Below, in pieces: positions 1-42,679 of a stretch of 42,679 nucleotides of DNA. The stretch lies in NCBI GenBank assembly GCA_913042895.1, contig CAJWMQ010000006.1:1-42679 (forward strand), written 5' to 3'. This DNA comes from an uncultured Verrucomicrobiales bacterium. GTDB taxonomy: Bacteria; Verrucomicrobiota; Verrucomicrobiia; Limisphaerales; UBA1100. How positions within the stretch are numbered: the stretch's first letter is position 1; each line of letters opens with the position of its first letter. The position numbers and the translations under genes were made by a program. Below the pieces are notes generated by a model. It saw nothing but the letters and a program-made list of their open reading frames with translations. It was not told the origin of the DNA and did not search any database.

Positions 1-29
1 TTCTGGTTGGCCACCAGTGTGTTCATCCG

Positions 30-740
30 CTAATTCCAGTTCACAATATTGTCCGCGTTAACACCGTCGTTAACCCCCTGTTTATCATTCCTATCCATAT
101 CCGGCCCATTAGTCCAAATCATTACCCCTCCTTTGTACCCCTGCCCAACACCGGGCTTAGGCACAGACTTGAGCCCCACCAAGGCACCATTGGGGAGACC
201 GCCATAAAATGCATCCACACAATACCCGTCTCCATTTTTGTCCATAGAAACAATATAATCGTTCCCAAATGGATCATGATATCGCATTTCGCGGGAAACT
301 CCAGGCAGCGCCGGAGTCACCGATGACGATTCTCCGGATTCCTTAGCATCCAAATACTTGTTCTTTTTTGGGTTTCGCCGATTGCCATCATTAACGCCTT
401 TTAGCAGTGGATGAGAACTGGTGTCCTCACTAAACAAGATCGCCATCAGCACATTATTATGCGCTTTAAACCCATCTCCGAAAGTGACATCCCCAAAAGA
501 ATTGACCGCTTGCCCCATTGGCATGGGGTAGCGTTCATAATCCGACTTATAACTCTTGATCGCCAAATCGATTTCTGCCATTTGAACGCGCGCAGTGGCC
601 GCCTTGGCCTTGGTTTTGGATCGAGCGATCACTGGGATAAGTATGCTCGCCAGAATGGCGATGATGGCGATGACCACGAGCATTTCCACAAGAGTAAATC
701 CAGCGGCTCTGTTTTGTCGGGGAATTCGATTTTGCTTCAT
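30..740 (-). CDS. Type II secretion / type IV pilus pseudopilin (GspG-like)
   Basis: This is a 236-residue class III signal-peptide protein. A short basic leader ends in Gly14, and the expected prepilin peptidase site lies between Gly14 and Phe15. The mature N terminus FTLVEMLVVIAIIAILAS has the conserved Glu at position +5, followed by a single hydrophobic helix used for membrane anchoring and fibre packing. The C-terminal half is soluble and ends in a Gly/Asp/Asn-rich segment (DMDRNDKQGVNDGVNADN, then IVNWN), which resembles the Ca-binding end of GspG-type pseudopilins. The gene starts 2 bp after the stop of the preceding pseudopilin, so the two are almost certainly co-transcribed. Whether the fibre serves secretion or a pilus cannot be told from sequence. 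The large size for a pseudopilin is common in PVC bacteria. Confidence 0.85.
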   Translation of the reverse strand: MKQNRIPRQNRAAGFTLVEMLVVIAIIAILASILIPVIARSKTKAKAATARVQMAEIDLAIKSYKSDYERYPMPMGQAVNSFGDVTFGDGFKAHNNVLMAILFSEDTSSHPLLKGVNDGNRRNPKKNKYLDAKESGESSSVTPALPGVSREMRYHDPFGNDYIVSMDKNGDGYCVDAFYGGLPNGALVGLKSVPKPGVGQGYKGGVMIWTNGPDMDRNDKQGVNDGVNADNIVNWN

Positions 741-742
741 GA

Positions 743-1300
743 TTATTTATCCCAATTACTGATTACTTTTACGATGTCGTCGGAGGTACCTTGTTGCCCA
801 TCCTCACCCCAATCGCCATACTCAACCCATAGGTCAAAGCTGCCCTTATTGTACTTGGGGTCATAGGCATTGTAATACCATTTTGCTGATTGCCCGCTAA
901 CACGGCCATCGGTAACGGAAGCCAGCAAAACATTTCCTTGGTGACGCTCCACTTTTACATCGGGCAAAAATGGCTTTTTTTGCTGGCTTGTGGGTAGCCC
1001 TACTAGGTGCAGGTAAAGTTGATTATCCTGTCCCGCTACGCCGGACCAGTCGGCCACGGGGTAAGCCGTCGATCCCCAAGGATTACTCGGTGGGTAATTC
1101 CCATTGGCGGCTTTGTAATTTTCCAAAGCCAACTCGATGCCGGCCATTTCAGTCATCAAGCGAGACTCTTCCGCTTTCCCTTTAACCCGCCCCTGCAACC
1201 CGATCACCAGTGCCGCCAAAAGGGCCATGATAGAGATAACCGCCAAAACCTCCACGATAGTGAAGGCGCAGCGTGTGTTCTGTGACTTGCTTAATTTCAT
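743..1300 (-). CDS. Pseudopilin with Ala at the -1 cleavage position
   Basis: This is a 185-residue protein with a 12-residue leader and an N-terminal prepilin motif, CAFTIVEVLAVISIMALLAA. Glu is at mature position 5 and is followed by one hydrophobic helix. The residue before the cleavage point is Ala rather than the usual Gly, which prepilin peptidases can tolerate. The C terminus (EDGQQGTSDDIVKVISNW) carries the Gly/Asp signature seen in many Verrucomicrobia pseudopilins and resembles the tail of its neighbour. The ATG overlaps the stop of the upstream CopG-type antitoxin gene as ATGA, implying translational coupling to a toxin-antitoxin pair, which is unusual for a pilin. Probable role: minor subunit of the fibre assembled by the ATPase/GspF operon upstream. 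Confidence 0.82.
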   Translation of the reverse strand: MKLSKSQNTRCAFTIVEVLAVISIMALLAALVIGLQGRVKGKAEESRLMTEMAGIELALENYKAANGNYPPSNPWGSTAYPVADWSGVAGQDNQLYLHLVGLPTSQQKKPFLPDVKVERHQGNVLLASVTDGRVSGQSAKWYYNAYDPKYNKGSFDLWVEYGDWGEDGQQGTSDDIVKVISNWDK

Positions 1301-1575
1301 TGGTTCAATTTGTTGTGCTCTTCTTCCAGTCGCTCACTGAGCCATTGTTTGATCATGCTTTGGTAATTCAAAAAACGGGACCGGGCCAGATACTTAACGC
1401 GCGATAACATTCGGGGATCCATTCGCAATGTGATGGTGACTGATTCCTTGGCGCTCTGTCCGGCTAAAACGGAATTCTCCATCAGGCGCACATCCAGTTG
1501 GGCATCCTCCCAGAAAGATGCTTCTTCGGCTTCCCCGGCGAACTCCGGCACTTGCTCCCAGGATTTGACGGTCAT
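1297..1575 (-). CDS. CopG-type antitoxin, partner of the BrnT-like toxin
   Basis: This is a 92-residue protein. The N-terminal part has the pattern VPEFAGEAEEASFWED, matching the IPxFxxExEExxFW motif of the CopG antitoxin family (Pfam PF12441 type). The C-terminal half, VTITLRMDPRMLSRVKYLAR followed by a second helix, fits a ribbon-helix-helix DNA-binding fold: a beta strand, then two helices. Antitoxins of this class bind the toxin and repress their own promoter. The start codon overlaps the toxin stop as ATGA (1572-1575), and the stop overlaps the pseudopilin start as ATGA (1297-1300). Toxin-first order is the known brnT-brnA order. Family assignment is from motif recognition only. Confidence 0.72.
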   Translation of the reverse strand: MTVKSWEQVPEFAGEAEEASFWEDAQLDVRLMENSVLAGQSAKESVTITLRMDPRMLSRVKYLARSRFLNYQSMIKQWLSERLEEEHNKLNQ

Positions 1576-1871
1576 CCCGCTCCTCCTTGGGTCAGGGTTT
1601 TTTCCTGTTGCCGTTCGTAGAAAAAATCCTCCTCAACCACAAATGGCCGAGCGCAAATCACTTGGATTTGTTTCCCATTGGCTCGGTACACCGAAAAGAT
1701 ACCACTTCCGCCAGCAGTCCGACCCAGATTAAAAAACCGAGCATTAGCCGTAAACTGCGGGGCATCCGGAAAAAGCCTTACAGAAAAGGGATCTTCAAAT
1801 GATTCTTCCACTTCCCGTTGATTCAAAGAACAATCGGGCTGATTAGGCCATTTTTCCCAGTCAAAATCCAT
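1572..1871 (-). CDS. brnT: BrnT-like ribonuclease toxin
   Basis: This is a 99-residue protein with the BrnT layout: an N-terminal FDWEKWPNQ (family pattern F-x-W-D/E-x-x-K-x-x-N), a central DPFSVRLFPD, a RFFNLGRTAGG strand matching the family R-x-x-x-[IL]-G-x-[ST] block, and QVICARPFVVEEDFFYE near the end (family I-x-S/C-A-R followed by E-x-x-x-Y). BrnT toxins are RelE-fold ribonucleases that inhibit translation and are neutralised by the RHH antitoxin encoded just downstream, as here. The familiar KHGVSFEEA segment is poorly conserved (NQREVEESF), so activity is uncertain. It lies 110 bp after the GspF gene on the same strand, with its own candidate promoter. Confidence 0.7.
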   Translation of the reverse strand: MDFDWEKWPNQPDCSLNQREVEESFEDPFSVRLFPDAPQFTANARFFNLGRTAGGSGIFSVYRANGKQIQVICARPFVVEEDFFYERQQEKTLTQGGAG

Positions 1872-1918
1872 TTTTGGCTAGTTCGTAATTCATATGACCC
1901 TCACAAGTCCCTACAAAG

Positions 1919-1946
1919 TATTTACACCAGATTTGAGATTTCGCAA
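1919..1946 (-). promoter_or_regulatory. Candidate sigma70-type promoter for brnT operon
   Basis: On the minus strand TTGCGA (1941-1946) is separated by 16 bp from TAAATA (1919-1924), ending 47 bp before the brnT ATG. It lies in the only gap of note between the GspF gene and the toxin. Promoter consensus in this phylum is poorly known, so this is a weak call. Confidence 0.35.
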
Positions 1947-1981
1947 CCCCATCAGGTCATTTTTGGTTTTTTAACCGAATT

Positions 1982-3244
1982 TCAGGAGCCCAATTTATCC
2001 ATCATTGCGATCAAGGGAAGGAACATCGCGATCACAATACTACCGACGATTACCGCGAGAAACACGATCATTACTGGTTCCAAAAGGGAGGTCAAGGCGC
2101 TCACAGCATTATCGACTTCCTCCTCGTACACATCGGCAACTTTAACCAGCATCTCCGGCAGTGCACCTGTTTCCTCACCAATATCAATCATGCTAACCAC
2201 CATGGGGGGGAAAATACCGGAACCTTCAAGGGGCTTAACAATGGTTTCACCTTCTTTTACAGCGTCATACACCTTTTCAATGGCAATAGTCAGGTGAACA
2301 TTGCCTGCTGTTTCTTTTACGATATTCAGGGCTTGAAGAATAGGCACACCTGAGGAAATCAGCGTGCCCAATGTTCGACTGAAACGGGCGATGGCTACTT
2401 TCTTAACTAACGGCCCCAAGGCGGGCATGATCAGTAAAAATTTATCCCAAACAAAACGACCAAACTTAGTCTTGTTGATGATCAACTTGAACACTACGAA
2501 GAATGCCACTGCGCCTCCAATCACCGCCAACACGTTATTCTTAATCGCATCAGAAATCGCCAGGACCAATAGTGTAAAGCCCGGCAGCTGTTCCCCCTCC
2601 CCCAACATATCTGCAAAGATGGCTTTGAACTTGGGGATCACAAAGGTCATCAATACACCCACAATGATGGTCGCCACGACCATCACCGCAACCGGGTAAA
2701 ACATCGCAGATTTAACTTTACCCTTAATGGATTCAGCTTTTTCTTGGAACTCCGCCAACCGGTTTAGGGCGATTTCCAGAACACCGCCAATCTCACCAGC
2801 TTTCACCATATTCACATATAGCTTATCAAAAATCTTGGGGTGTTTTGCGAGCGACTCGGAAAAAGTAGAACCGCCGCCAATCGTGTCCCCAATATCTTGG
2901 ATGATCCCCTTGAAATAGGGGTTGGGCATTGATTTCGCCAAAGTGCTCATGCCACGCATAAGCGGCAAACCTGCATCAATTAGAACAGCCAATTGGCGGG
3001 TAAATGTACACAACTCCTTAGTACTAACGGTCGGGAGCGCAAGGCTGATCTCACCCTTTTTCTTCCCCTTCTGGGCCTTTCGTTTTTTGGCTTCTTCCGG
3101 CGTGTCTTTAACTTCAGCGACTTGGGTCGGATAGAAGCCCATCTCTTTAATACGAGAGATGGCTTCATTCTGACTACTGACTTCGAGGGTGCCTTCCTTT
3201 TGCTTCCCCTCCTTGTCGATCGCGATGTAGCTAAATAGCGGCAT
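1982..3244 (-). CDS. Type IV pilus / type II secretion inner-membrane platform protein (GspF/PilC)
   Basis: This is a 420-residue polytopic membrane protein of the GspF/PilC family. It begins with the typical FSYIAIDKEGKQKEGTLE segment, followed by a charged linker (about residues 47-65) and two homologous cytoplasmic T2SSF domains. Each domain ends in membrane helices: about 178-203 for the first pair, and a C-terminal helix ending FLPLIAMMDKLGS. Conserved family features are visible, including LCTFTRQLAVLIDAGLPLMRG in the first domain and the matching ARFSRTLGTLISSGVPILQA in the second. The protein forms the platform on which the cytoplasmic ATPases act. It starts 5 bp after the upstream ATPase stop codon, so translation is probably coupled. 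Length is normal for the family. Confidence 0.93.
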   Translation of the reverse strand: MPLFSYIAIDKEGKQKEGTLEVSSQNEAISRIKEMGFYPTQVAEVKDTPEEAKKRKAQKGKKKGEISLALPTVSTKELCTFTRQLAVLIDAGLPLMRGMSTLAKSMPNPYFKGIIQDIGDTIGGGSTFSESLAKHPKIFDKLYVNMVKAGEIGGVLEIALNRLAEFQEKAESIKGKVKSAMFYPVAVMVVATIIVGVLMTFVIPKFKAIFADMLGEGEQLPGFTLLVLAISDAIKNNVLAVIGGAVAFFVVFKLIINKTKFGRFVWDKFLLIMPALGPLVKKVAIARFSRTLGTLISSGVPILQALNIVKETAGNVHLTIAIEKVYDAVKEGETIVKPLEGSGIFPPMVVSMIDIGEETGALPEMLVKVADVYEEEVDNAVSALTSLLEPVMIVFLAVIVGSIVIAMFLPLIAMMDKLGS

Positions 3245-3249
3245 GAAAA

Positions 3250-4962
3250 TCAGGTGTATTTCATCACTTCCTCAAAGGAGGAAACTCCCTCGAACATAAG
3301 CCTTAACCCATCCATCCGCAAGGATTGCATCCCGGCAGCCACACAGCGGTCCCGCAACTCCAATGCCGGCGTGCGATTGGCAATAAGATCCCGGACCTCA
3401 TCATTCATTTGAAGCATCTCGTAGATACCCCGGCGGCCCTTGTAACCAGAATGCCCGCACGCATCACAGCCTGTGCCATAATAAATATCACCAAGCACTT
3501 CTTCCTCGGTCAACTTGAGCATCTGCTTTTGGTCCGCTGTCATCGGCGTGTTTACTTTGCAGCGTTTGCAAACGGTCTTGCAAAGACGTTGCGCCAACAC
3601 GCCATTCACCGAAGAGGAAATCATGAATGGCTCCACCCCCATGTCCAAAAGACGCGTGATGGCCTCAGTGGAACTGTTGGTGTGCAGGGTGCTCACCACC
3701 AAGTGACCCGTGAGTGCCGCCTCGATGCCAATCGAGGCTGTCTCTAAATCCCGCATCTCACCCACAAGGATGATGTCCGGATCCTGACGCAAAAATGATT
3801 TAAGCGCCTTAGCAAAGGTCATCCCCATAGCCTCTACAATGTGGCACTGCACAATGCCTTCCACCGGAAACTCCACCGGATCCTCGGCTGTGAGAATTTT
3901 GGTATCGATAGTATTCAACATGCGCAAACAGGCATATAGGGTAGTGGTCTTCCCGGAACCCGTAGGACCGGTCACAAGGAATACCCCATTCGGCTGCACA
4001 ACACAGTGGCGAATACTTTCATCTACTTTTTCAGGAATGGACAAGGCCTCGAGGCTCATCAAATCATCATTAGAAGAGTCCAAGAGACGCAATACAACCG
4101 ACTCACCAAACTTGGTCGGCAAAGTGCTCATACGAAAAACCAATTCACGCCCTGCAATTCGTTCGGCAATACGCCCGTCCTGCGGGATACGGCGTTCGGC
4201 AATATTCAGGCCGGCCATGATTTTCAAACGAGATGAAATTGCCGGAGCCAATTCCTTAGGAGGCGGCGTGAGCATCTTCATAGAGCCATCCACTTTCATG
4301 CGAATTTGATAAGTGTCTTCAAACGGCTCGAAATGAATATCCGCGGCCTGATCTTTGAGGGCCTGATACAACACCATGTTCACAAATCGAACGATCGGCG
4401 CCTCATCGCCGACTTCCTCAAGAATCTCCAATGCCTGAGGTTCCTCGTCCTCGGGCTTAACTTCGGCTTCCTCCTCAAACCCATCAGCTCCGCCCATAGC
4501 CTCAATCAATTCATCATAGCCTTCGGCATCGGTATACTTATCATCGACCAGCTTGGAAATCGCCAGAGAATCCGCCACACGCAACTGCAACGGGCGATTA
4601 AGCTGATAGGCCAAGTCATCCAGAGCTGTAGGGTTCAATGGATCGGCCAAGCACAGGTGCAATGTTTCCCCATCTAACCCAATCGGCAAACACTGATAAT
4701 TTTTCGCCACATCCATTGGGATCAGTTCCAACAACTCGGATGTAAACTCAATAGCCGTAATATCAATGACATCCGTCCCTAAGTACTCTGCCACAAGCTC
4801 AAGCTGCGAAGCGGTGTCCAACAAGCCCTGATCGTGCAACAGCTTGGGAATGGCTGCGCCGGACATGTTGTGCTCGCCCTGAATGGCCTCAAGATCTTGA
4901 GAATCAGCCATTTGCCTTTCGGCAATCAAATTCAAGAGCGGACTGGTTAGGATGCCTTCCAT
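3250..4962 (-). CDS. Assembly ATPase, GspE/PilB family (copy 1)
   Basis: This is a 570-residue hexameric secretion ATPase. It has an N-terminal MshEN/GspE-N-type domain (about 1-150), an acidic linker (150-190), then the ATPase core. The core carries Walker A GPTGSGKT (332-339), an Asp box (AEDPVEF, 359-365), Walker B IILVGEMRD (397-405) and a His box TGHLVVSTLHTN (418-429). A four-Cys zinc site is present: a cluster at C461/C465/C468 plus C499/C502 in CDAC. This is typical of extension ATPases that polymerise pilin or pseudopilin. It is the third gene of the pilus operon, 17 bp after pilT and 5 bp before the GspF gene. A second PilB-like ATPase opens the same operon, so one may serve a pilus and the other a secretion fibre; sequence alone does not say which. 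Confidence 0.93.
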   Translation of the reverse strand: MEGILTSPLLNLIAERQMADSQDLEAIQGEHNMSGAAIPKLLHDQGLLDTASQLELVAEYLGTDVIDITAIEFTSELLELIPMDVAKNYQCLPIGLDGETLHLCLADPLNPTALDDLAYQLNRPLQLRVADSLAISKLVDDKYTDAEGYDELIEAMGGADGFEEEAEVKPEDEEPQALEILEEVGDEAPIVRFVNMVLYQALKDQAADIHFEPFEDTYQIRMKVDGSMKMLTPPPKELAPAISSRLKIMAGLNIAERRIPQDGRIAERIAGRELVFRMSTLPTKFGESVVLRLLDSSNDDLMSLEALSIPEKVDESIRHCVVQPNGVFLVTGPTGSGKTTTLYACLRMLNTIDTKILTAEDPVEFPVEGIVQCHIVEAMGMTFAKALKSFLRQDPDIILVGEMRDLETASIGIEAALTGHLVVSTLHTNSSTEAITRLLDMGVEPFMISSSVNGVLAQRLCKTVCKRCKVNTPMTADQKQMLKLTEEEVLGDIYYGTGCDACGHSGYKGRRGIYEMLQMNDEVRDLIANRTPALELRDRCVAAGMQSLRMDGLRLMFEGVSSFEEVMKYT

Positions 4963-4979
4963 GAGAAATTATAAATTTT

Positions 4980-6158
4980 TTAACCGGGCGGGGGTGGTGG
5001 CGGAGCTCCAGGGGCCCCAGCAGCAGTAGCATTGGGATCAGCCCCCATCTCAGCTTGCAAAGCAGCTTGTTCTTCGTCGTATTCCTTTAGGCGCAATAGC
5101 ATGCCATTGTAGTCCTGCGACTTGTCTTGACAATCCTCGCGGCTCACCAAGCCTTCGGCGTATTTATTGAACAGCATATCATCCATCGTCACCATCCCAT
5201 ACTTCTGACCAGTCTGTTGATCGGACGGAATCCGGAATGTTTTGTTATCACGAATCAATGCCGCGATTGAAGGAGTGTTCACCATGATATCGTGAATCGC
5301 ACAACGCCCCTTAGGAATGCGTTTAACCAGAATCTGGGAAATCACAGCTTGCAACACCGTCGAAAGCTGAATTCGAATGGTCTCCTGCTGCTGCATAGGA
5401 AAGGCGTTCACAATACGATCAACCGTCTTGGCCGCACCTGTAGTGTGCAAAGTGCCGAAAACCAAGTGGCCGGTTTCCGCAGCAGAAACCGCCATCTCAA
5501 TAGTCTCCAAGTCACGCAACTCACCCACCAGAATCACTTCAGGATCCTGACGCAACGCACGACGTAGCGCCTCGGCAAAACTCGGCACATCCTTGTGCAC
5601 CTCGCGTTGCGTGGTAATTCCCACCTTGTGAGGGTGATAAAACTCGATCGGATCCTCAATAGTAATGATGTGCGCATGATCCTGCGTCTCATTGATGATA
5701 TTAATCATCGAAGCTAACGTGGTGGACTTACCGGAACCGGTGGGACCCGTCACCAAAATCATCCCGCGGGGCGTACTCAAGAGGCGATCCACCAGGCCAG
5801 GATCCAATCCAATCACATCGAGCGGCAGCAATTCATTCGGAATCTGCCGCAAAACCAGCGCCATGTTACCGCGCTCCTTGAAAGCCGAAACCCGAAAGCG
5901 CGCCTTGGTACCAAAGGCAAACCCAAAATCCGCTCCACCTTGGGTTCGGATATTTTGCACCTCATCGTCATTGGCAATTGCCTTCACGAGGTATTCCACA
6001 TCCTCCTGCTCGCAAGGCGGTCCTTCCACACGCTTGAGCGTTCCACCATCTCGGTAGCAAGGCGGAATTCCTACGCGCACATGCAAATCCGCTGCACCTG
6101 AATCCACCATCAAGTTCAACAGGTCAGGCATCCGATATACTGGCTCTTTTTCAGGCAT
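4980..6158 (-). CDS. pilT: Pilus retraction ATPase PilT
   Basis: This is a 392-residue PilT-type ATPase. The N-terminal PAS-like domain contains the family start LLNLMVDSGAADLHVRVG. The ATPase core follows with Walker A GPTGSGKS (138-145), Asp box EDPIEF (168-173), Walker B VILVGELRD (208-216) and His box TGHLVFGTLHTTGA (229-242). The C-terminal helix holds a variant of the AIRNLIRE retraction motif, SIAALIRDNK (297-306). No zinc Cys cluster is present, as expected for PilT rather than PilB. PilT depolymerises pili and powers twitching, so its presence argues that the operon builds a retractable pilus rather than only a secretion pseudopilus. A Pro-rich tail (GAPPPPPPG) is an odd extension. 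It begins 6 bp after the upstream ATPase gene. Confidence 0.93.
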   Translation of the reverse strand: MPEKEPVYRMPDLLNLMVDSGAADLHVRVGIPPCYRDGGTLKRVEGPPCEQEDVEYLVKAIANDDEVQNIRTQGGADFGFAFGTKARFRVSAFKERGNMALVLRQIPNELLPLDVIGLDPGLVDRLLSTPRGMILVTGPTGSGKSTTLASMINIINETQDHAHIITIEDPIEFYHPHKVGITTQREVHKDVPSFAEALRRALRQDPEVILVGELRDLETIEMAVSAAETGHLVFGTLHTTGAAKTVDRIVNAFPMQQQETIRIQLSTVLQAVISQILVKRIPKGRCAIHDIMVNTPSIAALIRDNKTFRIPSDQQTGQKYGMVTMDDMLFNKYAEGLVSREDCQDKSQDYNGMLLRLKEYDEEQAALQAEMGADPNATAAGAPGAPPPPPPG

Positions 6159-6164
6159 GATTTT

Positions 6165-7886
6165 TTAATGTTCGTCACTCGCGGTTACCCGCATCACCTC
6201 AGCCACGGAGGTCATTCCGGACGTGACCTTTTTCACTCCATCATGACGCAACGTGCGCATAAGGCCATTTTCCACAGCGTAATCGCGAAATTCGTTGATA
6301 GGCCTCTCCTCAATTATCATTCGGGCGAGTTGATCTTCCATCTCCAAAACTTCAAAGAGCCCCATACGCCCTTTATACCCGGTATCATCACAGGCCTTGC
6401 AACCGGTTCCAAGCATAGGCCGCATGTCCTTCATTTCATCTTCAGTCAATTGCAGCGCGCTAATCTCATCTTGATGCAGTTCGTGCGGCTGCACACAGTT
6501 TTTGCAAAAACGCCGCACCAGTCGTTGCGCCAATACACACCGGCAGGCCGCCGCCACAAGGAAGGGCTTCACGCCCATATCGATCATCCGCGTCATAGCG
6601 CCTGGCGCATCGTTGGTGTGTAATGTGGAAAACACAAAGTGGCCAGTTAGGGATGCGTTCACCGCAATGTTACCTGTCTCGCTATCTCGGATCTCCCCCA
6701 CCATGATGATGTTCGGCGCCTGACGCAGCATGGCTCGTAGTGCCGCGGAAAATGTCATGCCCGCCTGATTGTTGACTTGCACCTGATTAATGCCAGACAA
6801 CACATACTCAACCGGATCCTCCACCGTGATAATCTTTTTATTCGGGGTGTTCAGGAGATTCAAACAGGAATACAGCGTCGTCGTTTTACCCGAACCCGTA
6901 GGCCCTGTAACCAACATGATCCCATCGGGCATTTGGGCATTGCGCTCGAACACTTCCTGATCCTCCCGCATGAATCCCAGCTGATCCAAGCCGAGGTTCA
7001 GTCCGCCCTTATCTAAAACACGAAGCACCATGCTTTCGCCATAAAGCGTCGGCAGACAGTTTACACGAAAGTCGATTTCCCGGTCGTCAATAATCTGTTT
7101 GTAGCGGCCATCCTGCGGCGTCCGCTTCTCGGCAATGGACATGCCTGATTCAATTTTCAAACGCGAAACGATCGGTCCGGTCAATCTATGCGGAACAGAC
7201 TGGTGCTCGCGCAGCACGCCATCAATGCGGTACCGGATTCGCAGACGGTTTTCGAACGGCTCAATGTGGACGTCCGAGCAATCCGCACGAAATCCGTCGG
7301 CGATAATCAGGTTCACCATCTTGACCAAAGGCGAGTTTTGCTCATCTCCGGTCTCTACCACGCCGCTTTCACCCACTGCGCCGCCTCCTTCACCGATATC
7401 CACCTGCGTTTGGGAAAGCTCCGTAACCAATCGTTCCACGGCCTCATCCGTGGAACCATAGAAACGATCTATGGTGGCTTTGATTTGCGATTCACTGGCC
7501 ACCTTGTAAACCACCGATGCCGCCTCAAGCAGGCGGTTCAGTGCGTCGGTGGTATCGATGTCGCCCGGATCCTCCAAGGCCACCGTCAGCTCATCATTTT
7601 CATAAGACACCGGGATAACCTGATAACGGCGGGCAATATGCCTTGGCAACGCTCCCATGGCCGCATCGTTGGGCTGCAGTTCGCGCAGGTCGATCGCATC
7701 GCAGCCGTATTGCATGCCTCGCGCCTGCACGAGCAGATCAGGATTCAGAGTCTTGGATATGACCATCGTGTCGATCACTCCAGCTCCGGCAGGCTCCGCC
7801 ACGGCGCGAGCGGCCTCCACTTGGGAAGGATCCACCGCGCCCATATCCATGAGCGTATCGAGAAGATAATCGTCTTTTACGGCCAT
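6165..7886 (-). CDS. Assembly ATPase, PilB/GspE family (copy 2)
   Basis: This is a 573-residue extension ATPase and the first gene of the pilus operon. The N-terminal MshEN-like half (1-150) is followed by an acidic/Gly linker and the ATPase core. The core has Walker A GPTGSGKT (328-335), Asp box VEDPVEY (355-361), Walker B IIMVGEIRD (393-401) and His box TGHFVFSTLHTND (414-426). Zinc Cys pairs are C461/C464 and C496/C499. It is clearly homologous to, but divergent from, copy 1 downstream, so the pair is an old duplication rather than a recent one. The chosen ATG (7884-7886) gives the standard MshEN start. In PVC genomes such PilB-PilT-PilB-PilC runs are common; functional partition between the two copies is unknown. 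Confidence 0.92.
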   Translation of the reverse strand: MAVKDDYLLDTLMDMGAVDPSQVEAARAVAEPAGAGVIDTMVISKTLNPDLLVQARGMQYGCDAIDLRELQPNDAAMGALPRHIARRYQVIPVSYENDELTVALEDPGDIDTTDALNRLLEAASVVYKVASESQIKATIDRFYGSTDEAVERLVTELSQTQVDIGEGGGAVGESGVVETGDEQNSPLVKMVNLIIADGFRADCSDVHIEPFENRLRIRYRIDGVLREHQSVPHRLTGPIVSRLKIESGMSIAEKRTPQDGRYKQIIDDREIDFRVNCLPTLYGESMVLRVLDKGGLNLGLDQLGFMREDQEVFERNAQMPDGIMLVTGPTGSGKTTTLYSCLNLLNTPNKKIITVEDPVEYVLSGINQVQVNNQAGMTFSAALRAMLRQAPNIIMVGEIRDSETGNIAVNASLTGHFVFSTLHTNDAPGAMTRMIDMGVKPFLVAAACRCVLAQRLVRRFCKNCVQPHELHQDEISALQLTEDEMKDMRPMLGTGCKACDDTGYKGRMGLFEVLEMEDQLARMIIEERPINEFRDYAVENGLMRTLRHDGVKKVTSGMTSVAEVMRVTASDEH

Positions 7887-7907
7887 CAGCGTAAACGGCT
7901 AGTGCAA

Positions 7908-7935
7908 CTTAGTGCCTGAATCGGCGAACCGTCAA
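7908..7935 (-). promoter_or_regulatory. Candidate promoter of the pilus assembly operon
   Basis: On the minus strand TTGACG (7930-7935) is followed after 16 bp by ACTAAG (7908-7913), 21 bp before the ATPase ATG. The -35 is good and the -10 is poor. It sits in the only intergenic space between the operon and the DUF1080 terminator. Confidence 0.3.
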
Positions 7936-7990
7936 ATCAGAGCTATCCGCAAATCCCAGTTTTTTAGGGCATTTCCTACGCACACTGATA

Positions 7991-8018
7991 AAGAAAAGGC
8001 GGGACCAAAGCCCCGCCT
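7991..8018 (-). terminator. Rho-independent terminator of the DUF1080 gene
   Basis: Read on the minus strand, a perfect 7-bp stem AGGCGGG/CCCGCCT (7997-8003 with 8012-8018, 8-nt loop) is followed by TTTTCTTT. It lies 25 bp past the stop of the DUF1080 gene and separates it from the pilus operon promoter. Confidence 0.82.
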
Positions 8019-8043
8019 GTTGCAGATTCGATGTGCTTGCACA

Positions 8044-8826
8044 CTAGTCTTCTAGCTTCACCAGCCAGATGTTCCGGAACCGCGTCGGGTTGCCGTGGTC
8101 CTGCAACTGGATTGGCCCGGGGCCATGTTGCTTGTATTTCGGCACATTACGATGACCACTCGGGCCGTTCATTTCCTGCTTGTCATGAACAACCACGCCA
8201 TTATGCACCACCGTCACGGTCGCCTTGCGCACAAGCTTGCCGGCCTTGTCCCACTTTGGGGCTAGAAAGGTGATGTCATAGGTTTGCCATTCCCCCGGAG
8301 GACGGCAGGCATTTACCTTGGGCGGAAACTGGCCGTACAACGCGGCGCACTGGCCATCGGCGTAACTAATGTTGTTGTAGGAGTCAAGCACTTGCACCTC
8401 ATAACGGCCGTTCAGGAACACACCGCTATTGCCACGGCCCTGACTTTCGCCCTTCACCACCTTCGGCGTGGCGAATTCCAAGTGCAGCTTGACTGAGCCA
8501 AACGAATCCTTGGTCCGGAGCGATCCCGACCTGGGCGTCACCTCCATATGGCCTTCTTCAATCTTCCATTTGTCATGACTCCACTTGCTGGTGTCGGTGC
8601 CGTTAAACAACACCACCGCCCCTTTCGGCGGATTAAGACCCAGCGTCCTGGAAGCCCCCACTTCCACCACCTTTGGTCGCGGCCGATTGGCATCGTGCAC
8701 CCGCCATTTCTGGCCGGGAATAATCGGGGTATCGGTATAACCTGGCAGTTTTTTATCTGCCGCCTTGGTATCAGCGCCAGCTGCCAGCAGCAAAGCGCCG
8801 AGAGAAAAGAGAATCGTTCGTTTCAT
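8044..8826 (-). CDS. Secreted DUF1080 (3-keto-disaccharide hydrolase-like) protein
   Basis: This is a 260-residue exported protein with a Sec signal peptide (basic MKRT, hydrophobic core, likely cut after the TKA at 20-22). It then has the concanavalin-like DUF1080 domain. Family hallmarks seen are VVLFNGTDTSKWSH, FGSVKLHLEFATP, GRGNSGVFLNGRYEVQVLDSY, the CAALYG turn, PPGEWQTYDITF, and the terminal PIQLQDHGNPTRFRNIWL with its QDHG motif. This domain is greatly expanded in Verrucomicrobia and Planctomycetes, and some members hydrolyse 3-keto-glycosides; the substrate here is unknown. It is transcribed alone, divergently from the ABC ATPase gene, and ends at a clear terminator. Confidence 0.9.
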   Translation of the reverse strand: MKRTILFSLGALLLAAGADTKAADKKLPGYTDTPIIPGQKWRVHDANRPRPKVVEVGASRTLGLNPPKGAVVLFNGTDTSKWSHDKWKIEEGHMEVTPRSGSLRTKDSFGSVKLHLEFATPKVVKGESQGRGNSGVFLNGRYEVQVLDSYNNISYADGQCAALYGQFPPKVNACRPPGEWQTYDITFLAPKWDKAGKLVRKATVTVVHNGVVVHDKQEMNGPSGHRNVPKYKQHGPGPIQLQDHGNPTRFRNIWLVKLED

Positions 8827-8920
8827 AAACTCAGGTTAAAGCGAATCCTAGGCAGATGCCCATGTGCCCGCAAGGCAAACTTTCGCTTGGCCCCAAGCCG
8901 CTTGACCGTTACAAGCCCGT

Positions 8921-9727
8921 GTGGCCGCAAACCCTATCCTCGACATCCAAGACCTGCATTTGCAACGTGGCGATACTCGCATTCTGGATGGTTTAAACTG
9001 GCGCGTTGAACGCGGCGAACACTGGGTTGTTCTGGGCCCAAACGGGTGCGGTAAGACCACCCTGCTTGCCGCATTAACCGGCTACAAGTTTCCCACTAGG
9101 GGCGACATCCAAATCTTGGGAAACACCTTTGGAGACAGCGATTGGACAGAGCTGCGTAAACATATTGGCCTCGTCAGCTCCACGCTCAACAAACTCATGG
9201 CCGAAGATGAGCCCGTACTGGAAACCATTGTGAGCGGCAAATACGCCATGATCGATCTCTGGCACGAACCATCCGCCGCCGACAAACGCGAAGCACGCGC
9301 CATCCTCAAGCGCATCGAATGCGCTCACCTAGCCGACCGCCCTTGGTCCCAACTATCCCAGGGAGAGCGCCAACGCGCCCTCATCGGCCGTGCCCTCATG
9401 GCCCAACCCAAGCTGCTGATGCTCGACGAACCCTGCGCCGGTTTGGATCCCGTAGCCCGAGAACATTTCCTACAATTCATTGACCGCCTCGGCCGCCAGC
9501 GAAACACGCCCGCCATTGTGCTCATCACTCATCATGTGGAGGAAATCATGCCGGTGTTTACCCATGCCCTCTTGTTGCGCAAAGGTCGCGATGTGGCGCA
9601 CGGATCGGTGAAACGGATTTTGAAAAATAATACCCTCAGCAGGGCCTTCGACTGCGAGGTTGCCATTAGCCGCCGGCAAGGCCGCTACTGGCTCACTGCC
9701 CAGCCCACGCGCACCTCGGTGATGTAA
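8921..9727 (+). CDS. Orphan ABC transporter ATP-binding protein
   Basis: This is a 268-residue ABC ATPase of the ModF/YlmA-like type. It has Walker A GPNGCGKT (39-46), signature LSQGE (145-149), Walker B LLMLDE (165-170), a D-loop AGLD and switch His204 (ITHHVEE). The Q-loop position reads GLVSS, so the usual Gln is replaced, as in other members of this subgroup. The start is GTG at 8921: the in-frame stop TGA at 8903-8905 leaves no upstream alternative, and no strong ribosome site is visible. No permease or binding protein is encoded nearby, so the partner, and whether it transports at all, is unknown. It is divergent from the DUF1080 gene, and its stop codon directly abuts that of the convergent altronate dehydratase gene. 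Confidence 0.88.
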   Translation: MAANPILDIQDLHLQRGDTRILDGLNWRVERGEHWVVLGPNGCGKTTLLAALTGYKFPTRGDIQILGNTFGDSDWTELRKHIGLVSSTLNKLMAEDEPVLETIVSGKYAMIDLWHEPSAADKREARAILKRIECAHLADRPWSQLSQGERQRALIGRALMAQPKLLMLDEPCAGLDPVAREHFLQFIDRLGRQRNTPAIVLITHHVEEIMPVFTHALLLRKGRDVAHGSVKRILKNNTLSRAFDCEVAISRRQGRYWLTAQPTRTSVM

Positions 9728-11293
9728 TCAATATTGCGGCCCCGGAAACCACGGCTGAAACTCCTCATCACCAATGCCATTGAGTTCGCTCTTGGTTTTC
9801 TCGCCGTTGGCCACGGAAATGATTTTCTCAAAGAGCCGAATCCCCACCTCCTGAATCGTTTCCGTGCCGTCCATGATCGTGCCCGCATTGAGATCCATAT
9901 CCTCTTCCATCCAATTATAGAGCGCCGTGTTCGTGGCCACTTTGATACAGGGAGCCGGTTTGCAGCCATACACACTCCCCCGGCCGGTGGTAAACACGCC
10001 CACGTTACAACCGCCGGACACCAGCCCGGTCATGCTGATAGGATCGTAGCCGGGCGTATCCATAAAGCCAAATCCCGATGTATCAATCCGCTCGGCGTAA
10101 TCATACACCGCCATCAACGGGGATTGTCCACCTTTGGCCAGGGCCCCCAGACTCTTTTCATAAATTGTCGTCAACCCACCCTCCTTGTTGCCCACCGAGG
10201 GATTGTTATCAATCGTGCTTTCATGACGCCGGGCATAATCCTCCCACCAACGAATTTGGTTCATGAGCTTTTCCGCCACTGCCGGAGTAACCGCGCGGTT
10301 AGTCAGCAAATGTTCCGCGCCATAAATCTCCGATGTTTCCGCCAACACCGAAGTGCCTCCATGCCGAACTAATTCATCGGAGGCCACACCCAGTGCGGGA
10401 TTGGCTGTGCAACCGCTGTTACCGTCCGAACCGCCACAGTTTTCAGCCAACAACAACTTGGCCAAAGGTTGCTCGGTACGTTGTAAACTTGCCACATTGG
10501 GAAGAATTTGTTCCACCGCCTTTACGGCCGCCTCAATGGTCTTCAGAGAACCGCCCTTGCCCTGAATGGTCATGAACTCCGGTGCTATTTCGGCTTCCTG
10601 TAAGTTATCCAGTTTGTAATCCTCGCGGATCCCGGCAATCTGGTTGTCCTCGCACCCAAGCCCAATCATCACGTAGCCGGCAATGTTCGGATGACGCGCC
10701 ATATTCCCCAGCGTGCGTCGAATAATTTGCATCGGACCGCCCGGCTCGACCCCGCAACCGCCCTGAGTCTTCAAAGCAATCACACCATCCACGCCGGGAA
10801 ATTGCTGCTGAAATACCTCGCCGGAAAACCGTTCGGCCACATAACGCGAAACAGAACTCGAGCAGTTCACATTGGAAATTACCGCGACATAATTACGCGT
10901 CCCGGCCCGTCCTCCCGGACGCGAATAGCCTTGAAAAGTGCGGCGCTCTGATTCCGGGTAAAACTCAGTCGGCTGATAATCCGCACAAAACCGATGTTCC
11001 CGATCATAATCACGGCACACCAAATTGTGGGAATGAACGTGCTCGCCCGCGGTGATGTTGCCCTCCGCAAAACCAATGATTTGGCCGTACTTACGCACAG
11101 GCTCGCCATTGGTCACGGGCTTCATTGCAATTTTATGACCGGCCGGAATTGTGGCCGCCGTGGTGATCGACTCACTGCCATGGACCAATTCGGTGCCACC
11201 TTTCAGCGTCCGCTTCAGCACGCCCACATGATCCCCTTCGCGCAGGCGCAACAAAACCGAATCAATTTCCACAGAAGCCATCAAGGCAACCAT
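9728..11293 (-). CDS. uxaA: Altronate dehydratase (UxaA family, full-length)
   Basis: This is a protein of about 521 residues with an N-terminal SAF domain (IPAGHKIAMKPV, then GEPVRKYGQIIGFAEGNI and AGEHVHSHNL) joined to the large D-galactarate dehydratase/altronate hydrolase domain. Landmarks are GRAGTRNYVAVISNVNCSSS, KTQGGCG, GLGCEDNQ, ENCGGSDGNSG and a late GGCNVGVFTTGRGS. It would convert D-altronate to 2-keto-3-deoxygluconate in hexuronate breakdown, using a metal. The open frame extends upstream to 11446, but that part overlaps the kinase gene and is not family-like. ATG at 11293 (MVALMASVEIDSV) or 11281 is more likely. It follows the kinase gene by 31 bp. No other hexuronate gene is visible here. 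Confidence 0.88.
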   Translation of the reverse strand: MVALMASVEIDSVLLRLREGDHVGVLKRTLKGGTELVHGSESITTAATIPAGHKIAMKPVTNGEPVRKYGQIIGFAEGNITAGEHVHSHNLVCRDYDREHRFCADYQPTEFYPESERRTFQGYSRPGGRAGTRNYVAVISNVNCSSSVSRYVAERFSGEVFQQQFPGVDGVIALKTQGGCGVEPGGPMQIIRRTLGNMARHPNIAGYVMIGLGCEDNQIAGIREDYKLDNLQEAEIAPEFMTIQGKGGSLKTIEAAVKAVEQILPNVASLQRTEQPLAKLLLAENCGGSDGNSGCTANPALGVASDELVRHGGTSVLAETSEIYGAEHLLTNRAVTPAVAEKLMNQIRWWEDYARRHESTIDNNPSVGNKEGGLTTIYEKSLGALAKGGQSPLMAVYDYAERIDTSGFGFMDTPGYDPISMTGLVSGGCNVGVFTTGRGSVYGCKPAPCIKVATNTALYNWMEEDMDLNAGTIMDGTETIQEVGIRLFEKIISVANGEKTKSELNGIGDEEFQPWFPGPQY

Positions 11294-11324
11294 AGTGGTG
11301 CTAAAGTCGGAGAACAACAGAAAC

Positions 11325-12338
11325 CTACCGGCCGGAATTCGACTCAAATTTGCCGTGTACCGAATCTCCCTCAGCCGGAACAACCTCCTCAACCGCCACC
11401 GGCTGAGCTTCTTGACGTCCCCAACCGAGGTACACCAACAATGCATCAGACGCTAATAACAAAAATGCCAATGCCGCCGCCAGCACAAGCAACCGTTTCT
11501 CACGCCATGTGAAGGGTCCGGCAAAAAACGAAGGCGCATTCAGCTGACGCAAAGCCGCCGCCAACGAAGCAGCATCCTGAAAAGCCTCGCGCTCATCACC
11601 CGAGCAAGCCCGCAGCAACAGCCGGTTCAGTTGCATCAACGGATCACGAGCAGATAAGCCGCGCGCAGTGGGCGGCAAATCAGGAAAGGAGTTGCGATCC
11701 ATGCCCGTGCTGGCCTCATACAACACCTTGCCCAATGCATACAAATCCCCGCGCCAATCACCTGCCCCTTCAGCCGGCAAAAAACCCAGCGTCCCAACCT
11801 CACCCGAAGCCACGCCGGACCCGGCCACCAATCCAACATCCGCCAGCTTGGGTCGGCCGTTTACATAAACGATATTCGAAGGCTTGATGTCCCGATGCAC
11901 CAGACCGTGCGCATGGAGATAATGCAGAGCATCGGCCAACTCGCCCCCGATGTAGGCGCATTCTTCTATCGGCAAGGATTCCCGGGCATTTAGGTCCGAT
12001 TGCAACGTACGCGCACTGTAATCCGCCGAGCGCACCGATTGACCGACCACCTGGTCATCGGCCAGCTCCATCACATAATAAAAGTATCCCTCTTCATCGT
12101 TCCGGCCGACATGCAATACATCGATCAACCCTTCATGCCCACGGGAAATTGCCTCGTAATGCCGGATGCCGTTCAGTTCGCGCTGGTATGGCCGCGAATC
12201 ATCAAAGAGCGAGCGCTGCACAATCTTCACCGCCCGCCAAGCTCCCAGCACGCTGCGGGCCAGCCACACCTGCCCATAGCTGCCCCGAGCGATCTCGATC
12301 ACCAGCTCATAATCGGGAATGTAAAATGATTTGCCCAT
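11325..12338 (-). CDS. Membrane-anchored Ser/Thr protein kinase
   Basis: This is a 337-residue Hanks-type kinase from the ATG at 12338; a TTG 12 nt upstream is less likely. Glycine loop ARGSYGQVW (17-25), ATP lysine K38 (AVKIV), catalytic loop HRDIKPSN (148-155) with D150, and metal motif DVG (167-169) in place of DFG. An activation segment ending GFLPAEGAGDWRGDLYALGK replaces the usual APE block; this variant recurs in a PVC-type kinase group. One C-terminal membrane helix (about 282-304) ends in a short acidic, presumably periplasmic tail without sensor domain. It is divergent from an ECF sigma gene, so it may control sigma activity. It is followed by uxaA on the same strand. Family is certain, target unknown. 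Confidence 0.9.
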   Translation of the reverse strand: MGKSFYIPDYELVIEIARGSYGQVWLARSVLGAWRAVKIVQRSLFDDSRPYQRELNGIRHYEAISRGHEGLIDVLHVGRNDEEGYFYYVMELADDQVVGQSVRSADYSARTLQSDLNARESLPIEECAYIGGELADALHYLHAHGLVHRDIKPSNIVYVNGRPKLADVGLVAGSGVASGEVGTLGFLPAEGAGDWRGDLYALGKVLYEASTGMDRNSFPDLPPTARGLSARDPLMQLNRLLLRACSGDEREAFQDAASLAAALRQLNAPSFFAGPFTWREKRLLVLAAALAFLLLASDALLVYLGWGRQEAQPVAVEEVVPAEGDSVHGKFESNSGR

Positions 12339-12405
12339 AATGCAGCACAACCTTGATCGGCAGTATTCACACGTGATTCACAGGACCGCCGTTGCGGATT
12401 GTTCC

Positions 12406-12415
12406 TCACCTCCTT
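12406..12415 (-). other. Perfect Shine-Dalgarno-like decamer without a start codon
   Basis: The minus strand reads AAGGAGGTGA, fully complementary to the 16S rRNA 3' end, 67 bp upstream of the kinase ATG. No ATG, GTG or TTG lies at a useful distance behind it, and the kinase frame has a stop in between. The plus strand therefore carries an anti-SD-like TCACCTCCTT. Confidence 0.45.
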
Positions 12416-12434
12416 GTATTAACAATAAGTTATC

Positions 12435-12465
12435 GAAGGTTGTTCACAAAGGGAAGGTTATTCAC
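12435..12465. repeat. Two 13-bp direct repeats, candidate operator
   Basis: GAAGGTTGTTCAC (12435-12447) and GAAGGTTATTCAC (12453-12465) differ at one base and are 18 bp apart. Two further NTTCAC copies lie at 12365-12370 and 12376-12381. All are in the intergenic region upstream of the kinase gene, and this spacing suits binding sites for a transcription factor. No binding protein can be named. Confidence 0.45.
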
Positions 12466-12551
12466 CTCACTCGGCGTAGAACAAAAAACTTTAGAAATTT
12501 GTTAGAACGACTCCGCGACTACGGTACCTATCAATGACATGGGGGTATCCA

Positions 12552-12743
12552 ATGATTCAAAGCACACTGAAACTCAAACTGAACAACCGGGCCGCTCTGA
12601 CGCGCCGAGTGTCCCGCAACCGCAACCACGCCATCGGCCAGCTCTGGTTCCGGCATATCCGCGCCCGGCTAAACAAAGGCGCCGATTCGCCCTCCGCGCC
12701 ATGGCCGCCCGCGCCCGAGCAGCAAATCTTTCCGTGGCGCTGA
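12552..12743 (+). CDS. Possible small basic protein
   Basis: This is an open frame of 63 codons beginning MIQSTLKLKLNNRAALTRRV, strongly basic in its first two thirds and Pro-rich at its end. It lies in the otherwise empty kinase/sigma intergenic region and on the strand of the sigma gene. A G-rich run (12541-12545) sits a few bases upstream of the ATG. No family is recognised, and an overlapping frame (12539-12781) is equally open, so this may be chance. It could be a small DNA- or RNA-binding peptide, but there is no positive evidence of that. Confidence 0.22.
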   Translation: MIQSTLKLKLNNRAALTRRVSRNRNHAIGQLWFRHIRARLNKGADSPSAPWPPAPEQQIFPWR

Positions 12744-12779
12744 CCGTGCATCAATTTACCAGGAAGGCTACATTCGCAT

Positions 12780-12941
12780 GAGGAATCCCGCAGTCATGGT
12801 TGGGTTAAACAAAGACTGCACGCCTCCGCATTCCTCGTGCCTCTACCCGCAGCCGGGGTCCCCTTGCCCGTCCGGGCAACCGGACGGGCGCCCCCTGACC
12901 CTGAGTGAGCCCCGACCTGGCGTGCCTTCCCCTGGCGCGCC
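12780..12941 (+). ncRNA. Candidate structured RNA or sigma-factor leader (three consecutive hairpins)
   Basis: Three strong hairpins follow each other. H1: outer stem GAGGAAT/ATTCCTC (12780-12786 with 12830-12836) encloses inner stem GCAGTC/GACTGC (12790-12795 with 12814-12819). H2: a perfect 10-bp stem GCCCGTCCGG/CCGGACGGGC (12866-12875 with 12880-12889) closes a GCAA tetraloop, a GNRA-type loop, and is extended by GGGTC/GACCC (12856-12860 with 12897-12901). H3: GGCGTGCC/GGCGCGCC with a 7-nt loop (12919-12926 with 12934-12941, one G-U pair). No U-tract follows any of them, so they are not simple terminators. The region ends 53 bp before the ECF sigma ATG. I do not recognise it as a known riboswitch. 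Strand is assigned by proximity to the sigma gene. Confidence 0.5.
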
Positions 12942-12994
12942 GGGCGGGCGCTAACCCGTCCCCACCCCTTCATTATTGCCCTTCACGCCCGCTT

Positions 12995-13627
12995 ATGATG
13001 CAATCCACGCCCATGAAGCCGGAGGCCCCACTGTTGGAAACCCGCAGCAGCCTCATCCAACGCCTGAAAGCCACGATCAACGGCGAAAGCTGGGAGGAGT
13101 TTTTCCACACCTACTGGGAACTCATCTATAATGTCGCCCGGCGTGCCGGCCTATCCGAGGCCGACGCCCAAGATATCGTTCAGGAAACCATCCTCAAAGT
13201 GCACAACAGCCTCGACCGCTTCGAGTACAACCGAAAACGCGGAACGTTCAAGGGGTGGCTACGCACCGTCACCCGTTCCCGGCTCAACGATTTTTTCAAA
13301 AAACAACAACGCCGCCCCGCCCTCAATCAGCCACTTGAGGAAACCGCGGATGAATTGCAAAATCTGGAAGACCCGGAAGGCCCAGAAATTGAGAAGATCT
13401 GGGATGAAGAATGGAACCGCAATCTCATCCAAGCCGCCCTGAGCCGCACCAAGAAACTCTCGAGCCCTAAGCAATTCCAAATCTTCAAATGCCATTACAT
13501 CGACGAATGGACCGTGCGCGAAACCTGCCGAACTCTGGGCGTCAATGCCGCCCAAGTGTACATGGCTAAACAACGCGTCGGCAAAATTTTCCGGGAAGCC
13601 GTAGAAACGCTTCAGGAGCAAGTGTGA
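12995..13627 (+). CDS. ECF-type RNA polymerase sigma factor
   Basis: This is a 210-residue sigma-70 family protein from the ATG at 12995; the frame is open further up to a GTG at 12905, but those codons overlap the hairpin region and are not family-like. Region 2 runs over about residues 20-95 (FFHTYWELIYNVARRAGLSE, AQDIVQETILKVHNSL, GWLRTVTRSRLNDFF). Region 4 is an HTH near the C terminus (FQIFKCHYIDEWTVRETCRT, GVNAAQVYMAKQRV). It lacks a large extra domain. In PVC bacteria such sigma factors are often encoded beside Ser/Thr kinases, as here (divergent, about 650 bp apart), and no anti-sigma gene is present. Its 3' end is 4 bp from the 3' end of a convergent tRNA-Arg gene. Confidence 0.88.
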   Translation: MMQSTPMKPEAPLLETRSSLIQRLKATINGESWEEFFHTYWELIYNVARRAGLSEADAQDIVQETILKVHNSLDRFEYNRKRGTFKGWLRTVTRSRLNDFFKKQQRRPALNQPLEETADELQNLEDPEGPEIEKIWDEEWNRNLIQAALSRTKKLSSPKQFQIFKCHYIDEWTVRETCRTLGVNAAQVYMAKQRVGKIFREAVETLQEQV

Positions 13628-13631
13628 AAAA

Positions 13632-13708
<77 letters not shown>

Positions 13709-13751
13709 AGCCTGAACGGGAGATGTATCGGCTTCATCATTCTGGAGCAAG

Positions 13752-14552
13752 TCATTTCTTCGTATTCGCGCTCCAGTCATAGTCGGTGTACCGAATCTTG
13801 AACCCGCCGGCCCTCAGAGCCTCGGCGGTCTTAGTTGGAAAATAATCCGCCACGAATTGAACGATCTCAGCGTCGTCTTTCCCGAAATCTTCCCCGTACC
13901 ATTTGAAGATAGGAGAGAGGTGAAGCTCCTGCTTTCCCAAGTCCACGAAGTTCTTTTCTTCATCCCTCAAAAACGATCGGGCTTGCTCGGTAAATTGTTC
14001 CTCTAAACGGGCCGCCGTGTAGGGTTCTTTGCGCAGGACTGGGCATCCTTTGGCGCCGCAAACTAACGCGAAATGAACGGAGGGAGATTGAAACATCTTA
14101 CGAATCATCCCATGTTCCACATCGTTTAAAGTCCATTTCTCGCCAAACAACCGCACCACTTTCAGTTTCCAAACACTCCGGACACCACCGATCATCTTGA
14201 TGGATGCAACGGGATAATGGTCAGCCATCAGTTTCAAGGTAGCCGCATTGTAGACATTCAGCAAAAACGCCATCCGTTCAGGCTTGCCCCAGCCATCAAA
14301 CTGCGAACGCGGCACACTGGCGGCATGGTTCAGATACTCGTCCAACGCTTTTGGATCACGGTGCAGTATTTCATAATCCACAGGCCCAAAACCATCGGTC
14401 ACTTGATCAAGGATCTCAGCTAATTGCGGATGCGCCGAATCAAACTCCACCGGCTCCTTAACTGACACGGGCGGCACACTTTCGGCCTCGTGCTTGCAAC
14501 CTCCAATAGTCACGCCTCCTAAGACGATCAGAATATTCATCGCTCGGCGCAT
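13752..14552 (-). CDS. DUF547 lipoprotein
   Basis: This is a 266-residue protein with a lipoprotein signal peptide: short basic start, hydrophobic stretch and lipobox IGGC, so Cys19 would be lipidated. The rest matches DUF547 (PF04784): the VDYEILHRDPKALDEYL start, FLLNVYNAATLKLM, an IGGVRSVWKL segment, and the conserved VHFALVCGAKGCPVLRKEPY block with C165 and C170. It then has a C-terminal FVADYFP helix. DUF547 resembles papain/transglutaminase-like folds, but its reaction is not established. It should sit in the envelope, facing the periplasm. It is transcribed towards the tRNA-Arg gene with a 43-bp gap. The 230 bp upstream (14553-14782) contain only weak inverted repeats and no recognisable gene. 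Confidence 0.88.
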   Translation of the reverse strand: MRRAMNILIVLGGVTIGGCKHEAESVPPVSVKEPVEFDSAHPQLAEILDQVTDGFGPVDYEILHRDPKALDEYLNHAASVPRSQFDGWGKPERMAFLLNVYNAATLKLMADHYPVASIKMIGGVRSVWKLKVVRLFGEKWTLNDVEHGMIRKMFQSPSVHFALVCGAKGCPVLRKEPYTAARLEEQFTEQARSFLRDEEKNFVDLGKQELHLSPIFKWYGEDFGKDDAEIVQFVADYFPTKTAEALRAGGFKIRYTDYDWSANTKK

Positions 14553-14782
14553 GATTGCAACTTACCCCATGTATCCTTCAATAAAAACCCTTTCCGTGAT
14601 TCGGGTTATGAACTACATGACTTAAGCACGATAAAAAACTTCGGCTTTCTATCAAGCTGATCGTATTGAGCAGGTTTCTCGTGCTCTTCTCGGGCGCTAC
14701 CCCCATGACTCCGGCTACTATTAACGGTAATTACTTGAGCGCGCCCTCGCCAACGTAAGCCAATTCGGATGGCGAAACACCG

Positions 14783-15661
14783 CTACGGAATGAATTTGCG
14801 TTGCTTAAACCAGAACATCAATTGGTCGGTCCATGGATGCAGTTTCTCATAATCCGTTGCACCCAGACCAATCCCGTGCCGGCCGGCCTCGTAAATATGC
14901 AGCGACACCCGCACCCCTTGTCGTCGGAGTGCCGAGGCAAACAACATACTATTCTCCATAGGTACCGGGCCATCCTCCCAGGTATGCCAAATGAAGCAGG
15001 GCGGCGAATCCCTTTGGACCTGAAGTTCGTTGGACAACAGTTTCACCAGTTCCGGCGAAGGCTTTTCTCCCAAAAGGTTTCGCTTCGACCCCTGGTGCGT
15101 ATGTTTCCCCAAGGTAATTACCGGGTAGCACAACACAGCCAAATCCGGCCTTGAACTTACCCGATCGATAGCATCCCCCTCTTTCGATCCGTAATCAAAA
15201 TGCGCCACAATCGTGGAGGTCAAATGTCCGCCCGCCGACGAACCCATGACCCCAATTCTGTCCGGAGCCAGCTCCCAATCCTTCGCCTTTGCACGGACTG
15301 TGCGAATGGCACGCGATACATCCTGCCACATGATCGGGTGCCGGTACCCAGCCGAGCCCAAGCGATACTTGAGCACGAAACAATCAACCCCCTGTTTCAC
15401 CAACCAATCGGCATACCCCTTGCCCTCGTGTCCGGCCAATCCGCCATAGCCGCCCCCGGGGCAAATGACCATGGCAGCCCCAGTCGGCTTCGAGGACCAG
15501 TATGGAGTCAGCGTTGGAATATCCTTCGGCGTATCCCCCTTTTGCCCCGGTGCTTTTCCCAGCCACAGCGGAAATTCTTTTTGCGGGCGTTCAGCCCCGA
15601 GGACCGTGAGTGAAAGGAACAAGGGAAACCAATATCGCAAACGCATGCGCCAGCCTAGCAT
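14783..15661 (-). CDS. Secreted alpha/beta hydrolase (acetyl-esterase-like)
   Basis: This is a 292-residue protein with an N-terminal signal peptide (RLRYWFPLFLSLTVLGA) and an alpha/beta-hydrolase domain of the esterase/lipase group often annotated as xylanase-associated acetylesterase. The oxyanion-loop motif is ICPGGGYGG (66-74). Nucleophile S142 lies in GSSAGGH, the likely acid D230 in TWEDGPVP and the likely base H262 in EAGRHGIGL, completing a Ser-Asp-His triad. ATG at 15661 is used, but ATG 15 nt downstream gives a more compact signal peptide. It is the last gene of the ridA operon, 16 bp after the dipeptidase gene. It would act outside the cytoplasm on an ester of unknown nature, possibly acylated sugar, since relatives deacetylate xylan. 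Confidence 0.85.
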   Translation of the reverse strand: MLGWRMRLRYWFPLFLSLTVLGAERPQKEFPLWLGKAPGQKGDTPKDIPTLTPYWSSKPTGAAMVICPGGGYGGLAGHEGKGYADWLVKQGVDCFVLKYRLGSAGYRHPIMWQDVSRAIRTVRAKAKDWELAPDRIGVMGSSAGGHLTSTIVAHFDYGSKEGDAIDRVSSRPDLAVLCYPVITLGKHTHQGSKRNLLGEKPSPELVKLLSNELQVQRDSPPCFIWHTWEDGPVPMENSMLFASALRRQGVRVSLHIYEAGRHGIGLGATDYEKLHPWTDQLMFWFKQRKFIP

Positions 15662-15677
15662 GCGCCCCGTGGATTGC

Positions 15678-16745
15678 CTAGGCCCAGGCGTAGTTCAGAA
15701 AACGCAGAAAATTCCGGTGCATCACACCGGCAATATCCGCCTCAGCATAGCCCCGTTCGGCCAACATTCCCGGAAGGCGTTGCAGATCGGCAATTGTATC
15801 CAGATCGCTCGGACTTTGCTCGCGCCCATAACCGCCATCCAGGTCCGTCCCAATACCGATATGCCGGGCATTCCCCGCCAGTTGGCAAATGTGATCCATG
15901 TGATCGAGCAGATGCTCGAGTTTCACACCGGATTCCCTCGGTGTTGTTAGACCGCGCTGCCAACCCGCCACCAACATCCAAGCATCCAACACGCCGCCAA
16001 TCACCGCCCCGCGCTCAATCAGACATCGGATTTGTTCATCGGAAAACTGCCGATCATCCGGCACTAGTGCGCGGCAGTTATTGTGACTCGCCCAAACCGG
16101 TCCTTGGAAAATATCCATCGCCTCCCAAAAGCTGTCATCACACAGATGTGTCGCATCCAGAATCATTCCAAGCCGATCCATCTCCTGCAACAGCTCCTTG
16201 CCGCGCGGCCCCAAACCGCCCGTGTGGACCGTACCTTGCGCGTAGGTGCCCGGCCCATAATGAGCTGGTCCGAGAGCACGCAAACCCTGTGCATAAGAAC
16301 GCTCCAAACGATTCGGGGTAATGATCGAATCCGCCCCCTCAAGACTAAGGATATATCCGATGGGTGCATAATCCGGCGGATCATCTGCCCATAATTTCGC
16401 ATGAGCGTTCAGTGCCTCCGCGTCTGTGATCTGCAACAGCTCACCTCGTTCCTCCATGGCGCGGTACCAGGACAATTGCCCCTGCGTCTGGGCCCAAGCT
16501 TGTTCCGGAGAATACCAACCCTGAAGATTATTGTTCGGCTTGACGTAACGGGCGATTTGGGTGGCGACACAGATGCCAATCCTCCCACGCCGCATATCCG
16601 GCAACGCCACGGTACCTTGTCCGCGATCCGGTTTATCGGTTTGGCCTTGTTCACGGTCACGAATTTCAGCAACCGACCGTGTCAAATCCCGGTTCCACTC
16701 CATGGCGTTCATGGAGAGATCCAAATGTGCATCCAGAATCCACAT
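15678..16745 (-). CDS. Membrane dipeptidase family (peptidase M19)
   Basis: This is a 355-residue amidohydrolase-fold metallopeptidase. The M19 metal ligands are all present: H7 and D9 (DAHLDL), E136 (SLEGAD), H200 (DATHL), H221 (ASHNN) and D300 (GTDLDG). R225 and D230 occupy the substrate-binding stretch HNNCRALVPDD. No signal peptide is visible, so unlike the mammalian renal enzyme this one is probably cytoplasmic. M19 enzymes cleave dipeptides and often accept a D-residue at the C-terminal position; some hydrolyse L-D or D-D dipeptides. The gene lies 3 bp after a D-amino-acid-type PLP enzyme gene and 16 bp before an esterase gene, which supports a role in freeing D-amino acids, though this is inferred. 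Confidence 0.92.
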   Translation of the reverse strand: MWILDAHLDLSMNAMEWNRDLTRSVAEIRDREQGQTDKPDRGQGTVALPDMRRGRIGICVATQIARYVKPNNNLQGWYSPEQAWAQTQGQLSWYRAMEERGELLQITDAEALNAHAKLWADDPPDYAPIGYILSLEGADSIITPNRLERSYAQGLRALGPAHYGPGTYAQGTVHTGGLGPRGKELLQEMDRLGMILDATHLCDDSFWEAMDIFQGPVWASHNNCRALVPDDRQFSDEQIRCLIERGAVIGGVLDAWMLVAGWQRGLTTPRESGVKLEHLLDHMDHICQLAGNARHIGIGTDLDGGYGREQSPSDLDTIADLQRLPGMLAERGYAEADIAGVMHRNFLRFLNYAWA

Positions 16746-16748
16746 TAT

Positions 16749-17858
16749 TTAAACCCCTAAACTCCGGCGCCGCGCCGCGATATCCCAAAGCCCCACCGCC
16801 TTACCCTCCTGCACTACCCACGCGTGATCGTGCAAGGCAACTGTCGGGCAAATGTGCGCCGGCACACCGTAACAACAATCACCCACCTCCAATCCCTCCA
16901 TCGAGTCGCCTTCTAACATCAAGTGCTCCTCACTATGCACAAGTGCCTCAGCGTTTTCGTGTCCAAAAAAACGAACACGCGGCAATGGTTTATCAGCCGC
17001 CACGGCCTTATGGCCCAGATCAAAACAGGCACGCTGCGTCCCCGGCCGACTAATCACGCGCGTGAGTAAAATCGCAGCATAATCGAACTCTAAATCCGGC
17101 AGACCATCGCCATATCCGAAATCCCACAAAGTCGGTGTGCCCGGACTACAATTCCGGTCTGCATGCGCCGCGTGAACAGGAAATGTCGGGGTGCCGCCGG
17201 CAACCAGCTCTGGGACACTCAATCCTTGGCCTTCTAACTGTTCCCGAAATTCCAATACGGGGACAAAATCTGCCTCACATTGAGCCGTGCGCTTGGCCAA
17301 ATCCGACTCATGGTTGTGCCCATCATAAGCATGCAATCCTCCAGCCTCCAAGCCGGGCGATCGGGAGATTGTCCGGTATAAATCCAGTGCCTCCGGTCCA
17401 GGAGCAATTCCGGTACGATGCATACCGCAATCCAAATCAAGGTACACTACCAACTTACGCGGGGCGTCTGAAAACAACCTACTGAGTGTGTTCACCCAAT
17501 TTACATCATCCACAATGGCCGCCCAGCGCACCTTGGGATAACGATCCATCAGGAACCGCAAGCGAGCGGCATTCGGCCCCACCGGTTGATGCGCGAGAAG
17601 AATATCCATCCCTCCGGAACCGGCGACCATTTCCGCCTCTGCAATGGTGGCGCATTTAAATTTATCAATCCCCAAGGATAGCTGCATCCCGATCAGTTCG
17701 GGTAACTTGTGGGTTTTCACATGCGGACGCAAGCGGGCTGGTGCCCCGGCGATTTCCACCATACCTTGAAGATTATGAAGAATCCGATTGGGATACACCA
17801 GTAATGCAGGCGAGGGGATTTCCGCCTCATTCGAAATGCGATACCAGTCATCGCCCAT
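16749..17858 (-). CDS. D-serine dehydratase / D-threonine aldolase-like PLP enzyme (DSD1 family)
   Basis: This is a 369-residue fold-type III PLP enzyme. It has an alanine-racemase-like N-terminal barrel with the PLP lysine K48 in RPHVKTHK, then GIDKFKCATIAEAEM, a DLDCGMHRTG strand and GGLHAYDGHNH. The C-terminal beta domain carries H335-x-C337 (VPAHICP), the metal-binding pair known from D-serine dehydratase and D-threonine aldolase. Enzymes of this family eliminate water from D-serine or 3-hydroxyaspartate, or cleave D-threonine to glycine and acetaldehyde. The RidA gene ending 2 bp upstream favours a dehydratase, because RidA removes the 2-aminoacrylate such enzymes release. ATG at 17858 is preferred over a TTG 6 nt upstream. 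The choice between dehydratase and aldolase is unresolved. Confidence 0.88.
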   Translation of the reverse strand: MGDDWYRISNEAEIPSPALLVYPNRILHNLQGMVEIAGAPARLRPHVKTHKLPELIGMQLSLGIDKFKCATIAEAEMVAGSGGMDILLAHQPVGPNAARLRFLMDRYPKVRWAAIVDDVNWVNTLSRLFSDAPRKLVVYLDLDCGMHRTGIAPGPEALDLYRTISRSPGLEAGGLHAYDGHNHESDLAKRTAQCEADFVPVLEFREQLEGQGLSVPELVAGGTPTFPVHAAHADRNCSPGTPTLWDFGYGDGLPDLEFDYAAILLTRVISRPGTQRACFDLGHKAVAADKPLPRVRFFGHENAEALVHSEEHLMLEGDSMEGLEVGDCCYGVPAHICPTVALHDHAWVVQEGKAVGLWDIAARRRSLGV

Positions 17859-17860
17859 CG

Positions 17861-18325
17861 TCAATCCGCCACTTCAAACACCGCCTCGATTTCAACCGCG
17901 ATATTGCCCGGCAACGATCCCATCCCAATGGCGCTTCGCGTACCCACGCCGTTTTCCGGGCCGAATACCTCGGCCATCAATTCGCTGTAGCCATTGATTA
18001 CTTGCGGGTGCTCTCCAAAATCCGCGGTAGCATTCACCATGCCGAAAGATTTCACTAAGCGTTTCACGCGATTCAAACTGCCCAGCCGCGCCTGTAATGT
18101 CGCCAAAATTGCCAGCCCAGTTTGCCGCGCCGCAGTCCGCCCCTCATCAACTCCCAATTCACCGCCTACTTTGCCCGTCAGATAGGTCTCATCCGGCAGC
18201 AATGGCCCATGACCGGACACATAGGCCAACCCGTCATGGATCAACAACGGCTGATATACCCCGCCCGGTTTGGGGGGTGGTGGCAACTCCAACCCGAGCG
18301 CTTCGATCTGTTCTTCAGCATTCAT
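17861..18325 (-). CDS. ridA: RidA-family enamine/imine deaminase
   Basis: This is a 154-residue RidA/YjgF family protein. Its core has YVSGHGPLLPD (family SGQ-x-P), an LTGKVGGELG strand, a long helix ARQTGLAILATLQARLGSL, the VNATADFGEHPQVINGYSEL segment, and the C-terminal GTRSAIGMGSLPGNIAVEIE with the conserved Arg and VEIEA. It belongs to the longer YjgF/UK114-like subgroup (about 150 residues). RidA hydrolyses reactive 2-aminoacrylate/imine intermediates. The only ATG that fits (18325) lies 6 nt from the 3' end of the tRNA-Leu gene, with no room for a ribosome binding site outside the tRNA. Upstream in-frame codons to 18361 belong to the tRNA. It is the first enzyme gene of a tightly packed four-gene operon. 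Confidence 0.9.
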   Translation of the reverse strand: MNAEEQIEALGLELPPPPKPGGVYQPLLIHDGLAYVSGHGPLLPDETYLTGKVGGELGVDEGRTAARQTGLAILATLQARLGSLNRVKRLVKSFGMVNATADFGEHPQVINGYSELMAEVFGPENGVGTRSAIGMGSLPGNIAVEIEAVFEVAD

Positions 18326-18331
18326 GAAAAA

Positions 18332-18420
18332 TGGTACCGGCGGCCGGAGTCGAACCGGCACGGCTTTTAAAGGCCGGGGGATTTTAAGTCCCCTGTGTCT
18401 ACCAATTCCACCACACCGGC
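18332..18420 (-). tRNA. tRNA-Leu (anticodon TAA)
   Basis: This is an 89-nt class II tRNA on the minus strand: acceptor GCCGGTG/CGCCGGT, anticodon stem GGGGA/TCCCC with loop CTTAAAA giving anticodon TAA, a long variable arm (about CGGCCTTTAAAAGCCG), T arm with GGTTCGACTC, discriminator A and encoded CCA (18332-18334). Its 3' end is followed by TTTTTC and then the ridA start codon. Confidence 0.96.
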
Positions 18421-18442
18421 ATGCGTTTGATTCAGATTCGCC

Positions 18443-18730
18443 TTAGCGCTTGGCTTGACGGATGTTAATGCAATCGCCCACCGCCTCGGATTCCTCCAGC
18501 CCGTGCTCTAAGGACTCAGACAAGGAGCAGTCATGCTTAACAGCGTATTTCTGCAATGCCAACCACGTCACTGGGCGCAAGGTGATGTCAAGATTCACGG
18601 TCACTGTGTCCTCGCCCATCTTCTCCAGCACGGCAAGCTCATCGCTGGAGAGCCGGGCATTAGTGGGGCGTTGGGAGGTGGACGGCGGTTGGGAGGTGGT
18701 TTTTTCCTCGCTGGAATGAGCAATCGTCAT
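18443..18730 (-). CDS. Small protein, possible ribbon-helix-helix regulator
   Basis: This is a 95-residue protein. The first third is polar and low-complexity (Ser/Thr/Gln/Pro-rich). The rest, DTVTVNLDITLRPVTWLALQ followed by KYAVKHDCSLSESLEHGLEE, resembles a ribbon-helix-helix DNA-binding unit: one strand, a helix, a turn, a second helix. No toxin gene is next to it, so it is not an evident antitoxin. It lies between the LamG-like operon and the tRNA-Leu/ridA operon on the same strand, and its ATG follows a hairpin-forming leader (18745-18773). It could be an autoregulated transcription factor for the genes downstream. Both identity and expression are uncertain. Confidence 0.5.
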   Translation of the reverse strand: MTIAHSSEEKTTSQPPSTSQRPTNARLSSDELAVLEKMGEDTVTVNLDITLRPVTWLALQKYAVKHDCSLSESLEHGLEESEAVGDCINIRQAKR

Positions 18731-18744
18731 GGTGGGTACGGTTC

Positions 18745-18773
18745 GGAGTCACCGTAACCTGTAGGTCGACTCC
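18745..18773. repeat. Inverted repeat upstream of the small RHH-like gene
   Basis: GGAGTC (18745-18750) pairs with GACTCC (18768-18773), and between them ACCT/AGGT (18757-18760 with 18763-18766) forms a second nested stem. It starts 15 bp before the 18730 ATG. No T-tract follows on either strand, so it is more likely an operator or mRNA leader hairpin than a terminator. Confidence 0.4.
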
Positions 18774-18842
18774 CTCAAGGCCCAGTTATTGGAGATTTGT
18801 TCGCGGGCTATTCACGCCGCAGCAACTGCAGCCATCATCGGC

Positions 18843-20396
18843 CTAGAAGTCATCAAACGGATCTGCGCTGCCGGACCCTTCCTTTTTGGTCAGGTTAAAC
18901 TCCAGCATCGAGAAGGCGTCGGGCTGAAATTCCACCCGGCCCAAAACCGTACTTAAGCCGGTGACTCGATCTGCGCCCCAGTTTTCGAGCAGGAAGGTAA
19001 ACTGGCCACCGTTGGAGAATGTGACCCGCACATCGCCCAAGCCAAGCTTGGGCTTCTCCAGTTCCGCGTCGGCGAGATTGATGCGCGCCACCGTGTCGAG
19101 TGTCATCTCTAAAGGCTCTGGCGAAAACGCTGCCTTAAACCGAACTTTACCATCCAAAATCCCAAGTAACTCGCCGGATAAACTGCCCGCGCTGCTCATC
19201 ACCAGCAAATCCTTCCCCTCCTTTTTTGATCCTTCCCCGGAAGGCAGCTTCCCATCCCATTGGCTCACACGGATGTTACTGACCTTGACGTATGTATTTT
19301 GCAGCAACACAAAATTCACATTCCCACCCTTGCCGGCAAACCCGGCGTTATCCTCCCATTCCTTCACCACGCGGTTATTCAACACCAGCGCAATGGTGCC
19401 TTCTTCCTTGTTGATACGCACGGAAATGCGCGCTTTGGTTTTTCCCCGCAAATCCTGAAAACTGGCCCGGCCCAGATTGTTCTGCACGTTGTTGGCCATG
19501 CGCATCAGATAACAATCATTGGGGCTGAACCCAACCATGTAGGAATTACCCGAGTAGGCATCGAACTTATCAGCGAAAACACTGATACCCAGATTGAAAT
19601 TACCACGCCAATTTAGATCAAACTCCACGTTTACCTTGTCCGTCAGCTTCATCTCTCGTCCGATCAGCGAACTGGACCGCGTGGCCACAAATGACTCGTT
19701 GCTGTATTGCCATTGCTGAGTCGCCCCGCCGGCACCAGGCAAACCTGCGCCAGGCAAGGGAACAGGCTGCCTTAAACCTTTTACGGGCCCGTTTAAGAAA
19801 CGTCCCCCGCCTGGCACCACGGGTACTTGTACATTCCTAATACCTACCCCCTGACTCTTCCAACCCTCCATACCCGTGGGTCCTTCATAAATCACCCCTG
19901 CCTCCGCAGTCGCCGGCCGAATGGCCAGAATTTTTTCACGGGGAATTCGCAAAGTGCTGCGGCTATACCACGCCTTCAGAATTAAATGCCGATTGTTCAT
20001 CTCCAGCAATTCACCGCTTAATTCCTCGCCGGTCACCAATTCCACTCTTGTATTACCACTGGGAGCACCCGAGTAAGGTCGCGGGAAAAGCCGGATCTTA
20101 CTAAGGCTATCGGTCATGAATTCGATGTCAGTTTTCACGGCTGAATGCCGCCACTTAGCACCGCCTTCGGAATCAAACCCCACAAAAGTTCCTTTGAGCA
20201 CATCGCCATCCAGCAACTCAATCACCTGCTGCTTTTGCTCATACGTAATCCCGCCGCCATCCGGCCCGGGCACAATGATGCCGGGACGATTAGTGGATAC
20301 CGAGGGCGTACGCACCGGCTTGATCACGATTTCGGCGAAAGTCGAAAGGCCAGTGCCGCAAAGCGCCGCCACGAACATGAGCTTAACATTTGTCAT
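18843..20396 (-). CDS. Secreted LamG-like protein with flanking beta-repeat modules (paralog 1)
   Basis: This is a 517-residue exported protein (signal peptide ending about TFA20-21) of unrecognised function. Two beta-rich modules come first (about 58-104, LLDGDVLKGTFVGFDSEG; and 117-160, LVTGEELSGELLEMNNRHLI). A concanavalin/LamG-like domain follows (about 225-382) with FNLGISVFADKFDAYSGNSY, LVLNNRVVKEWED and VKVSNIRVSQWDG. Two more modules come after it (398-442 and 457-500), then an acidic tail ending DPFDDF. It is homologous along its whole length to the product of the preceding gene, with which it overlaps by ATGA (20393-20396). It is the last gene of the MoxR operon. It likely binds a polymer or partner protein outside the inner membrane, but no catalytic residues are apparent. 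Confidence 0.8.
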   Translation of the reverse strand: MTNVKLMFVAALCGTGLSTFAEIVIKPVRTPSVSTNRPGIIVPGPDGGGITYEQKQQVIELLDGDVLKGTFVGFDSEGGAKWRHSAVKTDIEFMTDSLSKIRLFPRPYSGAPSGNTRVELVTGEELSGELLEMNNRHLILKAWYSRSTLRIPREKILAIRPATAEAGVIYEGPTGMEGWKSQGVGIRNVQVPVVPGGGRFLNGPVKGLRQPVPLPGAGLPGAGGATQQWQYSNESFVATRSSSLIGREMKLTDKVNVEFDLNWRGNFNLGISVFADKFDAYSGNSYMVGFSPNDCYLMRMANNVQNNLGRASFQDLRGKTKARISVRINKEEGTIALVLNNRVVKEWEDNAGFAGKGGNVNFVLLQNTYVKVSNIRVSQWDGKLPSGEGSKKEGKDLLVMSSAGSLSGELLGILDGKVRFKAAFSPEPLEMTLDTVARINLADAELEKPKLGLGDVRVTFSNGGQFTFLLENWGADRVTGLSTVLGRVEFQPDAFSMLEFNLTKKEGSGSADPFDDF

Positions 20397-21976
20397 TGAT
20401 CGAACAAGCCAGCACCTTGCCGCTGTCTTGGTTGGTCGAGGTTGAATTTAAGTGATTCGAAAACGGCGGGATCCACCAACATATCTCCCATAAATTGATG
20501 GCGCACTTTAACCTCCTGCTGTTCCCAACCGAGGAATTCCAATGTCAAATTCCCATCACCCATCAGATTCGTTGAAACAGCCTTCGGCGTACTAATCAAT
20601 TCTTGAGCGGGATTGATCACAGCCATTTTTTCGACTGTGTCCATCGGTACAGGCACCTCGCCAAAATTGGTTTTGAACACCAGCTTGCCGTCTTCCAACC
20701 TCATAATTCGCCCCGAAAAACCGTCACCGTTGCTGAATCGCACGTAATCTTCCTTGCCGTTCCCCAATTCTTGCTTATCACCGTTTAACAAGGTGCCATC
20801 CCATTCACGAATACGAATGCGGCTGACCCGCATGGCGCTATTGTTGCGTGAGGTAAACAACACTCCGCTGCCCTTCCCGGCAAAGGCACCACGCCCATCC
20901 TCCCATTTGTTCACCAAGCGATCATTGATCAATAAAGACAAAGTTTTGGCCGCCTTATCAACCAACAATGTGATCCGACACTCGGTCTTTCCGGATAGCT
21001 GGGACTGTGCGTTGCCAAGGTTGGAAGTGCTACCATTTTGAATGCGATAAAGGTAAGCATTGTTTTGATCCAGACGAAGGCTGTAACTGTTACCTGAATA
21101 TTCGTTTTTGATCTGATCAGCGAAAATATTAATACCCAGATTGAAGTAGCCCAGATATTGGAAATCAAATTCCAAAGCGCACCGATCGGGCAGCTCCAGA
21201 TCTTTTCGGCCGAGGATCGGGCCACTGGTCATGCTCGTAAAGCCCTTGTTTGCAAACCGCCACAACGGTGTCTTCTTCACGCCTCCTTGCCCTCCCGGCG
21301 CACGCCGGCCAATCACCTCTAGGGCCCGTTCCTGCGCCGGCACAGCCCCTTGTGCCTGCAGTTCGACTGCGTTGAATGGCTTAAGAGCTACCCCAGTATT
21401 TCGGTTGCCAGTCAACCAACCATCAGGACTCTGTTCCGGCCCTTCATAAACGACCCGCGCCATTGTGCGCCGGGGCTCCACGAGTTGAATAGCTCGTCTG
21501 GGAATGGATAATTCACCGGCATACCAAGTCTCTAAGACGAGCGCTTGCTCGTTGAACGATTTGAGAGTGCCGATAACATTTTCGCCGGTAACCAGAGTTA
21601 CCCGACAATCGGCTGCCTTATGTGGCAGGGCTTCCTGTTTGACGCGAACAGAATCCACAGCCTCCGCATCCACCGATACGGGGGCGCCAAAAGCCGAATG
21701 CGCCCAACGAACACGTCCTTCATCAAAGCCGAGGAATTTACCATCCAATGAACCGCCGCCCAATAGTTTCAGGCGATCCTCTTGATCAGATTGTTTCTTT
21801 TGTGTTTCAGGCGCAACCCGCCGCGTCACTTGAGCGGCGTCAGTGGAGCGAACGGGCTTAAGATCGCTCAGACCCACAGTCGGGCCCTGTTGCGGCGGCG
21901 TGGGATTAGGATCATCCTGAGCGCCCGCGGCAATAATCAGACCGCCGAGAACGGTTCCAATAATTTTAACGTTCAT
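20393..21976 (-). CDS. Secreted LamG-like protein with flanking beta-repeat modules (paralog 2)
   Basis: This is a 527-residue exported protein (signal peptide MNVKIIGTVLGGLIIAAGA). The architecture is the same as its downstream paralog: N-terminal modules LLGGGSLDGKFLGFDEGRVR and LVTGENVIGTLKSFNEQALV, a VVYEGPEQ linker, a LamG-like domain with FNLGINIFADQIKNEYSGNS, LLINDRLVNKWEDG and MRVSRIRIREWDG, and C-terminal modules beginning FSNGDGFSGRIMRLEDGKLV and LTLEFLGWEQQEVKVRHQFM. Shared landmarks but divergent linkers indicate an old tandem duplication, so both copies are probably retained for distinct ligands or as a heteromer. Its start overlaps the toroid gene by 11 bp. Function unknown. Confidence 0.8.
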   Translation of the reverse strand: MNVKIIGTVLGGLIIAAGAQDDPNPTPPQQGPTVGLSDLKPVRSTDAAQVTRRVAPETQKKQSDQEDRLKLLGGGSLDGKFLGFDEGRVRWAHSAFGAPVSVDAEAVDSVRVKQEALPHKAADCRVTLVTGENVIGTLKSFNEQALVLETWYAGELSIPRRAIQLVEPRRTMARVVYEGPEQSPDGWLTGNRNTGVALKPFNAVELQAQGAVPAQERALEVIGRRAPGGQGGVKKTPLWRFANKGFTSMTSGPILGRKDLELPDRCALEFDFQYLGYFNLGINIFADQIKNEYSGNSYSLRLDQNNAYLYRIQNGSTSNLGNAQSQLSGKTECRITLLVDKAAKTLSLLINDRLVNKWEDGRGAFAGKGSGVLFTSRNNSAMRVSRIRIREWDGTLLNGDKQELGNGKEDYVRFSNGDGFSGRIMRLEDGKLVFKTNFGEVPVPMDTVEKMAVINPAQELISTPKAVSTNLMGDGNLTLEFLGWEQQEVKVRHQFMGDMLVDPAVFESLKFNLDQPRQRQGAGLFDQ

Positions 21977-22976
21977 AGATCGGAAGATACCGGTAATTCA
22001 GTGCCAAAGACAACAACGACGCCGACGTGGCGAAACTACCGCCAAAGTTTCCAGTCCAACCACCATTCTCCTGTTGACTGGCCATCATACGTTTGATGTT
22101 CGCCGCATTCCATTCCTCCCACAGCTTGGGCGAGGCGTGAAAATAGGTTTGGGAGGCGTAATACAGAAAGTAATGGTAGTAATGATCGTAGCCGCCGTTG
22201 GGCCCAGTTTGAACAAGGTAATCCATCGCCGACTTGAACCGGTTACTCTCTTTCTTTTTAGCCAGAGCAAAACACAGGGCGCCGATCGCCGTCCGCGGTC
22301 CGTTCGATCCACCGGCACTGGTGTAACCAAACCCTCCGTCAGTGGATTGGCAGGCGATGTAAAAACGAAGCGCTTTATCAATGGATTCCTGCGGCACCCC
22401 TAGGCCGGCATTACGAGCAGCCATCAAAGCCACGAAATTTGCGCCGCTGGCGGTAGTATCCGCATCAGTGCTCTCCGGTGAATAACGCCACCCACCAGGG
22501 CGACTACGCTTCTGCGCGTTCAGGATCAACTCGGTTGCCTTTTTCAGGGCTGGACCTAAGCGCTTGTCATTCACCTGCCCGTAGGCTTCTGCCAAGGCTA
22601 AGGCAGCAAATCCATGGTTATACATGGAACTGCCAATGTAACCAGTGGAACTGTTTTGGTTTTTAATTATGAGGTTCAATCCGCGTCGGATAACCAAGGC
22701 GTACGGGCCTCGATTTGGGTCATCACCGTGTGCCATCATGGCCACGATTGCCAACCCCACCACGCCCGGTTGCGAGCCGTAACTATCGCTCCGGCCGGGC
22801 GTAGAAAACGCACCGTCCTCCTTTTGATGATCGCGCAGGAAATTCAAGCCCTTCACATACATTCGATCCACTTCGACAGGAATCAATTGTGTTGGACCCT
22901 CAAAGATCCCCTGCGCCCTTACTGGTTGTGACGGAAACAGACCGACCAACAAAAGAATGGAGGCAAACCGAATCAC
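21966..22976 (-). CDS. Secreted alpha/alpha-toroid protein (prenyltransferase/squalene-oxidase repeats)
   Basis: This is a 336-residue protein with a signal peptide (cut near VRA21) and about six toroid repeats of the form helix, Q/N-x-x-x-G-G/A-F/W/Y: FLRDHQKEDGAFS (47-59), IIKNQNSSTGYIG, ILNAQKRSRPGGWRYS, FYIACQSTDGGFGY (205-218), LVQTGPNGGYD and MMASQQENGGWTG (297-309). It lacks the DxDD and zinc-ligand motifs of squalene cyclases and prenyltransferases and any C-x-E-Q thioester. A binding or structural role outside the cytoplasm is therefore more likely than catalysis. The same fold forms the thioester domain of alpha-2-macroglobulins, one of which is encoded divergently from this operon. 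Tightly packed: 1 bp after the preceding gene and overlapping the next. Confidence 0.85.
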   Translation of the reverse strand: MIRFASILLLVGLFPSQPVRAQGIFEGPTQLIPVEVDRMYVKGLNFLRDHQKEDGAFSTPGRSDSYGSQPGVVGLAIVAMMAHGDDPNRGPYALVIRRGLNLIIKNQNSSTGYIGSSMYNHGFAALALAEAYGQVNDKRLGPALKKATELILNAQKRSRPGGWRYSPESTDADTTASGANFVALMAARNAGLGVPQESIDKALRFYIACQSTDGGFGYTSAGGSNGPRTAIGALCFALAKKKESNRFKSAMDYLVQTGPNGGYDHYYHYFLYYASQTYFHASPKLWEEWNAANIKRMMASQQENGGWTGNFGGSFATSASLLSLALNYRYLPIYER

Positions 22977-22977
22977 G

Positions 22978-23625
22978 CTATTTATTCTTCCTCAACTCGT
23001 CCACGCCCTTGAAAAAGCCCTTAAGTTGCCCTTGGAATTCCTTGGGCAACTGGGCATTGCGACCAGCAAGCTTTTGGATCTTGTTGTCCGGATTCACTCC
23101 GTCCCCAGACACATTGCCAGGGGTTGCTTCATTCGGCTTCTTAGTATCGCCACCGGCCGAGCTCATGCCGGGAGTATTTCCCTGCCCTTGTCCGGGTTCG
23201 TCGCCGGGCTTCATCCCCATCATCTGCATCATCATCATAAGCATTTGGAGTTGTTCCTCGCTCATTTGACCGCTGGATTGGCATTGCTGGCATTGCTTCA
23301 TGAGCGAAGCAATCTCCTGCTCGATCATGTGAATGGCATCGGTCTCAGAATTCGCGGCTTGTTGGAGCGACTTTGAGGCCTTGGATTTTGTCTTGGGCGC
23401 ATTGCGCTCAAGCAGCCACCCGGCCACCAGCACACGGGCTTCCAATGAGCCAAGCTTTGCGGCGGCGCGGCCAAGATCAATGGCCTCAGCTTCCTCGCCG
23501 ATCTGGTGTTTAGTCTGGGCGCGCTCCAGCAGTTTCTTTGCCTCGATCAGTTTAGGGTTCTCCTCGGCCACTATCGGCAAGGCGAAGCCCACTAGCGCGG
23601 TCAGGGCGATCAGTCTTTGTTTCAT
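22978..23625 (-). CDS. Secreted Met/Gln-rich protein of unknown function
   Basis: This is a 215-residue protein with a signal peptide (MKQRLIALTALVGFALPIVA) and a helical, TPR-like N-terminal part (LIEAKKLLERAQTKHQIGEE, then AAKLGSLEARVLVAGWLL). A C-Q-Q-C pair is followed by a striking Met run, LQMLMMMMQMMGM, at about 126-138. A disordered Gly/Pro/Asn-rich segment follows, and the end is helical (KEFQGQLKGFFKGVDELRK). Small disordered proteins with Met/Gln stretches are regularly found beside DUF4175 proteins in PVC genomes, but no function is assigned. The CxxC plus Met cluster could bind copper or form a disulfide, which is speculation. It lies 14 bp after the DUF4175 gene and 1 bp before the toroid gene. 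Confidence 0.72.
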   Translation of the reverse strand: MKQRLIALTALVGFALPIVAEENPKLIEAKKLLERAQTKHQIGEEAEAIDLGRAAAKLGSLEARVLVAGWLLERNAPKTKSKASKSLQQAANSETDAIHMIEQEIASLMKQCQQCQSSGQMSEEQLQMLMMMMQMMGMKPGDEPGQGQGNTPGMSSAGGDTKKPNEATPGNVSGDGVNPDNKIQKLAGRNAQLPKEFQGQLKGFFKGVDELRKNK

Positions 23626-23639
23626 AATTCAGGTTTCGA

Positions 23640-26600
23640 TTAGTTATTGTTTAAAAGTTTATCAGCGCGGACGGTGGCGTTCTTTATTTGTTTGTCGCTC
23701 AGGTGCGCTTCTAGGTCTTTTATGGTTTGATCCACAGCCTTTAATTTCTCAGCATCGCCCTTGGCCTGCGCCTTGGCCACGAGTGCCCATTGATATGCTT
23801 CCATCAACCCCTCGGCGTCGCCCGGCAGATTCAATTCATCCTCTGCATCACGCATTCGGTAGCGCGCCGCATTCAGAAATTCACCTTCGCCGCGCTTCTC
23901 CATTTCCAACTGCAAATCGCCAGAAAGCATCAACTGACGGAAGCGAAGATCAAATGTATCCTCCTCCAGCTGCTCCGGTTTACGCGTGGCGTGCTCAGCT
24001 TCAAGTTGACGGGTCTGCTCGCGAAGATCTATCTCGGCCTGTCGTAGGCGCAGGAGTTCTCTCATGCGCTCAATCAAATCCTCGTTCGGCTGCCCGCCTT
24101 CACCGCCTTCACCACCATCTCCTCCATCCTCGTCATTTTTGGGATCCAGAATATCGGCCCATTTATTGAATTGACCGGCCAATTCCTTAGCGGTGCCCAT
24201 GACCCGACTGGTCTGGTTTCGCAGGGTAAGGTCGGCGAGGCGATCCATTTTTTCCGAGGGCTGCACCTCGGACATCAGCTTAGTGACTTCGCCAAATTTC
24301 TCGCTTTGGGTGGCGTCATAAAAACGCGCGATCTCAACCTGCAATTCAGCAGCCTTCTGGCTGTTTAATCCCTGGTAACCGTAGGCATCGTTAATCATCT
24401 TCCTGAGATCCTCATCCAGATCCTCAATGTTCCGACCAATTAGTCGGCCGATGTTTTCCAGAAAATCTTTGGCGACCTTTTCTTCAAACTCCGCAATCTT
24501 GCGCAGGCGCAGCACGAGGGTGTTGGCGTACATGTCCTGCACGCTTTCATTGGCATCCTCCTGCATCTCTTTCATTTTATCGAGCGCCTCTTTTTCCTTC
24601 TGTTCAGCTTTCTCAAGGTTCTCTTTGCGTTCCTGCTGATTTTGCTGGGATTGCTGAGCCTGGGCCAAGGCCTGCTGAGCCTGTTGCATTTCCTTTTGGG
24701 ACAGGTTTTGCATTTGTTGCTGGGCCTTGGCCATCTTGGCCAGGTCATTGGGATCCATCTCCTTGTTCTTCAAGGCTTCCTTCGAAAGCTCTTCCAGATC
24801 GTCAGCCAATTCCTTAAGATTATCAGCAATATCCCGTTGCTCCTGTTCCTGCCGACCGATTTGTTTATCGGTGAGATCGCTCTTCATTTGCTCGGCGTCT
24901 TTTTGCTGAGTCTCTCGGGTGGCCTCAAGGAGGTTTTCCTGTCGGCGAACGAGGTCATCCAATTCCGCCATCTTGCTCTCAAAATTCTGCTGAATGATCT
25001 GCGCGTGTTCTTCCGGGCTCAGGATATAAACTTGAAATGGCAACGAGCGGCTGGTGCGTTCGCTGCGGTAATAATCCTGCGCCGCGGCGTAAATGTTCAC
25101 CATCATACCTTCCTGCAGCTTGAGTTTGCGCGGATCAAACAAGTAGGTGGAATCACCAGCCAGATTGCGCGGTTCGAATTCCCGTAAAACGGTGGTGCCA
25201 TTCGCCAGCCGATTGGTTTCACCGCGACGAAAGGCTTCCCATTCGGCGGAGAGCATCTTCAACCCATAATCATCCTCGGCCATCATCCGAATATCCAACA
25301 CCTCCTCCAAGAGGATGGCCACCACCGGGGCCTGGCCAGGGCAATCTACGCGGTGCGGCGGGTTATCCGGCTGGCGCTCCAGCGAAAGTTTCCACGGCTG
25401 TGCCCCTTCAATCCCGTAAGCATCGCTCCAGAAAAATTCCAATTCACGGTAATCGTCCAACTCAAGGAATTTCGTCTTGAACTGATCGCCGTCCACCTGC
25501 AACTGAACCGGCTCGATTTCACCGCCGATATTGGGTACTGGTTTCAGAAGAGCCTGATTCAAGGCGCGGGTGGATTGGGCGGAAAATTGAACTTCGCTAC
25601 CTTCAAGATAGGGGAACACCGTGCCGTGCACTTCACGATCCGTGTCTTCGTATTGGAGATAAGCCGGGAATTTCACCATGGCCTTGGGCAATTCCACATT
25701 CGGACGGGCCACCGGCTGAATGGTCACTGTGCGCCTGGTATCGCCCATGCGCAATGCCAACTCCAGTTTCTTGGTGCGACCGGGAATCTGATACGTGACC
25801 TCGCCGTTTTCCATGGCGGCAGTGTCACGGTTTTCCCCGTTGGAAAGAACGGCTTGCGAAGGATCCGGGAGCAACGTCTCGAAAGTGTTCGCCAAATCAG
25901 TTTGTACATTTAACTCAGCCCGCAAAAAATCATCCGCGCGGGCAGCTGAGGCGCTCGTGACTTTCCATTGCCGTTCCAACACTTTCCAGAACGGCTGTTG
26001 GCTCCCCGCATCGGCAAACGCGTATTTGGACTGTAGGGCAAACTCTTCACCGCGCGGCACATAATATACGCCTTCCACCTCTGCCCGACCATCTACACGC
26101 AGATCGCCTTCCTCGACAAAAGTGTAGCGCTCTTCACTGGACAAGGCCCAACGTTTGAGTGCGTTCCGGCTGGCGTCCGGCGTGAAGTCTACCGTGAAAA
26201 ACAAACCGGCCAACACGAAGATGGTCATCAGCGAATACATCAACGGCTTGCGGGTCGCGACTGCTTCATTAAATGAAAATCGCTCGGACTCGCGGTCAAT
26301 CTGTTCAATCGCCGCCCGACATAGGTCTTCGGAGACATCCTCGGGACGTTGCTCATGATCGGCAAGCTCCACGGCACTGACCAAGCGATCCCCCAACCGG
26401 CGGTGTTTGCGCTGCACAATTGCGGCCAGCACACGATTGTCGCGCCGGTGAACCAACCAGTGCTGCACCCAAGGCCTAGCAAAAATACCGGCCACAAAAA
26501 CACCTGCCAAAGCGGAGAGTCCTCGGGCCCAAAATGGGGTTTCCCAAAATCGATCGGAGAAATACACGAGCATCCAGCTCACCACCAAGCCGGCAATCAG

Positions 26601-26720
26601 ACCACTGAGCGCGATGGCGGTGTCCACCACGAATAATTTGCGCTGCAAGGATGCAAGCTTGTTCCGCAAGCCTTCCGGCAAATCCACCTGAAATCCGCTC
26701 TTTTCTGCCATTTTCTCCAC
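23640..26720 (-). CDS. DUF4175-like membrane protein with long coiled coil
   Basis: This is a 1026-residue protein. Near the N terminus are membrane helices at about 31-55, 65-84 and 160-177, between them a cytoplasmic segment with the family pattern RRLGDRLVSAVELA. A large, mostly beta periplasmic region (180-580) follows, with repeated Ig-like strands. A Gln/Glu/Lys-rich coiled coil spans about 590-730 (for example QQAQQALAQAQQSQQNQQER). It ends in helical C-terminal repeats interrupted by an acidic Gly-rich linker (GGDGGEGGEGGQ) at about 870. This order matches the DUF4175 proteins encoded after MoxR/DUF58/VWA genes in Bacteroidetes and PVC bacteria. Function is unknown; a scaffold in the periplasm is likely. 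ATG at 26711 is an equally good start. Confidence 0.85.
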   Translation of the reverse strand: MEKMAEKSGFQVDLPEGLRNKLASLQRKLFVVDTAIALSGLIAGLVVSWMLVYFSDRFWETPFWARGLSALAGVFVAGIFARPWVQHWLVHRRDNRVLAAIVQRKHRRLGDRLVSAVELADHEQRPEDVSEDLCRAAIEQIDRESERFSFNEAVATRKPLMYSLMTIFVLAGLFFTVDFTPDASRNALKRWALSSEERYTFVEEGDLRVDGRAEVEGVYYVPRGEEFALQSKYAFADAGSQQPFWKVLERQWKVTSASAARADDFLRAELNVQTDLANTFETLLPDPSQAVLSNGENRDTAAMENGEVTYQIPGRTKKLELALRMGDTRRTVTIQPVARPNVELPKAMVKFPAYLQYEDTDREVHGTVFPYLEGSEVQFSAQSTRALNQALLKPVPNIGGEIEPVQLQVDGDQFKTKFLELDDYRELEFFWSDAYGIEGAQPWKLSLERQPDNPPHRVDCPGQAPVVAILLEEVLDIRMMAEDDYGLKMLSAEWEAFRRGETNRLANGTTVLREFEPRNLAGDSTYLFDPRKLKLQEGMMVNIYAAAQDYYRSERTSRSLPFQVYILSPEEHAQIIQQNFESKMAELDDLVRRQENLLEATRETQQKDAEQMKSDLTDKQIGRQEQEQRDIADNLKELADDLEELSKEALKNKEMDPNDLAKMAKAQQQMQNLSQKEMQQAQQALAQAQQSQQNQQERKENLEKAEQKEKEALDKMKEMQEDANESVQDMYANTLVLRLRKIAEFEEKVAKDFLENIGRLIGRNIEDLDEDLRKMINDAYGYQGLNSQKAAELQVEIARFYDATQSEKFGEVTKLMSEVQPSEKMDRLADLTLRNQTSRVMGTAKELAGQFNKWADILDPKNDEDGGDGGEGGEGGQPNEDLIERMRELLRLRQAEIDLREQTRQLEAEHATRKPEQLEEDTFDLRFRQLMLSGDLQLEMEKRGEGEFLNAARYRMRDAEDELNLPGDAEGLMEAYQWALVAKAQAKGDAEKLKAVDQTIKDLEAHLSDKQIKNATVRADKLLNNN

Positions 26721-26728
26721 TGCTTTCC

Positions 26729-28945
26729 TTAAATCAACCCCAGAATTTTACGGGACACCCAGTAAACTGCAAGCAGGAACACGATCGCGCCACCCCACCA
26801 CGCGCTACTCCATAGACGGAATCGCTCCTCAATTACCTCGTTTTCTGTCACTAAACTTATTGCCCCGATCAACTTTTGTAAATCTGCCGGACCGCCGGAC
26901 TGTCCGCCCGTACGTTCAGCGATCTCGCGCATCACCTTCAGGTTCGCCGGTTGGCCCAATAATTCGCGCGTGATTTTTTCCACGTTTATTTCCGTCTCCA
27001 ATTTCTGTTTGCCGTTGGGATTGTAAATGGTGAGCTGATGCAGCCCGCCATTCTGCATTTTCAAGCGTGCCTTGAACACGCCCCACCCGCCTTCCATCGC
27101 GGTAAATTCCAGGTTGCGCGTTTTACCATCTGGCTCCTTAAAATCGGCGCGCAGGACGGTATTCAAATTGTCCCCCGAGAGATCCAGCATTGTCGCTTGC
27201 AAATATACCTCGTCGCCCACCTTCGGATTCTCCGGACTGTACGTTAGTCGCATACCCTGTCCTTGGGCCATCTTACGCTTGTGCGCCATCCAGCGCACTA
27301 CCTGTCCCCAGAAACGATAGTGGTAGGTATCCTCCACTCCACGCCGCCATCGCCAAGCCGCGTCTGTTCCCATAAAAAGCACTTCGCCATTGCCCCAAGG
27401 CCGAATCGCCAGCACCGGCAAATAGCCCGTGGAGGTACGCATGCTCGAATGCGTGGCCAGCACCTGTGTGCCCGGCCGAGCTCGCTCCACTCCGGAGCAC
27501 CAGAAAAACCCCGGGAGGTTTTTCCAGATGACTTCATTCAACCCCTCATCCGAAGCCAGCATAGTCAAAAAGTGACCCTTGCCGCTACTGCTTAGTTTGA
27601 AGTTCGCCTCGCTCGGCATGAACAATCCATCCGGTTTATCACGATCCAACGTCACTGGAATCAGGTCGCCCAAGGGATGATCCATCAAGGTCAATTGTCG
27701 GCCTCGCTGACCAGGCATAAAGACCAGCCCGCTCCCTTGCTGATCCACCAAGCCACGAAGCAAATCACACTGCTCCCGCGTTAGCTCCTTTTCACCAATT
27801 CCCACATCCCCCAGAAAAACGACATCGAACTTCGCCAATTGTTCGCGCGTCTCCGGAAATTTCTGAATGTAATTCAATCCGGCGCCCGGCCCGAGTTCCG
27901 GGTGCAGCAACAGCACACTCACATCCACGCCCGGATCGCGGGTAAGCGCATTGCGCAGATAACGATATTCCCACCGGGGATATGATTCCACCACCAGTAC
28001 GTTAAGCTTCTCCGTACGAACAGAGAGGTGAAAGGTTTGCGCGTTGTTATCCTCGATTAATTCCTTCTCGTTACCACGCTGCCAAATCGGCAGGTCCAAT
28101 GTCATCGTGTAATCTCCCAACTCGCGCGGCGCCCAAACGATAGAGTCGTTCACTAGACCATACGCCGGAATGGTGATTGGCTTAGCGATGGAGACCACGG
28201 CCCCGCGACGGCTGGTGAGCTTCACTTGCGTACGAATGGGTTCAGGAATATAGCTTCGCACTCGGAACGGAATAGAAATCTGCTCACCCAACAAACCAAA
28301 TTTTGGCGGATTCACCGATTCAAGCACGAGATCCTTTTGCGCCTGTTCGCTGCCGACCGTCAACGTAAACACCGGCACCTTTTCCGCGCCCAACTTCATG
28401 GCCGCCTGTTGTGGGGGATCGCCAATATTCCAATCACCATCACCAATCATTAATACAGCTTTTAGATTTTTGCGCTTAGTGCGCTGGGACTCGAGCGCGT
28501 GATAAATATCCGTACCATCACCGAGTGCTACCTCGGCGTTAGTGAAGCTCATTCCGAAATCCTGCACCGTCACCTTGGCCAACTTCTCCAAGGGCGACCA
28601 GAAGTTCGTGGCCATTTGCCCTGCAAGCCATTCCTGGCGTGTCACCACATCGCGCGCGCCCGTTACCACATCGCGCGTATCCATGCTGTGCGTGGCATCA
28701 GTCAGGACCACCACTTCCGGCTGTTCCTCGATTTCCGTCACCCGCAAAAATTCCGGCTTACACAAGGTGAAGAGAATCAGGCCCATGATAATGAACCGTA
28801 ACGACTCCAAGGCCGCGACACCCTTACCGCCGCGACGAGACCAATTACGATAACTGATCACCGCCGTCGTCAGCCAAACCACCACCGCAAAGCCAATCAG
28901 CCATGCAGGCGTCTGCAGGGGTTGAAATTGCCAGCCGTTTTCCAT
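26729..28945 (-). CDS. Membrane VWA protein with glutamine-amidotransferase-like domain
   Basis: This is a 738-residue membrane protein. Two N-terminal helices (about 14-32 and 50-63) precede a von Willebrand A domain whose metal-site motif is DATHS (83-87), a D-x-T-x-S variant of the usual DxSxS, with a later GDGTD. A beta-rich domain (about 195-300) is followed by a class I glutamine-amidotransferase-like domain (about 310-560, NVLVVESYPRWEYRYLRNAL, VVFLGDVGIGEKELT, GSGLVFMPGQRG). That domain appears not to keep a catalytic Cys triad, so it is probably non-enzymatic. One helix lies at the C terminus. This architecture is the usual third VWA gene of MoxR clusters. The start shares one base with the stop of the gene before it (TGATG). 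Confidence 0.85.
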   Translation of the reverse strand: MENGWQFQPLQTPAWLIGFAVVVWLTTAVISYRNWSRRGGKGVAALESLRFIIMGLILFTLCKPEFLRVTEIEEQPEVVVLTDATHSMDTRDVVTGARDVVTRQEWLAGQMATNFWSPLEKLAKVTVQDFGMSFTNAEVALGDGTDIYHALESQRTKRKNLKAVLMIGDGDWNIGDPPQQAAMKLGAEKVPVFTLTVGSEQAQKDLVLESVNPPKFGLLGEQISIPFRVRSYIPEPIRTQVKLTSRRGAVVSIAKPITIPAYGLVNDSIVWAPRELGDYTMTLDLPIWQRGNEKELIEDNNAQTFHLSVRTEKLNVLVVESYPRWEYRYLRNALTRDPGVDVSVLLLHPELGPGAGLNYIQKFPETREQLAKFDVVFLGDVGIGEKELTREQCDLLRGLVDQQGSGLVFMPGQRGRQLTLMDHPLGDLIPVTLDRDKPDGLFMPSEANFKLSSSGKGHFLTMLASDEGLNEVIWKNLPGFFWCSGVERARPGTQVLATHSSMRTSTGYLPVLAIRPWGNGEVLFMGTDAAWRWRRGVEDTYHYRFWGQVVRWMAHKRKMAQGQGMRLTYSPENPKVGDEVYLQATMLDLSGDNLNTVLRADFKEPDGKTRNLEFTAMEGGWGVFKARLKMQNGGLHQLTIYNPNGKQKLETEINVEKITRELLGQPANLKVMREIAERTGGQSGGPADLQKLIGAISLVTENEVIEERFRLWSSAWWGGAIVFLLAVYWVSRKILGLI

Positions 28946-31038
28946 CAGGTTGCCTGTTCGGTGGACACCTTGCCTGTGGCCGACCTTTGAAATTCCACTC
29001 GCTCATCCGCGCCCTTGGGCAGGATCAAGATTCCCTCGATCAAAAGCGCCAGTGCCATGACCACTAAAAACCAGCGCCAAATTTCCTGCGGGTCATCCGC
29101 ACCGCCATCCGCGGCTCGTTCTTGGGTCAGTGCGACAGGCACAGCACCAAACAGAGCCTTCACTTCATCGGCCTCCAACGATATTAAGGCATCCTCGCGC
29201 ACTGGACGATTCACCGCCACCAAACGTTGGCCCATCCGGTATACGCCGGCCTGCAGATTGAAATCCTTGACCGAATTCTCACCGCCCTCTTCAGATACCC
29301 AGCGCTCACCCTCCGCAGCCCGGTCGTCTCCCGCCGAAAGCAAATGCCCCTGCACATAGCGGCCGGACATCATTGCCTCCCCTTCCGCCAATAGACGTTG
29401 CAGCATGGGCACGAGAACCAATCCTTCGGTAGCACTGCTCCACACATCGGTGGGTTGCGTGCCACAGAAAACCACCTGCCCTTTCCCAACGGTCTTAGCC
29501 ATCATCCAAGGCACGCCATCCTCAAAGGCAGCCAGCACCAGGCCATCGCCTTGAATCGCCTTGCGTTGATTCACGCGCAAATCATCCACCGGCAGATACA
29601 AGCCCTCCTCCGTGCGCTGCAGTGGGCCTTCGCTGTCTGAATAACTGGTGATCCGGAACCCGAGATGTTCCTGCTCCTCCTCGGCCGCCACCAAGGCCTG
29701 CCAGTTGTCAAAGGTCTTCCCATCCTGCTCAAACCGCTTGAGCTCGCCCCACGATAAACCGTTAAACGTATTCTTATCCGAGGCATCTTCCGGGAAACAA
29801 ACCACCAAGCCGCCTGCCTTGGCGTATTCGGTCAGACGATCAGCCTCCTCCTCCGTGGGCAGCGGCGCCTGCCACAATACCATGGCGTAATCAGTCCAAG
29901 TTTCCCGGCTCACTGCCTTAGGAGCAATTACGTTGCTCACCTGATTGGTGTTGGCCGGATCAGGCGCGGCGGCCAAATTCAAAAAACGCGTTGCAAATTG
30001 ATCCGGCACGCCGACCACTGCAGTTTGAGCCTGAATGGGTTCGCCATAAACGAAATACGCCACGTTATCCCGTGCGTTTCCATCTTCCTGATCCAACAAC
30101 TCCACACGGCCCCAGCCGGACTGCGCGCCCTGTTGCAATGGAAAACGCAACTCGTGTTCATGCGTGGCGCCTTCCATTGCCACCGTGGCGCTTTTGTTCT
30201 GGCCCTCGATTTGAACCTCCAAATCTAACTCCACCGGCAAGGCGGAGCCCCGCGTAAATCCCAGCTTCAACACCAGCTCCACCTCATCCGCCGTGCGTTG
30301 CCTCGCCGCCTCTAATAAACGCACCGAAACATTGGCCGGCATTTCTTCGTCCAGCGCCATCAGTCGCACACGGACGGACTGCGGTAACCCTTCAATCTTG
30401 CCGGATAACCGTCGCCAGCGTTCCTTAGTCGCCGGATCCCAGTTGCTCGATTGCAAATCGGACGCCACCCAAATCTCACCAATGCCCGGCTTCGTATCCA
30501 CAAACCAATCTGCCGCCGCTTCCAGCAGGGTTGGTAAATCCGCCGCCGTATCGGTCACCTCGCGCCCCACTACATTGGGCAACGCAGCCACGCCGCCTTT
30601 CACTTCCCGCGGGCGTTCGTCGGTATGCTCCAACACCACATACCGCACCTCGTCGCCGTAGGCCTTGGCCGATTCCACCATGGTTTCCACGGCCCGCTCC
30701 AATCGTGTTTGTTCTCCCAACGAAGCCCCCATGCTGGCCGAGCGATCGACCAGTATCAAAATGACATCCGGCTTGCCCGACATCATGCCCTTCACCCAGC
30801 CCCCGGCCAGCGGACGGCTCAAGGCGAAGATCAGTGCCAACACCGCCAGCATTCGAAAGAGCAACACCAGCCACTGGCGCACCTTGGCGTACTTCGTCGA
30901 TTTGCGATTTGCCATGCGCAGGAACATCATAGCAGCCCAAGGCAGCTTGCGATGGCGCAAGCGGTTGAACAGGTGGATCAGGATCGGCAGTAGGCCAAGC
31001 AACAAACCCCAAAGCATGAAAGGCTGCAGAAACGTCAC
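28945..31038 (-). CDS. BatA-like membrane VWA protein
   Basis: This is a 697-residue protein opening with the BatA N-terminal domain: FLQPFMLWGLLLGLLPILIH (helix 7-25), then RLRHRKLPWAAMMFLR, then a second helix (55-75). The VWA domain follows with an intact MIDAS motif D98-R-S100-A-S102 (DRSASMG). A long beta-rich region carries an amidotransferase-like fold near 380-560 (VVCFPEDASDKN, GKGQVVFCGTQPTDVWSS). It closes with a C-terminal helix (about 652-671, RWFLVVMALALLIEGILILP). In MoxR systems such proteins are thought to present their VWA domain to the ATPase and act in envelope protein maturation. It overlaps the DUF58 gene by ATGA (31035-31038). Confidence 0.88.
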   Translation of the reverse strand: MTFLQPFMLWGLLLGLLPILIHLFNRLRHRKLPWAAMMFLRMANRKSTKYAKVRQWLVLLFRMLAVLALIFALSRPLAGGWVKGMMSGKPDVILILVDRSASMGASLGEQTRLERAVETMVESAKAYGDEVRYVVLEHTDERPREVKGGVAALPNVVGREVTDTAADLPTLLEAAADWFVDTKPGIGEIWVASDLQSSNWDPATKERWRRLSGKIEGLPQSVRVRLMALDEEMPANVSVRLLEAARQRTADEVELVLKLGFTRGSALPVELDLEVQIEGQNKSATVAMEGATHEHELRFPLQQGAQSGWGRVELLDQEDGNARDNVAYFVYGEPIQAQTAVVGVPDQFATRFLNLAAAPDPANTNQVSNVIAPKAVSRETWTDYAMVLWQAPLPTEEEADRLTEYAKAGGLVVCFPEDASDKNTFNGLSWGELKRFEQDGKTFDNWQALVAAEEEQEHLGFRITSYSDSEGPLQRTEEGLYLPVDDLRVNQRKAIQGDGLVLAAFEDGVPWMMAKTVGKGQVVFCGTQPTDVWSSATEGLVLVPMLQRLLAEGEAMMSGRYVQGHLLSAGDDRAAEGERWVSEEGGENSVKDFNLQAGVYRMGQRLVAVNRPVREDALISLEADEVKALFGAVPVALTQERAADGGADDPQEIWRWFLVVMALALLIEGILILPKGADERVEFQRSATGKVSTEQAT

Positions 31039-31946
31039 CCTCGACCTTTCGCCAATTGTTCGCGTTCAATCAAAAAGTCCGCGATAATTTGATCGTAGGG
31101 TTGATCGGTGACCACCCGTCGATAATCGGCGTTGTGCTTATTGCAGCCCTCGTGAATTTTCACGAGATACTCCTGCACTGCCTCAAGATATTGCTCGCGT
31201 ATAATCTCCGGCTCGGCGAGCAGCACATCATTGCTTTCCATATCCTGAAACCGGACCGGCCTATCGAGGTCGAGGTCCAACTCCAGCGGGTCCAGTAGAT
31301 GGAACAGCGCGAAGTCGTGTTTCTGGAAATGTAAATGCTCAAAGCAATTGAGCAGTTCGTCCACATCGCAGAAGCAGTCGGAAATAATAATCACCATTGC
31401 CCGCTGGCGAATACGCTCGGCAAATTGATGCAGCTCCGCCACCAGTCCCGTTTCCCCACGCGGCTCTGCACCGGCCAAGGTATCGAAAATGTAACGCAGG
31501 TGCAGCGGGTTACGTCGGGGCGGAATATCCATGGCCACGCCGTCATCGAAAATCTCCATTCCCACCGCATCTCCCTGATGCACGAGCATGTAGGAAAGCG
31601 TAGCGGCGATCTTGCGAGCGTAATCAAACTTACGCGCACCTTTCTCACCGAAGGCCATGCTCTTGGAGCAATCGATCACCACATAACACCGTAGATTGGT
31701 GTCGGCTTCAAATTCCCGGATGTAATACCGGTCGGTGCGGGCCAATACCCGCCAATCGAGCAAACGCGGATCATCGCCGGCCACGTATTTGCGATATTCG
31801 GCAAACTCCACACTGGAACCGCGAAAGGGGCTTTTGTGATGACCGACAATGTTACCCACCATCGGCTGACGTGCGTGCAAGAACTGGCCCGAAAGCCGAG
31901 TCAACACATCCCCATCCAGAATCTCGCTATACGCTGAGTCGTTCAA
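31035..31946 (-). CDS. DUF58 domain protein
   Basis: This is a 303-residue soluble DUF58 protein. The N-terminal signature FRGSSVEFAEYRKYVAGDDP and LDWRVLARTDRYYIREFE (the family R-x-Y-x-x-G-D-D-x-R-x-I-D-W) is followed by a VWA-like fold with MIDAS residues D92, S94 and S96 (VIDCSKSM), a TLSYMLVHQGDAVG helix, and IIISDCFCDVDELL. No membrane helices are evident, unlike longer DUF58 proteins, so it should be cytoplasmic. DUF58 proteins are almost always encoded directly after MoxR, here 18 bp after it, and are assumed to be its partner or adaptor. The metal ligands are intact, so metal-dependent binding is likely kept. Confidence 0.92.
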   Translation of the reverse strand: MNDSAYSEILDGDVLTRLSGQFLHARQPMVGNIVGHHKSPFRGSSVEFAEYRKYVAGDDPRLLDWRVLARTDRYYIREFEADTNLRCYVVIDCSKSMAFGEKGARKFDYARKIAATLSYMLVHQGDAVGMEIFDDGVAMDIPPRRNPLHLRYIFDTLAGAEPRGETGLVAELHQFAERIRQRAMVIIISDCFCDVDELLNCFEHLHFQKHDFALFHLLDPLELDLDLDRPVRFQDMESNDVLLAEPEIIREQYLEAVQEYLVKIHEGCNKHNADYRRVVTDQPYDQIIADFLIEREQLAKGRG

Positions 31947-31964
31947 GAATTCCCCACGTCCAGT

Positions 31965-33074
31965 TTACTGATCGGCAAGAGCCGCTTCCTTGTCGCGGAT
32001 ATTCTCAAGCAGCTTGCTGACCACAAACTGACTGTCCACACCCTCACTCTGGGCCTGGAAGTTAGTAAGAATACGATGCGTGAGCACGGGCTTGGCCACG
32101 GACTCCACATCCTCCCAGCCAACCACGTAGCGGCCATTCAACACGGCATTGGCCTTGGCGCCGCGGATCAGGTATTGAATGGCACGCGGGCCGGAACCCC
32201 AGGTCACCCACTTTTTCACCCACTCCGGAGCATCATCGGTCTTCGGCCGCGTCATGCGAACCATCTCCACCACGTCGTCATACACATGGTCCGGCACCGG
32301 CACGCGCTCAACTAGGTTCTGGTAACGTTGCAGGGCTTCACCGTCGATCACCTCTTCGAGTTGCGCCGACTTGGTGCTGGTGGTTTCCCGTGCTATGCGC
32401 CGTTCTTCATCGACAGTCGGGTAATCCACCGTGATCAGAAACATGAAGCGGTCCAACTGCGCCTCGGGCAACGGATAGGTACCTTCCTGCTCGATCGGGT
32501 TTTGCGTGGCCAACACAAAAAATGGCTGTGGCAAGGCACGGTGTTCGCCGGCCGTGGTCACCCGATGTTCCTGCATGGCTTCCAACAACGCACTTTGCGT
32601 CTTTGGCGGCGTCCGGTTGATTTCGTCCGCCAGAATGATGTTGGCGAAAATCGGGCCTTTCACAAATTCAAACTGCCGCCGACCGGCCTCGCCGTCCTGC
32701 AGAATCTCTGTGCCGGTAATATCACTCGGCATCAGGTCAGGCGTGAACTGAATCCGGTTGAAATCTAGGCTCATGATCTTGGAGAGCGAGTTCACCATCA
32801 GCGTCTTCGCCAACCCCGGCACACCCATCAAAAGACCGTGGCCGCGGGACAGGATGCACATCAGCATCTCGTCCACGACGTTGTCCTGACCAATAATCAC
32901 CTTAGCCAGTTCATCTTTCATCTTGCCGTAGTGCCCGCGCAACTGATCCACGGCCACCTTGTCGTCATCGGACAGTCCGGACCCTGCATTAGCTGTGGGG
33001 GCCGGCGGATGGTGCGGCAGGGAGCCGCCGTCGCCACCCGGGACGTCGGCATCTAGAAGTATATGATTTTGCAT
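31965..33074 (-). CDS. MoxR-family AAA+ ATPase
   Basis: This is a 369-residue AAA+ ATPase and the first gene of the nine-gene operon. Walker A is GVPGLAKT (84-91), Walker B IILADE (146-151) followed by the MoxR hallmark INRTPPKTQSALLEAMQE (152-169). A sensor-1 region VLATQNPIEQEGTYPLPEAQ, DRF and a C-terminal helical lid domain complete it. An extra Gly/Pro/His-rich 30-residue N terminus (VPGGDGGSLPHHPPAPTANA) is unusual. MoxR proteins act as chaperones that assemble or activate VWA-containing partners, here plausibly the three VWA-type proteins encoded next. The ATG is preceded by eight T residues and no nearby ribosome binding site. Confidence 0.94.
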   Translation of the reverse strand: MQNHILLDADVPGGDGGSLPHHPPAPTANAGSGLSDDDKVAVDQLRGHYGKMKDELAKVIIGQDNVVDEMLMCILSRGHGLLMGVPGLAKTLMVNSLSKIMSLDFNRIQFTPDLMPSDITGTEILQDGEAGRRQFEFVKGPIFANIILADEINRTPPKTQSALLEAMQEHRVTTAGEHRALPQPFFVLATQNPIEQEGTYPLPEAQLDRFMFLITVDYPTVDEERRIARETTSTKSAQLEEVIDGEALQRYQNLVERVPVPDHVYDDVVEMVRMTRPKTDDAPEWVKKWVTWGSGPRAIQYLIRGAKANAVLNGRYVVGWEDVESVAKPVLTHRILTNFQAQSEGVDSQFVVSKLLENIRDKEAALADQ

Positions 33075-33229
33075 AAAAAAAAGGTGCTATGAGAACGTTT
33101 GAGAAAAATTTACCTGAACGCTCCTGCAAGGCAATGATTAAGAACTCACTTTATGGTCTTATGACAAATTCCATCGGATAATTTTCGATCGCCAAACCCT
33201 GACCCCTTACCTAATTTGAGTTGTTTTTT

Positions 33230-33257
33230 GACGGAGCAAACTGGAACCGACTCCGTC
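33230..33257. repeat. Inverted repeat in the MoxR/macroglobulin divergent region
   Basis: GACGGAG (33230-33236) pairs perfectly with CTCCGTC (33251-33257) over a 14-nt spacer, ending 42 bp before the macroglobulin ATG. A TTGACG -35-like hexamer (33228-33233) overlaps the left arm, so this could be an operator or a leader hairpin. The rest of the 225-bp gap (33075-33299) shows only weak promoter-like hexamers on the minus strand. Confidence 0.4.
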
Positions 33258-33299
33258 TAACGCAAAATGAATCGGTTTTGACCCGTTCCTGACTACGAA

Positions 33300-36200
33300 A
33301 TGAAAAAGCTCACAGCCTGTCTTGCCCTCGTCGGCATCACCCTCACCCTCCTCTATGCCGTAGAACCTCCCCCCGCCCCCAAGCTTTCCAAGAAAGCCCA
33401 TTGGGAAGCCTATGAGGCCGCTCTAAAAAAAGGCCTACCCAAAACCGCCATCACCCATCTTAACCCGATTATCGAGAAAACCCTCGCGGACAAGGATTAC
33501 GCCGAGGCCATCAAGGCCGTGGGCAAGAAAAACGCCCTCGAGGGCACCATCCAAGGCAACAAAGCGCAGGAAAAGATCCGCCGCATGGAGGCCGAGATCA
33601 AGAAGGCCCCGGCCGAGATGAAGCCGGTCATGACCGCCATCGTCGCCAACTGGTACTGGCATTACTTCCAACAGAACCGCTGGCGCTTCATTCAGCGCTC
33701 ACGCACCGGTGCCGCACCCACCGATGATTTCGAGACTTGGGACCTCCCGCGTATTTTCACTGAGATCGACAAACAATTCACCGCCGCCCTCGCCCATGAG
33801 GCCGTGCTCAAGAAAACCCCCGTTGCCGATTACGATGAGCTCCTACAAAAAGGCTCCCAACCCGACGCCTACCGGCCCACCATGTATGACTTCCTCGTTT
33901 TCAATGCCCTGCAATTCTACAGCAGCGGCGAACAAGCTGGGGCCAAGGCGCAGGATGCCTTTGAGTTGAACGCCGAAGATCCTGTATTTGATTCCGAAGC
34001 CAAGTTCATTGCTTGGCAGATCAAAACCACCGATACCGAGTCTCGCACCGTCAAGGCCCTCAAACTCTATCAGGACCTCCTCAAGTTTCACGCCAACGAC
34101 GAGGACAAGAGCGCCTATATCGACGCCTCACTCGGGCGCCTGAACTTCGGCAAGAACAAGGCCTTTGGAGAATCCAAGAACGACCGGTACCGCACCGCAA
34201 TCAAGGGCTTCATCAACAAATGGGCCGACCATCGCATCAGCGCCCGCGCTCGCTTCCACCTCGCGCAGTCACTCGATCAGGAGGGCGACAAGGTACAGGC
34301 ACACAAGATCGCCAAGCAAGGCAACGACACCTACCCCGACAGCCCCGGCGGAGCCATGTGCCATAACCTCATCAACCAGATCGAGGCCAAGAGCAGCAAT
34401 ATCACCATCGAACGCGTCTGGAATAATCCCCGCCCGGACATCACCGTGAAATACCGCAACGTGGATGAAATCCATTTCCGCGTCGTAGCCGAGAACTGGG
34501 AAGCCGCCATGAAACGTAAACGGGGCAACCCTCAATGGCTCGACAATAATGAGCGCAAAGCGCTAATGCAAAAAGAGATCGTCAAGCAATGGAGTGTTAA
34601 ACTCCCCCCGACCAAGGATTTCCACGAGAGCGTAAAGACCATCAAAGCTCCCGAGGGATTACCGCAGGGATTTTATTACCTCGTAAGCAGCCACGACAGG
34701 AACTTCGGCGCTGGCGATAATGTCTGTTACTACACCAGCTTCTGGGTCAGCGATCTGGCCATCGTAATACGGCAACGCCATGGCAATGGCCGAGTGGAAG
34801 GATTTGTCCTCGATGCCCTGAGCGGTGAACCCGTAGCCAATGCCAGGGTGCGCGCGTGGTTCCGCAACGGCAACCAGCGCACGGAAGCCAATCCCACAAC
34901 TTCAAATGATAAGGGTTTGTTCAGCTTTCAAGCCATTCAACGCGGCTACCTTCTGCTTGCCAGCAAGGACGACCAACAACTCAGCTCCTACAACGACCAT
35001 TATAATCATGGTCGCGTTCACATCCCGCGACCTTACGACCGGACTATCTTCTTTACCGATCGCTCCCTCTATCGTCCCGGACAAACCGTTCATTATAAAG
35101 GGCTCTCAATTCACGTGGATTCCCACAACGACAACTACCGCACGATACCTAACGCACTGGTTACTGTGTCCTTCCGCGACCGCAACGGTAAGGAGATTGG
35201 GCGGCAACAACATCGGGCCAATGACTACGGCTCTTTTAGTGGTAAATTCAATACCCCACGGGATCGGGTACTGGGCCGAATGAGCCTCCAAGTCACAACC
35301 GGACCGCGCGGTAGCTCTTCCTTTAATGTTGAGGAATACAAACGGCCCAAGTTCGAGGTCGACCTCAAAGCTCCTGAAACGGCTGCCAAACTAAATGGTG
35401 AAGTCAGTCTATCCGGCAAAGCTACCGCCTACACCGGTGCAGCGATTAATGATGCTAAAGTCAAATGGCGTGTTGTTCGCGAAGTACGCTACCCTACTTG
35501 GTGGGGATCGTACTATTGGTGGCGCCCGATGCCACAGGGAAACAGCCAGGAAATTGCCCATGGCAACGTGACCACCAAACCGGATGGTTCCTTCAATGTG
35601 AAGTTCACCGCCAAGCCGGACAACAGTGTGTCTGCTTCGGACGAACCGACATTCCGATATACCATTTACGCGGACGTCACCGATACCACAGGCGAAACCC
35701 GGAGTGATCAGAGTAGCATCAATCTTGGGTACACCGCTCTCAAAGCCAATATCTCGGTAGCTGACTGGCAGCAACAGGATAAATCTGTAGACCTAACGCT
35801 CAACACCACCTCACTTGATGGCGTCGGCCAAAAGGCCGAGGGCACACTCAAGGTTTATGCCCTGAAGCAACCCAAACAAGTGCAGCGAGCCAAGCTTAAT
35901 AGTAATCGGCACGCCATAATGCTCCACCGTAACGGCCGATTCGCTCCAGAGTTTATCCCTGAGCCCGACGCTTCCAATGTCAACTCATGGGAACTGGGCA
36001 AGGTAGTTGCTGAAAAGGGTTTCACCACCGATGAGAGCGGCCAATCCAAGTTCAAATTTGATCTTAAACAAGGCGCCTATCGGGTGATTGTGGAAACTCA
36101 GGATCGGTTTGGCAAAAAAGTCAGCGCCCGTTCACCCATTCAAGTACTCAACCCCAAGGCCGGTAAACTTGCTATAAAGATCCCGCACCTGATCAAGGCC

Positions 36201-39200
36201 CCTACCTGGACCGTGGAACCTGGCGGCGAATTCATAGCCATCTGGGGAAGTGGATACGGTGAAGCCCGCGCCTTTATCGAGGTCGAACATCGCCGCAAAA
36301 TCCTTCAAAGCTTTTGGACCGAACGCGGCCTCACGCAACTCCAGCTCAAGCAAGTTGTTAATGAAGCCATGCGCGGCGGTTTTACGGTACACGTCACAAT
36401 GGTTCGGGAAAACCGCGCTTACCTCTCCAGCCACAAGGTCAACGTCCCTTGGACGAACAAGAACCTGACGGTGAAATGGGAGTCCTTCCGGGATAAATTA
36501 CAGCCGGGCCAACCTGAGAAATGGAAAGCCACCATTAGCGGTCCGGATGCTAAGAAAGCGGTCGCCGAAATGACCGCTGTACTCTACGACGAAAGCCTCG
36601 ACCAATTCAAAGCTCACCAATGGCAGCAAGCTTTTGGAGTGTTCCGCCAGGACAATAACCGTCTAGGCCAGCAATTCGTAAATATCAATAAAGGTCTGGC
36701 ACACCTGCAAGGCCAATGGGATCGCCGCAATCACAAGAACACCTCCATGAGCTACCGGCAATTCCCCGGCGAAATTACCGCTAATCTTTACGGGTACCGA
36801 TACTACGGAACTCGCGATAGAGCGATGGCTGGGTTTGCCGCTCCAGAAATGGCGGGAGCACCTCAAATGATGCGCTCGGCAAAAATGGCTGCAGAAGGAT
36901 CTGCACCAATGGCGTTTAACGCATCTGCCCCTGAAGCATCGATGGACGACGCTTCGGCTGATGCTGATTTCGCTAAATCTGGGGGCGAAAAATTAGTAGA
37001 ACGCCAAGCTGGAGGAGGGCAAGCCAACGGATCTGAAAACGGGCCGGATCTTTCGAATGTAACCGCCCGGAAGAACCTCAATGAAACAGCTTTTTTCATG
37101 CCGCATTTGGTTTCCAACGCAGAAGGTGAAGTGGTCATGGAATTCTCCATGCCTGAAGCGCTCACCAAATGGAAGTTCATGGGCTTTACCCACGACAACG
37201 AGCTGCGCAGCGGCTTCCTCAGCGACAGCACTGTGACCGCCAAGGACATTATGGTGCAGCCCAACCCGCCGCGGTTCCTGCGTGAAGGCGATGAACTCGA
37301 GTTCACGGTCAAGGTGAGCAACCGCACCGAGAAGGAACAAACCGGCAAAGTGCGTTTAACCTTCGCCGAAGCCCTTACTGAGGACAATGTTGACGAACTG
37401 CTCGGCAATGTGGATCTCGACAAGACCTTCACCGTGCCAGCCAACCAAAGCCGCAGCTACAGCTGGCGTCTCAGTGTGCCAGACGACCTTGGCTTCCTAA
37501 CCTTCAAAGCCGTGGGCGGCACCGACAAAGTGACCGATGGCGAACAGGGCTTTCTGCCCGTGCTCAGCCGCCGCATCTTCGTCACCGAAAGCCTCCCGCT
37601 GCCCATCCGCGGCGCCAAGACCAAGGACTTCAAGTTCGACAAACTTGTCGCCTCCGATAAGAGCGACACCATTAAGCACGAGCGATTCACCGTACAAATG
37701 GTTTCTAACCCCAGCTGGTACGCGGTAATGGCCCTGCCGTATCTCATGGAGAACCCACACCCGAGCACCATGAGCACCTTCACCCGCCTGTACTCCAACG
37801 GCCTCGGCCGCCACATCGCCAACAGCGATCCGCGTATCGAACAGGTGTTTAACAAATGGCGTAACACCCCAGCACTCGATAGTCCACTGGAGAAAAATCA
37901 AGACCTCAAGAGCGTGATGCTCGAAGAAACCCCGTGGCTGCGTCAGGCCAAGAACGAAAGTCAGGCCCGCCGCAATGTAGGCATCCTGTTCGAAAACCAG
38001 CGCCTCACCAGCGAGACTCAAGCCGCCATGCGCAAACTGCGCGAAATGCAGTTTGCCGACGGCGCCTGGCCGTGGATGCCCGGCGGACGTGCGAGCGATT
38101 ACATCACCCTCTACATCACCACCGGCTTCGGCCGCATGCGGGCGATGGATGTGGACATCGACGCCAGCATGGCCATCAAAGCCGTCAACCGACTTGACGA
38201 TTGGATGAACCGTACCTACCTGCGGATCAAGGAACACGGCAACCTCGAAGCCAATAACCTCTCCTCGCTGATTGCTCAGTATCTCTACTGCCGCTCGTTC
38301 TTCCTGAAAGACCGCGCGATCGCCCCGCAACATCGCGAGGCCGTGGAGTACTTCATCAATCAGGCTGTCAAAAAGGAAAAGGACGGCACGCAATACTTCC
38401 TCCGCCTCAGCCGGATGAATCAGGCACAGGTCGCCATCGCCATGAACCGCATTGGCAAATTCCAGAAGAAAGCCGAGTACGACCACCTGTCCCGCCTCAT
38501 CATTGCCTCCATCAAGGAACGCTCCGTGACAGATGAAGAACTCGGCCTGTTCTGGCGCGATCTGGAATACAGCCACTGGTGGTACCGCGCCCCGATCGAG
38601 ACACAGGCCATGATGATCGAAGCCTTCCATGAGGTGACTCAGGACTTCGACGCCATGGAGGACGCCAAGGTGTGGCTACTCAAACAGAAGCAAACGCAGG
38701 ACTGGAAAACCACCAAGGCCACCGCCGACGCTTGCTACGCCTTGCTACTGCAGGGCGCCAACCTGCTCGCCAGCGAGGCCCTCGTGGAGGTCACTGTCGG
38801 CGACCAAAAGATTGAGCCGAAGAAAGTTGAGGCCGGCACCGGCTTCTACGAGCACCGTTTCCTAGGCAGCGAAGTGAAGCCCAGCTATGGCAATATTCAA
38901 CTCAAGAAACACGATGAAGGCGTCGCCTGGGGCAGCGTGCATTGGCAATACATGGAAGACATCTCCAAGATCACCCCACACGAGGATACCCCGCTGAAGC
39001 TCACCAAGCAGCTTTACACCAAGGTGAACACCGCCAAGGGCCCCGAGCTCAAGCCGATGAAAGGCACCCTCAAGCCCGGCGACGAACTCACAGTGCGCCT
39101 CGTGCTCCGCACCGATCGCGATATGGAGTACGTTCACCTTAAGGACCAACGCGGCAGCGGTACCGAGCCGACCAACGTCCTCAGCCGGTACAAATACCAA

Positions 39201-39404
39201 GATGGCATTGGTTATTATGAGATGACTAAGGACACTGCTTCACACTTCTACATCGACTACCTGCCCAAAGGTGTCTACGTCTTCGAATACAGTGTGCGTG
39301 TTCAGCACAAGGGCCAGTACCAAAGCGGCATGGCCAACATCCAGTGCCTGTACGCCCCTGAGTTCAACAGCCACTCCGCCAGCCACGAGCTGTCCGTGAA
39401 CTAA
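33300..39404 (+). CDS. Thioester-less alpha-2-macroglobulin-family protein
   Basis: This is a 2034-residue exported protein. Order: signal peptide (1-20), helical TPR-like region (to about 370), carboxypeptidase-regulatory-like beta sandwich (about 496-560, VEGFVLDALSGEPVANARVR), MG2 domain (about 580-690, RSLYRPGQTVHYKGLSIH), further MG domains, an Ala/Met/Gly-rich linker (about 1178-1250), the A2M domain (about 1258-1350, ETAFFMPHLVSNAEGE, PPRFLREGDELEFTV), then an alpha/alpha-toroid TED-like region (about 1480-1800) and a C-terminal beta domain. Relatives with the same LMExPxExxEQTFSR-like block carry a C-x-E-Q thioester; here it reads S1489-T-M-S1492 and no C-x-E-Q exists anywhere. It may trap or scaffold proteins without covalent capture. 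Divergent from the MoxR operon. Confidence 0.9.
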   Translation: MKKLTACLALVGITLTLLYAVEPPPAPKLSKKAHWEAYEAALKKGLPKTAITHLNPIIEKTLADKDYAEAIKAVGKKNALEGTIQGNKAQEKIRRMEAEIKKAPAEMKPVMTAIVANWYWHYFQQNRWRFIQRSRTGAAPTDDFETWDLPRIFTEIDKQFTAALAHEAVLKKTPVADYDELLQKGSQPDAYRPTMYDFLVFNALQFYSSGEQAGAKAQDAFELNAEDPVFDSEAKFIAWQIKTTDTESRTVKALKLYQDLLKFHANDEDKSAYIDASLGRLNFGKNKAFGESKNDRYRTAIKGFINKWADHRISARARFHLAQSLDQEGDKVQAHKIAKQGNDTYPDSPGGAMCHNLINQIEAKSSNITIERVWNNPRPDITVKYRNVDEIHFRVVAENWEAAMKRKRGNPQWLDNNERKALMQKEIVKQWSVKLPPTKDFHESVKTIKAPEGLPQGFYYLVSSHDRNFGAGDNVCYYTSFWVSDLAIVIRQRHGNGRVEGFVLDALSGEPVANARVRAWFRNGNQRTEANPTTSNDKGLFSFQAIQRGYLLLASKDDQQLSSYNDHYNHGRVHIPRPYDRTIFFTDRSLYRPGQTVHYKGLSIHVDSHNDNYRTIPNALVTVSFRDRNGKEIGRQQHRANDYGSFSGKFNTPRDRVLGRMSLQVTTGPRGSSSFNVEEYKRPKFEVDLKAPETAAKLNGEVSLSGKATAYTGAAINDAKVKWRVVREVRYPTWWGSYYWWRPMPQGNSQEIAHGNVTTKPDGSFNVKFTAKPDNSVSASDEPTFRYTIYADVTDTTGETRSDQSSINLGYTALKANISVADWQQQDKSVDLTLNTTSLDGVGQKAEGTLKVYALKQPKQVQRAKLNSNRHAIMLHRNGRFAPEFIPEPDASNVNSWELGKVVAEKGFTTDESGQSKFKFDLKQGAYRVIVETQDRFGKKVSARSPIQVLNPKAGKLAIKIPHLIKAPTWTVEPGGEFIAIWGSGYGEARAFIEVEHRRKILQSFWTERGLTQLQLKQVVNEAMRGGFTVHVTMVRENRAYLSSHKVNVPWTNKNLTVKWESFRDKLQPGQPEKWKATISGPDAKKAVAEMTAVLYDESLDQFKAHQWQQAFGVFRQDNNRLGQQFVNINKGLAHLQGQWDRRNHKNTSMSYRQFPGEITANLYGYRYYGTRDRAMAGFAAPEMAGAPQMMRSAKMAAEGSAPMAFNASAPEASMDDASADADFAKSGGEKLVERQAGGGQANGSENGPDLSNVTARKNLNETAFFMPHLVSNAEGEVVMEFSMPEALTKWKFMGFTHDNELRSGFLSDSTVTAKDIMVQPNPPRFLREGDELEFTVKVSNRTEKEQTGKVRLTFAEALTEDNVDELLGNVDLDKTFTVPANQSRSYSWRLSVPDDLGFLTFKAVGGTDKVTDGEQGFLPVLSRRIFVTESLPLPIRGAKTKDFKFDKLVASDKSDTIKHERFTVQMVSNPSWYAVMALPYLMENPHPSTMSTFTRLYSNGLGRHIANSDPRIEQVFNKWRNTPALDSPLEKNQDLKSVMLEETPWLRQAKNESQARRNVGILFENQRLTSETQAAMRKLREMQFADGAWPWMPGGRASDYITLYITTGFGRMRAMDVDIDASMAIKAVNRLDDWMNRTYLRIKEHGNLEANNLSSLIAQYLYCRSFFLKDRAIAPQHREAVEYFINQAVKKEKDGTQYFLRLSRMNQAQVAIAMNRIGKFQKKAEYDHLSRLIIASIKERSVTDEELGLFWRDLEYSHWWYRAPIETQAMMIEAFHEVTQDFDAMEDAKVWLLKQKQTQDWKTTKATADACYALLLQGANLLASEALVEVTVGDQKIEPKKVEAGTGFYEHRFLGSEVKPSYGNIQLKKHDEGVAWGSVHWQYMEDISKITPHEDTPLKLTKQLYTKVNTAKGPELKPMKGTLKPGDELTVRLVLRTDRDMEYVHLKDQRGSGTEPTNVLSRYKYQDGIGYYEMTKDTASHFYIDYLPKGVYVFEYSVRVQHKGQYQSGMANIQCLYAPEFNSHSASHELSVN

Positions 39405-39425
39405 GGTAACTCACTCCAAAACAAC

Positions 39426-39458
39426 AAAGGCCGGGAACAATCCCGGCCTTTTCTTTTT
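39426..39458 (+). terminator. Strong terminator, probably bidirectional
   Basis: A perfect 10-bp stem AAAGGCCGGG/CCCGGCCTTT (39426-39435 with 39442-39451, 6-nt loop) is followed by TCTTTTT, 21 bp after the macroglobulin stop. On the minus strand it is followed by TGTTGTTTT, so it probably also ends the convergent PA14 gene. Confidence 0.9.
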
Positions 39459-39472
39459 GAATACTCTTAACC

Positions 39473-41137
39473 CTACTGAGGCAGCGCCCGCATTTCGTAG
39501 AATTCGTTCAGCGGTATTTTCATCCGACCAACCGTCGGATCATCCACCGTCACCTCCCCGGCAATCACCTTAAAGCTGCGCACAAACAATTGCGTGCCAT
39601 TACCTAGCATCAACTCAAACCGCGTCGTGCGCGCCGGCTTGCCCACCTTGGCTAACACCAGCGCCATCACCTCGTCCACCCCGTACACTTTCACGCCAAA
39701 AATAACCGAGTCCACCACCAGCCAATCCTCTTTCAGACTGCGGAATTCGCCCTCGATAAAATCACCATTCCGTAACAACACACCCACCCGACCGGCATTT
39801 AGGTGATCCTGATGCTTGACCGGCACCGGCCGCATTACAATTCGGGCCACGTTCACCGTGGACACGCGCTCGGGATACGCTCCTTCTGTAAACTTCACCG
39901 CAGAATCATCCGCTGAAACCACGTTGGAAGCGATCCGTGACCCCCCCCAGGTAAACACACCCAGCGTCTCGGATTCATCTACTTCACTCCCTTCGGATTC
40001 CTCGATGCTCGCCGGTTCGTACGTCGGAAACACTCCGTCTCCACCGAGCACAGTTTCCGCCATACTTTTACTCGACCAAGTAGCCTTAAGATTGCCCTGG
40101 CCCGCGCGATGCACAGATTCCAAGCGGACATTGTATCGCGCACCTCGCTGCATCGGCGCCGTTCCGGAAAAAGTCCGCGGCGTACGATTCGACAACTCGT
40201 TAACCACCAATCGGCCGCCCACCCAAAGCCGCACCCCTTCATCGGTCTGAATGCGAAACGTGTAATCCTCCGTATGCGGCGACGCTAATTGCCCCGTCCA
40301 ACGTACACTATAGTTTTTGTCGGGAAACTCCGCCGGCGGTTGCACCGGTGAAAAATCCATCTGGGAATCCACCGACAACACCCCGTCGCCATAAAAAAAA
40401 CGATTCTGGTAGTAGCAACCCAGTAAGCCCGTGCCGACCTTCAACCCCTTCGGCGCCTTATCCGTCTTGGGGTACAACTGCGTGGGTGCAATGGGCATGT
40501 CCTGAAATCCCGGCCCTTTCCAGAATACCCGCGCGCTTGCCTCGCCGTAATTGTCGAAAAATTCAAAAGCAAACGGCACCCGCTCACCCGCCTTGAGCGA
40601 CACCTTTCCGACCTCACGAAAACCAGATAGCGCTTCCCATCTACCCAGCGCCAGTTCCCCCACCGTAAGCTTCCCGCCGTCATTCGCGTGCAGCGTGAAC
40701 GTGTATTCACCAGTTGCCGGCGGTTCGAGCTCACCTGACCAGCGCACAGAAAAATAATCACGCGGCAAATCGAACACTGGCTGCCGCGATCGCCACTGGT
40801 GATTGACCGTCTGGTCGATTCGGTAAATCACGCGTCCCTTGAAATTCGGCCGATCATGATAAGCCGCCAATAACCCGTAACCCTTGCCCGCCTTGGGTGC
40901 GCCCGCTTCAAACAATTCCGGATCCACCGGCACATCAAACGTCGCCGTCACCACATCCTTCAGCGCGATTCTTTTGGAAGGCCCCTTCACCGGCCCGACA
41001 CTGAGATGCTCGTCATCCACGAACTTCACCAGCCCCGTGTACCCCTGCCCATCCCGTGTGGTCACCGTGCCTGCCTGCACACAGCAAAACCCGAGAGCCA
41101 CAAGGCCCGGCCAACACCGCCGCAAGAAGGAAAACAT
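39473..41137 (-). CDS. Secreted protein with two PA14 domains and beta-repeat modules
   Basis: This is a 554-residue exported protein (signal peptide cut near VQA22). Order: one beta module (23-68), PA14 domain 1 (about 86-224, with YFSVRWSGELEPPATGEYTF), PA14 domain 2 (about 236-372, with NYSVRWTGQLASPHTEDYTF), an acidic Ser/Glu-rich linker (376-392), and three C-terminal modules (395-436, 449-495, 505-550) such as VLLRNGDFIEGEFRSLKEDW and LMLGNGTQLFVRSFKVIAGE. PA14 domains bind carbohydrates in many bacteria. The modules resemble those flanking the LamG domain in the two tandem paralogs at 18843-21976, hinting at a shared assembly. It is last in a three-gene run and convergent with the macroglobulin gene across a terminator. 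Ligand unknown. Confidence 0.87.
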   Translation of the reverse strand: MFSFLRRCWPGLVALGFCCVQAGTVTTRDGQGYTGLVKFVDDEHLSVGPVKGPSKRIALKDVVTATFDVPVDPELFEAGAPKAGKGYGLLAAYHDRPNFKGRVIYRIDQTVNHQWRSRQPVFDLPRDYFSVRWSGELEPPATGEYTFTLHANDGGKLTVGELALGRWEALSGFREVGKVSLKAGERVPFAFEFFDNYGEASARVFWKGPGFQDMPIAPTQLYPKTDKAPKGLKVGTGLLGCYYQNRFFYGDGVLSVDSQMDFSPVQPPAEFPDKNYSVRWTGQLASPHTEDYTFRIQTDEGVRLWVGGRLVVNELSNRTPRTFSGTAPMQRGARYNVRLESVHRAGQGNLKATWSSKSMAETVLGGDGVFPTYEPASIEESEGSEVDESETLGVFTWGGSRIASNVVSADDSAVKFTEGAYPERVSTVNVARIVMRPVPVKHQDHLNAGRVGVLLRNGDFIEGEFRSLKEDWLVVDSVIFGVKVYGVDEVMALVLAKVGKPARTTRFELMLGNGTQLFVRSFKVIAGEVTVDDPTVGRMKIPLNEFYEMRALPQ

Positions 41138-41155
41138 GTGACCCCGTTGAGCGAC

Positions 41156-41686
41156 CTATTTCAGGGCGCTTTCGATCATCTTTTTGAAGTCCGCTTTCGC
41201 GGCATCCACCACCGCTTGGGGCCCGGTCATTTTCACAAAGATATATCCCGGCTTCGTGCCAAGCACGGCCGCGGCCATACCGTAGTTCTTTTTCGGCACC
41301 TTGGCACCGCCAAACGGAGGCCCATCCATAAACGTTCCATTGGCAAACAGAAACGCCACCGGAGTCTCACCCACCTTCGCGTCCTCCACCTTGAATTGCG
41401 GCTTCGGATCTTCGGCAAACTGACCTACCCACCGCTGCAAATTTGCCTGCGCACCGCCGCCGTTGCCCGGCCCAAAATAGAAGAATACGCATACAGCAGC
41501 TTCCTCTCCCTCCTTGCCGGGTACTGAAAACTGCGCGGCCCGCATTTTGCTGGCGGTCTTTTCGGATTTCCAAGCCGCCGGCTTGGTGAAGGTTTGCTCG
41601 CTCACTTTCACCCTAGAATCCTGAGCCATAAGCAAACCCAAGGGCATCAGTGAAATTACCAAAAAAATACGAATCACGGAATTCAT
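41156..41686 (-). CDS. Small secreted protein of unknown function
   Basis: This is a 176-residue protein from the ATG at 41686 (MNSVIRIFLVISLMPLGLL), giving a clean signal peptide ending about LMA. The frame is open to 41722, but the 12 extra residues would put charged residues before the signal. The mature part is a small mixed alpha/beta domain: FTKPAAWKSEKTASKMRAAQ, a hydrophobic AAVCVFFYFG, GGAQANLQRWVGQF, GTFMDGPPFGG and a C-terminal helix DAAKADFKKMIESAL. Similar small exported proteins exist in Verrucomicrobia and Planctomycetes, but I know of no assigned role. Neighbours are a TPR protein upstream (38-bp gap) and the PA14 protein 18 bp downstream. Confidence 0.75.
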   Translation of the reverse strand: MNSVIRIFLVISLMPLGLLMAQDSRVKVSEQTFTKPAAWKSEKTASKMRAAQFSVPGKEGEEAAVCVFFYFGPGNGGGAQANLQRWVGQFAEDPKPQFKVEDAKVGETPVAFLFANGTFMDGPPFGGAKVPKKNYGMAAAVLGTKPGYIFVKMTGPQAVVDAAKADFKKMIESALK

Positions 41687-41724
41687 GACGCTACGCTTAG
41701 CCGAATCACGCCCTCGCGTCAAAC

Positions 41725-42679
41725 TTAGCCTCCCGAGGAATAACCACTCTCCACCTTGTCCGCCACGTCCCGGAAACTGATATCCACCTCGTAGATCTCT
41801 TTAAAATATTTAGCTGCCTCTTCCCGTCGGCCCAGTTCCTCGTACACGCACGCCAAATTATAGACTAACTCCTTACGCTGTTGATCCATCACCGTCTTTT
41901 CCCCAAGCGCCTTCTCAAACTGGCTCACCGCCATATCATGCATCCCTCGCTTCATGAAACATTGGCCGAGGTAATTGAGCGAATCGAGCTTATGCTTGGG
42001 ACTGTTCTGAGCCTTTTGAAATGCTTGGATCGCCTCGTTTACCTGATCCATTCGCAACAAACGTTCCCCCAGCTCAAAGCGAAACTCCAGCATGGTCGGA
42101 TAACGTTCGGCCCGTTCCTGACAGTTCTCCAGCAGGAACCCATCCCGCTCTCGCACCAACCCTTGCCGTTCCGGTGACCCTTCCGGGAAGGCCTCGATAT
42201 CATGATCGTATTGCGCCTGATACGCATCGGCCAACGCGCGGTCTATCGCCGAATCGCTTACCTGATTGTTTTCCAACACCCAATCGTAATATTCAAAAGC
42301 CCGTTCAAAATCCCGGCGCTGGACGCACAGCTTGGCAATATCCACGCCCAGCTTGTAGTTATCTGGCTCCTCCTGCAGGCGCTCTTCCATGTGGTAGATC
42401 TTTTCATCCAAGGCCTCATCTGCGCTCAGCGCATCCGTTTTACCATCCCAATCCTCCTTTCCGGCGCCCGGCTCAGTGACCATCTTTTCGTATTGGCCGC
42501 GAAAGATCGTCGCCTTGGCTGCTGTGTCTTTGTAGGCCTGTTGCAGCACTGGATCATCCGGATTCACCGCAGCCAACTGCCCCATCACGTGCTCGGCCTG
42601 ATCCCAGTCTCCTAACATCTCCAAAGCTGTGGCCAGTTTCTGGGTCAAATCCTTGTTCTCCGGGTTCACCTTCTTTAAC
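41725..42679 (-). CDS. TPR-repeat protein, 5' end beyond the window
   Basis: At least 317 residues of a tetratricopeptide-repeat protein are visible. The frame is open through the window edge, and the first possible start in view (GTG at 42667-42669) falls inside a TPR (NPENKDLTQKLATALEMLGD), so the true start is probably outside. Several TPR units are visible, for example AAVNPDDPVLQQAYKDTA, VDIAKLCVQRRDFERAFEYY, AIQAFQKAQNSPKHKLDSLN, YLGQCFMKRGMHDMAVSQFE and VYNLACVYEELGRREEAAKY. It ends in a Ser/Gly-rich tail. TPRs mediate protein contacts, so this may scaffold the PA14 protein and its neighbour. No signal or membrane segment can be judged because the N terminus is missing. Confidence 0.85.
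   Translation of the reverse strand, partial: LKKVNPENKDLTQKLATALEMLGDWDQAEHVMGQLAAVNPDDPVLQQAYKDTAAKATIFRGQYEKMVTEPGAGKEDWDGKTDALSADEALDEKIYHMEERLQEEPDNYKLGVDIAKLCVQRRDFERAFEYYDWVLENNQVSDSAIDRALADAYQAQYDHDIEAFPEGSPERQGLVRERDGFLLENCQERAERYPTMLEFRFELGERLLRMDQVNEAIQAFQKAQNSPKHKLDSLNYLGQCFMKRGMHDMAVSQFEKALGEKTVMDQQRKELVYNLACVYEELGRREEAAKYFKEIYEVDISFRDVADKVESGYSSGG

Follow-up and report, generated by a model that had tools for sequence, protein, structure and literature searches.

The window analysed here is a stretch of 42,679 nt from an uncultured Verrucomicrobiales bacterium, within which two small open reading frames, ORF A and ORF B, lie between a Ser/Thr protein kinase gene and an ECF sigma factor gene:

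11325 to 12338, minus strand: Ser/Thr protein kinase gene, divergent (Pkinase, E 2e-18)
12552 to 12743, plus strand: ORF A, 63 codons, a conserved small protein (WFRHIR...EQQxFxWR)
12778 to 12954, plus strand: ORF B, 58 codons (MRNPAVMVGLNKDCTPPHSSCLYPQPGSPCPSGQPDGRPLTLSEPRPGVPSPGAPGGR, stop TAA)
13013 to 13627, plus strand: ECF sigma factor gene, start ATGAAG (Sigma70_r2, E 2e-13; TIGR02937)

Relatives for comparison were metagenome-assembled genomes of Verrucomicrobiota/Verrucomicrobiales, several of them named after ocean surveys. Orthologues of the sigma factor (70-100% identical) were identified in seven other genomes of the same genus (genus 1) and in four of a second genus (g5), all belonging to one family. 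The gene order kinase (divergent)-ORF A-ORF B-sigma was kept in every relative examined, as was the divergent orientation of the kinase neighbour, whose identity ranged from 67 to 96%. An upstream ATGATG in the sigma frame (12995) is missing from two relatives (G012 and G016), making ATGAAG at 13013 the better start of the sigma gene. No recognisable Shine-Dalgarno sequence precedes this gene, which begins 47-68 nt after the ORF B stop at the ten loci measured, and no anti-sigma gene was identified beside the locus. A promoter scan of the intergenic region on the plus strand returned nothing, and scanning the same strand for terminator-like sites (a GC-rich stem followed by a U-run) likewise yielded none, in keeping with the lack of a U-tract reported in a first-pass annotation of this region. 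Short conserved blocks, ATTGCC and CTTATGATGCAATC, separate ORF B from the sigma gene at constant spacing (12976-13008) and are partly kept even at loci without the ATGATG (L040 and L042). A tRNA-Arg(ACG) gene (13632-13708, minus strand) lies immediately past the end of the sigma gene, in the opposite orientation.

Two further conserved sequences were observed on the kinase side of the locus. Between the kinase gene and ORF A, TTCACAAAGGGAAGGTTATTCAC (12443-12465) is nearly unchanged in both genera, occurs once in the genome and is a candidate for regulating the divergent module. The second lies about 60-70 nt before the kinase start, where TCACCTCCTTG (12406-12416) has been conserved; its minus-strand reading (CAAGGAGGTGA) comes close to a perfect Shine-Dalgarno sequence, and no start codon is obvious at the usual spacing from it.

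ORF A was present in all 12 genomes that carry the sigma orthologue, always between the kinase gene and ORF B, although in G012 (locus L078) it was missed by tblastn and read directly from the sequence. Its product is 60-63 aa long and has four invariant positions (W, I, F and W), and changes in the gene show a third-position excess. An overlapping frame, A' (12539-12781), likewise stays open in every relative, its stop overlapping the ORF B start (ATGA); preference was given to ORF A for its WFRHIR and EQxxFxW positions, which are conserved, and for its third-position variation. Neither ORF A nor ORF B matched an entry in Pfam or NCBIfam.

ORF B coincides with a region of unusually dense base pairing. 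The first-pass annotation had described three strong hairpins between 12780 and 12941 and considered their density suggestive of a structured RNA; the fold of this segment (-74.5 kcal/mol) was indeed more stable than expected by chance, as dinucleotide shuffles averaged -60.1 ± 4.0 kcal/mol (z = -3.6) and none of 200 reached so low a value. The structured element, as captured by our RNA model R1, comprises the following parts:

12776 to 12954, plus strand: whole structured element, 179 positions, co-extensive with ORF B
12776 to 12786, plus strand: hairpin 1, outer helix, 5' arm, including the ORF B AUG
12790 to 12795, plus strand: hairpin 1, inner helix, 5' arm, 6 bp, 98.5% of cells paired
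12799 to 12807, plus strand: hairpin 1, loop GTTGGGTTA, the same in 12 of 12 genomes, including synonymous third positions
12814 to 12819, plus strand: hairpin 1, inner helix, 3' arm, pairing with 12790 to 12795
12830 to 12840, plus strand: hairpin 1, outer helix, 3' arm, conserved as its 5' arm
12845 to 12859, plus strand: possible small hairpin ACCC/GGGT (AUCC/GGAU in genus g5), one double-change pair
12865 to 12874, plus strand: hairpin 2, 5' arm, 99% paired, tetraloop at about 12876-12879
12881 to 12890, plus strand: hairpin 2, 3' arm, pairing with 12865 to 12874
12911 to 12926, plus strand: hairpin 3, 5' arm, 15 bp with one bulge, 97% paired
12934 to 12948, plus strand: hairpin 3, 3' arm, GGGCGGG conserved

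Except for two bases before the start codon, the helices lie wholly within ORF B. The nested arrangement of hairpin 1 was recovered as first described, with a 7-bp stem (12780-12786/12830-12836) enclosing a 6-bp stem (12790-12795/12814-12819); with its flanks the outer helix reaches 11 bp (12776-12786/12830-12840). This outer helix measures 10-11 bp in all genus-1 genomes, is partial in G012 and is gone in the other three g5 genomes. Hairpin 2 (GCCCGTCCGG-GCAA-CCGGACGGGC at 12866-12889, with a T-G pair added outside) retains the GCAA-capped 10-bp stem of the original description, whereas the 5-bp extension proposed with it (GGGGTC/GACCC) was predicted but did not emerge as a conserved covarying helix. 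The third hairpin is also present, but an end at 12941 is too early, as the full helix has 15 bp (12911-12926/12934-12948), of which GGCGTGCC/GGCGCGCC supply the inner part. The small hairpin at 12845-12859 is weak owing to rivals among the other predicted pairings, and a further helix that closes the structure by pairing the end of ORF A with the ATGATG at 12995 appeared in some genus-1 folds only.

To define the distribution of the element, genomes of the order were searched with R1, and 12 of 320 matched (E 1e-46 to 9e-33), the element being absent from the other 308. In a class-wide sample of 384 genomes the model again matched only within the same family. Each of the 12 genomes with the element carries the sigma orthologue and eight genomes of the family without the orthologue also lack the element. 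With search filters off it was found neither at paralogous sigma genes (even at 57% identity), whose upstream regions were also inspected directly, nor at more distant sigma homologues. Dense perfect pairing had originally raised the possibility that a palindromic repetitive element sits ahead of the sigma gene, and a search for further copies was suggested as a test. None were found: the element occurs once per genome and in the same place, in this genome and in each relative, never unlinked from the sigma gene, which excludes the repeat hypothesis and leaves it practically no probability. With Rfam gathering scores only two tRNAs were detected in the window, and permissive searching added only SorX at 12.9 bits (gathering score 46.6, E 4.3), so that no family fits. 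These searches indicate that the element is a lineage-specific, undescribed RNA structure. Weak matches to an ORF B profile did appear outside the family; the best of them, L044, precedes what looks like a TetR-type gene, has no sigma gene in sight and was judged to be noise.

Selection acts on the ORF B reading frame. The first-pass annotation had held that no protein frame in this region looks real, a view that is contradicted by the open, conserved frame at 12778-12954 and its codon-type substitutions. Across the 12 genomes ORF B spans 54-59 codons, with 27 residues invariant among eight distinct sequences, and its product is rich in Pro and Gly. An alternative reading is that the region is a non-coding structured RNA whose sequence constraint merely keeps ORF B open, and both the unusual constraint on ORF B synonymous sites and the location of several invariant residues (GRPL, PGGR) on helix arms are in line with it. 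However, changes mapped on the tree were distributed 35:28:70 over the three codon positions, a clear third-position excess, and alignment indels were confined to 3, 6 and 9 nt. Synonymous changes exceeded expectation both across all ORF B columns (38 of 72 vs 22.9 expected, p = 0.0002) and in unpaired columns (26 of 47 vs 15.5 expected, p = 0.0014), p-values that are slightly optimistic since the five genome pairs used have a small part of one branch in common, while in the two other frames they fell below expectation. Moreover, the stop is kept through an exchange of TAA in one genus for TAG in the other, whereas stops interrupt frame +1 in all of the genomes and frame +2 in half. A purely non-coding RNA is therefore improbable.

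Covariation was assessed using 12 sequences (11 distinct) from the two genera and five helices. The first-pass annotation had proposed a covariance search in related genomes, and compensatory changes were indeed seen in three helices, which persist in the same place in all 12 genomes with this sigma orthologue. At least seven pairs were altered on both sides with pairing kept. The number of pairs with both-side changes was 8 vs 4.5 in shuffles (2 of 500 shuffles reached 8), the number of cells with such a change 19 vs 6.4 (0 of 500) and the covariation score 0.164 vs 0.108 (0 of 500). Across the five helices 93% of cells were paired vs 34-40% in controls in which the partner arm was slid, and an unbiased scan of all column pairs ranked the same three helices first for covariation. 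Individual double changes comprised G-C to A-U in the inner helix of hairpin 1 (with A-U to G-U in G012), C-G to G-C and U-A to C-G in hairpin 2 (plus a one-sided C-G to U-G) and three pairs in hairpin 3 (C-G/U-A, G-C/A-U and C-G/U-A); several of these fall within one genus and hence represent separate events. The hairpin 2 tetraloop varied freely (GCAA, CTTT, GAAG, AAAT) while its stem was kept. The three hairpins are thus conserved as RNA, and their compensatory changes are combined with a fixed position upstream of the same gene at all 12 loci, as is expected of a conserved cis-regulatory structured RNA.

The pattern of mismatches additionally revealed which nucleic acid and strand is paired. 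Leaving aside the lineage-variable outer helix of hairpin 1, variant cells included about 15 G-U but only 3 A-C combinations, and this tolerance of G-U with few A-C identifies the paired molecule as plus-strand (sigma-sense) RNA. Perfect palindromes can bind dimeric proteins, and the region does sit in a regulatory locus, so that inverted repeats acting as DNA, for instance as regulator binding sites between the kinase and sigma genes, had to be considered. This explanation is hard to credit given the plus-strand signature, the freely varying loops and the lack of a common motif among the three helices.

Constraint on the RNA is also visible in the codons of ORF B. In the same genome pairs, synonymous divergence was 0.28-0.33 for ORF B, 0.77-0.81 for sigma and 0.60-0.82 for ORF A, i.e., synonymous sites of ORF B changed two to three times less than those of the neighbouring ORFs. 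When ORF B codons were shuffled with protein and codon counts kept, the shuffled versions folded worse in 10 of 10 genomes (native z -2.6 to -5.2); the same controls on sigma and ORF A gave no consistent shift, with single cases shifted. Resampling ORF B from codon usage agreed for genus 1; for genus g5 the effect was not clear, G012 having a z of about 0. Such data bear on the possibility that the codons of a Pro/Gly-rich protein (CCN vs GGN) produce the hairpins incidentally, with no role for them as RNA. Although ORF B codons resampled from ordinary usage already yield about -66 kcal/mol (G000), the uniform outcome of the synonymous shuffles and the fact that compensatory pairs join synonymous and non-synonymous positions largely refute this idea, which we regard as very improbable. 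The ORF B region is accordingly a clean case of double constraint, with protein and RNA selected on the same letters.

What this conserved fold does is a more tentative matter. We consider it somewhat probable that this region serves the ECF sigma gene as a structured, translated leader, with an mRNA that is selected for the three helices and controls sigma; a folded small-gene leader serving as a built-in control element for the sigma factor is the most likely interpretation. A cis-acting sigma leader was one of the options originally put forward, and the compensatory changes, strict sigma linkage and strand-specific G-U tolerance favour it, whereas nothing supports the free small RNA offered alongside. 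Action in cis on the sigma gene is something we infer from position and linkage. According to this leader model, ORF A, ORF B and sigma would be transcribed as one operon, and the folded ORF B would limit initiation at its own AUG, which in genus 1 lies within the outer helix of hairpin 1. Consistent with this, the AUG region had a predicted unpaired probability of only 0.07-0.18 in six genus-1 genomes, but values of 0.22-0.56 in genus g5 indicate that occlusion is not conserved. Ribosome traffic through ORF B would then unfold or refold the helices, and ribosome passage would set the amount of sigma by coupling, re-initiation or transcript stability. Such gating by ribosome passage is suggested by the distance between ORF B stop and sigma start, together with the missing Shine-Dalgarno sequence; the sigma start itself was not clearly sequestered in predicted folds.

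Ribosomes would, conversely, unwind helices located in a translated ORF, which makes a role apart from translation possible. Intercistronic hairpins that are very stable and GC-rich typically belong to processing or stability elements, and those of ORF B are very stable and GC-rich, hairpin 3 lies right against the ORF B stop and the plus strand offered no terminator. The fold could thus serve to process or stabilise the A-B-sigma transcript, or to release a small RNA from it, in place of translational control of sigma. We view this as a possible but rather unlikely alternative, as a generic stability hairpin would need neither an invariant loop nor so strict a tie to a single sigma gene, and the element has no second copy in the genome.

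Within the preferred leader model, the hairpin 1 loop (GUUGGGUUA in the RNA) deserves particular attention. Its invariance in 12 genomes at every codon position calls for a contact partner, which may be a protein, a ligand or the 3' end of the same transcript. GGUUA in this loop can pair with the sequence at the ORF B stop (UAACC, UAACU or UAGCC) in all 12 genomes; the changes in this potential pseudoknot are one-sided (G-U) only, which makes it a lead as opposed to a finding. A self-sensing coding RNA could be envisaged, in which a compact ligand- or ribosome-sensing fold includes the GGUUA-stop pairing and termination at ORF B directly gates sigma, a more elaborate model that we judge unlikely.

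Individual components of this arrangement have precedents. The RseD leader peptide is associated with translational coupling and CsrA control. RseD is encoded by a short leader-peptide ORF that immediately precedes an ECF sigma gene within the same operon (PMC8595263), and ORF B, known here from its sequence, similarly is a short ORF ahead of an ECF sigma gene; in contrast to RseD, it contains three covarying helices and has a Ser/Thr kinase gene as neighbour, with no anti-sigma gene identified. In Mycobacterium tuberculosis, translated uORFs of metE and ppe2 overlap B12 riboswitch leaders and modulate the downstream gene, the ppe2 uORF acting by termination-reinitiation (PMC11260477). ORF B likewise overlaps a structured RNA that is probably a leader, its translation being suggested by codon-type selection, but its region matches no Rfam riboswitch family. 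Translation of the E. coli toiL uORF upstream of topAI alters RNA secondary structure and controls the downstream gene (PMC12121999); toiL acts via structure at the downstream ribosome-binding site, whereas the conserved helices of ORF B are internal to the reading frame and sequestration of the sigma start is not evident. For the sigma factor itself, the adjoining Ser/Thr kinase gene matches the gene neighbourhood of the STPK-linked groups ECF43 and ECF59, in which the DAED motif is replaced by uncharged residues (PMC8103513). In contrast to these groups, the sigma factor of this locus reads DAQD or DSQD in the aligned sequences and therefore keeps both terminal Asp residues. Overall, structured translated leaders and a leader peptide before an ECF sigma gene (RseD) are known kinds of element, of which ORF B is a new, lineage-restricted case that suggests a layer of RNA-level control over a kinase-linked ECF sigma factor in uncultured marine Verrucomicrobiota, and both its small protein and its RNA model could serve as additions to annotation libraries.
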